From assembly GCF_001623075.1 (NCBI RefSeq), contig NZ_LMCF01000024.1, positions 124,001 through 188,000 of the forward strand: 64,000 nucleotides of DNA, in the 5' to 3' direction. Position 1 is the stretch's first letter. Each line of letters opens with the position of its first letter. Position numbers and translations under genes: made by a program. Under the pieces are notes generated by a model. It saw only the letters and a program-made list of their open reading frames with translations, made no database searches and was not told where the DNA came from. Origin of the DNA: Pseudovibrio sp. Ad37 (GTDB lineage Bacteria > Pseudomonadota > Alphaproteobacteria > Rhizobiales > Stappiaceae). Of this stretch, positions 1 to 64,000 are shown piece after piece.

Positions 1-58
1 CAGAAGCCCTGTTCGCTTTTGCTGCAATGTGCATCAGACAATCTGATGGAGAGAGAAC

Positions 59-1408
59 ATGCGGTATCTTCCGCTTTCAGACAACGACCGCGCCGACATG
101 CTGGCGCGTATCGGCGTAGACTCAATTGATGAGCTGTTTGCCGATATCCCAGAGGCCGTTCGCCTTGAAGAACTGACAACCTTGCCGCGTCGCAAGACCG
201 AAATGCAAGTTGAGCGCCAGCTCAGCGCAATGGCGAACAAGAATGTCAGTGCCGGATCTCTACCGTTCTTCGTTGGGGCAGGGGCGTACAAACACCACGT
301 GCCAGCAACGGTTGATCATCTGATCCAGCGTTCTGAATTTCTGACAAGCTACACCCCGTATCAGCCAGAAATCACACAGGGCACGCTTCAGGCACTCTTC
401 GAGTTCCAGACACAGGTGGCAAACCTGACCGGAATGGAAGTCGCCAACGCGTCCATGTACGATGGATCTACCGGCACAGCTGAAGCTGTGTTGATGGCGC
501 ACCGTGTAACCCGCAAGAAAAAAGCGGTTCTTTCCGGTGGTCTGCATCCGCAGTATCGTGAAGTGGTTGAAGGTGTTTCTGCAAAGTTGCCTGGTGCTTC
601 TGTTGCGGCCCTCCCGGCAGACCCAACTGGTACAGAAGATATTCTGGCACAGATCGACGACGAAACCTCCTGTGTGGTGGTTCAGTCTCCGTCCTTCTAT
701 GGCCAGCTGATCGATCTGAAGCCGATTGCAGAAAAAGCGCACAAGCACAAAGCTCTGTTGATCGCAGTGTTCACTGAAGTTGTTTCCCTCGGCCTTCTGG
801 AAAGCCCGGGTGCTCAGGGTGCGGACATCGTGGTTGGCGAAGGCCAGTCCATCGGAAACCCGCTCACCTTCGGTGGTCCTTACGTTGGTCTGTTTGCAAC
901 CCGCCAGAAGTACATCCGCAACATGCCGGGTCGTGTTTGTGGTGAAACAACGGATGCTGAAGGCAAGCGCGGTTTCGTGTTGACCCTTTCCACCCGTGAG
1001 CAGCACATCCGTCGTGACAAAGCGACTTCCAACATCTGCACCAACTCTGGTCTGTGTTCCTTGGCGTTCACCATCCACATGACCTTGTTGGGCGGCAAAG
1101 GCCTCGCACGCCTTGCCCGCATCAACCACATGAGCGCAGTTGCACTGGCAGATGCTCTTTCTGCGGTTGAGGGTGTTGAAGTGCTGAACTCCGCGTACTT
1201 CAACGAGTTCACAATTCGCACGCCAAAGAATGCACACGACGTGATTGAAGCTCTTGCTGCAAAGGGCGTTCTGGGCGGTGTTCCTGTTTGCCGTCTGGAC
1301 AAATCCGGTGGTGATATCGACAACCTGATCGTTGTTGCAAGCACAGAAGTGAATACCGATGAGGACCGTGCAGCCTATGCGCAAGCTCTGAAGGAGGTGC
1401 TGGCATGA
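59..1408 (+). CDS. gcvPA: Glycine dehydrogenase (decarboxylating) subunit 1, P-protein alpha part
   Basis: Product is 449 aa, the usual length of subunit 1 of the two-part P-protein of the cytoplasmic glycine cleavage system. P-protein decarboxylates glycine on pyridoxal phosphate and passes the aminomethyl group to the lipoyl arm of GcvH. The N-terminus [15 protein letters not shown] and the Ser/Gly-rich aminotransferase-like fold are typical. This half lacks the PLP lysine, which is on the next gene. GGAGAGAGAAC precedes the ATG. The stop overlaps the gcvPB start as ATGA, so the two halves are translationally coupled. gcvT and gcvH would be expected upstream but lie outside the window. Confidence 0.96.
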
Positions 1409-2994
1409 CTATGAGCCATAAGGGACGTCCAACACGCGCTGGTGAAGCTGGCTCCCCAATGCCGCACCAGACCTTTACGGGCAACAAAGCATTGGACATG
1501 GAAGAGCCGCTCATCTTTGAGATCGGCCACATGGACAACTGTGGTGTGGACCTTGACGAGCCAATGGACTTCGTTCCACACCTCGGCAACCACATGCGTT
1601 CTGAGCCGGTAGAGCTTCCAGCTCTGTCCGAGCCGGAAACCATGCGCCACTACGTCCGCATGTCCCGCAACAACTATGCGATTGATTCAGGCCTGTACCC
1701 ACTGGGTTCCTGCACCATGAAGCATAACCCGCGTCTTAACGAGAAGATGGCGCGTCTGCCGGGCTTTGCTGACATTCACCCACTGCAGCCAATCTCCACA
1801 GTTCCAGGCGCATTCGAGCTGATCTCTGAACTGGCTGACTGGCTGATGGAACTCACCGGTACCAACGCTGTGGCCATGAGCCCGAAAGCTGGTGCTCACG
1901 GTGAGCAGTGCGGCATGATGTCTATCAAGCACGCAATTGCAGCCAAAGGTGAAGAACGCTCCATCGTTCTGGTTCCGGAAAGTGCTCACGGCACCAACCC
2001 GGCAACCGCTGCACTGGTTGGCTACAAGGTTGTGTCTATCCCGGCACGTGAAGACGGCACAGTGGCCGTGGAAGCTGTGATCGAAAAGATCGAAGCCCAC
2101 GCAGGTCAGGTGGCAGCACTTATGCTCACCAACCCGAACACCTGTGGTCTGTTTGAGCCAGACGTGATTGAGATTGCAAATGCAATCCATGAAGCTGGTG
2201 GCTACTTCTACTGCGATGGCGCTAACTTCAACGCGATTGTTGGTAAGGCAAAACCGGGCGATCTTGGCATCGACGCCATGCACATCAACCTGCATAAAAC
2301 CTTCTCCACGCCGCACGGCGGTGGTGGCCCAGGTTCTGGTCCGGTTGTTCTGTCTGATCGTCTGGCACCATACGCTCCGCTTCCATTCATCCGCAAAAAT
2401 GGCGATGAACTGGAGATTGTTGAGACAACCGATCAGCTGAAGGACGGTGAACAGCCATTTGGCCGTATGACCGCATTCTTCGGTCAGATGGGCATGTATG
2501 TACGCGCGCTGTCTTACATGCAGTCTCACGGCTCTGATGGCCTCAAGCAGGCATCTGAAGATGCTGTGCTGAACGCCAACTACGTCCGTGTTGGCCTGCA
2601 GGACCTGATGACCCTGCCATTCGGCGTGAAGCCATGCATGCACGAAGTTCTGTTTGATGACAGCTTCCTGAATGACACTGGTGTTTCCACGCTCGACTTC
2701 GCAAAAGCGATGATCGACGAAGGCTACCACCCAATGACCATGTACTTCCCACTGGTCGTAAGTGGTGCAATGTTGATCGAACCAACCGAAAGCGAAAGCC
2801 GCGCCTCTCTGGACCTGTTCGTCGCAACCATGCGCGATCTGGTGATGAGTGCAAAAGCAGGCGAAAAAGACCGCTTCGAAGGTGCTCCGTTCCTGGCTCC
2901 GCGCCGTCGTCTGGATGAAACAGCGGCTGCGCGTAAACCAATCCTAAAATGGGTGGCTCCAGAACCAACCAAGGTGGAACCAGAACTCGCGTAA
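1405..2994 (+). CDS. gcvPB: Glycine dehydrogenase (decarboxylating) subunit 2, P-protein beta part
   Basis: Product is 529 aa and forms the catalytic half of the split P-protein. The PLP Schiff-base lysine is K298 in the motif [16 protein letters not shown], followed by the glycine-rich loop of the family. The start ATG at 1405 shares ATGA with the gcvPA stop and sits behind AAGGAGGTG, a very strong ribosome binding site. A rho-independent terminator follows 25 bases after the stop, so this is the last gene of the gcv operon. The Pro/Glu-rich C-terminal tail (about residues 510-529) is a common extension in alphaproteobacteria. Confidence 0.96.
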
Positions 2995-3019
2995 CAACGA
3001 GCTTTCTGTAAAAACTTAT

Positions 3020-3053
3020 AGCCCGGCTCTTGAAAAAGACGCCGGGCTTTTTT
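3020..3053 (+). terminator. Rho-independent terminator of the gcv operon
   Basis: AGCCCGGC (3020-3027) pairs with GCCGGGCT (3041-3048) and is followed by an unbroken T run to 3053. Confidence 0.9.
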
Positions 3054-3182
3054 CTGAGCGGCCCAATCCATGCCCATACCGATGCCCATGGATATTGATT
3101 GATCAGAATATGCGGATACTGGCAGTGTCCTGCCCGGTATACGGTCATTCGTGCTTAGCAGATAAAACGGGTGAGGTGGGGG

Positions 3183-4367
3183 ATGCGTAAGGCACCTAAA
3201 TGGCGCAGTTGGCTGCCAACAAGTCGGCAACTTCGATTCCGGGTGCAATCAACCCTTGCCAGAACCTTCCCGTCCATCGGTGATCGAAACAACTTCTTTC
3301 CAGACAATGCAAACCTAAGGCTCGCACCAAATGAACACTTGCTAACCGTTGATGAGCGCAGCTCTTGTGCGCTGCCGCAAGAGGTGCAGGCGTTTTTTGA
3401 AGAACACGGCGCATTGGAGCAAAGCCGCTATCCTTTGCCAATCACACCTGCCGGTCACACGCAGCTCAGGATGTATAAGCTCGTTGATGCGCTGGTCCTC
3501 GGCAGCACCGGAGCAACCGTCTTAAAGGCGCAACATCGCCAGATAGAAGCCGCAGCACCCAACACCATGCGGTTTGCGCGGTTAAAGGACAGGACGATCC
3601 AGACTGCAGCCATCAACATGCTGGGCATGGCCGCTGGTCATCGCCACTACTACCACTTTTTGTGCGATGTGGCCTTCCCGCTTCTGTTTCTGCTAGAGCA
3701 ACTGGAGCCGCTGACATTCCCGCTGAAAATACTGCTTCGGGAAAATCTCCCAGAGTTTCAGAAAGAGTTTTACGAGCATCTGGCTCAGGAAACACCTCTT
3801 CTCAGCCTGGAAGAGTGCAAAGCGAACGAACGCATCCATTGCAAGACGTTGTTTCACTGCACACCAGCGATGAACTGCGAATACAGAGTCCCAGCCAGCG
3901 AGCAGGCAGCATCTATGGTCGCGACGCATTATCTGGCTGCATACCAGCTTGATATGCACAAGACGCCAGCCACAAGGCTTTATATCGCGCGGGATGATGC
4001 AAAAACACGCCGAATAGTGAACGAGAAGTCACTCAAAGAGCAGTTGGAGGCACGGGGTTTTCAAAGCGTCATTCCCAGCAAACTAAGCCACAAAGAGCAG
4101 GTTGAACTCTTCAACAACGCCAGGATCATCGTTGGAACCCACGGCGCTGGCCTGACAAATCTGCTGTTTACACAAGCAGGTGGCAAGCTGATTGAGATCT
4201 TCCCCGCAGATTACGTCCAGAGCGCTTATGCATGGCTCGCACATGTGCGCGGACTAAGATACGCGCCGGTTATTGGAGAAAAGAGCGGGGCGCACCAACA
4301 CTTCTCTCTGTCTCAAAACGCAATCGGACAGATCCTGCACGAAGTTGATGCTTTGGAACTCGCTTAA
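3183..4367 (+). CDS. Glycosyltransferase family 61 (DUF563) protein
   Basis: Product is 394 aa from ATG 3183. This start is preferred because GAGGTGGGG lies just before it; an in-frame GTG at 3171 is possible. The family signature is in the second half: a HYYHFLCDVAFPLL segment around residue 155, then IIVGTHGAGLTNLLF near residue 315 and LIEIFP. These are the nucleotide-sugar binding and GT-B C-terminal motifs of GT61 enzymes. Bacterial members add sugars to capsule, LPS or other surface glycans; donor and acceptor cannot be read from sequence. It converges with a GT11 fucosyltransferase gene only 22 bases away, suggesting a small surface-glycan module attached to the gcv locus. Confidence 0.85.
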   Translation: MRKAPKWRSWLPTSRQLRFRVQSTLARTFPSIGDRNNFFPDNANLRLAPNEHLLTVDERSSCALPQEVQAFFEEHGALEQSRYPLPITPAGHTQLRMYKLVDALVLGSTGATVLKAQHRQIEAAAPNTMRFARLKDRTIQTAAINMLGMAAGHRHYYHFLCDVAFPLLFLLEQLEPLTFPLKILLRENLPEFQKEFYEHLAQETPLLSLEECKANERIHCKTLFHCTPAMNCEYRVPASEQAASMVATHYLAAYQLDMHKTPATRLYIARDDAKTRRIVNEKSLKEQLEARGFQSVIPSKLSHKEQVELFNNARIIVGTHGAGLTNLLFTQAGGKLIEIFPADYVQSAYAWLAHVRGLRYAPVIGEKSGAHQHFSLSQNAIGQILHEVDALELA

Positions 4368-4389
4368 ACCGACTTGGACATTGCAGGCA

Positions 4390-5334
4390 CTATAATCGCT
4401 GCCAGTGCGGCGGAACAATCAAACTGTCATCCAGATTGGGGTTCTTGAACCACTTAAGCGGCGCTATCACGTGTTTCTCTTTATTCCCGTTCAAAAAAGC
4501 AGCCCACCAGCTGAAGGTGCTGTTGGCGGTGACGATGTGATCGCAAGATGACATAACCATCAGATCTTCATAGTCTTTTCCATCCTGCATCGGATCCGCA
4601 AAAAACACATTGTCTTGCTGCGGAACCACCTCACGCGCTCGTTCAGGGCTGTCAGAGAAGACATAGAAGGTCAGGCCGGGAATGCGCTCTGAGAGGAAAT
4701 CCATCGCGCCCTTGTAATAGCCAGCAGAGCACAGCCCAAAATTCTGCAGATTGTGCGCCTGACTATAATCGCCATAGCGCACATGCAAGGCAACAGATGG
4801 CCCGGAGTTAATCCGTTGCAGCAGTTTCAGCCGCTCAAGCACCATTGGTTTCTTGAGCGTGATCTCTTCTCGCAACTGCTCCATGATGGAAAATGGCATC
4901 TCCCACTTTTGCCAATACCCGTCCAGATAAGCGCTTTGCTTGAAGACGGGCGTATCTCCATCTCGCAGCAATTCGTCCTCGCGCATGTAGCGGCGTTGAT
5001 AGAAGGGATAGAACTTGCGGCATATCTTGACGGTTTGCCCAAACCCCTGCGCTGGCCAAAGCACTGCAGACATTTCAGATTCAGTGGCAGATAAACCCTG
5101 CGTTTTGAAAAGGTTGAGGCAATAGGAGCGGTTGAAGTACTGCGCGTACTCACTGTGGTCGAAACGAAGTTTCATCCTCGTTTCAAGCGCGATTTTCCGC
5201 CCGAAAGCATACTGAAAAAGCTGATTGCCAATGCCGCCGCGGATACGGACAATCAATGTTGGTTTGAGCTTGCGCCGACGCGCAGCACCAGACTTTCGCA
5301 CCTGAGAAGCAACTGACATACGTCCCCCGTACAC
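4390..5334 (-). CDS. Glycosyltransferase family 11, probable alpha-1,2-fucosyltransferase
   Basis: Product is 314 aa. It carries the three family-11 signatures: RIRGGIGNQLFQYAFGR near residue 30, VALHVRYGDY (the HxRxGDY GDP-fucose site) in the middle, and ANSTFSWWAAFLNGN near the C-terminus. GT11 enzymes transfer L-fucose from GDP-fucose to galactose on LPS O-antigen, capsule or host-like glycans. The basic N-terminus before the first motif is not a signal peptide, so the enzyme is predicted to be cytoplasmic. No GDP-fucose synthesis genes are visible nearby. Three CTAGGT repeats lie upstream between this gene and the divergent HAD gene. Confidence 0.9.
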   Translation of the reverse strand: MYGGRMSVASQVRKSGAARRRKLKPTLIVRIRGGIGNQLFQYAFGRKIALETRMKLRFDHSEYAQYFNRSYCLNLFKTQGLSATESEMSAVLWPAQGFGQTVKICRKFYPFYQRRYMREDELLRDGDTPVFKQSAYLDGYWQKWEMPFSIMEQLREEITLKKPMVLERLKLLQRINSGPSVALHVRYGDYSQAHNLQNFGLCSAGYYKGAMDFLSERIPGLTFYVFSDSPERAREVVPQQDNVFFADPMQDGKDYEDLMVMSSCDHIVTANSTFSWWAAFLNGNKEKHVIAPLKWFKNPNLDDSLIVPPHWQRL

Positions 5335-5530
5335 AAATCAGCGTGTTTACCCCTCAGCCTACCGGAGCTTTGGCAAAGGCTCACTACTAGGTTTTTGGGA
5401 GTAAATCTCCTAGGTCGAGCTGAAACTGTGCTAGGTCTGCGAGGATAAGTTGTAATGTGCTCCTGCGGTATCATGAAAATGCCATGCTTGCTGATAACAC
5501 TGCACTCGATATAACCAGCTGGATTTGCTT

Positions 5531-6229
5531 ATGAACTACGATTTACTTATTTGGGATTGCGACGGCTGTTTGATTGATAGCGAGTGGATTGGCTGTCAGG
5601 TCGAGGCCGAAGGCTTCACCAAAGCTGGATACCCGATCAGCACGGAAGAAATGATCGCCCGCTTCTGCGGCGTGTCGTCAGCAGAAGTATTTGGCCAGGT
5701 TGAAGCGGAAATTGGCGTCAACATCCGCCACCATGAGGCGCTCGTAAATCAGGATGAAGCGCTAAAGGCAGCCTTTGAGCAGCATCTCAAGCCAATCGCT
5801 GGCATCCATGAAGCATTGCATGAGTTGGATAACTCATTCCCGAATTTGCAAATGTGCATCGCCTCTGGCAGTTCCATGGACCGTCTGGAACATACCCTCA
5901 AGCTCACAAATCTATATGATCGGTTTGAGAATAAATATTTCTCGGCTGATCTGGTTGAAAAGGGCAAGCCAGCGCCAGATGTGTTCCTGAAAGCAGCAAG
6001 CGAGATGGGCGTCGCTCCCGAAAAATGCGTTGTTGTTGAAGACAGTCACCTCGGCTTGCAAGCAGCTCGGGCAGCAGGCATGACCGCCCTCGGCTTCACC
6101 GGAGCCTCCCACGGCAACGCAGATTTACACAGCCGTCTTGAACAGCAAAACCCAATGGCAATCTTTAATGATATGAAAGAGTTAGCCGATCTCATCAAAA
6201 AGCTGAATATGCTCAAAAGTACAGCTTGA
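5531..6229 (+). CDS. HAD-superfamily IA hydrolase (phosphoglycolate/sugar-phosphate phosphatase-like)
   Basis: Product is 232 aa from ATG 5531; an in-frame TTG at 5525 is less likely. Motif I is WDCDGCLIDS with nucleophile D9 and acid D11, motif II is the CIASGSS serine, motif III the lysine in KGKPAPD, and motif IV VVVEDSHLGLQAA. The cap lies between motifs I and II, as in subfamily IA. E. coli relatives such as YieH and YcjU act on small phosphorylated sugars, but the substrate here is unknown. The gene stands alone between the fucosyltransferase and tyrS. Confidence 0.85.
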   Translation: MNYDLLIWDCDGCLIDSEWIGCQVEAEGFTKAGYPISTEEMIARFCGVSSAEVFGQVEAEIGVNIRHHEALVNQDEALKAAFEQHLKPIAGIHEALHELDNSFPNLQMCIASGSSMDRLEHTLKLTNLYDRFENKYFSADLVEKGKPAPDVFLKAASEMGVAPEKCVVVEDSHLGLQAARAAGMTALGFTGASHGNADLHSRLEQQNPMAIFNDMKELADLIKKLNMLKSTA

Positions 6230-6263
6230 GGAACGCCGAGCAGCACAAACTGCCAAAACTTTC

Positions 6264-6293
6264 TTGACAGGGCAGGGGCGTTGCGGTCATACA
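6264..6293 (+). promoter_or_regulatory. Promoter of the tyrS leader transcript
   Basis: A perfect -35 TTGACA (6264-6269) is followed after 17-18 bases by TCATAC or CATACA (6287-6293). The predicted start of transcription, about 6299-6301, coincides with the ATG of the leader ORF at 6301, so the leader would be translated from a leaderless mRNA. Confidence 0.65.
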
Positions 6294-6300
6294 CTTGGGC

Positions 6301-6375
6301 ATGAACAAGAGCCTGACCATCATTTCTGCGGTTTATTATTATGCGCCCGACATATCGGCGGCCGCGTTCCTATAA
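6301..6375 (+). CDS. Tyrosine-rich leader peptide of tyrS (24 aa)
   Basis: A 24-codon ORF begins MNKSLTIISAVYYY and contains three consecutive TAT codons at positions 12-14 (6334-6342), then ends with TAA at 6373-6375. It has no Shine-Dalgarno sequence but sits at the predicted transcription start. Sinorhizobium trpL is a known leaderless leader peptide of this kind. GGCGGC at 6357-6362, inside the ORF 15 bases after the last Tyr codon, is complementary to the 5' arm of the downstream hairpin. A ribosome waiting at the Tyr codons would leave that sequence free, while one at the stop codon would cover it. I infer that it senses charged tRNA-Tyr. Confidence 0.7.
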   Translation: MNKSLTIISAVYYYAPDISAAAFL

Positions 6376-6411
6376 ACTCATGTAAAATTGAGGTCAGAAC
6401 CAAAAGCCGCC
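6357..6411 (+). promoter_or_regulatory. Predicted antiterminator pairing in the tyrS leader
   Basis: GGCGGC (6357-6362) can pair with GCCGCC (6406-6411), which is also the core of the terminator 5' arm, so the two structures are mutually exclusive. CTGACC (6313-6318) can also pair with GGTCAG (6392-6397). Read by eye; no folding energy was calculated. Confidence 0.55.
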
Positions 6412-6433
6412 GCGTAGGCGGCTTTCGTATTTT
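6403..6433 (+). terminator. Attenuator hairpin upstream of tyrS
   Basis: AAAGCCGCC (6403-6411) and GGCGGCTTT (6417-6425) form a perfect 9-bp stem with a 5-base loop, followed by CGTATTTT. The T run is broken, so termination may be partial. It lies between a Tyr-rich leader ORF and tyrS, the position expected for an attenuator. Confidence 0.65.
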
Positions 6434-6434
6434 A

Positions 6435-6459
6435 GCTCTCCTGCGCGGCGAAGGAGAGC
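6435..6459 (+). promoter_or_regulatory. Hairpin enclosing the tyrS ribosome binding site
   Basis: GCTCTCCT (6435-6442) pairs perfectly with AGGAGAGC (6452-6459). The second arm is the tyrS Shine-Dalgarno sequence, so the stem would mask it. CGCGGCG in the loop (6444-6450) is complementary to CGCCGCG (6408-6414) in the attenuator, offering a further alternative fold. Confidence 0.6.
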
Positions 6460-6462
6460 ATT

Positions 6463-7734
6463 ATGAAACATACCGTTGTAGACACCACCCGCTGCTTCCG
6501 CCCAAAATCTGAAGCCCTTCAACTGCTGATCGATCGCGGTTTCCTGCATCAATGCACGGATTTGGAAGCGCTGGACGAAAAACTCCAAGCAGGCCCCATC
6601 ACAGCATACGCTGGATTTGATGCAACGGCTGACAGCCTGCATGTCGGCCACCTGCTGCCATTAATGGCCATGCGTTGGCTGCAGAAAACCGGACATAAAC
6701 CAATCCTGTTGGTGGGCGGCGGTACCACGCGCGTTGGTGATCCAAGCTTCCGCACTGAAAGTCGTCCGCTGCTGGATGATACCCAGATAGAACACAATCT
6801 CGCAGGTATCCGCGCAACCGTAGAACGCCTCTTCGACTTGTCTGAAGGGCAGGGCCAAATCGTCAACAACGCTGAATGGCTGGACGAGTTCCGCTTCCTC
6901 GAGTTCCTGCGGGACTTCGGTACGCACTTCACCGTCAACCGCATGATGACCTTCGACAGCGTCCGCTCCCGCCTTGAGGCACAACAACCACTCTCCGTGC
7001 TCGAGTTTTGCTACATGATGCTGCAAGCCGTCGACTTCGTTGAGCTCAACCAGCGCTTCGACTGCACATTGCAGATCGGTGGTTCCGATCAGTGGGGCAA
7101 CATCGTCAATGGTGTGGACCTTGGTCGCCGTTCAGGCAGCCAGCTCTTCGGCTTCACCCTGCCACTGCTAACAACAGCCTCGGGCAGCAAAATGGGCAAA
7201 ACCGCAGAAGGCGCTGTGTGGCTCAACCCATCCCGCCTCTCCAGCTTCGGCTTCTGGCAGTTCTGGCGCAATGCGGATGATGCTGATGTACCTCGGCTAC
7301 TGAAACTCTTCACCGATCTGCCACTGGGCGAAATTGACCGCCTGTCTTCCTTACAAGGGCAGGAGCTGAATGAGGCCAAAAAGATCCTGGCAACACAAGT
7401 CACCGGCATCGTCCACGGTCTGGCCGCAGCAGAAGCTGCTCTCCAGCAAGGCGAGGCGCTCTTCAGCGGCCAGGAAGCCCTCACCCAACCAACCCACGAA
7501 CTCCCTCTGGCTCTGCTCGCCAAACCACTCGGCCTACTGGACCTACTGGTTAAAACTGGCTTCGCCACCACCAACAGCGAAGCCCGCCGCCTCATCCGCG
7601 GCGGCGGTGTTCGTCTGAATACATCCATTGTCCTAGAAGAAACCCGGGTGATTTCAGAAGGCGACCTGAAACCGGGTGAACGCCTGACATTAGCGGTTGG
7701 GAAGCGTCGTAAGGCATTGGTGGAGTTTGTATAA
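6463..7734 (+). CDS. tyrS: Tyrosyl-tRNA synthetase
   Basis: Product is 423 aa, the normal length for the TyrRS type that ends in an S4 domain. The class I signature HVGH is at residues 60-63, the KMSKS-equivalent loop is KMGKT beginning at K243, and an S4-like RNA-binding domain (LLVKTGFATTNSEARRLI) lies near the C-terminus. It charges tRNA-Tyr in the cytoplasm. ATG 6463 is preceded by AAGGAGAG at good spacing, but that site is buried in a hairpin. The gene sits alone behind a Tyr-codon leader and attenuator, so expression is predicted to rise when charged tRNA-Tyr runs short. Confidence 0.97.
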   Translation: MKHTVVDTTRCFRPKSEALQLLIDRGFLHQCTDLEALDEKLQAGPITAYAGFDATADSLHVGHLLPLMAMRWLQKTGHKPILLVGGGTTRVGDPSFRTESRPLLDDTQIEHNLAGIRATVERLFDLSEGQGQIVNNAEWLDEFRFLEFLRDFGTHFTVNRMMTFDSVRSRLEAQQPLSVLEFCYMMLQAVDFVELNQRFDCTLQIGGSDQWGNIVNGVDLGRRSGSQLFGFTLPLLTTASGSKMGKTAEGAVWLNPSRLSSFGFWQFWRNADDADVPRLLKLFTDLPLGEIDRLSSLQGQELNEAKKILATQVTGIVHGLAAAEAALQQGEALFSGQEALTQPTHELPLALLAKPLGLLDLLVKTGFATTNSEARRLIRGGGVRLNTSIVLEETRVISEGDLKPGERLTLAVGKRRKALVEFV

Positions 7735-7739
7735 ATAAG

Positions 7740-7775
7740 TAGAAGGTGGCGGTCAGTCCAGAACTGGCCGCTTCT
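7740..7775 (+). terminator. Possible terminator hairpin after tyrS
   Basis: GCGGTCAG (around 7749) can pair with CTGGCCGC across a 7-base loop (one G-T pair), inside a wider AGAAG/CTTCT pairing. There is no T run, so this is weak. Confidence 0.35.
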
Positions 7776-7782
7776 ATGCAGG

Positions 7783-8190
7783 CTACAAGACCTCACCATT
7801 CACGATCGACCAGTGATGAGGTTGAAGTTCTCGTAGGTTCTTAAAGATCAGCTTGTTGTCACTATTGGAAACTGCTGCCTTCACATCCCCACCCCAATGA
7901 ACCAACCGCTCCTGACAAATACCGCAGGGTGTTAATCTAACAAAGGGGCTGTTCTCATCATCCCGGCAGATACACAGGGAATGAGTTACAACTTCGTCCA
8001 GCTTATGCGCTTCCAGAATTGCACCTACTTCCATGCAAAGGGATAGGCCATCATTCTTGGTATCTGGTGCAATGCTGGTTAGAATTTTGCCGCTCTCTGT
8101 TCTTAAAGATGCTGCCCCACCCCAACCATTAGGATAACGATGCTCAATCAGCAGCTTAGCTGCATCAAACAGAGTTTGCTCAATAATCAT
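7783..8190 (-). CDS. Cytidine deaminase-like zinc hydrolase
   Basis: Product is 135 aa, the size of homotetrameric cytidine deaminases and blasticidin-S deaminases. Zinc ligands and catalytic acid are visible as CMEVGAI (C52, E54) and PCGICQERL (C89, C92). The family removes an amino group from cytidine or related bases and nucleosides in the cytoplasm. Replacement of the common HAE triplet by CME places it in the CDD branch rather than the dCMP or tRNA adenosine deaminase branch. The substrate cannot be assigned. It is a single-gene unit convergent with tyrS, so there is no contextual clue to pathway. Confidence 0.75.
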   Translation of the reverse strand: MIIEQTLFDAAKLLIEHRYPNGWGGAASLRTESGKILTSIAPDTKNDGLSLCMEVGAILEAHKLDEVVTHSLCICRDDENSPFVRLTPCGICQERLVHWGGDVKAAVSNSDNKLIFKNLRELQPHHWSIVNGEVL

Positions 8191-8240
8191 ATCTCAAAGT
8201 ATTACACCCTAAAAGAGTCTTGTACATCGAAGAAAGGCGG

Positions 8241-8273
8241 CTCTGCCCCGTCCGAGAAATTGACAGGGCAGAG
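8241..8273 (-). terminator. Hairpin between two minus-strand genes
   Basis: CTCTGCCC (8241-8248) and GGGCAGAG (8266-8273) form an 8-bp stem just past the stop of the gene ending at 8281. On the minus strand it is followed by CCGCCTTTCTT, a poor T run. Confidence 0.45.
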
Positions 8274-8280
8274 ACCAGTA

Positions 8281-9132
8281 CTATTCGATATCAAAATCTA
8301 AAATAGCCTGTTTGATTGCCTCAAACTGAGTTTGAGTGTTGTTCCCACAACTGGAGCGTTCCATAAACTTGCTCCCGGGAACCACTGCTGCTTTCAAGCC
8401 GTTACATGTTACCGGCATGGTCTGAGAGAAGTTTCCGAGGCCAAAGAGGTGGAGCAGGAGTGATGACCCCAGAGTGACCGTGTTGCGCTCATAATAATAA
8501 GCAAGGAAATCACTTGGCAGGATGTAATGTCCCCAGTGAATGAGTTTGCCATCTGTCGGTAGCTTGTCATCTTGCACGTTGCTTGTTTCGGTATCTACCA
8601 CGCGGATCGGACAATACATTTGGCCGCTATCGGTTTCCACGAGTGCCCAGAAAGTCCCTGCAACATCATCACTGACTACCTGAACAATTTCTTTCAGCTC
8701 AGAGAATGCGTCCGTGGTGGTTCCATTATTGAAGTCAGACACCTGCTGTTTGGTGACAGATTGAGTTGAGAGGTCTCTCAATATTAGAGAAATTTCTTCA
8801 GCACTGCTGCCCAGATACTCGACAAAACTTTGGTCTTCCCTAAATGAGTCTTGCGCAATCTTTGATTTCGAAACATCGGGATTTTCGCAGTAGATAAAAT
8901 ATGAGCGCTGGCTTTTCTCATAAGCAACAAAACCGCTGCTATGGAATGGGCGATAGCGAAGTGTTTTTGAATCTGTCATTGGGCCAATGTACAGACTGGG
9001 CATCTGTGGTGTGGTTGCGCTGATGTTCTTCAGATCAGCTTTGTCTTCGGTTTTTGTAAGACCTAAAGAGCCGAACATAACATTTTTGGGCTGTATCAGG
9101 CTCAGGCTAGAATTTGTTTGCTCAGTGGACAT
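8281..9132 (-). CDS. Hypothetical protein, no recognised family
   Basis: Product is 283 aa from ATG 9132, chosen because GAGAGAAG precedes it. A longer in-frame start at 9234 lies inside the T run of the ccrM terminator and is unlikely. From this start there is no signal peptide or membrane segment. The protein is acidic and Ser/Thr-rich, with short aromatic stretches such as YFIYCENP and WALVETDSGQMYCPIRVVD. Three cysteines are scattered. I do not recognise a domain. It may be an effector, immunity or cargo-type protein, but nothing in the sequence proves that. It is isolated between terminators. Confidence 0.6.
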   Translation of the reverse strand: MSTEQTNSSLSLIQPKNVMFGSLGLTKTEDKADLKNISATTPQMPSLYIGPMTDSKTLRYRPFHSSGFVAYEKSQRSYFIYCENPDVSKSKIAQDSFREDQSFVEYLGSSAEEISLILRDLSTQSVTKQQVSDFNNGTTTDAFSELKEIVQVVSDDVAGTFWALVETDSGQMYCPIRVVDTETSNVQDDKLPTDGKLIHWGHYILPSDFLAYYYERNTVTLGSSLLLHLFGLGNFSQTMPVTCNGLKAAVVPGSKFMERSSCGNNTQTQFEAIKQAILDFDIE

Positions 9133-9234
9133 TTGCTTCTCTCGTTGTTGTTTTGATTGCACGGAGAAGACGAGGCTGCTGACATCCTGTGAGAGGGCAT
9201 AAGCGCTAGGTTTTAGCCAAAGTAAACAAACCAT

Positions 9235-9265
9235 AAAAAAAGCCCCCGCCTAGAAAGGCAGGGGC
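9235..9265 (-). terminator. Rho-independent terminator of ccrM
   Basis: GCCCCCGCC and GGCAGGGGC (9242-9265, one mismatch) form a stem. On the minus strand it is followed by seven T residues (9235-9241). Confidence 0.85.
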
Positions 9266-9341
9266 CAAGTCATATGGATATGAAGCAGGGACAAACCCTG
9301 TAAACCGTGGGGCGAGGTCGCCACACGAACTGTGTAAGACG

Positions 9342-10863
<1,522 letters not shown>

Positions 10864-12084
10864 TTACTCAATCCCCATGCAGTTGGCGTAGAACGTGACG
10901 GTCGCTGGCCAGTCAGAAAACACACCGCTCACTTTCACATCCTGTGCGAGCACATCCAGCAGCTCATAAACGCTGCCTTCGCTGGTGATTGCATCATTGA
11001 TGCTGCGATAATACCAGCCGCCTTTGTTGTGAGAGAGCAGGCCGGAGCGCTCCAGCGTCCAGGTAAAGATCTTGATGCCAGCCTCATTCGCAGCCTTTGC
11101 ATAAGCCGATGGCACGATCTTCCCGTCATCCAGAGTGACAAGCATCCAAAGAGGAGGGGAGATATAGTTCACGCCCATCTTTTTCAGCTCAGCCATGGAC
11201 GGCTTGAAGCTGGTTGGATCAGATGCGTCAAAGCCCTGCATACGGAACCGACCATCAAGGAACACGGCCTGCTTTCCAAACTCAGGCTCATTCTTGATCC
11301 AGTACAGCACATCATCCAAAAAGAAGGACTGCGGATAAACGTCAGATGCCGGAACACCTGCTGTTTTATACTCTTCAATTAGCTTCTGAGCGAAATCTTC
11401 CTGAGTGAACCCGTCAAACGGCATTTTTACGCTCGGGCGCTTCAACTCCGGCGTAAATTTAACGCCCTGTTCTTTGAAGAGCTTAATGGATTGAGCATGG
11501 GTCATCAAAGTCCCACCAGCACCAGCTGCCGCATAAAGGTCCGTGCGCCAGTCAGCTGTGCCTTTCAGGAAGTCCTCAACCGTTGTTGCAGCTGGATTTG
11601 AGGCGTCCATTTTGCCAGTGAGACCTTGGAACTCCGCCAATGTGATCTCAGAGGTTCTGCATTCTGCAGCTGCTTTCTCGCCATTGGCAGCAGCAGTAAA
11701 CGGAGCAACACACGTGCTGGCCAGATCAGTCGCGAGGATATTTGTTGTTGTCGCCAGATCATTTTGAGAATGACGGCAGACCAGCTCCTTATCTTTGGTG
11801 AAGGTAACATCACATTCCTGCACCCCCGCACCCATCACAGCCGCAGCTTGATAAGACTCTAAAGTATGCTCAGGAAACTGCAGCGGTGCCCCACGGTGCC
11901 CGATCGTGAAACTGGAAGCCTTTGCAGGATTGCCGATACAGGCGCGCAACTTGTCCTTCAATGGGCTCTCTTGCATCTGTGCAACGAGAAAAGCAGGCCG
12001 CGGCCCCAACTGGGCGGCGTGTGCGCTCACAGTGAGGCAGGTGCCAGCCACCAAACCAAGCGCAGCAGTACGAACAAAGTGCAT
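10864..12084 (-). CDS. Periplasmic glycerophosphodiester phosphodiesterase family protein
   Basis: Product is 406 aa from ATG 12084, which follows GGGAGGGAT; the longer reading frame to 12216 has no good start. The N-terminus [23 protein letters not shown] is a signal peptide. GDPD catalytic elements follow: [17 protein letters not shown] with the HR pair, the acidic ECDV, and the CRHS histidine. The C-terminal half has the TIM-barrel [12 protein letters not shown] segment. Such enzymes split glycerophosphodiesters from phospholipid turnover into glycerol-3-phosphate and an alcohol. At about 380 aa mature length it belongs to the larger periplasmic GlpQ type. It forms its own transcription unit. 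Confidence 0.88.
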
Positions 12085-12358
12085 AAAAAGATCCCTCCCG
12101 ATCATCTGAAGCGTAGTCCCGAAAAGTGCCTCTAGAACTCGCCAATGCAATTTTCGGGATAGTTTTACAGAATAAACTGAAGGAGATAAGGGTAAATATG
12201 TAGCTATGAATCTCAATTCTGTGTGCAGAGCTGAATCTGACGCTGCGTGAAAATATCCTCACTCACTAAAAAATAAACCATATTTGTCCGCAGTTTGTCT
12301 TGACCCTGTCGTAAACATCCCTCAGATATATAGTGACACGAAAGAGGAGAAACCGAAC

Positions 12359-13867
12359 GTGTCGACTATATCCGATAGCGACGTTGTGATGGAAAGCCGT
12401 TCCATCCGTACGCCTGAGACAATTCCCCCACAATCCTTTAAAGATGCCAGTGAAGCTGTTGCGCACCTGATCTATCTGTTTGATCGGGCGACTGACTTTC
12501 TACGTGAGAATTTTAAAGAGGCTGCACAGGGCAGCATGTCGGAAACCCGGGTCAGAGCATTTTACCCGGAACTGCGATTTGAAGTATCCAGCCACATCCG
12601 CGTTGATACGCGCCTGTCCTATGGCTTTGTGGCAAGGCCTGGCAAATACAAAACCACAGTCACCCGGCCAGATCTTTTTAAGAACTACCTGGAACATCAG
12701 ATTGATCTCCTGATCAAAAACCACGGTCTTGAAGTGGTGATCGCTGAAAGTGATCAGCCGATCCCGCTGCACTTTGCCTTTTATGATGGCGCACACGTGG
12801 AAGGCGCTTTGCCATCCAGCGAAGAGCGCCCGTTGCGTGATGTGTTTGATGTGCCGGATCTTGCCGTCATGGATGATGCCATCTCCAATGGCACCTACCG
12901 TTCGAAAGATGGCTTTGAGCCGCTTGCGCCGTTTACGGCTCCGCGCGTGGATTATTCCCTGCATCGCTTGCAGCACTACACCGCAACCGCGCCGCGCTAT
13001 TTCCAGAACTTCGTGCTCTTCACAAACTATCAGTTCTACATTGACGGCTTTGCGCAGATGGCAAAAGAGCTGATCAATGATCCGGAGAGCGGATATGTGG
13101 CCTTTGTCGAGCCGGGCAATCTCATCACCTACGCAGGTGATAAAGAGCCGCGCGAAGGTGTGGCCCCGCCGCGCCTGCCACAAATGCCAGCCTATCACCT
13201 GCTGCGGGAGGACAACTCCGGCATCACCATGGTGAACATCGGTGTTGGCCCGTCCAATGCAAAAACCATCACCGACCACATTGCAGTGCTTCGCCCACAT
13301 GCCTGGTTGATGCTTGGCCACTGCGCTGGGCTCAGAAGCAGCCAGCAGCTCGGTGATTACGTACTGGCTCATGGTTATGTGCGTGAAGACAAAGTGCTGG
13401 ATGCTGACCTGCCAACATGGGTTCCAATCCCGCCACTGGCAGAAGTGCAGGTCGCGCTGGAAGATGCCGTTGAAAAGACCACCGGTTACAGCGGCTATGA
13501 TCTGAAGCGTGTAATGCGTACAGGAACTGTAGCCTCCATCGATAACCGCAACTGGGAACTGCGCGACCACCGCGAGCCGGTGCAGCGTTTCTCCCAGTCC
13601 CGTGCGATCGCGCTGGATATGGAATCCGCAACCATCGCCGCCAACGGTTTCCGCTTCCGCGTTCCCTATGGAACCTTGCTCTGCGTATCAGACAAGCCGC
13701 TGCATGGTGAGCTGAAGCTGCCCGGCATGGCGACAGACTTCTACCGGACGCAAGTGAACCAGCATCTGGAAATTGGTGTGAAGACCATGGAGGTCCTGAG
13801 GGAAATGCCGTTGGAACGGCTCCACTCTCGCAAACTCCGCAGTTTCATGGAAACCGCATTCCAATAA
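12359..13867 (+). CDS. amn: AMP nucleosidase
   Basis: Product is 502 aa from GTG 12359, preceded by GAGGAGAAACC; longer frames starting with TTG at 12284 lack a binding site. The N-terminal AMP-nucleosidase domain is followed by a nucleoside-phosphorylase-like catalytic domain with MVNIGVGPSNAKTITDHI, the LMLGHCAGLR glycine loop and LDMESATIAANGFRFRVP near residue 425. The enzyme hydrolyses AMP to adenine and ribose-5-phosphate and balances the adenylate pool. It is slightly longer than the E. coli enzyme (484 aa). A possible promoter is TTGACC at 12300. It converges with mutY across a two-way terminator. Confidence 0.93.
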   Translation: MSTISDSDVVMESRSIRTPETIPPQSFKDASEAVAHLIYLFDRATDFLRENFKEAAQGSMSETRVRAFYPELRFEVSSHIRVDTRLSYGFVARPGKYKTTVTRPDLFKNYLEHQIDLLIKNHGLEVVIAESDQPIPLHFAFYDGAHVEGALPSSEERPLRDVFDVPDLAVMDDAISNGTYRSKDGFEPLAPFTAPRVDYSLHRLQHYTATAPRYFQNFVLFTNYQFYIDGFAQMAKELINDPESGYVAFVEPGNLITYAGDKEPREGVAPPRLPQMPAYHLLREDNSGITMVNIGVGPSNAKTITDHIAVLRPHAWLMLGHCAGLRSSQQLGDYVLAHGYVREDKVLDADLPTWVPIPPLAEVQVALEDAVEKTTGYSGYDLKRVMRTGTVASIDNRNWELRDHREPVQRFSQSRAIALDMESATIAANGFRFRVPYGTLLCVSDKPLHGELKLPGMATDFYRTQVNQHLEIGVKTMEVLREMPLERLHSRKLRSFMETAFQ

Positions 13868-13894
13868 GCACCAATCAGCATTTGTAGAAACAAG

Positions 13895-13922
13895 AAAAGC
13901 CGGGCTCCAGACCCGGCTTTTT
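13895..13922. terminator. Bidirectional terminator between amn and mutY
   Basis: AAAAGCCGGG (13895-13904) and CCCGGCTTTTT (13912-13922) give a stem with a T run in both directions. It serves two converging genes. Confidence 0.9.
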
Positions 13923-13931
13923 GCTGCGCAC

Positions 13932-14984
13932 TTAGATCACGCCGCCGGCCTTCAGTGCTTTCATCATTACCGTTGGCAGGGCTTCTCCCTCAAGCTCATC
14001 TGGTGCTGACCACCAATACCCGTCAGGTTCATCATAATGGGCTGGTGCCTGTGCCTGCCAGACGCTCATTTCCAGATGGAAATGCGTGAAGGTGTGCTTC
14101 ACGTCCTTCGGCGTACGCACCCAATCCGCAGTGATCGGAGCATGTGAGAGGTCTTCCATCGCTGCATCATCTGCCCAATGCGTCGTGATGGGCTCACTCA
14201 TGCCTGCAAGCAGTCCTTTATCTTCGCGTTTGCGCAAAAGAATGCGGCCACGTGCGTCGCTGAGCAGAAAGGCCATACCACGCCGTGTCGGTTTCACCTT
14301 CTTGGGGGCTTTGCGTGGCAGCGTGTCCGCAATGCCTTGCTTGCGACCCTCACAAACATCCATCCACGGGCAAATGCCACAGGCCGGAGACTTCGGCGTG
14401 CAGATCGTGGCACCAAGGTCCATGATGGCCTGCGCAAAGTCGCCGGGTCGGTCATGCGGTGTCACTTCAGCCATCAATGGCTTCACTTCAGCTTTGAGGG
14501 CAGGGAGCTCTGTCAGCAATGCATGGCGGCGCGACAGAACCCTCTCCACATTGCCATCAACCACAGCTGCATGGCGCCCAAAGGCTATCGTGGAGATTGC
14601 AGCAGCCGTGTAAGGGCCGATGCCGGGGAGCTTTAAAAGCCGCTCTTCTTCCTCAGGAAAACGCCCATTGTGATGCAATTGGACAAATTTTGCACACTTA
14701 TACAGATTTCTTGCACGGGAATAATAACCAAGCCCAGCCCACGCTTTTAGGATGTCTTCTTCCTCCGCATTGGCCATATCAGCAAGTGTTGGCCATGTCT
14801 TTATGAAGAGATTGAAGTAGTTTTTCACTGCCGCAACAGTAGTCTGCTGAAGCATGATTTCTGAGAGCCAGACATGGTAAGGGTCTGGTTTTAAACCGGA
14901 AAGTATATCAGCAGGAGCTGTTCGCCATGGCAGTTGGCGAGAATTTCTGTCATACCAGTAAAGAACAACTAGATTATCTTGCAT
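13932..14984 (-). CDS. mutY: A/G-specific adenine glycosylase
   Basis: Product is 350 aa. It has the helix-hairpin-helix LPGIGPYTAAAIS with the following catalytic-Asp segment VVDGNVERV, MLQQTTVAAV near the N-terminus, and the [4Fe-4S] loop with C-x6-C-x2-C-x5-C spacing (ICTPKSPACGICPWMDVCEG). A C-terminal NUDIX-like 8-oxoG recognition domain follows. MutY removes adenine mispaired with 8-oxoguanine. The order mutY, divergent DUF721 gene, dsbA, smc is commonly conserved in alphaproteobacteria and is kept here. Confidence 0.95.
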   Translation of the reverse strand: MQDNLVVLYWYDRNSRQLPWRTAPADILSGLKPDPYHVWLSEIMLQQTTVAAVKNYFNLFIKTWPTLADMANAEEEDILKAWAGLGYYSRARNLYKCAKFVQLHHNGRFPEEEERLLKLPGIGPYTAAAISTIAFGRHAAVVDGNVERVLSRRHALLTELPALKAEVKPLMAEVTPHDRPGDFAQAIMDLGATICTPKSPACGICPWMDVCEGRKQGIADTLPRKAPKKVKPTRRGMAFLLSDARGRILLRKREDKGLLAGMSEPITTHWADDAAMEDLSHAPITADWVRTPKDVKHTFTHFHLEMSVWQAQAPAHYDEPDGYWWSAPDELEGEALPTVMMKALKAGGVI

Positions 14985-15121
14985 GGTTTTGTGGGTTAAC
15001 CTTGGTTTTGATCCCTAAATAATTGGGGTTCCCTTGGTAATTCATGGTACCGCGGAAAACGGGACTGAATTAAGGCTAATATAAAGCAATGGTCATATAT
15101 GTGCCTTAATCTAATGGCGTG

Positions 15122-15658
15122 ATGAAGACGATGAAAGCAACTGCGCAAAATCGGGTTTCCAGGAGATCAAGCCATCAGCTAAACGAGCTGATTGGTAAGA
15201 CCATGCACCCTGTCGCGCGCAAGCGCGGATTTGCCAGTGCCGACCTTCTCACCGCCTGGCCAGAACTTGTCGGCAAGAAGTATCACGGAAAAGTACAGCC
15301 CGGTAGGCTTGTTTGGCCAAGAGCCAAAAGCTCTGAAGGAGAGCCGGTTGCAGAACCTGCAACACTTCTTGTTCATGCGGATGGCTCCACTGCTTTGTTC
15401 TTCACGCATGAAGCTCCACAACTGCGAGATCGGATAAACGCCTTTTTAGGCTGGAATGCGGTTGGCCGCATCAAGGTTGTGCAGCGTCCGGCGCTCAGAA
15501 CCAAAAAGATCACACCAAAACCGCTTCGTGAGCTGTCAGAAATTGAAAACCGCCGCATTGAGCAAAAGGTTGCGTCAGTCTCTGATGAACGGTTGAAGAA
15601 TGCGCTGGAAAAGCTCGGCAAGAACCTCATTGCCCGCACACCTGCAAGCAACTCCTGA
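15122..15658 (+). CDS. DUF721/DciA-like protein
   Basis: Product is 178 aa from ATG 15122; GTG 15119 and ATG 15131 are alternatives and there is no clear ribosome binding site. The DUF721 core runs from about residue 20 to 120 (RKRGFASADLLTAWPELVGKKYHGKVQPGRL in register, then an LRDRINAFLG segment). DciA proteins act as helicase operators that help load DnaB. Alphaproteobacterial members carry a basic C-terminal extension, seen here as about 60 extra residues rich in Lys and Glu. The gene is divergent from mutY. The exact role in this branch is inferred from the family. Confidence 0.8.
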   Translation: MKTMKATAQNRVSRRSSHQLNELIGKTMHPVARKRGFASADLLTAWPELVGKKYHGKVQPGRLVWPRAKSSEGEPVAEPATLLVHADGSTALFFTHEAPQLRDRINAFLGWNAVGRIKVVQRPALRTKKITPKPLRELSEIENRRIEQKVASVSDERLKNALEKLGKNLIARTPASNS

Positions 15659-15693
15659 TCCATCCTTAAAGACCTGCAGTTCTGAATGAGTGA

Positions 15694-16185
15694 TTACTGG
15701 CTGACCACCAGATCATGCCCCTTTGCGGTATATCCCAGCAAAAGGTCAGGGCGCTCCATCAAAAGATAGGCTGTCGTTGTTTCCTGCGCATTCCGCAGCT
15801 CAATGGTATCACCATTCACCGCCCACGCCGTCACGCTGCTCAGCTCTTCATTGGTGCAGCCGCTTGTTGCCGCATGTCCGTTTGGAAAACTGCTGGTCAC
15901 GGCTGGTGTCACAACAGCAGCGCCTGACGGGGTCTTGCTAAACTGAACCCGGCAAGGAGCTGAGCTGTTTCCGCTGCCCTCGCTGACAACCCAGTTCGTA
16001 GAGGTAAGTGCGCCCAAATCTGCCGTACCTGTATAAATTGTATTGGATGTCGCAGGTATAGCGGTCGTTTCAATCGTCGTTTCTTGAGTAGTTGTAGGTA
16101 TAGCTTCAACGAAATCTTCAGATACAGAGGCTTGGCAGGCAATCAGTGGTGTGCTGAGAAGCATTAAGGTAGTCAAGCGCTTCAT
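15694..16185 (-). CDS. Lipoprotein with AprI/Inh-like C-terminal domain
   Basis: Product is 163 aa. The N-terminus MKRLTTLMLLSTPLIAC ends in a lipobox with lipidated C17. A Thr/Glu-rich linker of about 40 residues follows, then a compact domain with two cysteines, a conserved W (WVVSEGSG) and a C-terminal GHDLVVSQ strand. This pattern resembles the AprI/Inh protease-inhibitor fold found in Brucella Omp10-type outer-membrane lipoproteins. The resemblance is by eye and moderate. The gene sits between the DciA-like gene and dsbA on the opposite strand, interrupting a commonly conserved order. Confidence 0.6.
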   Translation of the reverse strand: MKRLTTLMLLSTPLIACQASVSEDFVEAIPTTTQETTIETTAIPATSNTIYTGTADLGALTSTNWVVSEGSGNSSAPCRVQFSKTPSGAAVVTPAVTSSFPNGHAATSGCTNEELSSVTAWAVNGDTIELRNAQETTTAYLLMERPDLLLGYTAKGHDLVVSQ

Positions 16186-16694
16186 AATGTATCCGTATAT
16201 CTTGTTAGAGAGTTCTATAAATATTTAATAACTCATTAATGAGGCAAAAACAAAACAACACGAGAAATTATTGTTGTTTTCCATGCATAAATTCTGTGGG
16301 TATGTACTAGCAGTGCAAATTTAATCATAGCGAATATCTTGGAACGCTCTCTGCCCGTTTATCGCGAAATGGCAGAACCTCTTTGTTTTAAACGAAGAAA
16401 ATCGTTTTCTTGCCTAACGTATGCGTCAATCCTGCTGCCTTACCAAAATTTAATATGACTACTCAGGATATTCGGTAGCATCCGACAAGTATTTGCCATA
16501 GTTTCCTGAAAACCAATTGTTGCTGGAAAGCGAGCTGTGGGCATGGCTGTATTCTGCGGATGTTCACCAGTTTGTGATCAATGGCTCTTGGGTTGGAGTG
16601 GTTATACTCCAGACCAGATGCTGGCTGTCTTTATGGCGATAAACGCGCCGGGTCAGCCAACAGGGCAACACATTTTAACTTGGGATAGAAAAAC
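16186..16694. other. 509-base intergenic region upstream of dsbA
   Basis: The left part is AT-rich and holds an inverted repeat, AAAACAACA (16252-16260) with TGTTGTTTT (16272-16280). The right part contains a 51-codon ORF (16543-16698) that overlaps the dsbA start by GTGA. No tRNA or known RNA is seen. Confidence 0.5.
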
Positions 16695-16698
16695 GTGA
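16543..16698 (+). CDS. Possible small ORF coupled to dsbA (51 aa)
   Basis: This ORF of 51 codons starts MAVFCGCSPVCDQW and ends in a TGA that overlaps the GTG start of dsbA. It has three cysteines in its first 11 residues and two tryptophans, unlike random sequence, but no good Shine-Dalgarno sequence and no family I know. It could be a coupled leader for dsbA or chance. Confidence 0.25.
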   Translation: MAVFCGCSPVCDQWLLGWSGYTPDQMLAVFMAINAPGQPTGQHILTWDRKT

Positions 16699-17336
16699 CA
16701 CTCTCTCGCCGTAAGTTTCTTGAGCGCACCAGTGCTCTTACAGCCGCTTCTCTTGCCTTTGCCGCTATGCCAACTGTTGCCTCTGCACAGACCTATTCCG
16801 AGGCAGACCTGAATAAGGTTGGCCCGTTGGGTGATAAGGTTATCGGCCAGGCAGACGCTCCTGTCACTGTCATTGAATATGCCTCTTTGACATGTGGTCA
16901 CTGCGCCAACTTCCACAACACCACATATAAAGAGCTGAAGAAGAAATACATCGACACCGGCAAAGTGCGTTTCATCTTCCGTGAATTCCCGCTGGATACA
17001 GTCGCCGCAGCTGGCTTTATGCTTGCGCGCTGTGCACCGGAAGACAAATACTTCGACATTATGTCTCTGATGTTCGAACAGCAGCGCAGCTGGGCATTCA
17101 CCAATGATCCATACAGCGCCCTGTTGAATATGGGCAAGCAGCTCGGTTTCACTGAAGAAGCTGTAAAGGCTTGCTTGACGAATCAGGAAATACTAGACGG
17201 AGTAACCGAAGTTCGTGACTACGGCTCAGACACGCTGGGTGTAGATTCAACACCGACCTTCTTTATCAACGGTGAAAAAGTAAGCGGAGCACTCTCTCTT
17301 GAGGAGTTCAGCAAGTACGTGGATAAGAATCTGTAA
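16695..17336 (+). CDS. DsbA-family thiol:disulfide oxidoreductase with Tat-type signal
   Basis: Product is 213 aa from GTG 16695. The N-terminus MTLSRRKFLERTSALTAASL carries a twin-arginine motif (SRRKFL) and ends at an ASA cleavage site. The thioredoxin-fold active site is CGHC (C67-C70) after a VIEYASLT strand, and the cis-proline loop is STPTFFING near residue 187. It is predicted to oxidise or isomerise disulfides in periplasmic proteins. Export by Tat rather than Sec implies that it folds in the cytoplasm first. The neighbour smc starts 93 bases downstream on the same strand, a frequent arrangement in this class. Confidence 0.92.
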   Translation: MTLSRRKFLERTSALTAASLAFAAMPTVASAQTYSEADLNKVGPLGDKVIGQADAPVTVIEYASLTCGHCANFHNTTYKELKKKYIDTGKVRFIFREFPLDTVAAAGFMLARCAPEDKYFDIMSLMFEQQRSWAFTNDPYSALLNMGKQLGFTEEAVKACLTNQEILDGVTEVRDYGSDTLGVDSTPTFFINGEKVSGALSLEEFSKYVDKNL

Positions 17337-17429
17337 GACAAGCGGGCAGCCCTCAGGGCTGAATCTCCTGCTCGCAGATCTATGCGCGTATGATCGCTTA
17401 CACCCTGTTGTAAGAGTAGGGGGCGCTCC

Positions 17430-20400
17430 ATGAAGTTTCAGCGCCTCCGTGTCCTTGGGTTCAAATCCTTTGTTGAGCCTATGGAGTTTGTCATTGAAGA
17501 CGGCCTGACAGGCGTTGTCGGGCCCAATGGCTGCGGAAAGTCCAATCTTGTAGAAGCGCTGCGCTGGGTTATGGGAGAGAGCTCCTATAAGAACATGCGC
17601 GCCTCTGGAATGGATGATGTAATTTTCTCGGGCAGCCTCAACCGCCCGGCGCGTAACACAGCCGAAGTGACGCTCTTTCTCGACAACCAAGATCGAACAG
17701 CACCCACTGGATATAACGACAGTGATACGCTGGAAGTCACCCGCCGCATCGAGCGCGAAGCTGGCTCTGTCTATAAGATCAACGGCAAAGACGCTCGTGC
17801 AAGAGACGTACAGCTGCTGTTTGCCGACGCCTCCACCGGTGCGCGCTCACCGGCAATGGTGCGACAGGGGCAAATCGGCGAGCTGATTTCGTCCAAACCA
17901 ACATCGCGTAGAAAGATCCTGGAAGAAGCCGCAGGCATCTCCGGTTTGCACAGCCGCCGGAAAGAAGCAGAAATCCGTCTGCGGGCTGCTGAAACCAATC
18001 TGGAGCGACTGGAAGATGTGGTTGTTCAAATTGAAGGGCAACTCGACGGCCTGAAGCGACAAGCAAGACAAGCCACCCGCTACCGCAACCTCTCCTCAGA
18101 AATTCGCAAGGCCGAAGCGACGATCCTTTATCTGCGCTGGCAGGAAGCAACAGCCGCGCTGGACGCAGCCCGCAAGCAATATGCGGATGCTGAGATCGGA
18201 ATGCGAGACATCGCAGGCCTGCAGGCGTCCACGGCGAAAGAGCAGGCACTCGCTGCCCACGAAATCCCAAAGCTCAGAGAAGCCGCAGGTGGCGCTGCTG
18301 CTGCACTCCAGCATCTGATTATCGCGAAAAACGATCTTGAGTCAGAAGACCGCCGGATCAGGGAAAAGCTGATGGACCTTCAGGCGCGTCTTGCTCAGAT
18401 GGAGCAGGACATCGAGCGTGAAGCACAGCTTGCCAGCGAAAACACCAGTCATTTGGAAGAGCTGGAGGAGGAAAAACAAGAACTCCTCGAAGCTGCCGAG
18501 ACTTTGGACGAGCGTGCGGCTGAAGCCGAAGAACTGGTGTTGATCGCGGAAGACAATCTCGATGCCAGCGAGATGAAACACTCTCGGATCACACAGGATC
18601 ACGCCAGCCTCCTCGCCAAGCACACCCAGCTCGACAATCAGATCTCAGGCATTCGCCAGAAGAGCGCCCGCTTTAAAGAAGAAGCAGACCGCTTCAAAGG
18701 CCAGCTTGAAGCTGTTGAGGCAGATATTAAAGCGGCCAGTGGCCCAAGCGATAAACGCGAAGAGCTGGAAAAGGCTCTGGAAGAGCTGGCTGAAGCAGAA
18801 GAAACCGCAGTCGAAGCAGAAGAAACTCTGGCAACGGCACGCGAAACGGAAAACAACTGTCGCACTCCATTGAATGAAGCGCATTCAGCTCTTTCCAGAT
18901 ATGAGACCGAAGCCAAGACACTGCAGGCCGTCCTCTCTGCTGGCCAAAGCGGAGACTGGACACCCGCTGTAGACCGCATGAGCGTGAACCCGGGTTTGGA
19001 AACAGCGCTGGGTGCCGCCTTGGGCGAAGACCTTGATGCTGCAATGGAAGAAGATGCGCCGGTCCGTTGGAGCCTGAATGCGGGGGCGGGCAGTGATCCT
19101 GCCCTTCCAGCAGGTGCTACACCGCTTTCCGAATATGTGCAGGCGCCCAATGAGCTGGCACGCCGTCTCGCTCAGGTTGGCCTGATTGAGGCTGAACACG
19201 GCTCAGCTTTGCGCAAAGAGCTGAAAGTTGGCCAGCGACTGGTCAGCAAGCAAGGGGACCTGTGGCGCTGGGATGGTTTGATCATCGCAGCAGATGCACC
19301 AACACCAGCTGCACAACGCCTCGCGCAACGAAACCGCTTGGCGGAACTGGAAGACCTTGTCGAACAGACGAGGGATCTGGTGGAAGAAAAGAAAGAAGCG
19401 CTGGAGACCGCGACCGAGCACAGGCGTCAGGCGGAAGTTGCTGAACAGGATATGCGTCAGAAACTGCGCCTGGAGCAATCTCGCATTGTCGCCTTGCGGG
19501 AAGAACTCGCGACTGCTGAGCGTGCCTTAACAGAATTGTCGGTGCGTAAAACAACGCTTGAAGAACAGCTTCGCCGCGCAAATGAAGATTATGAAGAGAC
19601 TGCAGCTTCGCTCGAAGAAGCCGAGAGCGCTCTGGAAGAACTACCGGATATTGCAGGCGTAACAGCTGAGCTGGAAAGTGCGTCCAAAGATGTTTCCACC
19701 TGCCGCAGCAAACTGGCAGAGGCCAAAGGAGCCACCGATGCGCTGAAGCGGGAAGGGGAGCTGCGTGCGCGGCGCCTTGAAACCATTGAACGCGACAGAC
19801 AGAATTGGGTTCAGCGCGCGCAAAACGCAGACAAGCAAATCTCCGTCCTGCGCCAGCGTCGTGATGATGCCGCAGAAGAGCGTCTCATCCTGTTGGAGAG
19901 CCCGGAGGAGATCGAGCTCAAACGTCAGGACCTGATGAATGGCCTCACATCTGCAGAGAGTGCACGCAAGGCAGCTGATGACAAACTCGCGGAAGGTGAA
20001 AAGCGCCAGCTGATCGCCGACCAGAAGGCCCGTGAAGCCATGGAAGGCTTATCTGGTGCTCGCGAGCGTAAGGTCCGTGCCGAAGAGCGCCTTGAAGCCG
20101 CCAAAGAGCGCCGCCTGGAAATTGAACGCCGCGTGGATGAGGTGTTGGAGGTCAATGTCTCTCGTCTGCATGAGATGGCCGGACTGTCGCAAGATGCGCC
20201 TTTGCCGGATGCCGAAGGCGCCGAACGCAAGCTTGATCGTTTGAAGGCTGAGCGGGAACGTCTTGGAGGCGTAAACCTGCGTGCTGATGAGGAAATGCAG
20301 GAAATTACGGAGCAGCGAGACACGCTGATCACCGAAAGAGACGACCTGATTGAGGCCATCAGGAAGTTGCGCACAGGAATCATGAACCTGAACAAGGAAG

Positions 20401-20888
20401 CGAGAGAGCGTCTCTTGAGCTCTTTTGATCAGGTCAACGACCACTTCAAGCGTTTATTCACACACTTGTTCGGCGGTGGAACAGCAGAGCTGAAACTGGT
20501 GGATGCGGAAGACCCGCTCGACGCGGGTTTGGAGATCTTCGCACGCCCTCCGGGCAAGAAGCCGCAGACCATGACACTGCTGTCAGGTGGTGAGCAGGCT
20601 CTCACCGCCATGGCGCTCATATTCGCAGTTTTCCTTACGAATCCGGCGCCAATCTGTGTTCTGGACGAGGTTGACGCTCCGTTGGACGATGCCAATGTTG
20701 AGCGTTATTGTGCTTTGCTGGAAGATATGACGCAAAACACGGCAACGCGTTTCACTGTCATCACACACAACCCGATTACCATGGCGCGCATGTCCAGATT
20801 GTTCGGCGTAACCATGGCTGAAAGAGGGGTCTCTCAGCTCGTATCAGTAGATCTTGAGACGGCTGAACGATTCACGGAACCGGCCTAA
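17430..20888 (+). CDS. smc: Chromosome segregation protein SMC
   Basis: Product is 1152 aa. Walker A GPNGCGKS is at residues 31-38. Two long coiled-coil arms rich in Glu, Ala and Arg surround a hinge at about residues 500-640. The ABC signature LSGGEQALTAMAL is near residue 1050, followed by Walker B ICVLDEVDAPLDD. SMC with ScpAB forms the bacterial condensin that resolves and compacts sister chromosomes. The length matches alphaproteobacterial SMC. The hinge is shorter and more Ala/Pro-rich than in Bacillus, as is usual in this group. ATG 17430 follows GGGGGCGCTCC. Confidence 0.96.
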   Translation: MKFQRLRVLGFKSFVEPMEFVIEDGLTGVVGPNGCGKSNLVEALRWVMGESSYKNMRASGMDDVIFSGSLNRPARNTAEVTLFLDNQDRTAPTGYNDSDTLEVTRRIEREAGSVYKINGKDARARDVQLLFADASTGARSPAMVRQGQIGELISSKPTSRRKILEEAAGISGLHSRRKEAEIRLRAAETNLERLEDVVVQIEGQLDGLKRQARQATRYRNLSSEIRKAEATILYLRWQEATAALDAARKQYADAEIGMRDIAGLQASTAKEQALAAHEIPKLREAAGGAAAALQHLIIAKNDLESEDRRIREKLMDLQARLAQMEQDIEREAQLASENTSHLEELEEEKQELLEAAETLDERAAEAEELVLIAEDNLDASEMKHSRITQDHASLLAKHTQLDNQISGIRQKSARFKEEADRFKGQLEAVEADIKAASGPSDKREELEKALEELAEAEETAVEAEETLATARETENNCRTPLNEAHSALSRYETEAKTLQAVLSAGQSGDWTPAVDRMSVNPGLETALGAALGEDLDAAMEEDAPVRWSLNAGAGSDPALPAGATPLSEYVQAPNELARRLAQVGLIEAEHGSALRKELKVGQRLVSKQGDLWRWDGLIIAADAPTPAAQRLAQRNRLAELEDLVEQTRDLVEEKKEALETATEHRRQAEVAEQDMRQKLRLEQSRIVALREELATAERALTELSVRKTTLEEQLRRANEDYEETAASLEEAESALEELPDIAGVTAELESASKDVSTCRSKLAEAKGATDALKREGELRARRLETIERDRQNWVQRAQNADKQISVLRQRRDDAAEERLILLESPEEIELKRQDLMNGLTSAESARKAADDKLAEGEKRQLIADQKAREAMEGLSGARERKVRAEERLEAAKERRLEIERRVDEVLEVNVSRLHEMAGLSQDAPLPDAEGAERKLDRLKAERERLGGVNLRADEEMQEITEQRDTLITERDDLIEAIRKLRTGIMNLNKEARERLLSSFDQVNDHFKRLFTHLFGGGTAELKLVDAEDPLDAGLEIFARPPGKKPQTMTLLSGGEQALTAMALIFAVFLTNPAPICVLDEVDAPLDDANVERYCALLEDMTQNTATRFTVITHNPITMARMSRLFGVTMAERGVSQLVSVDLETAERFTEPA

Positions 20889-20992
20889 AATAGGGTACAA
20901 TACGGGCTTGAAAGTATCCTTTATACGTATTCTCTGTTAGAAACTCTGGAAACACTTTAAATATCAGTTATTTAGCTTAAGTAGCTCTAACC

Positions 20993-21041
20993 TTGACAGT
21001 GCAGATCACGAGCATTATGGTGCCCCCGACTTTCAGGGGCA
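20993..21041 (+). promoter_or_regulatory. Promoter and 5' hairpin of the atp F0 operon
   Basis: TTGACA (20993-20998), a 17-base spacer and TATGGT (21016-21021) form a good sigma-70 promoter about 60 bases before atpI. TGCCCC (21021-21026) and GGGGCA (21036-21041) would make a small hairpin at the mRNA 5' end. Confidence 0.65.
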
Positions 21042-21084
21042 TCCATGTCTTTGAACTATCTGCCGGTATCTAGGAAGAATGAAC

Positions 21085-21459
21085 ATGTCTCCCGATGAGA
21101 ATAAGCAGAGTGAAAAAGACATGAAAGAAACTGATCGTCACCTGTCTGAGCGGCTAGAAAAGCTCGGCAAAACGTTGGATACACGCTTGGACGAAGCCTC
21201 TGCTAAAGAGGAACCGAACAAGACCAGCGCGATGTCAGGCTTGTCACAGGCTTGGAAGATGTCTTCCGAGTTTATTGCCGCTATCTTTGTCGGGGGGGCA
21301 CTCGGCTGGATGGCGGATAGCTGGATCGGGACCAAGCCGTGGGGGATGATAATTCTCCTGATGCTTGGCTTCGTTGCGGGAATATTAAACGTCCTTCGGG
21401 AGGCGGGCAAAGTCGCCGGCCCTGAAAGACGGATGAATTCCGGCAAGAAGCAGGACTAA
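21085..21459 (+). CDS. atpI: ATP synthase assembly protein AtpI
   Basis: Product is 124 aa from ATG 21085, spaced 9 bases from AGGA; ATG 21079 would be too close to it. A charged N-terminal half precedes two membrane helices (FIAAIFVGGALGWMADSWIG and PWGMIILLMLGFVAGILNVL). AtpI-type proteins help assemble the c-ring and may transport Mg2+. It is the first gene of an F0 operon. F1 genes are absent here, as expected for alphaproteobacteria, where F0 and F1 loci are separate. Confidence 0.9.
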   Translation: MSPDENKQSEKDMKETDRHLSERLEKLGKTLDTRLDEASAKEEPNKTSAMSGLSQAWKMSSEFIAAIFVGGALGWMADSWIGTKPWGMIILLMLGFVAGILNVLREAGKVAGPERRMNSGKKQD

Positions 21460-21511
21460 CTAATTCATCGCGCTCTTGCGCTCGTAAATTGGCACTTCAG
21501 GGGTACTACCT

Positions 21512-22279
21512 GTGGCTGGAAATTCAGGCAACGCGATCGATCCGATCCACCAGTTTCATATCTCCAAGATCTTTCCTGTGGAGATTGGCGGTGTTGATTT
21601 CTCCTTTACCAACGCTTCCTTGTTCATGGTTGTCACCGTCGCTGTAGCGACCTTGTTCCTCGTTCTGTCTACCAACAGACGTGGTCTGGTCCCTAGCCGC
21701 GCTCAACTCATGGCGGAAATGTCCTACGAGTTTGTTGCTGCCACATTGCGAGGATCAGCAGGCAATGACGGAATGCGGTTCTTCCCGCTCGTCTTCTCCC
21801 TGTTCATGTTCGTTTTCGTTGCAAACATGCTCGGGATGTTCCCATACTTCTTCACCGTTACAAGTCAGATCATCGTGACATTTGCACTCGCAATTCTCGT
21901 GATTGGCACTGTAACGATCTACGGTTTCTTCAAGCACGGTGCAGGCTTCCTTAAGCTGTTCGTCCCAAGTGGCGTTCCAGTTGGGGTTATTCCTCTGGTG
22001 TCCACGATTGAAGTTATCTCTTTCCTTTCACGTCCAGTTAGCTTGTCCGTTCGTTTGTTCGCAAACATGCTTGCTGGTCATATCACTCTGAAGGTTTTCG
22101 CAGGTTTTGTTGTCATGCTCACCGGTTTCGGTGCAGTTGGCATCGCATCTGCGATCCTGCCTCTGATACTTACAGTTGCCATCACGGCTCTTGAGTTCCT
22201 CGTGGCATTTCTTCAGGCCTACGTCTTTACCGTTCTTACCTGCATGTATCTTGCAGATGCGCTCCATCCGAGCCACTAA
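21512..22279 (+). CDS. atpB: ATP synthase F0 subunit a
   Basis: Product is 255 aa from GTG 21512, preceded by AGGGG. It is a polytopic inner-membrane protein. The essential stator arginine is in the segment [20 protein letters not shown], and the C-terminal helix ends with the conserved [19 protein letters not shown]. Subunit a supplies the two proton half-channels next to the c-ring. Length and motifs are normal. Confidence 0.96.
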
Positions 22280-22353
22280 GTAACGTGTAGAATCCGGGTT
22301 TTAAACCCAAAAACAAAGTCATAGACGCTATTGCTAGTTTAGGAGCACTTGTC

Positions 22354-22581
22354 ATGGATGCAGAAGCAGCAAAATACATTGGTGCCGGTATCGCCTGCCT
22401 TGGTATGGGTGGTGCAGCTCTCGGTCTTGGAAACATCTTCGGCAGCTTCCTTGCCGGCGCACTGCGCAACCCATCTGCAGCAGATGGACAGTTTGGCCGC
22501 CTCATCCTCGGCTTTGCTGTGACCGAAGCTCTCGGCATCTTCTCCCTTCTCGTCGCACTTCTGCTGCTGTTCGCAGTATAA
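22354..22581 (+). CDS. atpE: ATP synthase F0 subunit c
   Basis: Product is 75 aa with two helices joined by the RNPSA loop (R38-A42). The proton-binding carboxylate is E58 in [16 protein letters not shown], so it is a proton-type c subunit without the Gln/Thr Na+ signature. AGGAGCACTTGTC precedes the ATG. A long inverted repeat separates it from atpF', a position where differential RNA stability could raise c-subunit output. Confidence 0.96.
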
Positions 22582-22600
22582 TCGACGACAACGATTAGAG

Positions 22601-22654
22601 CGTTTTATGGTGACGGTTCCTCTTGGTAGGGACCGTCTCTAAAATCATAAAACG
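22601..22654 (+). repeat. Long intercistronic hairpin between atpE and atpF'
   Basis: The outer arms CGTTTTATG (22601-22609) and CATAAAACG (22646-22654) are perfect. The inner arms GACGGTTCC (22612-22620) and GGGACCGTC (22629-22637) pair with one G-T. Together they make an extended stem inside the operon without a T run. Its left flank TAGAGCG resembles other intergenic repeats in this window. Confidence 0.7.
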
Positions 22655-22678
22655 TTACGAAGAGCGTTCACGGAGAAG

Positions 22679-23233
22679 TTGATGTCGAATACTCAAGGCA
22701 ACCTGAATACAACTGCCGAAGTTGGCATTGTAGAGGATAGCGGTAGCTTTCCTCCGTTCGACAGCACGACTTACCCGTCTCAGCTGTTGTGGTTGGTTCT
22801 TTCCTTCGGCGTTTTCTACTGGGTAATGTCGAAAGTGGTCCTTCCACGTATCGGCGGTATCCTTGAAGATCGTCGCGATCGCATCGCAGGAGATATGGCA
22901 GAAGCATCCCGTCTCAAACAAGAGACAGATGAAGCCATTGCATCCTACGAAAGTGCTCTAGCTGAAGCGCGCAAAAAAGCCACTACCATGGCTCATGATG
23001 CACGCTCTAAGGTGAAAGCAGAGACAGAAAGCGCCCGCGCAGCGGCTGAAGAGCAGCTGGCAGCTAAGCTTTCCGAATCTGAACAGAGCATTTCCAAGAT
23101 CACAGCTGAAAGCCTGTCTCATGTTGGCGAAATCGCTGCAGAGACTGCAGGCGAGCTTGTGAAGGCACTTATCGGTGGCCGTGCTCCAGCGAAAGCTGAA
23201 GTTGCCAAAGCCGTTGATGCTGCACTTAAGTAA
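22679..23233 (+). CDS. atpF': ATP synthase F0 subunit b' (second b subunit)
   Basis: Product is 184 aa. An acidic N-terminal tail is followed by one membrane helix ([21 protein letters not shown], about residues 37-57) and a long Ala/Glu/Lys coiled coil. Photosynthetic bacteria and alphaproteobacteria use a b/b' heterodimer as peripheral stalk. The ATG 22681 reading would need another frame; the given start TTG 22679 is followed directly by MSNTQGNLN, so ATG 22682 is the more likely true start. The atpF gene follows after 11 bases. Confidence 0.93.
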
Positions 23234-23244
23234 GGGGTGACAGA

Positions 23245-23730
23245 ATGTTCGATGCAAGCCTTTGGGCACTCGTTGGTCTCATCCTCTTCTTTGTCCTGAT
23301 GTGGTACCTGAAAGTACCTGGCAAGGTTGGTGCAATGCTTGACCAGCAAGCGGACAACATCAAGCAAGAGCTTGAAGGCGCCCGTAAGCTGCGTGAAGAA
23401 GCTCAGGCTCTGATGGCCGAGTACCAGCGCAAGCGTAAAGAGGCTGAAGCGGAAGCAGATCAGATCGTTGCTGATGCAAAAGTTGAAGCTGATCGTCTGG
23501 CTGAAGAAGCCAAGGCAGCTCTCGAAGAGATGATTGCACGTCGCACCAAAGCAGCCGAAGCGAAAATCGCTCAGGCTGAAGCAAATGCGATTGCACAGGT
23601 TCGCTCCCGTGCTGCAGATGTTGCAGTTCAGGCCGCTGAAACCATCGTCGCTTCCAGCACTGCCAAAGAAGAAGTTCAGGATAAAGTGCTCAAGCAGAGC
23701 ATCAAACAGGTTTCTGAAAACCTGAATTGA
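23245..23730 (+). CDS. atpF: ATP synthase F0 subunit b
   Basis: Product is 161 aa: an N-terminal membrane anchor (LWALVGLILFFVLMWYLKVPG) and then a continuous coiled coil for binding b' and F1 delta. GGGGTGACAG precedes the ATG. It is the last gene of the F0 operon and is followed at once by a strong terminator. Confidence 0.95.
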   Translation: MFDASLWALVGLILFFVLMWYLKVPGKVGAMLDQQADNIKQELEGARKLREEAQALMAEYQRKRKEAEAEADQIVADAKVEADRLAEEAKAALEEMIARRTKAAEAKIAQAEANAIAQVRSRAADVAVQAAETIVASSTAKEEVQDKVLKQSIKQVSENLN

Positions 23731-23756
23731 TCCTCAGAATTTCTGACAAGAATATC

Positions 23757-23788
23757 AAAAAAGGCTCCCGAATTTCGGGAGCCTTTTT
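23757..23788 (+). terminator. Rho-independent terminator of the F0 operon
   Basis: GGCTCCCGAA (23763-23772) and TTCGGGAGCC (23774-23783) form a near-perfect stem, with A residues before it and TTTTT after. Confidence 0.92.
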
Positions 23789-23830
23789 CTTTGTCTAAAC
23801 ATTACTTGGCTTCAGCGTCCTGATAGCGAA

Positions 23831-24806
23831 CTAGACATGCCATTCAGCAAGTCCCAACCGTTCTGAGGTGTCGATTTTAATTGGCAATGGGCTGTCATCC
23901 GGCTGATGCATCAAAACAACATCCGCTTCTGTGCAGTGCGGTCAACAACGCTATGATGCTGCCGGAGCTGAATGCATCAGCGTGAATGGTGTTCCCGGGC
24001 ACCAGAATACCACTGCCATGTGGAACAAGGAAGTTGGTGAGAGCAAACTGATCTTCTTCAAGCTGCGTCCCTACAGTGATCACAATCTCACTCTGTTCAG
24101 AAGCTGGCATGAACACATGCGGGAAGTCATGCGTTTCAATAAAGAAACCGTTCGTCACATCCAGCCGGTACTGCGGATAGGCCTTGCCAAACTCATACTC
24201 AACAGCATTCAGATTGCCATCAAACTTCAGCGGGACTGTCTGTCCGTCATCGAAGATTTTGACCCCGAAGGCCGCCGCTATGTTATCCCGGTTAGGACTG
24301 ATTGGCGTCACAAGAGGAATGTCGAGGCTTGTCTCAGCGGAGGCAAACAGTCCGCTTGCCCCAAACACGTTTCCGGGTGCAGGAACCTGTACGGTTGATG
24401 CATCCAGCCATCTGCCTTGCGTTTGCAGATAAGACCCATCAGGCAATTTCGCGATATCAGCAGGGGAGGTAGCAACTGACTTGTGTGTACCAGCTGTTTC
24501 CTGAGCTGGTTAGGAACGGGGCTTTGGCAGACAACACTGCATCTTTGCCGCCCTCCACGACGTTGTGAAGCGCATTTGTCGTCATTCCGAGTTTGTCATT
24601 CACCACGCGATGAACAGAAACTGCAGCAAGACTGGAATCCACTTGCCGCTCCGGAATAGCAGGATTGTATTTTACGTTGATACCAAGATCACCAAGATGA
24701 CGTTCCTTATACGTCTCTTGGTGATCAGCAGGCTTGGCAGTGTTTTGAACCGCCTGTGGTTGGACTGGGAGGGTCTCGTTCCGCACGGCACTGTGATAGC
24801 TGGCAT
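23831..24806 (-). pseudogene. Frameshifted gene, cupin-like C-terminal part, family unknown
   Basis: A gene of about 325 codons appears broken by at least three frameshifts. It would start at ATG 24806 behind CAGGAG and reads MPAITVP. Near 24788 the frame changes to the one reading RNETLPVQPQAV, which stays open to about 24490. It then changes to the one reading SVATSPADIAKLPDG and continues open to about 23940, then to the one ending LPIKIDTSERLGLAEWHV at the TAG at 23831-23833. The middle part contains FIETHDFPHVF and LVPHGSGILVPGNTIHADAF, which look like cupin or sugar-isomerase strands. I cannot name the family. Three shifts in one kilobase argue for a decayed gene rather than single read errors. 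Confidence 0.55.
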
Positions 24807-25239
24807 TTCAATGCTCCTGAATTTAGAGTTGCAATGCCGCTATGATGTGAGCTGTTACGCCTCTGGGTTGTGCCAAAATGCACTCAAAGGCGAGTAAGTG
24901 CCGCAAGGTCATTCAGCTCTGCATTATAATGCGAGAGCATTGGAAAGGCCTGTGTGCTTGGGTTCAAAGCTGGAACGCCTCTTTTAAATTGGCTATGACG
25001 GCCAGTCGGGATCATCGCTGATAATACGAAACACACATTTCCATTTACAATTCTAATCGATCACATGGACACCAATAGTGGCGTCCCTAAAATAAGTGCC
25101 GACCTCACACGAATTGGGGAAAGTTCTGCCGTCCTAGGCCAAACGAGTACCTCAAGAACAACGGTTTCTTGCGCTTCCTAGTGGCATAAGTCTTGCTTGA
25201 TTGAATTCTGAATTCTGAATTCTGAATTTTGCTTAAATT
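24807..25239. other. Intergenic stretch with a heptamer tandem repeat
   Basis: No convincing gene is seen. Near its right end GAATTCT occurs three times in tandem with a fourth degenerate copy (25203-25230). The stretch is visibly more AT-rich than the core genes. Confidence 0.5.
25203..25230. repeat. Tandem heptamer repeat (GAATTCT)
   Basis: Three exact copies plus GAATTTT lie 10 bases upstream of the ATG at 25240. Such repeats can vary in number by slippage and could change promoter spacing, but no promoter is evident. Confidence 0.8.
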
Positions 25240-25512
25240 ATGAGTTTTGATCAATTGATGAGCCACGCTAATTTTTCACTCGCCAAACCACTAGCTTCTC
25301 TCAATGCTGTTCGCATTGAGGCTGATGAAGTAAGGCCAATCAATCCAGAAGAAGCGCTCAGTTTTATTAGGTTGGCAAATGCGGAGATAGATAAGTTCTA
25401 CACGAAGGGCGCACCAATCAAAATTTCCACGAGCGGATCATCGGCGGAGATGATCGACATACAGCGTTTACTTCTGCAAACGCAGGAAATTTGGCAAAAG
25501 CACTTTGGATAA
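25240..25512 (+). CDS. Hypothetical 90-aa protein
   Basis: Product is 90 aa, begins MSFDQLMSHANFSL and is helical and soluble in character, with no signal or membrane segment. There is no clear Shine-Dalgarno sequence. A tandem heptamer lies just upstream. I know no matching family. It sits alone in an accessory patch facing the FRG-domain gene. Confidence 0.45.
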   Translation: MSFDQLMSHANFSLAKPLASLNAVRIEADEVRPINPEEALSFIRLANAEIDKFYTKGAPIKISTSGSSAEMIDIQRLLLQTQEIWQKHFG

Positions 25513-25588
25513 GCTGCGGACAGCTCTGAAATCCTTTTAGTTCAGCTAAGTCATGTCGCACTCTTTCTGACTTCGGAGAGATGCGTGG

Positions 25589-26650
25589 CTAAATTGTCTC
25601 CAAGTTTACCCCTACTGCAAGGCTGTCGAGTTTGTTTTGTACGTGCTTCAATGTGATGGTGTCGTTTACAGCTTGAACGCAACCTTCAAAGCCAGGAAAC
25701 AGCTTTGCAGAATCCATATTATGCTGCTTCAAAATACGAAGTAGCTTTGGAACTTCCAAAATGGGGAGAGTCACACACTCCAAAATCATTTGGAGGCGAT
25801 CTGCATTGCTAAGATCCTTATGCACTTCCAGGAAACGATGGCAGCAGAGTATTGCTTCATCAAGAGCCAGGTTTACTTTGTCTAAGTGTGCCCATTTTTC
25901 ATTCATGATGTATGGTTGGTGTAATGTAAATGCACCGAGCTGCGCGACGATATTTTTGTTACTTTGTGTCGGAGGTTCAACAAAGTCGATATCAAATGGC
26001 ATCGCTTTACGTGAGTATTCATTCTTTAGACAAGCCATTGCATTTTTAGAAATCGACTTGGCTCGGTCTCTGTTCAGTACCCAAACATGAATTTGTTGAC
26101 ATGATAGTTTTTTTAAAAAGTTGTCATCGGTTCTTACTCTAGGCTGCCCTTCTCTTAGCAGCTCATTAAGTATATTTAACGCGCCTGAAGCGGCAAACGT
26201 CATGGCAGCTCCAGAAGAGCGTGTCCAATCTAGTAGCCTGGTTTTCATCCCGTAATGCTGTGCTAGGGCAATCAATTCGCGTAGATTTTCATTTGGAAAC
26301 CAAGGCGATAAGCTCGTACTAGAGTTCTCGTCAGCCTCCATAAGGCTGCGATGAACTTCACTAGGAACTCTAGGAAGATCTAACCCCAACTCTCTCGCCC
26401 TACGATAGAATTCAATAAGGTTTGCTAGTTCTTTGTTGCCACGAAATGGTTTTACGTTGTCAAACCACGGCATAGCATCAGGGCGTAAAGCAGATGGAAT
26501 AAGTTTGAAAGAGGCGTCTTTATGTCCTCTAAAAAGTAAACGACCTTCTTGGTCTGGATCTGCAGTCTGACGTTTGATGAGATAATCGTAAAATTCTTGA
26601 GCAGTAAGGGTTGGTTGAGTACGGACAATAGATTTAAGATCAGATTTCAT
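25589..26650 (-). CDS. FRG-domain-containing protein
   Basis: Product is 353 aa from ATG 26650, chosen over TTG 26677 because GCAGG precedes it. The N-terminal half holds the FRG domain: LLFRGHKDASFKLIPSALRP near residue 40 and the second block IALAQHYGMKTRLLDWT near residue 130. The C-terminal half has no recognisable domain. FRG proteins occur sporadically in bacteria and phages, often in variable islands; their biochemical activity is not settled. The gene looks more AT-rich than neighbouring housekeeping genes and lies beside a decayed gene, which fits horizontal acquisition. It ends 44 bases before the rnhB stop region begins downstream in map order, but is transcribed from its own start. 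Confidence 0.8.
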   Translation of the reverse strand: MKSDLKSIVRTQPTLTAQEFYDYLIKRQTADPDQEGRLLFRGHKDASFKLIPSALRPDAMPWFDNVKPFRGNKELANLIEFYRRARELGLDLPRVPSEVHRSLMEADENSSTSLSPWFPNENLRELIALAQHYGMKTRLLDWTRSSGAAMTFAASGALNILNELLREGQPRVRTDDNFLKKLSCQQIHVWVLNRDRAKSISKNAMACLKNEYSRKAMPFDIDFVEPPTQSNKNIVAQLGAFTLHQPYIMNEKWAHLDKVNLALDEAILCCHRFLEVHKDLSNADRLQMILECVTLPILEVPKLLRILKQHNMDSAKLFPGFEGCVQAVNDTITLKHVQNKLDSLAVGVNLETI

Positions 26651-26694
26651 GAAAAAGACCTGCTTCTTTAAGTACAATAATATGATGTCTTTTC

Positions 26695-27363
26695 TTACCC
26701 CTCAATCATCTCCCGAATAGGTCGGAAGGAACAGCGGTGGAGCGGTGTTACGCCGTGTGCTGCCAGTGCTTCCTGATGCTGTTTGGTGCCGTAGCCTTTG
26801 TGTTTGGCAAAGCCATACTCCGGGAAATGCTTGTCCATCTTCACCATCAGGCGGTCACGGGTCACCTTGGCAACGATGGAAGCAGCTGAGATGGCGAGGC
26901 AGCGGCCATCACCCTTGATCAGCGCTTGCCCTTCCTGCGGCAGGTGATGGGGCACATCCCTACCATCAATGAAGAACCGTTTCACCGGAACGCTGAGCGA
27001 GCGGGCGCAGGTGCGCATGCCCTGCAAGGTTGCTTCGCGAATGTTGATCCGGTCAACGGTCTGTGCACTTTGCACGCAAACACTCACATCAGCCATCTCA
27101 AGGATCTGCTCAAAGAGCTCCTCGCGCTTGGCCTCGGCCAACTTCTTGGAGTCGTTCAGCCCCTCTGGCAAGTTGTTGTAGTCGAGGCTGGCAGCAGCAA
27201 CCACCACAGGGCCAGCCCATGGCCCGCGCCCTGCTTCATCAATACCGGCAAACCGCCCTTGCAGGTCTTGCTCAACAGAGCGCTCAAAGCGCAGGTCAGG
27301 CGCATCAGGAAAGGCGATATCAAAGAGGGAGTTTGCAAAATACGACATGCCCCTCATTGCCAT
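26695..27363 (-). CDS. rnhB: Ribonuclease HII
   Basis: Product is 222 aa. The first catalytic Asp-Glu is in FAGIDEAGRGPWAGPVVVAA, DSKKL follows, and VAKVTRDRLMVKMD marks the C-terminal active-site helix. The enzyme removes RNA, including single misincorporated ribonucleotides, from DNA. Three in-frame ATGs (27363, 27357, 27348) compete; the third follows GAGGGGC very closely, so the start is uncertain by a few codons. It is downstream of the radical-SAM gene on the same strand with a 38-base gap. Confidence 0.95.
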   Translation of the reverse strand: MAMRGMSYFANSLFDIAFPDAPDLRFERSVEQDLQGRFAGIDEAGRGPWAGPVVVAAASLDYNNLPEGLNDSKKLAEAKREELFEQILEMADVSVCVQSAQTVDRINIREATLQGMRTCARSLSVPVKRFFIDGRDVPHHLPQEGQALIKGDGRCLAISAASIVAKVTRDRLMVKMDKHFPEYGFAKHKGYGTKQHQEALAAHGVTPLHRCSFRPIREMIEG

Positions 27364-27401
27364 GTAGCCCAGCAGCTTTCAAGCATCAAAACACGCCTCG
27401 T

Positions 27402-28529
27402 CTACAGCAATGAAAGCTGCACACCGCCGCAAGTTGGTTTGATGAAATGGTCACAGGACAACTTCATTGAGCGCGAGGATAAACCCTTGCTCTTACACGC
27501 CAGCTGAAAGCGCTTTGCCAGCTGGTCAGCGTAAGGACCTTTACCCTTGAAGCGCTGCGTCCACCGAGCGTCATAGTCTTTTCCATCACGCATGGAACGC
27601 AAAAGGCTCAGCACACGCCGGTAACTGCCCGGAGCTTCCCGCAAAAGCCATTCCTTGAAGAGTTCAGAAACCTCTCGAGGAAGACGCAGCAAAATGTAAC
27701 TGGCCTCTGTCGCACCATGCTCTTTACAAACCTCAAGAATGCTTTCAAGTTCATGATCCGTCAGTCCGGGAATGATCGGAGCTGCCAGCACAGCGGTTGG
27801 AATACCCGCATCAGACAGTGCTTTGATCGCTTGCAAACGGCGAGGCGGCGTAGACGCGCGTGGTTCAAGGCTCCGCGCGATCTTTCGGTCCAGCGTGGTC
27901 ACAGAAATTGCCACCTTTGCCAGATTGCGCTCTGCCATTTCGCTAAGAATATCGATATCCCGCATGACCAGCGCTGACTTGGTGACAATGGTCACCGGAT
28001 GGCCCGTCTTGTTCAACACCTCCAGAACATCGCGCATGATTTTGTGCGTACGTTCAATCGGCTGATAGGGATCAGTATTAGTGCCAATCGCAATGGGTTT
28101 GGGTTGATAAGAGGATGCACCCAGCTCCCGTTCCAGCACCTGTGCTGCATTGGGCTTGGCAAACAAGCGGCTTTCAAAATCCAGTCCTGGCGACAGGCCC
28201 ATATACGCATGGGTTGGCCGCGCAAAGCAGTAGATGCAGCCATGCTCACAGCCCCGATACGGATTGATTGAGCGATCAAAAGGCAGGTCAGGAGAGCTGT
28301 TCTTGGTGATCACATGGCGTGCAGTTTCAATCTGCACTTCTGTCTTGATCGGGGGAAGTTCATCAATTGTTCCCCAGCCGTCATCCATCAGCTCCCGGCT
28401 TTCCGCCTCAAACCGGCCAGCCTTGTTGGAATGGGCAGCACGGCCCCGTCCTGTCATATTGACCGGAAGCGAAGACCCTAAAGGATCAGCGGCCTCAGTT
28501 TCGGCCCTGTGATTTTGTGCAGTTGACAT
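27402..28529 (-). CDS. PA0069-family radical SAM protein (spore photoproduct lyase-like)
   Basis: Product is 375 aa. The SAM-binding [4Fe-4S] motif is CEHGCIYCFARP (C-x3-C-x2-C) near residue 93. A TIM-barrel core with IGTNTDPYQPIERTHKIM follows. This is COG1533, related to spore photoproduct lyase, but the function in non-spore-formers is unknown. DNA repair or RNA modification has been suggested for relatives. Its place upstream of rnhB in one transcription unit is compatible with a nucleic-acid role. Confidence 0.85.
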   Translation of the reverse strand: MSTAQNHRAETEAADPLGSSLPVNMTGRGRAAHSNKAGRFEAESRELMDDGWGTIDELPPIKTEVQIETARHVITKNSSPDLPFDRSINPYRGCEHGCIYCFARPTHAYMGLSPGLDFESRLFAKPNAAQVLERELGASSYQPKPIAIGTNTDPYQPIERTHKIMRDVLEVLNKTGHPVTIVTKSALVMRDIDILSEMAERNLAKVAISVTTLDRKIARSLEPRASTPPRRLQAIKALSDAGIPTAVLAAPIIPGLTDHELESILEVCKEHGATEASYILLRLPREVSELFKEWLLREAPGSYRRVLSLLRSMRDGKDYDARWTQRFKGKGPYADQLAKRFQLACKSKGLSSRSMKLSCDHFIKPTCGGVQLSLL

Positions 28530-28642
28530 GGGGCATGCACTTTCATCTTCTTATGAGAACATAAGTGGAACATTGCTCAAAATATCTGGATTTGCAAGCC
28601 TTTACTTTCCAAAGCTAAGGCAAATCACTGTAAGCTGTTGGA

Positions 28643-29236
28643 ATGATTAGCGCACTTATTCCCACCTATAACAGCGAGCACCGGCTGGTGCTCACCCTGT
28701 CCGCTCTGGTCCCAGCTTCCGCAGAAGGTATCCTGAAAGAAGTCATTATCGCCGATGAAGGTTCATCTGATGGGACCGAGATCGTCGCGGATGCCAGCGG
28801 CGCAGATTTCGTCAGCACCACCGCAAAATCGGGCTCAGCTCTGGCGCAAGGGCTCAAACAGTGCACCCGTTCCAACTGGATTTTGCTGATCCAACCCGGA
28901 GCCATATTACAAGCGGGCTGGCAGACAGAAGCAGCTGCTTTTATAGAGCGCGCGGAGCGGGTAGGAACTGCCAAAAATCTGATTGGCGTGTTTCCCAGCC
29001 GCACAGAAGAATTCGGCACTGTCGCACAACTCAAGCAGAAGCTTATAACCCTCAAGCATCGGTTGCTGAAAGCATCATGCCACCAGCTCCCCATGCTGAT
29101 GCACAAAGACCATCTACAACAAGCGCTCGCGAATGCGTCAGGAGTGAGCCAGCAGGATCAGCTCCAGAAGGTTTTGAGGGCTAGCCGGGTCCATTGGTTG
29201 AACGGTACAGTGATCTTTCAAAATACGACGAGATAA
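28643..29236 (+). CDS. Family 2 glycosyltransferase-like protein
   Basis: Product is 197 aa. The GT2 N-terminal fold is evident from MISALIPTYNSEHRL and the EVIIADEGSSDGTEIVAD strand, where the usual DDxSxD metal site reads DEGSSD. The C-terminal catalytic half is short. It has no membrane segments, so it is not a processive synthase. The end lies 23 bases before the best ceramidase start (29260), and no terminator lies between them, so the two are probably co-transcribed. The glycosyl acceptor is unknown. Confidence 0.75.
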   Translation: MISALIPTYNSEHRLVLTLSALVPASAEGILKEVIIADEGSSDGTEIVADASGADFVSTTAKSGSALAQGLKQCTRSNWILLIQPGAILQAGWQTEAAAFIERAERVGTAKNLIGVFPSRTEEFGTVAQLKQKLITLKHRLLKASCHQLPMLMHKDHLQQALANASGVSQQDQLQKVLRASRVHWLNGTVIFQNTTR

Positions 29237-29259
29237 CGCGGTACCAGCTTGGAGAGCTC

Positions 29260-29940
29260 ATGGATTGGAATCAACACCTGAACCAATACTGCGAGCGCAC
29301 CTCCGATGCATTCTGGTCTGAGCCACTCAATGCAGTGAGCAACGCTGCTTTCATCATTGCTGCGCTGATTGCCCTTCAATTCTGGTTGAACGCACGTAGC
29401 AACGCAAAAAAAACGCATTCAACGCAAACCAACGCACAAGATAACGCAGCTTTGGTTCTCATTGCTCTGTTGACCATAATTGGGATCGGGTCGTTCCTGT
29501 TCCACACCTTCGCAACCCTCTGGTCTATGCTGGCTGATGTCATCCCGATTGCGATCTTCATGCTGGTTTACTTCTACCTTGCCACGCGTCGATACATGGA
29601 TGCCAACCTCTTGATATCACTGGGCGCAACGCTGCTCTTCTTTGGGGCAATGGCATTTGGCCCAAGGCTGTTTGAGGGGATACTCGGATCCACCGCTGGC
29701 TACTTCCCGGCACTCCTCGCAATCCTGCTTTTTGCAGGCCTGACCCGCAGCAAAAACAGGCAAACAACCAACGCTCTGTTAGCCGCTGGCGTGGTCTTCG
29801 CACTTTCGATGAGTTTCCGGATTTTGGACGAACCAATTTGCTCAATTTTGCCAGTTGGAACACATTCCTTGTGGCATATTTTGAATGCAATTGTTTTGCT
29901 TATTCTAATTCGCGCATTTATACGCTTTAAGACGTATTGA
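29260..29940 (+). CDS. Ceramidase-family (CREST) integral membrane protein
   Basis: Product is 226 aa from ATG 29260, which is preceded by TTGGAGAG; a longer frame from 29194 overlaps the upstream gene. Seven or so hydrophobic segments are visible. Ceramidase/CREST-type metal and catalytic residues appear as EPLNAVSNAAFII near residue 21, GSFLFHTFATLWSMLADVIPI near residue 84 with S and H, and HSLWHILNAIVLL near the C-terminus. Alkaline ceramidases and related bacterial hydrolases cut amide bonds in membrane lipids. The loop after the first helix is unusual: it is Asn/Ala/Thr-rich and encoded by six phased AACGCA hexamers. Confidence 0.8.
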   Translation: MDWNQHLNQYCERTSDAFWSEPLNAVSNAAFIIAALIALQFWLNARSNAKKTHSTQTNAQDNAALVLIALLTIIGIGSFLFHTFATLWSMLADVIPIAIFMLVYFYLATRRYMDANLLISLGATLLFFGAMAFGPRLFEGILGSTAGYFPALLAILLFAGLTRSKNRQTTNALLAAGVVFALSMSFRILDEPICSILPVGTHSLWHILNAIVLLILIRAFIRFKTY

Positions 29941-29946
29941 GATACT

Positions 29947-29977
29947 GCAAAATCCTAGGCGATGGTCTAGGTTTTGC
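29947..29977 (+). terminator. Terminator-like hairpin after the ceramidase gene
   Basis: GCAAAA-T-CCTAG (29947-29958) pairs with CTAGG-TTTTGC (29967-29977), 11 bp with one bulge. The T run is inside the 3' arm. Confidence 0.6.
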
Positions 29978-30058
29978 AAAACTGCGACATCTGAACCGGA
30001 AGTCATAGTGATTCCCGGTGGCGAGCCGCTCATTCACTCGGTCAGGCAAGAATAGACG

Positions 30059-32383
30059 ATGACGGACAAAAAACGCCCTACCTCCGGCGAACTCGATGAA
30101 CAAGCGCTCTTTTACCATGAGTATCCGCGCGCGGGTAAATTGGAAATTCAGGCAACTAAGCCATTGGGAAACCAGCGAGATTTGGCGCTTGCCTATTCTC
30201 CGGGTGTGGCTGCTCCGTGTTTGGCAATCCATAAGGATGAGTCAAAAGCGGCTGACTATACCGCACGTCAAAACCTTGTTGGTGTCATCTCCAATGGTAC
30301 CGCAGTTCTGGGTTTAGGCGCGATTGGTCCTCTGGCATCCAAGCCGGTGATGGAAGGTAAGGCTGTCCTCTTCAAAAAGTTCGCTGGCATTGATGTATTC
30401 GACATCGAAGTCGACGAGACCAACGTTGATAAGTTCGTTGATGCAGTTGGCGTTCTGGAGCCAACCTTCGGCGGCATCAACCTGGAAGACATCAAAGCGC
30501 CAGAGTGTTTCCAGATCGAGAAACGCCTGCGCGAAAGAATGAATATCCCGGTTTTCCATGATGATCAGCATGGTACAGCGATCATCGTGTCAGCTGCGGT
30601 GCGCAATGGCATGGAGCTCTCCGGCAAAAAGCTGGATGAGATTAAAGTCGTCGCTTCCGGCGCGGGCGCCGCAGCGTTGGCTTGCCTTAACCTGCTGGTG
30701 TCCTCCGGTGTAAAGCGCGAGAACATCTGGGTTTCTGACATTGAGGGCGTTGTTTATGAGGGCCGCGAAGCCCTTATGGATGAATGGAAATCCGTGTTCG
30801 CGCAGAAAACCGACAAGCGCACGCTGGATGATATCATCGAAGGCGCTGACGTCTTCATCGGCTTGTCCGCAGCTGGCGTGCTGAAGCCGGAGATGGTCGC
30901 CAAGATGGCAAAACGCCCTCTGGTGATGGGCCTTGCCAACCCGAACCCGGAAATTATGCCTGAAGATGCGCTGGCTGTTCGTGACGATGTGGTCATGTGT
31001 ACAGGCCGTTCGGATTACCCGAACCAGGTGAATAACGTCCTCTGCTTCCCATACATATTCCGCGGCGCTCTGGATGTTGGTGCAACTGCCATCAACGAAG
31101 AAATGAAGTTGGCAGCTGTTGAGGCAATTGCTGCTTTGGCACGGGAAGAACCGACCGATGTGGTGGCAAAAGCCTACGGCGGTGTCACCCATACATTCGG
31201 CCCGAACTACCTCATTCCATCCCCGTTCGATAACCGCTTGATCCTGCGCATTGCCCCTGCTGTTGCAAAAGCTGCCATGGAAACTGGCGTCGCAACCCGC
31301 CCGATCGAAGACTTCGACGCCTACATGGATAAGCTGAACCGCTTTGTGTTCCGCTCCGGTATGGTGATGAAGCCAATCATCTCTCAGGCAAAGGCAGACA
31401 AGCAGCGCGTGATCTATGCCGATGGTGAAGACGAACGCGTTCTGCGTGCCGCTCAGGTGGTGCTGGAAGAAGGCCTCGCGACACCAATCCTCATTGGTCG
31501 TCCGCAGGTTCTGGAAAACCGTTGTGAGCGCTTCGGTCTGCGCATTCGCCCGGGCACAGATTTTGAGTTTGTGAACCCAGAAGACGATCCGCGCTACCGC
31601 TCCTATGTTGATACACTGGTGCAACTGGTTGGCCGTAAAGGCGTAACGCCGGAAGCAGCCAGAACGATGGTGCGTACAAACTCCACCGTCATTGGTGCAC
31701 TGGCGTTGCATAGAGAAGAAGCTGATGCGCTGATCACTGGCCTCGAAGGCCGCTTTGATAAGCATCTGCGTGACATCAACAACATCATTGGTTGTTCCGA
31801 AGGTGTAACGGATTTCTCAACGCTCTCACTGCTGATCAACTCCAGCGGTGCGTACTTCCTGGCAGACACTTACGTGACTGAATGTCCATCTGCTGAAGAG
31901 ATCGCAGAGATCACACATCTGGCGTCTGAGCAGATCAAGCGCTTTGGTATCACACCGCGTGTTGCGCTGCTGTCCCACTCCAACTTCGGCTCCCGTCCGT
32001 CAGAAACCTCCAACAAGATGCGGGAAGCCCTGCAGATGGTTTGGAAACAGCTGCCAGAGCTGGAAGCTGAAGGTGAAATGCATGGTGACGCTGCGTTGAA
32101 GCCGGAAATCTTGAAACGTTACATGCCAGATGCGCATATCTCCGGCCCTGCGAACCTGCTGGTGTTCCCAACTCTGGATGCCTCCAACATCGCATTGAAC
32201 CTCATCAAGGCAATGACAGACGCGCTTCACGTTGGTCCGATTTTGCTGGGCGCAAAGAAAACGGCTCACATCATCACGCCATCCGTGACCTCACGCGGCA
32301 TCGTAAATATGACAGCACTTTCAGCTGTTGATGCACAATGTCGTAAGCAAAATGCAGGCGTTTGCCTGGCACCACATAGCTAA
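30059..32383 (+). CDS. maeB: NADP-type malic enzyme with phosphotransacetylase-like domain
   Basis: Product is 774 aa with two parts. Residues 1-430 are malic enzyme ([29 protein letters not shown], and a [17 protein letters not shown] nucleotide fold). Residues 430-774 resemble phosphate acetyltransferase and probably act as a regulatory oligomerisation domain that senses acetyl-CoA. The enzyme decarboxylates malate to pyruvate and makes NADPH. Alphaproteobacteria often have two such fusions, NAD- and NADP-linked, and specificity cannot be fixed by eye. No good ribosome binding site is seen before ATG 30059. A strong terminator follows. Confidence 0.93.
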
Positions 32384-32392
32384 AACAACTCC

Positions 32393-32429
32393 TTCGGCGG
32401 GCACTGGTTAATATGCCCGCCGAAGTTTT
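32393..32429 (+). terminator. Rho-independent terminator of maeB
   Basis: TTCGGCGGGCA (32393-32403) and TGCCCGCCGAA (32414-32424) form a perfect 11-bp stem, followed by GTTTTG. Confidence 0.88.
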
Positions 32430-32503
32430 GTCAGCTTGAAAATACCTTCCCCTTACGGCATGCTGGCTGCATTGATACCGCTTAATATTACGGGGAGGGT
32501 AGT

Positions 32504-32998
32504 ATGAGCTTTACAGAAGCGACCGGGCGTCGCATTGATCGCCTGCTGGGCGAGTACGGCGAAAGCCACCAAAATCACAAAAACAAAGCCATTCACTGGA
32601 TCTGTGTGCCGGTCATTTTCTGGACGGTAACCGCACTGCTGTGGTCTGTTCCAACACCGATCGGGTTGTCGAACATCTCACCGTGGCTGAACTGGTGCAC
32701 GATCGGGCTGGGGCTATCGATCATCTACTACCTGTCATTGTCCATCACGCTGGCAATTGGCATGGCCGTTTTCTCAGCATTGATGATTTGGATTAACATG
32801 ACTTATCAGCAGTTTGGGCTTGGCATCCCACTCTGGCAGACAGCATTGGCAGTGTTTGTGATTGCTTGGGTGGGCCAGTTTATCGGCCATCATATTGAGG
32901 GGAAAAAGCCGTCTTTCTTTAAAGATCTGCAGTTCCTGTTGGTTGGACCTGCCTGGCTCATGCATTTCATTTTTAAAAAGATTGGCATCCCGTATTGA
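32504..32998 (+). CDS. Mpo1/DUF962-family membrane protein
   Basis: Product is 164 aa. It has the DUF962 pattern: an N-terminal YGESHQNHKNKAIHWICVP block with His/Asn residues, several membrane helices, and a C-terminal GHHIEGKKPSFFKDLQFLLV segment ending in GPAWLMHFIFKK. Yeast Mpo1 is an Fe2+-dependent dioxygenase in fatty-acid alpha-oxidation of phytosphingosine products; the bacterial role is unproved. AGGGTAGT precedes the ATG. Stand-alone gene between two strong terminators. Confidence 0.85.
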   Translation: MSFTEATGRRIDRLLGEYGESHQNHKNKAIHWICVPVIFWTVTALLWSVPTPIGLSNISPWLNWCTIGLGLSIIYYLSLSITLAIGMAVFSALMIWINMTYQQFGLGIPLWQTALAVFVIAWVGQFIGHHIEGKKPSFFKDLQFLLVGPAWLMHFIFKKIGIPY

Positions 32999-33008
32999 GG
33001 GACAAAAT

Positions 33009-33039
33009 AAAAAACGCTGCTCTTAAGGCAGCGTTTTTT
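33009..33039. terminator. Bidirectional terminator
   Basis: AAAAAACGCTGC (33009-33020) and GCAGCGTTTTTT (33028-33039) are a perfect 12-bp inverted repeat with T runs on both strands. The stop codon of the small minus-strand gene (33023-33025) lies in its loop. Confidence 0.93.
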
Positions 33040-33193
33040 CTGGGTTGATGTAAACATCACCAATTTCGCGCGTATCCATCTGCTGAAGAGCAGGGTGTGA
33101 AAGTGGGTCAGCACAATAAGGCTTTGAGCCTGCAGCTGCTTTGGTCTTTCGGGGGGATTTGCCGCGCAATAGATCTTTAAAAAGATTTTTCAT
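33023..33193 (-). CDS. Small conserved-looking protein (56 aa)
   Basis: Product is 56 aa from ATG 33193, preceded by AAGGAAATGACA, a good ribosome binding site; the longer frame from 33517 is a shadow of the LysR gene. It begins MKNLFKDLLRGKS, is very basic, and ends with a DPLSHPALQQMDTREIGDVY block of a kind seen in small uncharacterised alphaproteobacterial proteins. Its last codons encode the terminator stem. It is divergent from a LysR regulator with a 108-base spacer that holds two palindromes, so it may be that regulator's target. Confidence 0.65.
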   Translation of the reverse strand: MKNLFKDLLRGKSPRKTKAAAGSKPYCADPLSHPALQQMDTREIGDVYINPEKTLP

Positions 33194-33234
33194 TGTCATT
33201 TCCTTTGTGACTTGATGGAGCGACAATGCGTCAA

Positions 33235-33277
33235 TTGCATTGCAAGTGCTATCTGGAATAACTAAACCCCGGTTTAG
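33235..33277. promoter_or_regulatory. Two palindromes between the LysR gene and the small gene
   Basis: TTGCA-T-TGCAA (33235-33245) and CTAAACC-CC-GGTTTAG (33262-33277) are perfect palindromes in the divergent promoter region, 27 bases centre-to-centre start. They are candidate LysR-type operators. Confidence 0.5.
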
Positions 33278-33301
33278 ATTTACTGCTCGGAACTGTCCTC
33301 G

Positions 33302-34213
33302 ATGAAAAATCTCAATCAAGTCAGCCTCGCTGGCCTTCGCGTTGTTGAAGCCGTCGGGCGCCTGGGCTCCCTGAAAAATGCGGCTGAAGAGTTGGGCATT
33401 ACGTCCGGCGCCGTCAGCCAGCAACTGCACAAAACCGAGCATCAGTTGGGCCGCCCGCTGTTCACTCGAGAGACAGGCGGATTGAAGCTGACAAGCCTTG
33501 GTGCCGAGATTTGTCACGAACTCACATCAGGCCTCAAGCAAATCTCAGAGGCTGTTGCATTGGCAGATCGGGACAGAGAAGAAAGTCTCTTTCTATCTGT
33601 AGCTCCGCTGTTGGCTGAGAAATGGCTGGTCTGGCGCTTGAGCAGTTTTATGAAGGCAAATCCGGACATCAATCTCAGGCTGGATGCCAACGACCAGTTG
33701 GTGAACCTCAATCACTCCGATGTAGACGCCTGTGTCCGCGTCCATAAACGAGCGCCTGATGATGTTTACTCAGAGCGCCTGTGTGAGCACTTCATCTATC
33801 CGGTCTGCTCTCCTGAGATCGCGGAGCGCCTCAAAGAGCCACGGGATCTTCTGAATGAAGTGATCATCCGCGACTATAACTCCTATTACCGTTGGAGCGA
33901 CTGGTTGGCCCCGTTTGGTCTCAAAGAAAGTCAGCTTCCAAGAGGTCACGGCTTCTCCAACGCATCTCTCTGCATGGATGCTGCAATTGCAGGCCACGGC
34001 GTGTTCTTGGGCTGGGATACGCTGGTTGCCAATGCTGTGAAGCAGGGTCAGTTGAAGATTCCGTTCGGTCACCGCTGTTCAACAGGACGATCCTACTGGT
34101 TCATCTGCAGGGAAGGGGCCTTGCGCAGTCCTAGTGTTCGCAAGCTGCGGGATTGGCTGAAAGAAGAAATCGCACAAACAGCGGTTGAGTACGAAAAAGC
34201 TGTCAAAGTCTAA
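33302..34213 (+). CDS. LysR-family transcriptional regulator (GcvA-like)
   Basis: Product is 303 aa. The N-terminal winged helix (about residues 6-65) reads GSLKNAAEELGITSGAVSQQ, then a substrate-binding domain follows. The GcvA subgroup is suggested by SLFLSVAPLLAEKWLVWRL and CPE-type C-terminal blocks. These regulators often control genes next to them; here the divergent partner is the 56-aa gene. The effector is unknown. GTCCTCG before the ATG is a poor binding site. Confidence 0.88.
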   Translation: MKNLNQVSLAGLRVVEAVGRLGSLKNAAEELGITSGAVSQQLHKTEHQLGRPLFTRETGGLKLTSLGAEICHELTSGLKQISEAVALADRDREESLFLSVAPLLAEKWLVWRLSSFMKANPDINLRLDANDQLVNLNHSDVDACVRVHKRAPDDVYSERLCEHFIYPVCSPEIAERLKEPRDLLNEVIIRDYNSYYRWSDWLAPFGLKESQLPRGHGFSNASLCMDAAIAGHGVFLGWDTLVANAVKQGQLKIPFGHRCSTGRSYWFICREGALRSPSVRKLRDWLKEEIAQTAVEYEKAVKV

Positions 34214-34220
34214 TCAAATA

Positions 34221-34254
34221 AAAAGCCCGGTAACTCAAGCGAGTCCCGGGCTTT
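34221..34254. terminator. Bidirectional terminator between lysR and glyS
   Basis: AAAGCCCGG (34222-34230) and CCGGGCTTT (34246-34254) pair, with ACTC/GAGT pairing inside. Both strands have short T runs. Confidence 0.82.
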
Positions 34255-34275
34255 AAAATGTCTTATGGTGTTAGC

Positions 34276-36513
34276 TTATCCAGCGATCTTTGAGAAATCA
34301 GCGACCTGATGAACAGCTGCACGAATTTCAGAAAGGATCTTCAGACGGTTCTCGCGAACCTCCGGCTTTTCAGCATTCACGTGGATGTCGTCAAAAAAGC
34401 CGTCAACAGGACCGCGCAGTTTAGCAAGAGCAGCCATTGCAGCGGAGAAGTCAGCAGCATCAAGCAGCGGCTTGATTTCAACCAGAACGCTATCCAGCGC
34501 AGCTGCCAAGTCTTTTTCTGCCTGTTCTTCCAGCAGAGCAGCATCAGGCTTGCCTGTAAAGGCCTTGCCGTCCTTCTTCTCTTCCGCACGCAGAATGTTC
34601 GCGGCACGCTTGTAACCTGCCAGCAGGTTGACCCCGTCTTCGCTGCCCAGCAATCCAGCAAGAGCTTCTGCCTGTTTCACGATCAGATTGATATCATCCT
34701 GACCACCACGAGCCAGAACTGCGTCAACCAGATCATGACGCACGCCTTTGTCTTTCAGAACCACCTTCATGCGGTCTGCGAAGAAGCTGAGCAGATCATC
34801 AATCAGACCTGACTCCAGAGAGGTCTCAGGGATCTTGTCGGAAACGTTTGCCAGCACCACGTCAGCCGCTTTGGAAACCATGGAGAAGATGTCTTTAACA
34901 ACGCCTTCGCCGGTTTTGCCTTTGCCGATGAATGGAAGATCGGACAGTGCACTTTCACCGCGTGCAGCTGCAATGTCTGCAAGGTTGCGGCGCAGGCTCT
35001 GAACCAGAACATCACGCAGTGGCAGGCGCAGGTCGTTTTCCAGCACAAGGCGGATAACACCCAAAGCAGCACGGCGCAGCGCAAACGGATCTTTGGATCC
35101 GGTTGGCTTCTCGTCGATTGCCCAGAAGCCAGCAAGAATGTCCAGTTTGTCTGCCAAAGCAACAGCGATGGAAACAGGTGATACTGGTACATCATCAGAC
35201 GCGCCAGCTGGCTTGTAGTGATCTTCAATCGCCTGAGAAACAGCAGTATCTTCGCCCTGTGCTTCTGCATAGTAGCGACCCATCAGGCCTTGCAGCTCAG
35301 GGAACTCGAAAACCATTGCAGAAACGAGGTCAGCTTTCGCAAGACGCGCAGCACGCTTGGTTTGCTCGATATCAGCACCAACAAGTGGAGCGATTTCCGC
35401 AGCAAGACGCTCAAGGCGATCAACACGGGCAGCTACAGTGCCCAGCTTCTCGTGGAACACGATGTCCTGCAGCTTGGAGACGTTGCTCTCCAGCTTGATC
35501 TTAAGGTCCGTTTCCCAAAAGAACTTGGCGTCGGAAAGGCGTGCAGAAACAACCTTTTCGTTACCCGCAATGATCTTGGTTCCACCATCCTTTGCAACGA
35601 TATTTGTAGTCAATGCAAACTTGTTGGAGAGGCGAGATGTTGCTGGATCGCTCAGCACGAAGTTCTTCTGGTTCACCTTAATGGTGAGCTGAATGACTTC
35701 GTCAGGCAGCTGAAGGAAGCTCTCATCGTAGGAACCGATAAGCACGGTCGGCCACTCGTTGAGGCCAGACACTTCGTCAAGAAGGCCAGCATCTTCAACC
35801 AGTTCAAGACCAAGCGCCATAGCCGCGTTTTTCGCATCTACATCGATGATGTCTTTGCGGCGGTCCGCATCAAGCACAACCTTGGCAGCTTCCAGCTTGG
35901 ACATATAGTCTTCCAGGCGGCGCACTTCGATTGCTTCAGGCGCCATAAAGCGGTGACCATAGGTGGTCTGGCCGGATTTGATGCCATCAACTTCAAACGG
36001 AATAACTTCTGGCTCTTCGGTCTCAGGACCGAAGGTACAAACGATTGAGTGCAGTGGGCGAACCCAGCGCAAGCTGCCAGAACCCCAGCGCTGAGATTTC
36101 GGCCAAGGGAAGTTGCGAATGATGTCTGGCATCACGTCAGCAACAATATCCTCGGTCTTCCGACCTGGCTTCTCGATAACAGCGACGTAAAAATCACCCT
36201 TTTTCGGGTCATTTTGAACTTCAGCATCGTCAATAGAAGAAAGGCCTGCGCCACGCAGGAATCCGGCCAATGCTTTCTCAGGCGAGCCAACGCGCGGGCC
36301 CTTCCGCTCTTCACGGGTTGCTTTGGAGCCTGCAAGCAAGCCAGCAATGTGCAGTGTCAGGCGGCGTGGAGTGGCATAAGCCTTCGCGCCTTCATAGGTT
36401 ACACCTGCATCAACAAGAGCATTGGTCAGGAGGGATTTCAAATCCTCAGCCGCACGACGCTGCATGCGGGCAGGAATTTCCTCGCTAAAGAGTTCGAGGA
36501 GAAGATCTGGCAT
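34276..36513 (-). CDS. glyS: Glycyl-tRNA synthetase beta subunit
   Basis: Product is 745 aa. It starts [18 protein letters not shown], the signature opening of the bacterial beta subunit, and contains [17 protein letters not shown] and HD-like SVNQKNF-type blocks before a C-terminal anticodon-binding region. With GlyQ it forms the heterotetrameric class II enzyme that charges tRNA-Gly. The start follows AAAGGCGTC. In many bacteria glyQ and glyS are adjacent; here they are 2.7 kb apart with a glycosidase gene between. Confidence 0.96.
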
Positions 36514-36718
36514 TGGTGAACGACGCCTTTAACTGGTCAATCAATCGCGAATTTCTAAGGTGGATAGTGCCTAGCAATACTCAAGGGCATTGTCACCCCC
36601 AATAGGCAGCGCGGAACCGTAATTGAGCAAAAAACATCAGCCGGGCACAACCAATCAACAGGGGTGTGAACAGCTGCCTTGCATCAGACTTTGTGGTGCT
36701 GAGATAATCTAAGCGCGT

Positions 36719-38995
36719 CTACGCAGGTTCCTCAGTAGTTTCATTGAGTTCGCCAAACAGGTTGAGTTCCAGTTGCAGGCTGTTGGGATCCTGACTAGAG
36801 CTGCCCACGACCACATCGTAGATGATGCGTTCAACCACCATCTGGTTGCGTTCACTATCAAATATAGCAAGCTCCTCAATCGGGATGGAGACAGTCACTT
36901 GCCTGCTTTCACCAGCTGGAATACGAAGACGCTGGAAGCCCTTCAGTTCCTGTTTGGCGCGTTCTACTGCGGACCCTTTAGGGGCAATATAAACTTGCGA
37001 AACTTCTTCCGCCTCGATTTGCCCGATATTGGCGATGGAGAAGTGAACGTCAATGCTACCAGTAAGGAGCTCATCAGGCGGTGTAACAACAAGCTCGGAA
37101 TAATGGAATTGAGAGTAGCTCAGACCAAACCCGAATGGATACGCTGGTGTAACATCATCTTTGTCCAGTTTTCTGTATCCATGCCAAAGGTCATAGATCA
37201 CTTTATGCGCATTGCGATCAAAGTCAGGCAGGTCACTTTCTCGTCGTGGGATGACAAACGGCAGCTTGCCACTGGGGGAGACTTCGCCGGATAGAATTCG
37301 GGCAAGTGCAGTTCCTCCCTCCATCCCTGGATACCAATGCAGTAAGATGGCAGCAGGTTTATCCTGCCATTCGTTCATCAAAATAGTGCCGCCACCCATA
37401 ACAACCACGACACAGTTGGAATTTGCGGCACAGACCTGCTTAATCAATTCAACATCGTGCGGAGGCAGACGAAGGCTCTGCCTGTCGCCGGAGCCATAAC
37501 CGTCTTCAGCTCCTCCGGACTCCTGAGGTTTGCCCGCAGAACCTCCTCCTCTAAATGCGCGTAAAAACTGAGAGGCAATCTTCGCTTCTTCGCGGTTCCG
37601 AGGTTGAGGAAGAACCTCATGAAAGCGTGCTGCCAGATCAACGGAAACCCATTCACCTTCACGGCTGTGGTCATTTCCGACCACCAGCACAACGGCATCT
37701 GCTCGTTTTGCGATCTGCAGGGCGCGATTGATGTTCTGGCCTCTGTCCTGCCAGATGTCGATCTTGTGTTTGTAGTAGGAACGAAGGCCTGCGAGTGGCG
37801 TGGTTATATGTGTCGGCTGTGTATCACTCGTTCCTTTGTCACCTGTGTTGGCGACACTCGCCAAACGACCAATAACACCAATGCTTTGAATGTCCTTAAG
37901 AGGCAGAAACCCACCTTCGTTCTTCAGGAGCACGGTCGACTTCTCAGCGGCTTCCTGCGCAACAGATCGAAACTCCGCGCAGCCAACGCGGGTCTTCTCG
38001 TAACGGCCTTTCCGCAGCACTCTGAGCTGTTGCAGAATAAGCCTGTAACAGGCGTCATCCAATGCTGCCTCGGAGATCTCTCCATCATCGATCAGCTCTG
38101 ACAGGTGCTGGTGAAAGTGCAGTTGGAACGGCATCTCCAGATCCATGCCGGCAAGGGCAGCCTCTCTCGCATTGCGAATGCCGAACAGGAAGTCACTCAG
38201 TACAAAACCCTTAAACCCCCAATCTGTTTTCAGCAGTTGGGTGAGAAGCTCTTTGTTGTGTCCGCAAAGCTCGCCATTGATGGAACTGTAAGACGTCATG
38301 ACAGCCGCTGCACCTGCCTCAACTGCCTTCCTGAAGTGAGGAAGATACATCTCATAAAGTGCCCGCTGGCTCACTGTAACATTGAGGGAAAGCTTGGAGT
38401 GTTCCATGGATGCCAGAGCAAAGTTTTTGATGCATGCCATGCCATGTTGTTGAACACCGCGAACGAGAGCTGATCCCATTGCGCCGATCAGGAAGCTGTC
38501 TTCACCATAAGATTCCTGTGCTCGTCCCCATGCCGGATGGCGCATCAGGTTAAGTGACACCCCCCCAAACAACGTGCCACCAAAGGCGCGCATCTCATAT
38601 CCAATGATTGCGCCAATCCGTTCTTCCAGCTCAGGGTCAAATGTTGCCGCTCTTGCAATCACTGCAGGAAACGTTGTGGCGCCCTTCAGCACGATCCCGC
38701 GTGAGCCTTCTGTGTAATGAACACCCGGCAAATGATGCTCTGGCAACGCCCCCGCTGCCCACGGGCCGGATTGAGAGCCACTCTTCATCATCTCCCGAAC
38801 GCCTGGCCAGAAGGCTTGATCACCGTCTCGCATGATCAGCTTATCATCACGGCTCAACCGCGAAACAATCGCATTGGCGATCTGCTCATCACTCAGGTTT
38901 TGCGTGGAGGAAGGTTGAGCAGTCATCTCAGGTTGAGGAACGGAAGAGGCTGCTGCAGTGCCATCTTCATGCGCTTCGGTACTTTCGACAGTCAT
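36719..38995 (-). CDS. Glycoside hydrolase family 3 (beta-glucosidase-like) protein
   Basis: Product is 758 aa from ATG 38995; a longer frame needs TTG 39025. After about 60 low-complexity residues comes the GH3 barrel, with GKP-like LMRHPAWGRAQESYGED and the nucleophile Asp in GFVLSDFLFGI (usually SDW). A C-terminal GH3 sandwich (VVLVVGNDHSREGEW) and a fibronectin-III-like tail (SYSQFHYSELVV) follow. No signal peptide is visible, so it acts in the cytoplasm or is exported otherwise. It is predicted to hydrolyse beta-linked glucosides or steroid/aryl glycosides. It lies between glyQ and glyS but is set off from glyQ by a terminator. Confidence 0.85.
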   Translation of the reverse strand: MTVESTEAHEDGTAAASSVPQPEMTAQPSSTQNLSDEQIANAIVSRLSRDDKLIMRDGDQAFWPGVREMMKSGSQSGPWAAGALPEHHLPGVHYTEGSRGIVLKGATTFPAVIARAATFDPELEERIGAIIGYEMRAFGGTLFGGVSLNLMRHPAWGRAQESYGEDSFLIGAMGSALVRGVQQHGMACIKNFALASMEHSKLSLNVTVSQRALYEMYLPHFRKAVEAGAAAVMTSYSSINGELCGHNKELLTQLLKTDWGFKGFVLSDFLFGIRNAREAALAGMDLEMPFQLHFHQHLSELIDDGEISEAALDDACYRLILQQLRVLRKGRYEKTRVGCAEFRSVAQEAAEKSTVLLKNEGGFLPLKDIQSIGVIGRLASVANTGDKGTSDTQPTHITTPLAGLRSYYKHKIDIWQDRGQNINRALQIAKRADAVVLVVGNDHSREGEWVSVDLAARFHEVLPQPRNREEAKIASQFLRAFRGGGSAGKPQESGGAEDGYGSGDRQSLRLPPHDVELIKQVCAANSNCVVVVMGGGTILMNEWQDKPAAILLHWYPGMEGGTALARILSGEVSPSGKLPFVIPRRESDLPDFDRNAHKVIYDLWHGYRKLDKDDVTPAYPFGFGLSYSQFHYSELVVTPPDELLTGSIDVHFSIANIGQIEAEEVSQVYIAPKGSAVERAKQELKGFQRLRIPAGESRQVTVSIPIEELAIFDSERNQMVVERIIYDVVVGSSSQDPNSLQLELNLFGELNETTEEPA

Positions 38996-39189
38996 GGAAC
39001 AGAGAACTCCGCGAATGCACCCCAATTTGGATCAGCGCATAGATACGCAGGCAGCTGGCAACAGGGGGAGTGATTGGCAAATCAAACAGGATATCGCTTT
39101 AAAAATATCCGTTTGATTGCAGTCCTGAAAACCTACTGATTATCAGCAGGCATCTTTCAAGGAGTCGAAGTGCAGAGAGAAGCGACAAC

Positions 39190-39219
39190 AAAAAATGCCG
39201 AGGCATTTCTGTCCCGGCA
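39190..39219 (-). terminator. Rho-independent terminator of glyQ
   Basis: On the minus strand TGCCG/CGGCA (39196-39219) plus an inner GG/CC with one bulge form a stem, followed by six T residues (39190-39195). Confidence 0.72.
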
Positions 39220-39245
39220 CTTAAAATTCATCATATTGGTTGGGA

Positions 39246-40202
39246 CTAGCCTTTGTAGCCCACACCACCAGCTTCGGTCTGCAGGAAGGCTGCACCACAA
39301 GCTTTGGAAAGTTCACGCACACGCAGAATATAGCTCTGCCGCTCAGTTACGGAAATGACACCGCGTGCATCAAGCAGGTTGAACACGTGGGAGCATTTTA
39401 GCGCTTGGTCATAAGCAGGCATAACAACCTTCTGGAGGCCATCGCCAGCTTTCTCCATTGCTTCTGCGCTTACTGCCAGCAGACGCTTACACTCGCGCTC
39501 ATGGTCCGCAAAGTGGCGGAACAGCATTTCAGTATCGGAATGTTCGAAGTTATGACGGGAATATTCCTGCTCGGCCTGCAAAAACACATCGCCGTAAGTA
39601 ACCTTCTCGTCGCCTTCAAGGCCATTGAAGTTCAGGTCGTAAACATTGTCGACACCCTGAACATACATGGCAATGCGCTCAAGGCCATAAGTCAACTCAC
39701 CAGCAACTGGCTTACATTCAAAACCAGCTACTTGTTGGAAGTATGTGAACTGAGAAACTTCCATGCCGTCACACCAGCATTCCCAACCAAGGCCCCATGC
39801 GCCCAGTGTTGGGTTTTCCCAATCATCCTCAACAAAGCGGATGTCATGGATGTCTGTATCAATGCCGATTGCACGCAAGGAAGCCAGATACAGTTCCTGA
39901 AGGTTCGCAGGAGAAGGCTTCAGCATAACCTGAAACTGATAGTAGTGCTGCAAGCGCATTGGGTTTTCGCCATAGCGACCATCGGTAGGACGGCGAGATG
40001 GCTGGACATACGCCACTTTCCATGGACGAGGTCCAAGCGAACGCAGTGTTGTTGATGGATGGGAAGTGCCCGCGCCCACTTCCATGTCATATGGCTGCAC
40101 AATAACGCAGCCCTGATCGGCCCAGAATCTCTGGAGAGTCATGAGGAGACCCTGAAAGGACTTGGTTGGCTGCATATGTGCCGGAACGGCTTCACTAGAC
40201 AT
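39246..40202 (-). CDS. glyQ: Glycyl-tRNA synthetase alpha subunit
   Basis: Product is 318 aa from ATG 40202, which is spaced 9 bases from AGGA; the frame to 40250 lacks a good start. The catalytic class II subunit is clear: [38 protein letters not shown] and [20 protein letters not shown]-type motif 2, then [19 protein letters not shown]-terminal [21 protein letters not shown] is also typical. It pairs with GlyS to charge tRNA-Gly. It is a monocistronic unit ending in its own terminator. Confidence 0.96.
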
Positions 40203-40493
40203 GGGAGTGTTTCCTGAAAATCCAAAATGTACTGCACCGAAACGGCGCAAAATCCAAGTTGAGGCACAGGTGCCACGTCAAACGGGGAAGGTCAAGCATT
40301 CCTGAAAAATCAAAGATATTTTGTGAAAAAGACGGGGAGTAAGGCGGATTACTCTTCTCATGCTCATTTCCGGAATCGCAGCTGTGTTTCGGCGCAGGCC
40401 CATACCCCACAATATCAAGGATATTGAGCCCGGGAAAAAGCTTATTTAGTGGCAGGGTCATTGTAGTCTGCATAAAAGCTGGAGAGCGTACCG

Positions 40494-42121
40494 ATGGTGA
40501 TGTCCCGCCTGCCTGTTCTGAGTGATCGTCAAGGATTTGACCGCCGCTGGTATGCGCCAAGTCTGAAACGCGTCTACGCCCCTGCCTCAGCTGCAGAAGT
40601 AACAGCCGCTTGGAGAGAGGTGATTGCGTCAGGAGCAAAAGCAGGCGAACTGCAAATTACCTGTGGTCGCCACTGCTATGAGAACTTCGTCTACAATGCG
40701 GGCACAAAATACATCATCGATCTGACCGGGCTACGCGGTGTGGGCAGTGATCCAAACTACGGGTATTACATCGATGTCGGCTTTGGAAACTGGGATATGT
40801 ATCGCATGTTCAACAACATGTTTGATACCACATTGCCAGCGGGCAGCTGCTATTCAGTCGGACTAGGCGGGCACATCACTGGCGGAGGGTATGGTCTCTT
40901 TTCCCGCGCATTTGGATTGACCGTTGATTACCTGTCTGCAGTGGACGTGGTGATCATGCCTCAAGGGGCTCCAACGCCTGAACTCTATGAGAAAGTTTCT
41001 CCCGTGTGAACCACCCGGATCTGTTCTGGGCGATCTGTAGCGGTGGTGGAGGAAACTTCGGCATTATCACCCGCTACTATTTCCAGGACACTCCGAAAGC
41101 ACCGCAATATCTTTACACCACCGCGTTTTCATTTGATTGGCAGGATGAAAATGGAAACCTGCTGATCACAGAACCTGTCCTCAAGCAACTATTGGACAAC
41201 TTCACCCAGTTCTCACAGGAAGGGCAGGACGGAGACAAATCCAAGTGGCCCAGCTTTGGCATATTCCATGCGAACCATCTTGCTGCTGGGAAAATGGTTT
41301 TCGCATCCTATTATTTTGATGCCCCATCACTCGGGGTTCAAGGACAGGAGTATGAGGCCTATTTGAATGACAGGATCAAGGACCAGAAGAAAACACTGGG
41401 CGAGATAACAAGACTATCAACCGAGCCGGGCCCCGTAAACGGACATCCATGGCACGGTACTGCAAAAGCTATCAGTCCGGTGAGTGCAACTGCCCAACTT
41501 CGTCGTTTCACGTTTCTGGAGGGCGTTCAAAACACAAATGGTTCTGGCCCCAATCAGTTTGGAAAATATAAATCCGCATACATGAAGAAAGGCTTCACTG
41601 ATGACATGGTCGCCGCGCTTCATGAACATCTGCAGAAGGTCCCGGATGGAGTGTCACTGAGCGATATGAGCCAGAGCCTGTGCCAGATTGACAGTTACGG
41701 CTGTGCTATAAATCAGGTCTCCAGCACAACAACACCAATCGCACAACGCAGCTCAATCATGAAACTGCAATACCAAACCTATTGGGACAATGGCGCGGCA
41801 ATCGGACAGGATAACAAGCAGCTTGAGAAAGCCCATGTTGGCTGGATCAACGAAATGTATACTGACGTTTACGCGAAATATGGCGGTTTTCCTGATCCTC
41901 GAAACGATCCAGACGACATTGTCGACGGTTGTTACTTCAACTATCCAGATTCATGTTTGGGAGTAAATGGGGAGAACTCACCCAGCATAGATCACGCCAT
42001 GTATCTCTATTTTCTGGAAAATTACGATACAGGTCCAGCAGATCGAAACCTGCGGGCAATCAAATCAAACTGGAATCCGCAAAACTGGTTTGCAAGCGCA
42101 CAATCTATTCCTGTTAAATAA
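40494..42121 (+). pseudogene. FAD-linked oxidase (berberine-bridge type), frameshifted
   Basis: Two consecutive frames encode one enzyme. Residues 1-171 (40494-41009) hold the FAD domain: CGRHCYENFVYNAG with the likely flavin-linking His, and GLGGHITGGGYGLFSRAFGL. The second part (41006-42121, 371 aa) continues with NHPDLFWAICSGGGGNFGIITR and ends with the BBE signature region around GCYFNYPD and NWNPQNWF. At the junction CCCGTGTGAAC the first frame stops. Removing one GT gives SPVNHPDLFWA and joins the frames exactly. So either a 2-bp duplication inactivated the gene, or the halves are translated separately through the GTGA overlap. The substrate is unknown; family members oxidise sugars, alkaloids or polyphenols. 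Confidence 0.75.
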
Positions 42122-42151
42122 GGAATACGCGCGAAACTACGACGGCACCAG

Positions 42152-42177
42152 GCCCGCAGACCAAACGTCATGCGGGC
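42152..42177 (+). terminator. Possible hairpin after the FAD oxidase gene
   Basis: GCCCGCA (42152-42158) pairs with TGCGGGC (42171-42177). No T run follows, so it is weak. Confidence 0.4.
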
Positions 42178-42207
42178 ACCTGTCAGTCAAAGACTAGAGC
42201 AGGGCTC

Positions 42208-42408
42208 TTAGTAGTTGCTTACAGGGCGGTATTTGCCAGTGGCCGGATCTTCAACCAGACGCGTATATGCTGGGTCAACCGGACGCTTGCGAGCAGTTGC
42301 ATAGGCAGGCTGTTTCTTGAATGCCATATTGGAAATTTCTTTCTTTACGGCTTTGTAAAGAGCATATCCACCTGCAATCAAAGCAACAGTTCCTAATACC
42401 TCAGTCAT
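42208..42408 (-). CDS. Small membrane-anchored hypothetical protein (66 aa)
   Basis: Product is 66 aa from ATG 42408 behind AAGGAAAATGCAG; upstream in-frame starts are less well placed. One membrane helix near the N-terminus (MTEVLGTVALIAGGYALYKA) is followed by a basic tail ending DPATGKYRPVSNY. It is downstream of the sppA gene on the same strand with a hairpin between. Family not recognised. Confidence 0.65.
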   Translation of the reverse strand: MTEVLGTVALIAGGYALYKAVKKEISNMAFKKQPAYATARKRPVDPAYTRLVEDPATGKYRPVSNY

Positions 42409-42456
42409 CTGCATTTTCCTTCCATCACTTATGTGAAGCATTGTTATTTCTGGCAA

Positions 42457-42485
42457 TTTAGGCAATCCTATGGAGATTGCCTAAA
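42457..42485 (-). terminator. Perfect hairpin overlapping the sppA stop
   Basis: TTTAGGCAATC (42457-42467) and GATTGCCTAAA (42475-42485) form an 11-bp stem that includes the TAG stop of the peptidase gene. It has no T run and may protect mRNA ends or cause partial termination. Confidence 0.55.
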
Positions 42486-43341
42486 GACCAAACTTTGCCC
42501 AAAGGCTTTTTTCTTCTAGGGTAGCAAGTGCAGCAGCAGGCAATGTGCCAGCAGCCTCATTCAGACCTCCCTGAAAGTTTGCACCGGGAATAAAGCGGCT
42601 AAGAAAGCGCTTTTTGGTGCCAACAAATTTCACTTTGGTTTCTTTGCCGTACCGTTCATGGATCGTGGAGTGAAGATCGCCCAGACTATCTACGAGGCCC
42701 AGATCACGCGCTTTGGCTCCAGTCCAAAACAAGCCGGAAAATAGGTTTTCGTCATCGCTCAGCACGTCACCGCGGCGGCTCTTCACCATGTCGATGAACA
42801 TCTCATGGATTTCGTGCTGCAATGTTTTGAGGTGCTCAATGTCCTCTTTAACTTCCGGTGAGAACGGGTCCAGCGTGACCTTCTTGTCTCCGCTGGCATA
42901 AACACGGCGCTGAACGCCGGTTTTCTCCAGAAGCTCCGTAAAGCCAAACCCGGCAGATACGACACCAATGGATCCAACAATAGAGGACGGATCAACAATG
43001 ATGTCATCACCAGCCAGTGCAATCATGTAGCCGCCAGATGCAGCAACATCTTCTACAAAAACAAGAATTTGCTTGTTGTTTTCATCAGCCAGCTGACGAA
43101 TGCGTTTGAAGATCAGATGAGATTGAACCGGCGAACCGCCAGGTGAGTTGATGGACAAGGCAACAGCCGGAGCTTCTTTAAAGCTGAAGGCTATTTCTAG
43201 TGCGTCTTCAACACTGCTCAGGTTCAAACCTGATTTCAATGGAGATGCAGCACCAATAGCACCATTCAAACGGACGACGGGTACGATAGGTCTTACTTTG
43301 CCCAATTTGCCGGGAAGGTAGCTGCGCAGCTTGTTCAACAA
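42481..43341 (-). CDS. S49-family signal peptide peptidase SppA
   Basis: Product is 286 aa with a TTG start at 43341, chosen because AAGGAG lies 9 bases before it. The ATG at 43413 would add residues not typical for the family. The domain runs from VVRLNGAIGAASPL to the end. The nucleophile Ser is in EDVAASGGYMIALAGD, preceded by SINSPGGSP, and GSIGVVSAGFGF follows. This short type lacks the first half of E. coli SppA. It would cleave leftover signal peptides or misfolded proteins at the membrane, although no clear N-terminal anchor remains with this start. Confidence 0.85.
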   Translation of the reverse strand: MLNKLRSYLPGKLGKVRPIVPVVRLNGAIGAASPLKSGLNLSSVEDALEIAFSFKEAPAVALSINSPGGSPVQSHLIFKRIRQLADENNKQILVFVEDVAASGGYMIALAGDDIIVDPSSIVGSIGVVSAGFGFTELLEKTGVQRRVYASGDKKVTLDPFSPEVKEDIEHLKTLQHEIHEMFIDMVKSRRGDVLSDDENLFSGLFWTGAKARDLGLVDSLGDLHSTIHERYGKETKVKFVGTKKRFLSRFIPGANFQGGLNEAAGTLPAAALATLEEKSLWAKFGL

Positions 43342-43536
43342 CTCAAAATTCTCCTTTGCGTCGATAACTTGTATGTCGTTGGGGTAACCAACTTCATCCA
43401 ATATAGGCAGCAATCATCAGGAGAGAAGAGCTTTTGCCAAAAGAAATGGCAATTTACGCAATAAAACGCAACAGTGTGATCCTCATAACAAATCTACACC
43501 TTAAGAACTCAGAGAGCCTAATCAAAACAGCGGGGA

Positions 43537-44544
43537 TTACTCGGTTGTTTCAAGCTCGGCACGAATCTGGAGCATGTCTCGCCAGGCATATCTTTTCTCA
43601 GCAGGGCTGCGCAGAAGATACGCAGGGTGATAAGTCGCAATCGCCTTGCGCTGAGTACCCTCGCCGCCATAGCTCAGCCATTTCCCACGCAACTTGCGAA
43701 TACCGTCACGGGCACCGCTGAGCGTCTTGGCAGAGGCCGCACCGAGGAAAACAACAATCTCCGGATCAACCAGCTCAATCTGCCGCTGAATAAATGGACG
43801 GCAAATCTCAGTTTCATGCGGGGTAGGGGTGCGGTTTCCCGGTGGACGCCATGGAACCACGTTGGCAATGTAAACCATTGACCGGTCAAGTCCGGCAGCT
43901 TTCAACATCCGGTCCAGCAGGTGACCCGAACGCCCCACGAACGGCACGCCCTGAATGTCCTCTTCGCGTCCTGGAGCTTCGCCAACAAACATGATGCGTG
44001 CTTTGGAACTTCCGTCCCCAAACACAAGGTTCTTTGCCGTCAGCCGCAGATTACAGCCTTCAAAACCAGCAAGGATTTTCCGTAGCTCATCAAGAGACTG
44101 TGCTGAACCCGCTGCGGTTCTGGCCGAACCAACTGTTTCTGCATTCGGAATAACAGCATTCGCGTCTGTCGCCGCAGTCGGCGTAGATGTCGTGATAGCG
44201 GCTTCCTTGGCAGCACGCTGCCGCTCCAGAATCTGCTTCGCTTTCTGCTTGTCGTCTGCAGAAACGCCATTCTCGCGCAGGTTTCGTGCCATTTCGGCAG
44301 GCGAAACGCTGAGGTTTTTGGACTGTGACGGCGCTGGCTCTGGTGCGCTGAACGAACTGACTGGAGCGATGTTCTGCTGCGGAGCAGGGCGGGCCTGCAC
44401 CTGCTTTTCCATCTGGCTCTGAGTTTGCGCAAAGCGGTCCACTGGAGCATCTTCCAACGCACAGTCGACGCCGACAGCGCTTAAAAACTCCAGATAAGCC
44501 TCCAGCTCGGCGGCATTTGCGACAGGAACTTCAGACATAGCCAT
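43537..44544 (-). CDS. Uracil-DNA glycosylase, family 4-like
   Basis: Product is 335 aa. A long Ala/Gln/Pro-rich N-terminal half (about 145 residues) is followed by the glycosylase fold with GEAPGREEDIQGVPFVGRSGHLLD (motif 1) and ATYHPAYLLRSP (motif 2, catalytic H). It removes uracil from DNA. Of the four cluster cysteines of classic family 4 enzymes, only those in EGCNL and EICRPF remain; the first of the CxxC and the one before RPPGNR (here PWRPPGNR) are changed. So the [4Fe-4S] cluster is probably altered or lost. Members in other alphaproteobacteria may share this. It is divergent from the ETF-QO gene. Confidence 0.88.
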   Translation of the reverse strand: MAMSEVPVANAAELEAYLEFLSAVGVDCALEDAPVDRFAQTQSQMEKQVQARPAPQQNIAPVSSFSAPEPAPSQSKNLSVSPAEMARNLRENGVSADDKQKAKQILERQRAAKEAAITTSTPTAATDANAVIPNAETVGSARTAAGSAQSLDELRKILAGFEGCNLRLTAKNLVFGDGSSKARIMFVGEAPGREEDIQGVPFVGRSGHLLDRMLKAAGLDRSMVYIANVVPWRPPGNRTPTPHETEICRPFIQRQIELVDPEIVVFLGAASAKTLSGARDGIRKLRGKWLSYGGEGTQRKAIATYHPAYLLRSPAEKRYAWRDMLQIRAELETTE

Positions 44545-44928
44545 TTACTAGTTGTGGCACACAGATCGGCACAGGCAAAAGGGAATAACTCTTTTGCAAT
44601 GCACCATGGATGGGCAGCAGCCCAGTCCGCCCTATATTCATCATGAAAGCGCAACTGTCCAATAGAAAAACGAGAATGAGCTAACTCAATGGGGAACAGT
44701 GTAAAGTGGTTCACGTTAACTTGGGGAAATTACAATAATTCCTTAAGGTGTAGATAGTTTTTTTGCTGGGGTACCTGACGGAATGCACCTTAAAACGCAT
44801 TGCGCTATAGTATCCGCTCAATTACACAGAGACTAAATAAAGTTTTGACACTTGAGGTGCTGGAAAATAATGCGCTGCCACATCATTTGACGCGAAATGA
44901 AGTGGATAAAGTGTAAAGGGAGAATACT
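44545..44928. other. 384-base region between udg and ETF-QO
   Basis: It contains the ETF-QO promoter (TTGACA at 44845) and no convincing gene. The left part has AT-rich stretches that may carry the udg promoter. Confidence 0.5.
44845..44873 (+). promoter_or_regulatory. Promoter of the ETF-QO gene
   Basis: TTGACA (44845-44850), a 17-base spacer and TAATGC (44868-44873) lie about 55 bases before the start codon. Confidence 0.6.
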
Positions 44929-46608
44929 ATGTCTGAAGGGGAAACTCTGGCAGAGCGCGAATCCATGGAATTCGACGTTGTGGTTGTAGGTGGTGGTCCT
45001 GCAGGTCTATCAGCGGCAATCCGGATTAAGCAGCAGGCTGCGGAGAAGGGAGAGGAAGTCTCCGTCGTCGTGCTCGAAAAGGGCTCTGAAGTTGGCGCTC
45101 ATATTCTGTCTGGCGCCGTGATTGATCCAATTGGCATCGATCGCCTGATCCCTGACTGGCGTGAAGACGAGAGTGCTCCGATCAAGACACCTGTCACAGC
45201 AGACCATTTCAATCTGCTTGGCCCTGCAGGTTCCCTTCGTCTGCCAAACTTCCTGATGCCGAAGCTCATGAACAACCACGGCAATTACATCGTGTCTCTG
45301 GGCAATGTCTGTCGCTGGCTTGCAGAAAGAGCAGAAGCGCTCGGTGTGGAAATCTATCCAGGCTTCGCAGCTGCTGAAGTGCTTTACGATGATGCAGGCA
45401 AGGTGATCGGTGTTGCAACGGGCGATTTGGGCGTTGCGCGTGATGGGTCTCATAAAGATGGCTACATGCGCGGCATGGCGCTGCTCGGCAAGTACACGTT
45501 GATCGCCGAAGGTGTCCGTGGCTCGCTTGCGAAGACGCTAGTAGACAAGTTCGACCTTGACCGCGACAGTGACCATCCGAAATTCGGTATTGGCATCAAA
45601 GAGCTGTGGGAAGTAGACCCATCCAAGCATAAGCCGGGTCTGGTTCAGCACTCCATGGGTTGGCCGCTGGACGGAAAAACTCAGGGCGGCTCTTTCCTTT
45701 ACCATCTGGAAGACAATCAGGTTGCCGTTGGGTTTGTTGTCAACCTCAACTACCAGAACCCGTATATGTCTCCGTTTGATGAATTCCAGCGTTTCAAAAC
45801 CCATGCGGGTGTGAAGGACGTCTTTGAAGGTGGTAAGCGCATTTCGTACGGTGCACGTGCTATCTCCGAAGGGGGATATCAGTCCGTACCGAAGCTGTCT
45901 TTCCCAGGTGGCCTTCTCATCGGGTGTTCCGCTGGCTTCGTCAACGTTCCGCGCATCAAAGGCTCTCACAACGCCGTTCTCTCCGGTATTATGGCAGCGG
46001 ATATGGTCGTTGAATCGCTGGGCCGTGGTGAAGCACACGAAGAGCTGGATCAGTTCGACGGCGCATGGCGCAATTCCGAAATCGGCAAGGATCTCTGGAA
46101 GGTACGCAATGTAAAACCATTGCAGACCAAGTTTGGCAGCTTGCTGGGCATGGTCTTCGGTGGCCTCGACATGTGGACCAACGAGCTGATGGGCTTCTCC
46201 TTCTTCGGCACCATGAAACATGGCAAAACCGATGCTGCGAGCCTGAAGCCAGCGAAGGATTGCAAGAAGATCATTTACCCGAAACCAGACGGGAAGATCT
46301 CCTTCGACAAGCTGTCCTCTGTCTTCCTCTCAAACACCAACCACGAGGAAGACCAGCCGATCCATCTGAAGCTGCGCGACGAGACTTTGCAGAAGCTTTC
46401 CGAGCACGATGTCTACGCTGGTCCGTCGAACCGTTATTGTCCCGCTGGTGTGTATGAGTGGGTAGAAGAAAACGGCGAACCACCTCGCTTCCAGATCAAT
46501 GCTCAAAACTGCGTTCACTGTAAGACCTGTGACATCAAAGACCCGAACGGCAACATCACCTGGACCGTTCCGGAAGGCACAGGCGGACCGAACTATCCAA
46601 ACATGTAG
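44929..46608 (+). CDS. Electron transfer flavoprotein-ubiquinone oxidoreductase
   Basis: Product is 559 aa. The FAD fold starts at about residue 14 with VVVVGGGPAGLSAAIRI. A middle ubiquinone-binding and membrane-contact region follows, then the C-terminal [4Fe-4S] domain with CPAGVYEW and NCVHCKTCDIKDP (four cysteines). It passes electrons from acyl-CoA and amino-acid dehydrogenases through ETF to ubiquinone. GGGAG precedes the ATG. The gene is monocistronic with its own promoter and terminator; etfAB are not in the window. Confidence 0.96.
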   Translation: MSEGETLAERESMEFDVVVVGGGPAGLSAAIRIKQQAAEKGEEVSVVVLEKGSEVGAHILSGAVIDPIGIDRLIPDWREDESAPIKTPVTADHFNLLGPAGSLRLPNFLMPKLMNNHGNYIVSLGNVCRWLAERAEALGVEIYPGFAAAEVLYDDAGKVIGVATGDLGVARDGSHKDGYMRGMALLGKYTLIAEGVRGSLAKTLVDKFDLDRDSDHPKFGIGIKELWEVDPSKHKPGLVQHSMGWPLDGKTQGGSFLYHLEDNQVAVGFVVNLNYQNPYMSPFDEFQRFKTHAGVKDVFEGGKRISYGARAISEGGYQSVPKLSFPGGLLIGCSAGFVNVPRIKGSHNAVLSGIMAADMVVESLGRGEAHEELDQFDGAWRNSEIGKDLWKVRNVKPLQTKFGSLLGMVFGGLDMWTNELMGFSFFGTMKHGKTDAASLKPAKDCKKIIYPKPDGKISFDKLSSVFLSNTNHEEDQPIHLKLRDETLQKLSEHDVYAGPSNRYCPAGVYEWVEENGEPPRFQINAQNCVHCKTCDIKDPNGNITWTVPEGTGGPNYPNM

Positions 46609-46615
46609 TTTTTTC

Positions 46616-46646
46616 AAAAGCCTCTCCTGATTTGGGGAGGCTTTTT
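46616..46646 (+). terminator. Rho-independent terminator of the ETF-QO gene
   Basis: AAAAGCCTC (46616-46624) and GAGGCTTTT (46637-46645) pair with further CC/GG inside, followed by T residues. Confidence 0.88.
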
Positions 46647-46663
46647 CTTTTAGGGATTACCAG

Positions 46664-47176
46664 TTGGAAGAGCTGCGCGATTGGCATGAACTGCGTGATT
46701 GGATGGGATGGTTGTTTGTTGCGCTTTGCGTTTTATACCCTGCTTACCAGACAAAGAAGGGCGGTATAAAACTCGGAATGCGCACGTACCTGCGCTATTC
46801 CATTTACTATAAGATACTCGCTCTGCTTTCTCTCGTTCTAGCAATTTACATTCTAATTATTTTTTTAGATTCCCCGGTTTTCCTGCTGTTTTTGGGAGGG
46901 CCTTTGGTCGTTCCGGGTTTCTTCCTAACTTATCTAGCTTTCTTTGTAAGGATCAGTTTTGATGAGTATGGTGTGTATTATAAGTTTCTGTTTTTTAATG
47001 AGAAAAATTCCCCGTGGAGTGCATGCCTAGGCCGGGGGACACTAGTCTTGCCCGGGACTACTTTTATGAGGTTCAAGGGTGTTGGAATAGTATTTTGCTC
47101 TGAAAAAACTCAGGGTTGGGAGGAGCTGGCAGAGATGATAAATCGTGTAGACATTGATCTGCCCCCGCAAGTTTAG
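46664..47176 (+). CDS. Hypothetical integral membrane protein (about 170 aa)
   Basis: Product is up to 170 aa from TTG 46664; ATG 46703 is an alternative start. Three hydrophobic helices are seen (about residues 13-28, 50-70 and 74-96), then a C-terminal soluble domain that may resemble bacterial PH domains but is not recognised with confidence. The first codons duplicate ELRDW (EELRDWHELRDW). The gene looks AT-richer than its neighbours. Its stop lies in the loop of a hairpin (47163-47188). Confidence 0.55.
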   Translation: MEELRDWHELRDWMGWLFVALCVLYPAYQTKKGGIKLGMRTYLRYSIYYKILALLSLVLAIYILIIFLDSPVFLLFLGGPLVVPGFFLTYLAFFVRISFDEYGVYYKFLFFNEKNSPWSACLGRGTLVLPGTTFMRFKGVGIVFCSEKTQGWEELAEMINRVDIDLPPQV

Positions 47177-47196
47177 CCAATTGCGGGGAATTTTGT
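47163..47196 (+). terminator. Terminator after the membrane-protein gene
   Basis: CCCCGCAA (47163-47170) and TTGCGGGG (47181-47188) form a perfect stem, followed by AATTTTG. The upstream gene's stop codon lies in the loop. Confidence 0.7.
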
Positions 47197-47220
47197 CTTC
47201 GCTGAGTAATGGCTTAACAT

Positions 47221-48087
47221 TCAGCCGATCTCAATATCGAGCCCCAGATCCAGAATAGGAGCGGAGTGCGTGATCCAGCCGGATGAGATGATATCAACGC
47301 CAGCTTCGGCAATCGCCTGAATGGTCGAAAGCGTAATCGTACCAGACGCTTCCAGCACAGCTTGACCCTTGTTGATCTCAACCGCCTGCCTCAAAAGACC
47401 AGGCCCCATATTGTCCAGCATCACCACATCAGGCTTTGCGGTCAGGACTTCCTTCAGCTGGACGAGTGTATCCACTTCAACCTCAATGCGCACAAGGTGT
47501 CCGGCAAAAGCACGAGCGCTCTCAATCGCGGGAACAACACCACCTGCAACGGCGATGTGATTGTCCTTAATCAGGATCGCATCATCCAGACCAAAGCGGT
47601 GGTTCATACCGCCGCCACAGCGCACCGCATACTTCTCGAAACTACGCAGTCCCGGAGTTGTTTTTCGGGTGCAAACCACTTTTGCGTTGGTATGTGAAAT
47701 TTTGCGTTGAAATGCGTTCGTAGCGCTCGCAATGCCCGAAAGATGGCTCAAAAAGTTGAGAGCCACACGTTCCGCTTCCAGCAGTGCACGAGCGGGACCG
47801 TGAATGCGGGCGATAATGGTACCCGGCTCCAACTTATCCCCGTCCTGCGCCAGCACGCTAACATCGAGAGTAGGATCAACCTGACGAAACGCGGAAAGAG
47901 CCAGATCAATGCCAGCCAGCACGCCATCCTTACGAGCCGCAATCACACCCGTGGCAACAGCATCAGCCGGAATAGTCGCTTGCGAGGTGATGTCACCTGC
48001 GCGGCCAAAGTCCTCAAGCAAAGCAGCTTTGACGGCATCATCCACCATGATCAACGAAAGCTCGGGCAATGAAGATGGGCGGCTCAT
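47221..48087 (-). CDS. nadC: Nicotinate-nucleotide pyrophosphorylase (carboxylating)
   Basis: Product is 288 aa. Family motifs include VVCTRKTTPGLRSFEKYAV, ILIKDNHIAVAGG and the C-terminal LEASGTITLSTI. The enzyme makes nicotinate mononucleotide from quinolinate and PRPP. The start overlaps the nadB stop as ATGA, so it is the last gene of nadA-nadB-nadC. Three in-phase AACGCA hexamers lie in its coding sequence near 47683-47718. Confidence 0.95.
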   Translation of the reverse strand: MSRPSSLPELSLIMVDDAVKAALLEDFGRAGDITSQATIPADAVATGVIAARKDGVLAGIDLALSAFRQVDPTLDVSVLAQDGDKLEPGTIIARIHGPARALLEAERVALNFLSHLSGIASATNAFQRKISHTNAKVVCTRKTTPGLRSFEKYAVRCGGGMNHRFGLDDAILIKDNHIAVAGGVVPAIESARAFAGHLVRIEVEVDTLVQLKEVLTAKPDVVMLDNMGPGLLRQAVEINKGQAVLEASGTITLSTIQAIAEAGVDIISSGWITHSAPILDLGLDIEIG

Positions 48088-49718
48088 AGCATATCTTCCT
48101 CTTCAACGGCCCGCTGGCCAACATCGCTGGCAGCAGCCTTGCTCGCCAGCTTCTCAATTTGTGCAAGCTTCACAAAGGAGCGCTTGGCAGCCTCCGCCTT
48201 CTGCGGGAAGTCAGAACGGAAATGACCGCCACGGCTTTCTTCGCGAAGCAGAGCGGAGCCTGTAATCAGCTTGGCTGCAATCACCATGTTGAGGATGGAG
48301 TCGCGGCGGCACAGCGTCTCAGCGTTCTGCAACCGTGCAAGCGTCCTTGTCAGCCCTTCTGCATCACGAACCACACCAACATGGCGGGACATAGCAGAAC
48401 GAACCATGGAAACGACTGCACGTTCCTGCGGGTTGCGTGTGGAGGCCTGATCATCAACATCATCGATTTCAGCCCAATGATGCACGCGGTGATGCGGCAT
48501 GAGAGCCTGAATGTCTTCTGCAATGCGACCTGCAAACACAACAGCTTCAAGCAAAGAGTTGGATGCCAGACGATTGGCACCATGGGCGCCCGTCGCCGCA
48601 ACTTCACCAGCTGCCCAAAGGTTGTCGACAGAGGTACGACCAGAGGCATCGGTCAGAACACCACCCATGTGGTAATGTGCTGCCGGAGCAACAGGGATCA
48701 AACCATTGATCGGATCAATACCAGCCTTCTCGCAGGCTGCATAAACGCGGGTAAAGTGCTCAGGGAAGCTTGCCCCAATGGCCTCTCGGCAATCAAGGAA
48801 AGCACCACAGCCAGCCGCAAGTTCTGTATGGATCGCGCGCGCAACAATATCACGAGGGGCCAGCTCAAGATCAGGATGGATGCCATCCATAAAGCGATGA
48901 CCGTCATTGTTGACGAGGATCGCACCATCACCGCGGATCGCTTCACTTGCAAGCGGAGCAGGGTCCTGCTCAACATTGAGAGCTGTTGGGTGGAATTGAA
49001 CAAACTCAGCGTCAGAAACCAGCGCACCTGCACGGGCAGCCATCGCAAGGCCATGTCCGTTTGCTTCACCCGGATTGGTGGTTGTCGAGTAAAGATGGCC
49101 AACACCACCGGAGGCCAACACCACAGCTTTCGCAGGAATGGTAATGCGCTGCGTCCCACCACGACGACGAGCCGTTATGCCGGTAACATAACGACCTTCC
49201 GCGATCAGCTGACAACCAATGTATCCTTCGATGATGCGGATAGACGGCGTCTTGTAGGCCGCATCAACAAGCGCCTGCATAATGGCTTCGCCAGCCATGT
49301 CACCACGCACACGCACAACACGGTGGCTGGAGTGGGCAGCTTCGCGGGAAAGGGCCAGTTTGCCAGCAAGGTCTTTGTCAAAGGGCACGCCATAACCCAG
49401 CAGATCGTGAATGCGGTCAGATGCTTCACGTGTCATGCCTTCAACAATGGCTTCTTCGCAAATGCCGTCGCCTGCCGTCAGCGTATCCTGCGTATGGGCG
49501 GAGTGGTGATCGCCCTCGGCCACAGCAGCAGCAATGCCGCCTTGTGCCCATGCAGATGAGGTGCCACCACCAATCGGCGCGTTGGTCACAATGGTCACTG
49601 GCCGCGGCGCAAGCTTGAGCGCGCAAAACAGGCCAGCAAGGCCACCACCTAAGATTACAACATCATCCACGCCGTTCAGGGCAACAGCAGGGGCGAGAGA
49701 AGAACCGAACTGAGACAT
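48084..49718 (-). CDS. nadB: L-aspartate oxidase
   Basis: Product is 544 aa. The FAD site VVILGGGLAGLFCALKLA is near residue 21, the GGTSSAWAQGGIAAA loop follows, and the HPTAL and GEVAATGAHGANRLASNSL blocks mark the succinate dehydrogenase/aspartate oxidase family. It oxidises L-aspartate to iminoaspartate, the first step of de novo NAD synthesis, and feeds NadA. It is the middle gene of the operon, 107 bases after nadA and overlapping nadC. Confidence 0.96.
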   Translation of the reverse strand: MSQFGSSLAPAVALNGVDDVVILGGGLAGLFCALKLAPRPVTIVTNAPIGGGTSSAWAQGGIAAAVAEGDHHSAHTQDTLTAGDGICEEAIVEGMTREASDRIHDLLGYGVPFDKDLAGKLALSREAAHSSHRVVRVRGDMAGEAIMQALVDAAYKTPSIRIIEGYIGCQLIAEGRYVTGITARRRGGTQRITIPAKAVVLASGGVGHLYSTTTNPGEANGHGLAMAARAGALVSDAEFVQFHPTALNVEQDPAPLASEAIRGDGAILVNNDGHRFMDGIHPDLELAPRDIVARAIHTELAAGCGAFLDCREAIGASFPEHFTRVYAACEKAGIDPINGLIPVAPAAHYHMGGVLTDASGRTSVDNLWAAGEVAATGAHGANRLASNSLLEAVVFAGRIAEDIQALMPHHRVHHWAEIDDVDDQASTRNPQERAVVSMVRSAMSRHVGVVRDAEGLTRTLARLQNAETLCRRDSILNMVIAAKLITGSALLREESRGGHFRSDFPQKAEAAKRSFVKLAQIEKLASKAAASDVGQRAVEEEDML

Positions 49719-49825
49719 TTCAGAGATTATTCCAGACTATGGGGACCTGATCTAAAAGGCCCGCTGCCGTTAAAGGCAGCAGGGTGCACTGAAGACTTTT
49801 CAATATGCCAGCTACACGAAAGCCT

Positions 49826-50929
49826 CTAGTTCTTCAAGTTGATCATGCGTTCTACGGAGGCGCGAGCGCGATCCGCCACACTTTCATCAACAATCACTTC
49901 ACCAGACATATCGAGCAAACAGTCCAGAATTTTGGTGAGGGTGATGCGCTTCATGTGTGGGCACAAGTTACATGGGCGGATGTAGTTGACGCCCGGTGTA
50001 GAGGAGGCAACATTGTCCGCCATGGAGCACTCGGTGATCATCATCACCTTCTCAGGGCTGTTGTTCTTCACCCAGTCGACCATATGAGAGGTTGAGCCAG
50101 CAAAGTCAGCTTCTGCAACAACTTCCGGCGGGCACTCAGGGTGCGCGATGATCTTCACATCAGGGTCAATGGCACGGTAGTCGCGCAGCTCTTCCGCCGT
50201 AAAGCGCTCATGCACTTCGCAGGAACCAGCATAGGTCAGCACGTCAACATCAGTCTGGTTGTTGACGTTGGCTGCAAGGTACTGATCAGGGATCAGCAGC
50301 ACCTTGTCAGTGCCCATGGCTTCAACAACCTGCGCCGCGTTGGAAGAGGTGCAACAAATATCGCACTCAGCTTTCACATCAGCGGAGGTGTTTACATAGG
50401 TGATGATCGGAACGCCCGGATTGGCTTCGCGCAGCTTTCGTACATCTGCACCTGTAATGGATTCTGCAAGGGAGCAACCTGCATCCATATCCGGGATCAA
50501 AACGGTCTTTTCCGGAGACAGAATTTTGGAGGTCTCAGCCATGAAGTGCACACCGCACTGAACGATAACCTGAGATTCAGTCTTCGCAGCTTCTTTCGCC
50601 AGCTGCAGGCTGTCGCCAACAATATCAGCCACACCGTGGAAGATATCCGGGGTCATATAATTGTGCGCCAGAATAACGGCGTCGCGGTCTTTCTTCACCT
50701 TGTTGATCGCAAAAATCAACGGAGCAAGAGCAGCCCATTCAATCGCAGGAATGAAGTCCTTTACCTTCTCATAGGCTTCTGCTGTCGCTTCTGCGACCTC
50801 AGGCGTGTAGGCAAGGTCTGGACGCTCCAAAGGCACGTACTGTTTTTGAACAGCAGCACCATCAATGCCGGCAGTAATGTCGTTGACAGCAAGGCTACCT
50901 GTTTCAGCGACTGTAGTCGTGGCGGACAT
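49826..50929 (-). CDS. nadA: Quinolinate synthase
   Basis: Product is 367 aa. The three cysteines that bind the [4Fe-4S] cluster are seen in [13 protein letters not shown], in the middle [10 protein letters not shown] area and in [12 protein letters not shown]. It condenses iminoaspartate with dihydroxyacetone phosphate to quinolinate. It is the first gene of nadA-nadB-nadC; the only operator-like palindrome of the operon overlaps its promoter. Confidence 0.96.
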
Positions 50930-50947
50930 GCGCTATCCCTTATTCTG

Positions 50948-50962
50948 CCGGTTTGAAACCGG
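50948..50962 (-). repeat. Small palindrome in the nadA 5' leader
   Basis: CCGGTTT-G-AAACCGG is a perfect 7-bp inverted repeat directly beside the operator and inside the predicted mRNA leader. Confidence 0.6.
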
Positions 50963-50984
50963 ATTATACTCAATGTGAGTATAA
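50963..50984 (-). promoter_or_regulatory. nadA operator overlapping the -10 box
   Basis: A perfect inverted repeat of TTATACTCA and TGAGTATAA separated by ATG (50964-50984). On the minus strand it contains TATAAT (50963-50968), a consensus -10 element, so a bound protein would block RNA polymerase. NadQ, encoded at 56523, is the likely partner (inference). Confidence 0.7.
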
Positions 50985-51024
50985 GGGACTTATAAAAACA
51001 CGGCGACAACGCCGATGCCAACCC

Positions 51025-51046
51025 TTATGCTCATTTTGAGTTTTTA
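51025..51046 (-). promoter_or_regulatory. Second, degenerate nadA operator
   Basis: TTATGCTCA-TTT-TGAGTTTTTA resembles the first operator, with the CTCA/TGAG core intact. Its centre is 61 bases from the first, close to six helical turns, which would place both on one face of DNA. Confidence 0.45.
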
Positions 51047-51170
51047 TAGACCTCTTCCCTCGCGTCGACAACCTATTCTTTTGCCGGATGCATATGATTG
51101 CTGCGTTTAAGCTCGATTTAGCCTTACTGAGTAATCACTTAATTTCCTAAATTTGCAGGGTACAAATGAG

Positions 51171-51210
51171 AAAAGCCCGACATTTTCATCCATCTGGGAA
51201 AATGCCGGGC
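51171..51210 (-). terminator. Rho-independent terminator of the 230-aa gene
   Basis: GCCCG-A-CATTTTC (51175-51187) and GAAAATG-C-CGGGC (51198-51210) pair with one central mismatch, followed on the minus strand by TTTT. Confidence 0.82.
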
Positions 51211-51239
51211 GCAAATCACTTGAGAGCCGAAAAGGGCTC

Positions 51240-51932
51240 TTACTTGGCTGGGACGTAGCTGGATGGGTTACCATCAGCGCCCTGATTGACCATGTAGTAC
51301 TGGTTTTCACCGCTGTCGAACACGAGGAAGCCATCCTGATCAGCAGGCTTGGTCTGTGTGCCCCATGGAGATTGAATGATCACTTCAGCAGTTGGGACAT
51401 AACCGATGGCAGACATGCGAACCATCTCAACAGGAACGGTCTTCAGCGCTCCTGTCAAGCCTGCGTCTTTTGCAGTAAACAGCGCCAAAACCTCTGGAGC
51501 CATATCCAGACGTTTTACAAGGCGGGTGTTTTTCGCAGCGACGTCTTCCAGACCAACCATCTCATACTTGGAGGTGAAGGTCTCTTTGCCAATCACGTAA
51601 AAATCAGGGCCAGTCTTGCTCATTTGCAGCGCAACAACAGAACCTACATTCTTTGCGATGTAAGCATCATCGTAGCTGGTGGAATCTACAGAACCCAACG
51701 GGCCACGGATCGCTTCTGGCAGGTCTGCCAATGTGTCGCCAGTGATCTTCCAGCCGAGGATTGGACGGTCCTTGATGTAAAGCTCTTTGGCAGGTGCATG
51801 CTTTTCAACGCGTGCAGTCAGCTCAGCCTGGCTTTGCACATCGTCCTGCGCAGAAGCTGTCAAAGGTGCGCTTACAGCAAAGGCAAGCAGGCCTGCTGCG
51901 AGTGTTTTTCCGAAAGAAAATGAGTAGGTCAT
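51240..51932 (-). CDS. Secreted hypothetical protein (230 aa)
   Basis: Product is 230 aa. MTYSFSFGKTLAAGLLAFAV and the ASA cleavage region form a signal peptide, so the mature protein is periplasmic or secreted. It has no cysteine, is rich in acidic residues and short beta strands (DFYVIGKETFTSKYEMVG, then VPTAEVIIQSPWGT). I do not recognise the family. It stands alone with its own terminator, upstream of the NAD operon in map order. Confidence 0.7.
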   Translation of the reverse strand: MTYSFSFGKTLAAGLLAFAVSAPLTASAQDDVQSQAELTARVEKHAPAKELYIKDRPILGWKITGDTLADLPEAIRGPLGSVDSTSYDDAYIAKNVGSVVALQMSKTGPDFYVIGKETFTSKYEMVGLEDVAAKNTRLVKRLDMAPEVLALFTAKDAGLTGALKTVPVEMVRMSAIGYVPTAEVIIQSPWGTQTKPADQDGFLVFDSGENQYYMVNQGADGNPSSYVPAK

Positions 51933-52250
51933 GGTCGGCCCCTAAATGTTGACGGGGGAATTAGGTCAGGACCCAAATCAAAGTCAAGCGACTCCGCCAG
52001 TTTCGCTAGCAATTTGAAATATATTAGTATTCTCACATATGCCTGCGTTTGATCAGAGAGGGCTTTAAAGCAAAATGCCTTAGGGATAAAAACTCATTCC
52101 AATTGCTGATGGATGACCTAAGTATTTTCAATTATTGCAGAACGGAAAATTAGATTAAACCTGATTACTCCCCGCTGCTCAGCGAAAAACGGACACCATT
52201 GGTCCAGCGTCTGGTCGAAACTCTCTGCCGGATGCAGGAAAGGAAATTGC
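51933..52250. other. 318-base divergent region
   Basis: Separates the minus-strand secreted-protein gene from the plus-strand MFS gene. It is AT-rich in its middle and should hold both promoters, but no clear element stands out. Confidence 0.4.
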
Positions 52251-53513
52251 ATGTCTCAAGCGACCCAGGTCGAGAACCAATCCTCTGTCCGGCGCGGCCC
52301 TAATGTCCCGCTCCTTATTATCAGCGGATGTATCATCGGCATTCTCTCGTTTGGACCACGGGCAACTCTGGGCTTGTTCCTGACGCCTATGTCCTCAGAG
52401 TTTGGTTGGGGCAGGGATGTGTTTGCCTTTGCGCTGGCACTTCAAAACCTCGTTTGGGGCGTTGCACAGCCTTTCGCTGGTATGATGGCAGATAAATTCG
52501 GCACAGGAAGAACTCTGGTACTCGGCGCGATCATCTACGCCATCGGCCTTTATCTTATGAGCCTGTCAGACACGCCACTCTTGTTGCAGGTCTCCGCAGG
52601 TGTTTTGATCGGTCTGGGTGTCGCCTTCACATCCTTCTCGCTTGTTCTGGCAGCCTTCGCCCGGTCTGTTCAGCCCAAATATCACGGTATCGCCTTTGGT
52701 ATGGGTACAGCTGCCAGCTCCTTCGGCCAGTTTCTCTTTGCACCGCTGGGCCTGGGCCTGATCGAAAACTATGGCTGGTCCAGCGCACTGATCTATATGG
52801 CAGCTGTCGTCGCCATCGTGCCCCTGTTCGCTTATATCCTGCGTGGCCGTTCCGCAGCTCCAGCTGCTGGCAGCTCTGCCAACCCGCAGGACAACATGAC
52901 CCTGTCTCAGACATTGGGTCTGGCCTTCAAAACCAGAGACTACATCCTGCTGGTCTTCGGCTTTTTCGTCTGCGGCTTCCACGTGGCTTTCATCACCGTG
53001 CACATGCCGACCTTCATTGTGGATCAGGGCTTTGATGTCTCCGTCGGTGCCTGGGCGCTGGCTTTGATCGGCCTGTTCAACATTGTTGGGTCCATGTCCT
53101 CCGGTGTGTTGGGGTCTCGTGTGCCGAAGCAGTATCTGCTCTCCTTCATCTATCTGGCCCGCGCCATCGCAATCACGCTTTACATCACACTACCAATCTC
53201 AGAGATGTCGACACTGATCTTCGCAGCCACCATGGGCATTCTGTGGCTCTCCACCGTTCCGCCAACTTCAGGGCTCGTCGCTGTCATGTTTGGCCCGCGT
53301 TATATGGGAACGCTGTTCGGCATCGTGTTCTTCTCTCACCAGATTGGCTCCTTCCTGGGAGTGTATCTGGGCGGTGTGCTTTATGAGCGCAGCGGCAACT
53401 ACGATGCCATCTGGTGGCTCGGAATCGCACTCGGTATTTTCGCGGCCATCGTGCACTGGCCAATCCGTGAACAGTCTGCCACAGCAGGGCGTCTGGTAGC
53501 TAAGCCTGCGTAA
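52251..53513 (+). CDS. MFS transporter, oxalate/formate or monocarboxylate type
   Basis: Product is 420 aa with twelve predicted membrane helices. After a short cytoplasmic N-terminus the first helix leads into GPRATLGLFLTPMSSEFGW, a block typical of the OFA/monocarboxylate branch, and MADKFGTGRTLVLG is the cytoplasmic MFS loop 2-3 signature. The second half repeats the fold. It moves a small anion, not identifiable by eye. AGGAAAGGAAATTGC precedes the ATG. acuI follows 131 bases downstream on the same strand, which may hint at a C3 acid substrate. Confidence 0.85.
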   Translation: MSQATQVENQSSVRRGPNVPLLIISGCIIGILSFGPRATLGLFLTPMSSEFGWGRDVFAFALALQNLVWGVAQPFAGMMADKFGTGRTLVLGAIIYAIGLYLMSLSDTPLLLQVSAGVLIGLGVAFTSFSLVLAAFARSVQPKYHGIAFGMGTAASSFGQFLFAPLGLGLIENYGWSSALIYMAAVVAIVPLFAYILRGRSAAPAAGSSANPQDNMTLSQTLGLAFKTRDYILLVFGFFVCGFHVAFITVHMPTFIVDQGFDVSVGAWALALIGLFNIVGSMSSGVLGSRVPKQYLLSFIYLARAIAITLYITLPISEMSTLIFAATMGILWLSTVPPTSGLVAVMFGPRYMGTLFGIVFFSHQIGSFLGVYLGGVLYERSGNYDAIWWLGIALGIFAAIVHWPIREQSATAGRLVAKPA

Positions 53514-53644
53514 GACGCCTATTGGGTGAACTAGCTAGGTTTGTCAGTGTGTTACACCGGAATATTGCCTAGCGTTATTTTCTTGCCTTATGGCCTTCCT
53601 TCTGCCAGCTTTCATGCAACATGAATTGGCGAGAAGGATTGGCC

Positions 53645-54640
53645 ATGAGCGAGTTTGATGCCCTTTGGATTGAAGCAGATGAAAGCGGCCGTAAGCCACT
53701 GCCTGCCAAATGGAACAAGGTGACCGTTGATCAGCTCTCTGCAGGAGACGTGACGGTCAAAGTCACGCACACCACCATCAACTACAAAGATGGGATGGCC
53801 CTCGCAGGCGCACCGGGCATCACCCGCAAGTTCCCCATGGTGCCGGGTATTGATGTGGTTGGCGAAGTGCTCACCAGTCAAAGCGACCGCTTCAAACCGG
53901 GCGATCAGGTTCTCCTCAACGGCTACGGTGTCGGTGAAGTTCACACCGGCGCCTACGCGCAAGTCGCCCGCTTGAAGTCTGAATGCGTTCTGCATCGCCC
54001 GGAAGAAATCTCAGCCGCCCGTGCAGCCGCCATTGGCACCGCAGGTTACACAGCCATGCTCTGTGTGATGGCGCTGGAGAAATACGGCCTGACACCGGAT
54101 CACGGTCCGATCGCGGTCTCTGGTGCATCCGGTGGTGTTGGATCAGTTGCAATCAGCCTGCTCTCTAAACTCGGCTTCGAAACCATCGCCTTCACAGGGC
54201 GCACCGAGGAAGCTGACTTCCTCAAAGGCCTCGGCGCAACAGAAGTGCTCGATCGAGCTGAGCTGGTTGAAAAAGGCAAACCACTTGGCAAAGAACGCTG
54301 GGCTGGCGCGGTTGATGTTGCGGGCAACCACACACTTGCAAACCTGCTGGCACAGACCAACTACGGCGGCGCTGTTGCTGCGTGTGGTCTTGCTCAGGGC
54401 ATGGATCTTCCAGCATCCGTCATGCCATTCATCCTACGCGGTGTTGCTCTGCTCGGCGTGGATTCCGTAATGGCGCCAATGGCTCTTCGCGAACAGGCTT
54501 ATCGCCGTCTTGTGCAAGATCTTGACCTCGCCAAGCTGGACACCCTGTCAGAGACCATCAAACTGGCAGATGTCGAAGAACGTGCCGCCAAGCTTCTAAA
54601 AGGGCAGGTGCGCGGACGCACAATCGTGGAAGTCGAGTAA
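53645..54640 (+). CDS. acuI: Acrylyl-CoA reductase AcuI/YhdH-type quinone oxidoreductase
   Basis: Product is 331 aa from ATG 53645, spaced 7 bases from AAGGA; the frame to 53621 is a poorer start. It is a zinc-free medium-chain dehydrogenase: TINYKDGMALAG near residue 42, GTAGYTAMLCV and the NADPH fold GASGGVGSVAISLL. Relatives reduce acryloyl-CoA to propionyl-CoA during 3-hydroxypropionate or DMSP breakdown and protect against toxic acrylate. DMSP lyase genes are not in the window, so that link is only possible. Confidence 0.85.
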   Translation: MSEFDALWIEADESGRKPLPAKWNKVTVDQLSAGDVTVKVTHTTINYKDGMALAGAPGITRKFPMVPGIDVVGEVLTSQSDRFKPGDQVLLNGYGVGEVHTGAYAQVARLKSECVLHRPEEISAARAAAIGTAGYTAMLCVMALEKYGLTPDHGPIAVSGASGGVGSVAISLLSKLGFETIAFTGRTEEADFLKGLGATEVLDRAELVEKGKPLGKERWAGAVDVAGNHTLANLLAQTNYGGAVAACGLAQGMDLPASVMPFILRGVALLGVDSVMAPMALREQAYRRLVQDLDLAKLDTLSETIKLADVEERAAKLLKGQVRGRTIVEVE

Positions 54641-54654
54641 AGCAGGCACACTCT

Positions 54655-54761
54655 TCTAGAGCGCATTCCGTTTGATTGGATCTAATCCAGCGGCACGAAT
54701 TCGCTCCAGCAAGGATGTGAGCGCGCGTTCTGTAAATGTAAATGAACGCGTCGTGCTCTTA
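54655..54761. repeat. Dispersed palindromic intergenic element, copy A
   Basis: Begins TAGAGCGC and ends AACGCG then CGTGCTCT. Its right part (54719-54760) is closely similar to the element at 63612-63653, including AATG-AAAT-AACGC and CGTGCTCT. The terminal AGAGC/GCTCT parts are inverted. Confidence 0.6.
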
Positions 54762-54772
54762 AGGCAAAAAGA

Positions 54773-54805
54773 AACCCCGCATCAGCCAATCGCTGGTGCG
54801 GGGTT
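54773..54805 (-). terminator. Rho-independent terminator of the SleB gene
   Basis: AACCCCGCATCAGC (54773-54786) and GCTGGTGCGGGGTT (54792-54805) form a 14-bp stem with one G-T. On the minus strand it is followed by TTTCTTTTT. Confidence 0.9.
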
Positions 54806-54857
54806 AAATATTGGAGCGGTCAGGCCACCAAAATTCTCTCACATATGAGGTCGTGGA

Positions 54858-56015
54858 TTAGCTCCAGCCACCTCGATAGGTCTTGTAGAAGATGTGCTTA
54901 CCAATGCGCTTTTTACGCTGCATGGTCGGTGCCCAGTTCGGGTGAACATAAGTTGCATGGTAATGAGTGGAGGCGTCCACAGCTGGAATGCTCACTTCAC
55001 CCTTTACGATTTGCTGCGCGATCTTCTTCGCTTTGGCCCATGGACCAGCTTCAGTCACACGCTCAGGAATGCCATCGCAGGCGAAGGAGAACTGGCAGGC
55101 GTTCTTCATGCCTTTGTTCTGATAAACTACACCGCACACCGTGTTCGGGTAAGCCGGGTTTTTCAGACGGTTGAGAACAACCTGCGCAACGGCAATCTGC
55201 CCCTCACGTGGTTCACTGCGCGCTTCAAAATAGATCGCCTCAGCCAGACAGCGCATTTCTTTCTTGGATTTTCTCACAGAGCTCGGCAACTGGCGCATGT
55301 ACCACCAGTGCGGATTGGTCTCTGAAGTAGAGGCCAGCTCTTTGTCTGAAAGTCTTGGCTTGCCGGAAGGCGTAATCGAAACTTTAGGCTTGCTCAACAG
55401 CGCATCAAACGGTGCTTTGTTGGTTTGCGGTGTTGCTGGAGCATAAGCGGTTGCCAAAGCAATTTCGTTTTGCTTGGCGATGGAAAGCGTCGCTGGCTTA
55501 ACTGTCTTCTGCGCAATCTGTTTGCGAGCTGCCAGTGCTGCACGGCGCGCTGCCTTGCCAAGTGGTGACGTGTCGGCCTGCCCATTGTTGTCGGCAAGTC
55601 CAGCCAGCGCATCTCCGCCGTAATGGCCGTTGAAAGCCATTTGCGGGAGCTGGGAAACAAATCTGTCGGAGCTCTTCGGTTTGCCTGCATTTTGAATGAA
55701 AGCCACAACACGGCTCGGCAGAGTAGTGACGAGCATATCACTCTTACCGGTGCGGTTCACCGCATGGCGCTGTGGAGTTTTCTTCTCAGGAGCTACGAAG
55801 TACTTTGCAAATTTCTGACTATCCCGTGCGGAGACAGATTGCATCCATCGCGGCGTTTCCTCGTCGAGGTTTCCGGTCAGTGCCGGAATATCCTGCAACG
55901 CAACTGGAGATGCAGCAAAGGTTCCAACTGCAAGCCCTGCAGCTAGAATAGGGTACCTAAAGTACATGAGGACAGCACGGCGTCCTGCATTCTTCTTCAT
56001 CCCATGGCCCGACAT
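54858..56015 (-). CDS. SleB-type cell wall hydrolase
   Basis: Product is about 385 aa from ATG 56015; downstream ATGs at 56000 and 55967 are also possible. An N-terminal membrane or signal segment (YFRYPILAAGLAVGTFAASPVA) is followed by a 200-residue basic, low-complexity linker. The C-terminal Hydrolase_2 domain reads RCLAEAIYFEARSEPREGQ with the catalytic Glu, AVAQVVLNRLKNPAYP and CQFSFACDG. It likely cleaves peptidoglycan outside the inner membrane; SleB is the spore cortex enzyme, but this branch serves non-spore-forming alphaproteobacteria. Confidence 0.88.
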   Translation of the reverse strand: MSGHGMKKNAGRRAVLMYFRYPILAAGLAVGTFAASPVALQDIPALTGNLDEETPRWMQSVSARDSQKFAKYFVAPEKKTPQRHAVNRTGKSDMLVTTLPSRVVAFIQNAGKPKSSDRFVSQLPQMAFNGHYGGDALAGLADNNGQADTSPLGKAARRAALAARKQIAQKTVKPATLSIAKQNEIALATAYAPATPQTNKAPFDALLSKPKVSITPSGKPRLSDKELASTSETNPHWWYMRQLPSSVRKSKKEMRCLAEAIYFEARSEPREGQIAVAQVVLNRLKNPAYPNTVCGVVYQNKGMKNACQFSFACDGIPERVTEAGPWAKAKKIAQQIVKGEVSIPAVDASTHYHATYVHPNWAPTMQRKKRIGKHIFYKTYRGGWS

Positions 56016-56522
56016 ACGCAATCTACTCCAAATCAACGCCCAAAAACTCAGCGCCTCTCACTCCCTGAAAAGGGAATCCAAACTCTGAGATCGACAGGAT
56101 GAAGAAGCCCGATAAAACACTCCCGCCCGTCAATTTTCCGGATGAGTGCATTTTTCGCTTTTAACCTTGATATAAAGTTAAGCCCGCCAAAACCCCAGTT
56201 ATTCTGCCACAGTTCACGCCGCTGACAGCCAGCATATGGTTAATATGCAGGAACGGTACTCACCAAAAAACTAGGGCTATTTCATGTCTGGGTGGATTTT
56301 TCAGTTGGCCAAAAATCATAGGAAACAAAAGGCTTCATGCAGGAAATGACACCTGTGATATCTTGGCGTGGCTGTAGGATATCAACACAATCAAAATCTT
56401 AACAAGATTAACCATAAGGCTCCCTGTTAAATCCACAACTCCGTTTTTCCTATGAATTTTTGCCGAGAAAAAACTCAAAAAAATTGTAGATAACCTTACG
56501 TCATTTAAGGCGAAAATGTGAA
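56016..56522. other. 507-base region upstream of the SleB gene
   Basis: No gene seen. It holds a small TCCCT-GAAA-AGGGA hairpin (around 56063-56077) in the likely SleB leader and CCTTA/TAAGG arms near 56493-56508 past the nadQ stop. No clear promoter consensus. Confidence 0.45.
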
Positions 56523-57572
56523 TCAGAGCAAACTAACGCGTAATCCCGGGGCCGGGCGCTCTTTCAAAATGTCTCTTCTGAACCGGTAAAGAGCTGCTGG
56601 ACGCCCGCCCGTCGCGGTTGAAGTTCTGCCCGTCTGCTTAACCAGTTGTCCCGTTTCCACCAAACGGCGGAAGTTCTGTTTGTGAATATGCCGGCCAGAA
56701 ATCGCCTCTACCGTCTGCTGCAGATCGGTCAGGGTAAATTCAGGTGGCATCAATTCGAAGACAACGGGCCGATACTTCAGTTTTGCCCGCAACCGGGAAA
56801 GTGCCGTTGCCAGAATACGGCGGTGATCATGGGCAAGGCCCTCGCCAAGGTCTGGCAAGGTGCTGCGTTCCAGCGCAGTTGGCTGCTTATCGCGCAAGGC
56901 CTCACGCATAAGACCAGAGCCATAAAGCAACTCGTAACGGTCCAAAACGCGTTCCTCATCCCATTTCAAAGAGCCCACACCAAAGGCGAGCTGGTAACGA
57001 TCTTTCCGGCTCAGCTCATGGTAAGTCTTGGCATCATCATCCGGGGCCTTGCTGAAGGTCTCCATACTGGGATGAATAGTCTCTTCCAGCATCTTCGGCT
57101 GACCGCCACGCCAGTCTTCCCAGGGAAAAAAGTCATACCAGGGACGCCAGCGAGCACCTTGTCTGGCAAGCAGCCGTTCAGATTCTGGTGTCTGACGCGT
57201 CAATGCCAGATAGCCGACAGAAACCATATGCGGCTCACCAATCCGCGCCAGAGAATATCTGTCGCGGTCACCAAAGGTGTAAAGCTGTTCCACATGGCCA
57301 ATATGAAGGGCGGTCTGTTCTTCAACAAACGCACGCAAACCCAGCTCAAAGGTGCGGTGTACGCGTGGGTCAAACGGGCCGGAAGGCAGGCCAGACAACT
57401 CGTCAGGCACTTTTTGCGGCACAGTCAGCACAAAGGGCACTTTGTCTTTTACGGAAACAATGACAGCACTCAGACCAATGCCAAGCTGGACAGGCTCCAT
57501 GTCAGCACCGCGTTGGGCTGCATTTCCTGTTTCCACTGCATTGCTCATCAATGTTTGCTCCGTATCCGTCAT
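56523..57572 (-). CDS. nadQ: NadQ-type NAD biosynthesis regulator (Nudix-like plus winged helix)
   Basis: Product is 349 aa. The central Nudix-like fold lacks the hydrolase Nudix box and keeps FTFGDRDR-type and WYDFFPWEDWRGG segments. The C-terminal winged helix reads FTLTDLQQTVEAISGRHIHKQNFRRLV, with TGRPAALYRF after it, as in NrtR/NadQ regulators. This COG4111-like family represses NAD genes in alphaproteobacteria. It is the last gene of a three-gene cluster, overlapping the phosphatase gene by ATGA. A fitting operator precedes nadA about 6 kb away. Confidence 0.82.
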   Translation of the reverse strand: MTDTEQTLMSNAVETGNAAQRGADMEPVQLGIGLSAVIVSVKDKVPFVLTVPQKVPDELSGLPSGPFDPRVHRTFELGLRAFVEEQTALHIGHVEQLYTFGDRDRYSLARIGEPHMVSVGYLALTRQTPESERLLARQGARWRPWYDFFPWEDWRGGQPKMLEETIHPSMETFSKAPDDDAKTYHELSRKDRYQLAFGVGSLKWDEERVLDRYELLYGSGLMREALRDKQPTALERSTLPDLGEGLAHDHRRILATALSRLRAKLKYRPVVFELMPPEFTLTDLQQTVEAISGRHIHKQNFRRLVETGQLVKQTGRTSTATGGRPAALYRFRRDILKERPAPGLRVSLL

Positions 57573-58093
57573 GCCAGTTCAACAAGTGCGGCAGGATCAA
57601 GCGAGAACAGGTTGCCCTCAAAAGTCTCTGCACCACGACCAAGCTCGATGATTGATTGTATCATGCGCCCATTTCGCTGCAAAAGAGTGTCTGCCAAAGA
57701 GATAAGCAGCGGGTTGGGTGTGGCTACAGGAGAAACCTTGCGCAAATGTTGGGCCAGCGCACGTTCATCCGTATCCGGCATAATCGCACAGGCAATGATG
57801 TAGGCAGCAGCTGTAGACCGGCTGACACCGGCCCAGCAATGCACCAGCAAACAGCCGTTACATGCAGCATCGCGGGAAAAATCCAGCAGTTGCTCTACAT
57901 GCGTCGCATTGGGGGCAAGCAGACCTTCACGTGCTTCAGTAATGTCGTTGAACTCCAGCACCAGATGGTGAGCAGGCTTTGTCTCAGAAGGCAAGATCAC
58001 CTCTGTTCCCGGAGAAACGAGAGAGAGCACATGGCTCGGCCTTGCTGAGGTCAACGTGTCTTCCAGCTTGGAAAGTGGACAGACATGCAGCAT
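57569..58093 (-). CDS. Protein tyrosine phosphatase-like enzyme (COG5350 type)
   Basis: Product is 174 aa. The cysteine phosphatase loop is VHCWAGVSRSTAAA (HCxxGxSRS) near residue 90, and the general-acid Asp may be in LEFNDITEAREG. It is linked in alphaproteobacteria with the NadQ gene, but the substrate is unknown. Start and stop both overlap the neighbours (TGATG with the HD gene, ATGA with nadQ), so the three are a coupled operon. Confidence 0.82.
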   Translation of the reverse strand: MLHVCPLSKLEDTLTSARPSHVLSLVSPGTEVILPSETKPAHHLVLEFNDITEAREGLLAPNATHVEQLLDFSRDAACNGCLLVHCWAGVSRSTAAAYIIACAIMPDTDERALAQHLRKVSPVATPNPLLISLADTLLQRNGRMIQSIIELGRGAETFEGNLFSLDPAALVELA

Positions 58094-58734
58094 CAGCGGC
58101 CTCCAACTCTTTTGCGAGCGTCATCAAGCTCAGCAAACCGGGCCAGAAAGACCTCTTGCGCATCCTTGGTTGGCAGCGGCTCAATGCTTGCTGCCAAGGC
58201 GTCCAGTTGCTCTGCTGTAACCTTTGCAGGCTTACCAAAAATTTTGTCAGCTTCGTCCTTGCTAAAGCCTGCCAGATGGATTGCTTCCAGATAGGCACTG
58301 ATAATGTCAGCCTTCTTGGCAAGCTTGGCAATGCTGACTGGCAAGTCGGGGGGCAGGTTGAACGCCCTGTGAATGGCATGGTGCAGCCGCTCTTCAACGG
58401 CCTTGTAGGTGCCACCCATCACGTTCTTGAAAGGGGAGATCATATCTCCGATCACATACTCAGGCGCGTCATGCAGCAAGACTGCCATACGCCATTGAAT
58501 ATCAAGATCAGGCTTGAGCATCAGCGCAATCTCTTCCACCACCACGCAGTGCTGGGCAACAGAGAACGCATGATCTCCAATTGTCTGCCCATTCCACCGT
58601 GCAACGCGCGCAAGGCCGTGCGCTATATCAGAGAGTTCCACATCCAACGGAGACGGATCAAGAAGATTAAGTCGTCTGCCAGAAAGCATCCGCTGCCAGG
58701 CACGGGGGGAAGATGAGGAAAGCTCTGCACACAT
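58093..58734 (-). CDS. HD-domain hydrolase, YfbR-like
   Basis: Product is 213 aa. The metal-binding HD motif is in MAVLLHDAPEYVIGD, with an upstream His in DHAFSVAQHCVVV. It resembles 5'-nucleotidase YfbR and other small HD phosphohydrolases that act on deoxynucleotides. The first gene of the HD/phosphatase/NadQ operon. Possible role in nucleotide or NAD turnover is only contextual. Confidence 0.85.
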   Translation of the reverse strand: MCAELSSSSPRAWQRMLSGRRLNLLDPSPLDVELSDIAHGLARVARWNGQTIGDHAFSVAQHCVVVEEIALMLKPDLDIQWRMAVLLHDAPEYVIGDMISPFKNVMGGTYKAVEERLHHAIHRAFNLPPDLPVSIAKLAKKADIISAYLEAIHLAGFSKDEADKIFGKPAKVTAEQLDALAASIEPLPTKDAQEVFLARFAELDDARKRVGGR

Positions 58735-58778
58735 TAGTCAATCAAGCCAGTCGTCAAGGTTAAGGTGGTGTCTACAGT

Positions 58779-58883
58779 GTATCTCCGAAAAGTGGAAACC
58801 GGTTTTCGGATAAAGATACGCAAAACAAAGGCTAAAGCAGTTCATGTGTTCCAGCTTAAATGCGAACTGCTTTAGCTGTATCT
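58779..58883. repeat. Rhizobiales-type palindromic intergenic element
   Basis: Two nested inverted repeats: CCGAAAA (58785-58791) with TTTTCGG (58803-58809) inside GTATCT/AGATAC, and the perfect CTAAAGCAGTTC (58832-58843) with GAACTGCTTTAG (58864-58875). GTATCT recurs at 58878. The CCGAAAA-GTGG-AAACCGG type of element is common between genes in Rhizobiales genomes. Confidence 0.75.
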
Positions 58884-58884
58884 C

Positions 58885-59727
58885 TTAATCAGATGAAGGC
58901 CAGTTGAAACTTGCCCATTCTTGAATGGAAGGGGTGAGGGGAACACCATCACATGTCAGCGATACACCTGCATCCATCGCAGTTTTCACACGGTCCAGTC
59001 TCAGCAGGGCGAGCCCATCGGTATCTTGCGAAGACCCCAATGTTCCAACGCTCTTCTCTCCAGCCAAAACATCGCTACCAGCGGCAGGAAGAGCACTTTC
59101 AGCGGAAACTTTGATGATACGCTTGCGGGCGGTTCCGCGGTGCTTCATGCGGGAAACAACTTCCTGCCCGATAAAGCAACCTTTGGAGAAAGCCACTCCA
59201 TTGAGACTGTCCATGTCCGTATCATGCGGAAAGACGTCTGCCAGCTGAAAGTCCAGCCCACTCTGCGGAATGCCAAGTTTGATGCGGTGCGCATGATAGT
59301 CAGCTTCTGAGGCAGTCTCTGCAACTTCGCCGGAGGAAACATAACGAACACCCATGTCAGCATGGCGAGGATCGCGCGGTTTATCCGCTGGCAAATCATC
59401 TCCCCAGTCTGCGATCACATGCATGGTCTCATCAGCAGGTTCCACAGTCACCTTGGCGCGAAGCTTATAAAAACCAAGACGCTTGGCAAACGCATCAAGT
59501 TCATCAGCGCTCACATCAATCAGGAAACCGCCTGTACTCTCATCTGCAAACACAATGAAGTCCCAGAGGATCTTTCCCTGAGGCGTAAGAAGAGCACCAA
59601 ATGCGCTGGAGGTCGCACTAATCTCGCTGATGTCACAGCTCACGAGATTTTGCAGAAACTCCTTGGCATCTTCGCCAAAAACCTTCACGAGCCGACGCGA
59701 AGTGAGAATGGTACGTTGTGATGCCAT
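58885..59727 (-). CDS. ygfZ: YgfZ/GcvT-family folate-binding protein
   Basis: Product is 280 aa from ATG 59727 behind AAGGA; the frame to 59769 has a poorer start. The YgfZ signature KGCFIGQEVVSRMKHRGTARKR is near residue 185. The protein binds tetrahydrofolate and helps build or repair [4Fe-4S] clusters, here relevant to enzymes such as NadA and ETF-QO. It is separated from btaA by a divergent region. Confidence 0.93.
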   Translation of the reverse strand: MASQRTILTSRRLVKVFGEDAKEFLQNLVSCDISEISATSSAFGALLTPQGKILWDFIVFADESTGGFLIDVSADELDAFAKRLGFYKLRAKVTVEPADETMHVIADWGDDLPADKPRDPRHADMGVRYVSSGEVAETASEADYHAHRIKLGIPQSGLDFQLADVFPHDTDMDSLNGVAFSKGCFIGQEVVSRMKHRGTARKRIIKVSAESALPAAGSDVLAGEKSVGTLGSSQDTDGLALLRLDRVKTAMDAGVSLTCDGVPLTPSIQEWASFNWPSSD

Positions 59728-60055
59728 GGGTCCGTCCTTCCAATGAATAAAACAACAAGAGTGTTTCATAACCCATCAGCTATGCGCACACCACGGAAAA
59801 AGAATAGTTTCTGTGGGTGACGAGGGAACTCCTCGCCTGCGCCCTGACACCTGCATGCGGGAGGAAAAACGCAAAATATGAGGCAGGTAAATAGAAATGT
59901 AAGTGCACTGAGTTGTTTACCGGAACATTCCAGTATTGCCGCGTTTTCAATATCTTTCTGCAATTACAATCAATGTTTCGACGTCGCAAAACTGTCGTGT
60001 GCGTGAACTAACTCTTTCTCTCGATTGATTTCAGTTCTTGATTCTGGAGATGCAC
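59728..60055. other. 328-base divergent region between ygfZ and btaA
   Basis: No gene. It should carry both promoters. A CTGTCGT at 59992 resembles one Pho-box half-site, but the partner half is poor. Confidence 0.4.
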
Positions 60056-61312
60056 GTGACATCAACTATCAGGCAGTCAAAGAAACGTTTGGATCGTGCA
60101 GTACATCGTTCAAAACTGATCTCCATAGAAGGCGCGTTGGAGCGTCTGTTCACCTTCGCATTTAAGGGACTGGTTTATCCGCAGATCTGGGAGGATCCAG
60201 AGGTGGATATGCAGGCACTGCAACTCAAGCCAGATTCCAAAATGGTGACAATTGCCTCTGGTGGCTGCAATGTCATGTCTTATCTCACCGCAAACCCGCA
60301 AGAGATTACGGCGGTCGATCTCAACCGCGCGCATGTGGCTTTGAACCGCCTGAAATTGACCGCGCTGGAAGAGTTCCCCGATTACGAGACGTTCTATCGG
60401 TTCTTCGGTGAGGCTGATGAAAAAGCCAATATTGCCGCCTATGAGAAGTATCTGAAGCCCGCCATTGATCCTGAAACCATGGCCTACTGGGAAGGGCGGG
60501 ACATGACAGCGTGGGGCCGCAAGCGCATCACCCTGTTCTCACGAGACCTCTACCATCACGGCATGCTCGGCTACTTCATTGGTCTTGGTCACTTCCTTGC
60601 AAAAATTTACGGCGTTGACCTGCGCAAAATGGCAGACGCACGTGACCTGAACGAACAGCGGTCATATTTCGACAAGGTTCTGGCACCGCTGTTCGATAAA
60701 CGCCTGATCCGCTGGGCGACCTCTAAAAAGATGTCGCTCTATGGCCTCGGCATCCCCCCGGCACAATATGAGAGCCTCGCCGCAGAAGGCGGTGGCAACA
60801 TGGCAGGCGTTCTCAAACAACGCCTGGAAAAGCTGGCCTGCGACTTTCCGATGGAAGACAACTACTTCGCCTGGCAAGCTTTCACCCGCGGATACGCGCC
60901 CTCTCAAACACACAATGGAACCGGTCTTTCCGGCCCTTTGCCACCCTATCTGAAGCCGCAACACTTCCCGGAAATTCGGAAAAGAGCCTCTCATGTGCGC
61001 GTTGTTAATCGGTCTTTCACAGAGCATCTGGATAATCAGGATGCAAACAGCCTTGATGCCTACGTCCTGCTCGATGCGCAGGACTGGATGACAGACAGGC
61101 AGCTGAACGATCTATGGGCAGGAATATCCCGAACGGCACGGCAAGGAGCGCGCGTCATCTTCAGAACGGCTGGTGAGCCAAGCATTCTGCCGGGGCGGGT
61201 CAATAACGAAATACTGGGGCAGTGGACCTATGAGGCGGCTGAAAGTGTACGCCTCAACAAGCTGGACCGCTCCTCTATCTACGGTGGTTTCCACCTCTAC
61301 ATCTATAACTGA
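60056..61312 (+). CDS. btaA: S-adenosylmethionine:diacylglycerol 3-amino-3-carboxypropyltransferase
   Basis: Product is 418 aa from GTG 60056, spaced 7 bases from GGAG; ATG 60050 is too close to it and TTG 60038 is unlikely. The DUF3419/BtaA family is clear: FKGLVYPQIWEDPEVDM near residue 37, then MVTIASGGCNVMSYLT and ITAVDLNRAHVALNRLKL, a variant Rossmann fold. It adds the homoserine head group of SAM to diacylglycerol, the first step of the betaine lipid DGTS. The next gene encodes the N-methylase. Phosphate limitation usually induces this pair. Confidence 0.93.
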   Translation: MTSTIRQSKKRLDRAVHRSKLISIEGALERLFTFAFKGLVYPQIWEDPEVDMQALQLKPDSKMVTIASGGCNVMSYLTANPQEITAVDLNRAHVALNRLKLTALEEFPDYETFYRFFGEADEKANIAAYEKYLKPAIDPETMAYWEGRDMTAWGRKRITLFSRDLYHHGMLGYFIGLGHFLAKIYGVDLRKMADARDLNEQRSYFDKVLAPLFDKRLIRWATSKKMSLYGLGIPPAQYESLAAEGGGNMAGVLKQRLEKLACDFPMEDNYFAWQAFTRGYAPSQTHNGTGLSGPLPPYLKPQHFPEIRKRASHVRVVNRSFTEHLDNQDANSLDAYVLLDAQDWMTDRQLNDLWAGISRTARQGARVIFRTAGEPSILPGRVNNEILGQWTYEAAESVRLNKLDRSSIYGGFHLYIYN

Positions 61313-61340
61313 ACAAGAATAAGCATGTGAGGGAAGTGAA

Positions 61341-62081
61341 ATGGCGAATGTAAAGTCCTCAGCCTCACTGATGGATAAAATCTATAAGAACCAACGGCAT
61401 TTTTATGATCTGACCAGAAAGCATTACCTTCTTGGCCGGGATCATTTGATCAAACATTTGGCAGCACCGCGTGGCAGCACAGTGCTGGAGCTCGGCTGCG
61501 GCACTGGTCGCAATCTGATTGAGGCAGCAAGAGCTTACCCGACCTGCCAGTTCTTTGGCGTCGATATCTCAGCAGAAATGCTGAAGACCGCAGAGGCCAA
61601 CATTCACAAAGCGGACCTGTCTCACCGGATTCATCTGGCTCAGGGTGATGCAACGAGCTTTGATCCGTTCGAAAAATTCGGCATCGACACATTTGACCGT
61701 GTCTTCCTGTCCTACTGCGTCTCAATGATCCCGCCATGGGAAGACGCTCTGCGCAACGGCACAAAGCTTCTGGCAAAAGGTGGCCAGTTGTCTGTTGTTG
61801 ATTTTGGTCAGCAGGAAAAACTGCCCGGCTTGTTCAAGCTGATGCTCAAGAAGTGGCTCGGCAGGTTCCATGTTTTACCGCGTGAGAACTTTCACGAAGT
61901 CATGAAAGGGCTGGCCGACGACAACAGAGCCAAACTGCGGTTCCTGCCTCTGTACCGTGGTTATGCCTACTACGCGGAACTCGACAGCAGCTTTTACACC
62001 CGCTTCATGGAAAAGCCTGAGCAGATGGACCTGCTGAAAGCGGAAAACGAAAGCCACCGCGAAATCCGCAAGGCGGGGTAA
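61341..62081 (+). CDS. btaB: Diacylglyceryl-N-methyltransferase for betaine lipid
   Basis: Product is 246 aa. It has a class I SAM methylase with motif I VLELGCGTGRNLIE near residue 47, motif II FFGVDISAEML and a LARGGQLSVVDFG-type motif. It is placed 28 bases after btaA, which is the usual order. BtaB methylates the amino group three times to give DGTS, a phosphorus-free lipid that replaces phosphatidylcholine. A terminator follows. Confidence 0.93.
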   Translation: MANVKSSASLMDKIYKNQRHFYDLTRKHYLLGRDHLIKHLAAPRGSTVLELGCGTGRNLIEAARAYPTCQFFGVDISAEMLKTAEANIHKADLSHRIHLAQGDATSFDPFEKFGIDTFDRVFLSYCVSMIPPWEDALRNGTKLLAKGGQLSVVDFGQQEKLPGLFKLMLKKWLGRFHVLPRENFHEVMKGLADDNRAKLRFLPLYRGYAYYAELDSSFYTRFMEKPEQMDLLKAENESHREIRKAG

Positions 62082-62092
62082 CTGAGCAAAGA

Positions 62093-62121
62093 AAAGCCCA
62101 CCAGAGCATCTGATGGGCTTT
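62093..62121 (+). terminator. Terminator between btaB and the secreted-protein gene
   Basis: AAAGCCCA (62093-62100) and TGGGCTTT (62114-62121) pair with an inner CAGA/TCTG around a 3-base loop. It can serve both converging genes. Confidence 0.8.
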
Positions 62122-62145
62122 CATCAATCGGTCATTGAAGACAAC

Positions 62146-62811
62146 TTAGTCTCCGGCAATAAAGCTCCGCACATCCCCATCCTTGGAAATGCCAAGGCGA
62201 TAGAAGGTCCATGCGCCATAATCCAGCATCTCAAAGTAATCGGCTGCAGTGACGATCTGGTACATCTCAACCTTCTGCGAAGGCGTCAGATCATGCAAAG
62301 GGTAGCGGGCAAAATAAGGCCAGATGTAAGTCTCTTCTTCCGTTCCCTCATTGAGCCGCAAATATCCGGCTGTCACAATATCCAGTAGGATCGCAAGGAT
62401 CTCGTGCCCTTCACCATCACCAGAGCTGTCTTTCAAAAAGCTGACCGGATCGCGCACAGGTGTGAACGAGAGTTCTGGTGGTTGCTCCTGCTTTGCAAAC
62501 AAAGGTGCCAACGCAGCAACATTGCCACTGCGAGCAATCTTGATCAGCGTCGCACGGGTTGCTCTGACAGCCTCCGGCAATTCTGTATCGTCATAAAAGA
62601 CGTCCAGCTTTGGCAACGGAGGTTCCTCTGCAAACTCACTGTCCAGCGCATCTTCACTGCTGGTATCTCTGTTGAAACCTTCATCAAGCAGAGGAAATTG
62701 TTCAGCCTTGGGGCGTTGGATGCGAATCGTTTCGGTCTTGATTGCCTGTGTTGCAGCCATAGCCGGAGCTGTAGTGCAAAGTAACCCTATGATGAGTAGG
62801 CGAAAATACAT
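62146..62811 (-). CDS. Secreted hypothetical protein (221 aa)
   Basis: Product is 221 aa. The signal peptide MYFRLLIIGLLCTTAPAMA ends at AMA-A. The mature protein is acidic, with a GEGHEILAILLDIVTAGYLRL helical part and a YLRLNEGTEEETYIWPYFAR block near the C-terminus. I know it only as a family of exported alphaproteobacterial proteins of unknown role. Single gene convergent with btaB. Confidence 0.7.
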   Translation of the reverse strand: MYFRLLIIGLLCTTAPAMAATQAIKTETIRIQRPKAEQFPLLDEGFNRDTSSEDALDSEFAEEPPLPKLDVFYDDTELPEAVRATRATLIKIARSGNVAALAPLFAKQEQPPELSFTPVRDPVSFLKDSSGDGEGHEILAILLDIVTAGYLRLNEGTEEETYIWPYFARYPLHDLTPSQKVEMYQIVTAADYFEMLDYGAWTFYRLGISKDGDVRSFIAGD

Positions 62812-62981
62812 GAAGTGCTCCGAAACGGATAAGAGGCGCGTGCTTTGCCCTTAGTTTAAGGGCTTGTTGGGAATCAAGGAAGAAACGGACCCTAACCTAT
62901 GCACAAGCTAGAGAGCCTTTAGAAAATTTATAGGAAGATCTGACAGGTCTTCTGCGCAGTTGGGAAGTATGGATTAAAGCG

Positions 62982-63614
62982 TTGAATATTGAACTCTTCA
63001 TTACAGGCATGATTATCGGGCTCGTCACGTCTGCTCCGATTGGCCCTGTAAACGTGTTGGCGATTAGGAGGGCAGTGCACTACGGCTTCCTTCCAGGCCT
63101 TATTGCAGGCTTCGGGGCAGTTCTGGCCGATGGTGTATTTGCAACCGCTGCTGCCTTTGGTGTGACGGCAATATCGGAGTTCGTTGAACGCCACGAGTTC
63201 TATATCCAGACGATAGGCGGGTTTCTTCTGATCATCTTCGGCATCGTCGTGTTCCGGTCTCACCCACATTTAAAGGGTGGCAGCGATGGTGGTCCAACGA
63301 TTTGGCGTGGGATGATTGTCTCTTTCGCCATGACTGTGACCAACCCAGGAGCAATTCTTGGCTTTATCGCTATTTTCGGCTCACTGGGAGAGCATGCGCC
63401 CGAGAAGGGGGACTATGTCGGCGCTCTGGCGCTCGTGCTGGGCGTGTTGAGTGGTGCTCTTCTATGGTGGGCTTGCCTGTCAGCGCTTGTGTCCAAGCTG
63501 CGAAACCGCATGAATGACAACTGGCTTTCCACCATCAACCACGGGGCAGGCATTATCCTGCTGCTCTTTGCAGCGCTCATCCTTGCCATGGTTGCAAGTG
63601 ATTTGATTTTCTAG
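62982..63614 (+). CDS. LysE/RhtB-family exporter
   Basis: Product is 210 aa from TTG 62982, because ATG 62969 is followed by a stop in two codons. The N-terminal membrane helix leads into the family signature TSAPIGPVNVLAIRRAVHYG. Five more helices follow, with NPGAILGFIAIFGSLG in the middle. It exports amino acids or similar solutes; the substrate is unknown. No good ribosome binding site is visible. Confidence 0.83.
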   Translation: MNIELFITGMIIGLVTSAPIGPVNVLAIRRAVHYGFLPGLIAGFGAVLADGVFATAAAFGVTAISEFVERHEFYIQTIGGFLLIIFGIVVFRSHPHLKGGSDGGPTIWRGMIVSFAMTVTNPGAILGFIAIFGSLGEHAPEKGDYVGALALVLGVLSGALLWWACLSALVSKLRNRMNDNWLSTINHGAGIILLLFAALILAMVASDLIF

Positions 63615-63653
63615 AGCGCGGTGCGTGAATGCAAATAAACGCTACGTGCTCTA
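63612..63653. repeat. Dispersed palindromic intergenic element, copy B
   Basis: TAGAGCGCGGTG to CGTGCTCTA. Compared with the element at 54719-54760, it shares AGCGCG, TGAATG, AAAT, AACGC and CGTGCTCT in the same order. The ends AGAGC/GCTCT are inverted. Confidence 0.6.
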
Positions 63654-63670
63654 ACACACCGGACCGGAAT

Positions 63671-63696
63671 CAAAAAAGCCCCGATCAATCGGGGCT
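63671..63696 (-). terminator. Rho-independent terminator at the right edge
   Basis: AGCCCCGAT (63677-63685) and ATCGGGGCT (63688-63696) form a perfect 9-bp stem. On the minus strand it is followed by a run of T residues. Confidence 0.9.
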
Positions 63697-63720
63697 CTTT
63701 GAAAAACAGCAGTGCTGAAA

Positions 63721-63996
63721 TTAGTGCAGACGACGTTCCAAAGAGTAGTCACCGCGCTCAACGCGCTGTGGCAATTCCTGCGCAAATTTGGAAACAGCTT
63801 CTTCTCCATAAAGAGAAACCAGATCCATCATTGCTGAGAACAGCGCTGCATGCGCAAGAGCTGTACTGTCGATGCCGTGGGAAAGACCATCCTCCCAAGC
63901 TTCCTGAATGAAGCTTAGAGCCAGTCGGCGGATGTCTGCATCAGATGCATCGATCTCTTCTGTGAATTCGCCGGCGATAGCGTCGTCCTTGATCAT
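63721..63996 (-). CDS. Small conserved hypothetical protein (91 aa)
   Basis: Product is 91 aa from ATG 63996, four bases from the window end, so an earlier start cannot be ruled out. It is acidic and mainly helical (RRLALSFIQEAWEDGL, then ALFSAMMDLVSLYGEEAV) and has no signal peptide. Its function is not known; it has the look of a conserved small Rhizobiales protein. Confidence 0.65.
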   Translation of the reverse strand: MIKDDAIAGEFTEEIDASDADIRRLALSFIQEAWEDGLSHGIDSTALAHAALFSAMMDLVSLYGEEAVSKFAQELPQRVERGDYSLERRLH

Positions 63997-64000
63997 GCTG

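Follow-up and report, generated by a model that had tools for sequence, protein, structure and literature searches.

A predicted leaderless leader-peptide attenuator with tyrosine codons precedes the gene for a second, tyrosine-poor tyrosyl-tRNA synthetase in Pseudovibrio and related Stappiaceae

The tyrS2 gene of Pseudovibrio sp. Ad37, which encodes an auxiliary, or emergency, tyrosyl-tRNA synthetase, is very probably controlled by ribosome-mediated transcription attenuation. The physiological use of the attenuator is less certain than the attenuator itself, and its trigger could be a shortage of tyrosine, an inhibited canonical TyrS, or a combination of the two. Several amino acids and synthetases are known to be subject to ribosome-mediated attenuation, and the trp and phe attenuators work by the same principle. 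Tyrosine would be a new amino acid, and tyrS2 a new target, for this known mechanism. An earlier note on the same DNA, which had proposed the attenuator, knew of no described case for tyrS in alphaproteobacteria; in agreement, no leader-peptide attenuator for Tyr appears among the papers listed by full-text searches of mostly non-subscription literature, and since most subscription journals lie outside these searches, an earlier prediction may exist.

All parts of the system lie on the forward strand of the window, the whole stretch of 64,000 nucleotides that was analyzed. The promoter box and the leader ORF are present as the earlier note had described them. The -35 box of the predicted promoter, TTGACA, occupies 6264-6269, and the ORF, which is predicted to be leaderless, spans 6301-6375 with an ATG at 6301, 24 codons and a TAA stop codon at 6373-6375 (product MNKSLTIISAVYYYAPDISAAAFL). 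The control codons TAT TAT TAT at 6334-6342 and the terminator hairpin at 6403-6425 were likewise confirmed. This hairpin lies between the leader and tyrS2 and has 9 pairs, a 5-nt loop and a T-rich tail (CGTATTTTA, 6426-6434); its 5' arm (6403-6411) and 3' arm (6417-6425) form segments 3 and 4 of the attenuator. The alternative pairing that had been proposed between GGCGGC (6357-6362) and the terminator arm is one base longer than thought: segment 2, the antiterminator strand, is CGGCGGC at 6356-6362, and 7/7 of its bases pair with GCCGCCG at 6406-6412. Two further hairpins had been overlooked. The first is a protector, in which segment 1 (6341-6351) pairs with 6358-6367 in the minimum free energy (MFE) fold and occludes the antiterminator strand in the ribosome-free window RNA. 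A four-segment layout is the design of trp-type attenuators, and the protector helix makes this layout complete. The second, predicted by folding at 6435-6459, holds the Shine-Dalgarno sequence AGGAG (6452-6456) of tyrS2, whose coding sequence follows at 6463-7734.

The RNA from 6301 to 6470 is much more stable than 200 dinucleotide shuffles (z -4.65). The chance of finding three Tyr within four codons of a random 24-codon ORF is ∼5e-4, given the Tyr frequency of the long open frames in the window. The leader peptide matches no NCBIfam protein family, and the region 6240-6470 has no match in the plasmid collection. A T-box or another known RNA family was considered and rejected, as the only Rfam match in 5000-8000 at E <= 1 was isrK, with 19.1 bits against a gathering threshold of 50.

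In the proposed mechanism, RNA polymerase would initiate close to the leader ATG or on it, with a ribosome following on the leaderless ORF. When Tyr-tRNA is ample, the ribosome would clear the Tyr codons, reach the stop codon and, at most loci, cover the antiterminator strand; with this strand covered, the terminator at 6403-6425 would form and transcription would stop ahead of tyrS2. When Tyr-tRNA is scarce, the ribosome would stall at 6334-6342 and mask the 5' strand of the protector. CGGCGGC (6356-6362) would then be left free to pair with GCCGCCG (6406-6412) before the 3' arm of the terminator is made, which would allow readthrough into tyrS2. TyrS2, which needs very few Tyr, could thus be made during the shortage and restore charging beside the canonical TyrS. 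The attenuation at Tyr codons that the earlier note had put forward is supported by its conservation in 50/50 loci, the invariant spacing between the Tyr codons and the antiterminator, folding with ribosome footprints, the similar behavior of the genome's own trp leader, and the co-occurrence of the leader with a second tyrS.

Relatives of the window TyrS2 were collected from genome contigs, with the best 80 of 94 places taken. The 49 closest loci (L001-L049) belong to Pseudovibrio, Roseibium/Labrenzia, Pannonibacter, and a few otherwise labelled genomes, bacteria that are mostly marine, and make 50 loci together with the window. Upstream of tyrS, 49/49 of the closest loci carry a short ORF in which two or more Tyr fall within five codons, which confirms the Tyr run as a conserved feature, and an in-frame Tyr leader is present in 50/50. 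The GCCGC..GGCGGC hairpin is also found in all 50 loci, with 98.7% of the terminator cells paired. Most Roseibium loci have a Y-F-Y-Y run, and TTTTT immediately 3' of the terminator stem. TTGAC is kept in 50/50 loci and stands 34-38 nt ahead of the leader ATG in each; where several in-frame ATGs were present, the most upstream was taken as the leader start, and in L034 the nearest one. Because of this fixed distance, the transcript is likely leaderless, with its start predicted from sequence at or near the leader ATG. The -10 element of the window is weak, and the promoter scan lists no promoter at that place. Among the 31 more distant loci, two adjacent Tyr codons combined with such a terminator occur in 0/31 (L061 provides only ∼150 nt of upstream DNA), and the only Tyr-rich short ORF, that of L066, is unrelated.

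The distribution of the leader was analyzed further with R1, a covariance model built from the 50 leaders. R1 matches 67/87 genomes of the family (Stappiaceae), comprising all genomes of four genera (16/16, 5/5, 1/1, and 45/45) and none of three others (0/3, 0/3, and 0/14). Outside the family, matches are found in G396 and G449, which belong to another family of the same order (f44) and carry MIKNAPIAANYYATLP before a GFDATA-type tyrS. Outside the order, G719 harbors the leader MTEMMHITAVYFARLP before tyrS. For sets of over 40 genomes, the R1 search applied stricter filters and drew on samples of the order, class, and phylum, and the distribution is therefore a lower bound; the gene adjacent to a match was identified for the loci that were read. 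One Stappiaceae trpL, from the genome that contains L011 (entered as Pseudovibrio stylochi), scores only 32.1 bits with R1. More distant R1 matches with runs of W/Y/F precede aroG and GNAT genes.

These distant matches fit a general aromatic attenuator, in which Y-F-Y-Y would report a shortage of either Phe or Tyr and TyrS2 would be part of a wider aromatic response. The same reading draws on the Phe that stands two codons ahead of the last Tyr in 35/50 leaders. A sensor of both amino acids is nevertheless rather unlikely, since the codon preceding the last Tyr is also Tyr in 50/50 leaders and Tyr therefore fills the last two positions, where stalling matters most. Phe is absent from the run in the window and in the other YYY leaders, and the target is tyrS in all 50 loci.

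The position of the antiterminator follows the Tyr codons more closely than the stop codon. Counted from the first base of the last Tyr codon, the distance to its start is 16-20 nt in 50/50 loci (16 nt in 41); counted from the stop codon, its start lies anywhere between -26 and +2 over the 50 loci, a spread of 28 nt. A distance of 16-20 nt lies just past the edge of a ribosome that has the last Tyr codon in its A site. Complementarity between the antiterminator and the terminator amounts to 6-9 nt in 50/50 loci. In L011, L012, L024, and L029, the element is retained although it lies behind the stop codon, which indicates that the RNA is conserved and not just the peptide. In L007, L008, and L010, the stop codon lies so far downstream that a ribosome terminating there would leave part of the antiterminator uncovered.

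Folding of cut transcripts relied on RNAs that end before the 3' arm of the terminator, a ribosome footprint of 31 nt, and a criterion of P(antiterminator) > 0.5. The antiterminator forms in 50/50 loci with the first Tyr codon in the A site, in 48/50 with the last Tyr codon, and in 2/50 with the stop codon. In 29/50 cut transcripts, the ribosome-free RNA adopts the antiterminator instead of the protector; in that of the window, the protector forms with P 1.0. A smaller footprint yields 50, 44, and 0 of the 50 loci for the first Tyr, last Tyr, and stop codon, and 29 without a ribosome. When the A site is moved codon by codon, the antiterminator is permitted in 48 of 50 loci at the last Tyr codon and in 44, 23, 2, and 0 at the four codons that follow (+1 to +4). 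This fall over the codons after the last Tyr places the Tyr run near the last permissive position. The folding with and without footprints that the earlier note had recommended therefore separates the ribosome positions in cut transcripts, but not in the full leader at equilibrium, where the terminator is favored in 48/50 loci when the ribosome sits at the last Tyr, and the antiterminator prevails in only 23/50 when it sits at the first. As equilibrium folding of the full leader discriminates so poorly, the argument for the switch is a kinetic one.

As a positive control for the codon scan, trpL, the trp leader that precedes trpE(G) in the Pseudovibrio genome (MMTMQAQNMLWWWRR) and represents a known attenuator type, gave 1.0 at WWW, followed by 0.40, 0.03, and 0.01. 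The earlier note had likened the leaderless design to Sinorhizobium trpL; in this folding model, the two leaders of the Pseudovibrio genome share the step after the run of cognate codons. The trpL was located via trpE(G), as a search of the genome with the TGGTGGTGG pattern did not yield it. A drop is also seen in both f44 leaders and in that of G719, where it comes 3-4 codons after the last Tyr and thus later than in Stappiaceae.

The prediction of a terminated, leaderless leader RNA of ∼130 nt also accommodates a different role, in which the leader and terminator constitute a separate gene for a small RNA or small peptide, comparable to rnTrpL/peTrpL in S. meliloti, and tyrS2 is transcribed from another promoter. 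The excerpted text of PMC7298713 and PMC10117765 reports a role in trans for the trp leader of S. meliloti. An independent gene is improbable here, as the scan reveals no promoter-like site from the terminator to the tyrS2 start, the leader is linked to a second tyrS, and the conserved spacing of the antiterminator would be useless to a stand-alone terminator. The leader RNA may have a role in trans in addition to attenuation. The strong GC hairpin with its T-rich tail could also be a plain terminator of upstream transcription next to a chance ORF, or part of an RNA that binds tRNA (T-box) or protein, with the Shine-Dalgarno hairpin as a possible binding site for a protein or RNA, but the lack of any Rfam family at threshold in 5000-8000, T-box included, and the conservation of Tyr codons, promoter distance, and spacing in 50/50 loci make such arrangements highly improbable.

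Attenuation by the ribosome would act on a gene that is one of two. Its product scores 370.7 bits with TIGR00234 (cut-off 113.8), the model of tyrosine--tRNA ligase, and has a class I W/Y domain (PF00579) and an S4 domain. The earlier note was correct in naming tyrS as the target; the gene is not the sole tyrS but encodes the auxiliary, Tyr-poor enzyme. The genome harbors the window copy and a copy on another contig, which are 49% identical; identity to distant alphaproteobacterial TyrS is 55-67% for the other copy and 51-62% for the window copy. The Tyr run with a terminator is absent at 27/27 canonical tyrS loci that were read. Two full tyrS genes are present in 47/47 genomes of leader-bearing relatives (47 of the 49; L027 and L031, from MAG contigs, were left out), one of which has an additional third, broken fragment, and two are likewise present in G059, G396, G449, and G719. 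The three genera without the leader, which the earlier note did not mention, have a single tyrS in 20/20 genomes. The leader and the second tyrS co-occur in every genome tested. The other genomes of the f44 genus g76 have one tyrS in the order table, and ∼29 genomes of the order outside the family have more than one tyrS match when matches of any strength are counted.

In a quick tree of 102 rows, the f44 and G719 copies are not joined to the Stappiaceae TyrS2. In a careful tree of 38 rows, from which 8 requested rows were left out, these copies form one side of a branch with support 66/58. This weak branch support for the sequences neither demonstrates nor rejects a common origin of the f44/G719 copies and the Stappiaceae TyrS2.

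TyrS2 is strongly depleted in tyrosine. The window protein contains two Tyr in 423 residues, Y49 and Y184, which match the Tyr of VTLYCG and of EFTYTILQ in an alignment with 1jii, a solved TyrRS from S. aureus; they correspond to Tyr34 and Tyr169, which bind the substrate in B. stearothermophilus TyrRS. The Tyr count of TyrS2 is 2-4 in 50/50 loci (mean 2.84), which form one related group and not 50 independent events. It is 8-11 in 27/27 canonical copies of Stappiaceae with two tyrS, 7-11 in 20/20 single-copy Stappiaceae TyrS, and 6-11 in 29/31 distant alphaproteobacterial TyrS, the other two (L070 and L077) being truncated and uncounted; all comparison TyrS taken together have 6-11 Tyr in 76/78, with two truncated. 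Counting of Tyr began ∼32-44 residues ahead of the HIGH-like motif and ran to the stop, except for the window protein, which was counted whole. Judged from these sequences, each TyrS2 molecule would require 2-4 Tyr-tRNA, compared with about eight or nine for the canonical enzyme.

Among the 20 residues, Tyr is the most depleted in TyrS2 relative to TyrS1 (ratio 0.31), followed by Lys (0.52). A comparison of positions in 46 of the 50 TyrS2 and 27 canonical copies reveals that sites with mostly Tyr in TyrS1 are occupied in the window TyrS2 by Phe (145, 192, 262, 264, and 267), Val (190), or Arg (71). The leader-bearing copies of f44 and G719 are less extreme, with 5-6 Tyr against 9-12 in their canonical partners. 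It is quite possible, if tentative, that TyrS2 is a starvation-proof enzyme purged of Tyr to or near the active-site pair, which would be translatable just when the leader senses missing Tyr-tRNA and would have evolved with the attenuator as one emergency module, possibly against inhibitors of the canonical TyrS, the combination of leader and second tyrS being present in at least three families. A low content of the cognate amino acid in biosynthetic enzymes is a published hypothesis (PMC4209129); the main text of that report does not use the term tRNA synthetase. The system offers a clear test of this cognate bias, the tendency of starvation enzymes to avoid the missing amino acid, as it rests on two paralogues in one cell, of which the one predicted to be induced is Tyr-poor and the other normal. 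It also supplies a reason for the presence of two tyrosyl-tRNA synthetases in Pseudovibrio, Roseibium, and Pannonibacter.

Several known systems share elements of this design. In Streptomyces, an auxiliary, antibiotic-resistant TrpRS is reportedly under ribosome-mediated attenuation (Vecchione and Sello, 2010). In both cases, an inducible second synthetase would be encoded after a leader ORF that contains codons for the enzyme's cognate amino acid; this amino acid is Trp in Streptomyces and Tyr here, in another phylum and with a leader that is predicted to be leaderless. The excerpted text of PMC8632094 predicts ribosome-mediated attenuation for the uORFC-8-2 motif before cysS in Rhodobacterales, where an alphaproteobacterial synthetase gene likewise follows a short ORF that carries cognate codons in tandem. 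That motif concerns Cys and cysS, with no second copy mentioned in the excerpt, in contrast with Tyr and tyrS2. The trpL attenuator of Sinorhizobium is reported to be leaderless in the excerpted text of PMC10117765 and, like trpL of the Pseudovibrio genome, resembles the tyrS2 leader in its run of cognate codons and in an antiterminator that pairs with a GCCGCC terminator arm; trpL differs in its Trp codons and its target, trpE(G). In Firmicutes, tyrosine and synthetase genes are described as being under T-boxes in the excerpted text of PMC1262725. There, too, transcription antitermination reads a charging signal before a synthetase gene, but the signal is uncharged tRNA, which the T-box RNA binds directly without a leader peptide, and the tyrS2 leader has no T-box match.

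Compensatory changes, which the earlier note had expected in both stems, are few and confined to the protector. Six of eight terminator pairs and four of seven antiterminator pairs are invariant; this near-invariance means that neither helix gains support from covariation. In the protector, 86% of the cells are paired and two pairs have changes on both sides, with an A-U change and a longer helix in P. exalbescens; in 37/49, columns 60-79 do not form a pair. Two such double-change pairs were reached by 2/500 shuffles of the structure of protector and terminator. One of six slid controls (-2 columns) also yielded two double-change pairs, but with 29.6% of the cells paired compared with 92.3%.

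The hairpin around the Shine-Dalgarno sequence may provide a second layer of control, as suggested by folding models. Compared with composition-matched shuffles, its mean z is -2.5 (z < -1.5 in 39/50), and the mean pairing of the Shine-Dalgarno sequence exceeds 0.8 in 24/50 loci. RNAalifold gave no consensus pairs for this hairpin, probably because the MAFFT alignment is poor. A translation switch coupled to the terminator was rejected in silico, as masking the 5' arm of the terminator shifts Shine-Dalgarno pairing by more than 0.2 in only 4/50 loci (1 drop and 3 rises), and neither state of the attenuator opens the hairpin. Upstream of these elements, a long-range stem between 6313-6325 and 6385-6397 is also predicted in the window.

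A leaderless-looking ORF with a W/Y/F run, together with a terminator, precedes genes for GNAT acetyltransferases at the loci L156 and L159 (family f24), L160 (f44), and L191 and L193 (f118), in three families. The runs in these leaders read SYFWAYL, TYFWLYL, SYWYPSC, and AWYFTPLT. PF00583 was matched in the products of L156, L160, and L191, the three covered by the domain scan, and the GNAT assignment of L159 and L193 relies on likeness. In the codon scan, in which cut transcripts are folded as the ribosome A site is moved codon by codon, the leaders of L160 and L191 look like attenuators, and that of L156 does so less clearly. The leader of L158 resembles that of L160.

The AroG-type DAHP synthase gene in L152 (f24) is preceded by the leader MIHLTASFWYFYYSSLAAGGLRSI, which contains the run W-Y-F-Y-Y, and the codon scan of this locus displays no clean drop past the run. 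Judged from translation, the downstream proteins of L154 (f24) and L200 (f36; entry L157/L200) appear to be of the same AroG type. In the organism's own genome, trpE(G) (L231, G000:C65) has the leader MMTMQAQNMLWWWRR and a terminator upstream, which constitute an attenuator of the known trp type. The covariance model built from Tyr-codon leaders upstream of tyrS2, the second, tyrosine-poor tyrosyl-tRNA synthetase gene, also matches a leader beyond the class, MSEIQRRVFIFFFMQAT in L242 (genome G1058). From its first residues, the gene that follows is presumably pheA, a classic example of attenuation.

Within the tyrS2 leader region, a long-range inverted repeat is formed by window positions 6313-6325, in the early leader codons, and 6385-6397, past the stop codon. 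In several relatives, ATCTTGCTC past the stop seems by eye to be complementary to the leader start, a complementarity that might limit re-initiation. A predicted hairpin at 6435-6459, upstream of tyrS2, sequesters the Shine-Dalgarno sequence; it is also present in relatives, in varying forms, and the attenuator does not switch it in silico. Besides its two full tyrS genes, the L011 genome, recorded as Pseudovibrio stylochi, harbors a broken fragment of a third (G011:C23:186969-187256), which is interrupted by an internal TAA and lies ∼3 kb away from the canonical tyrS.
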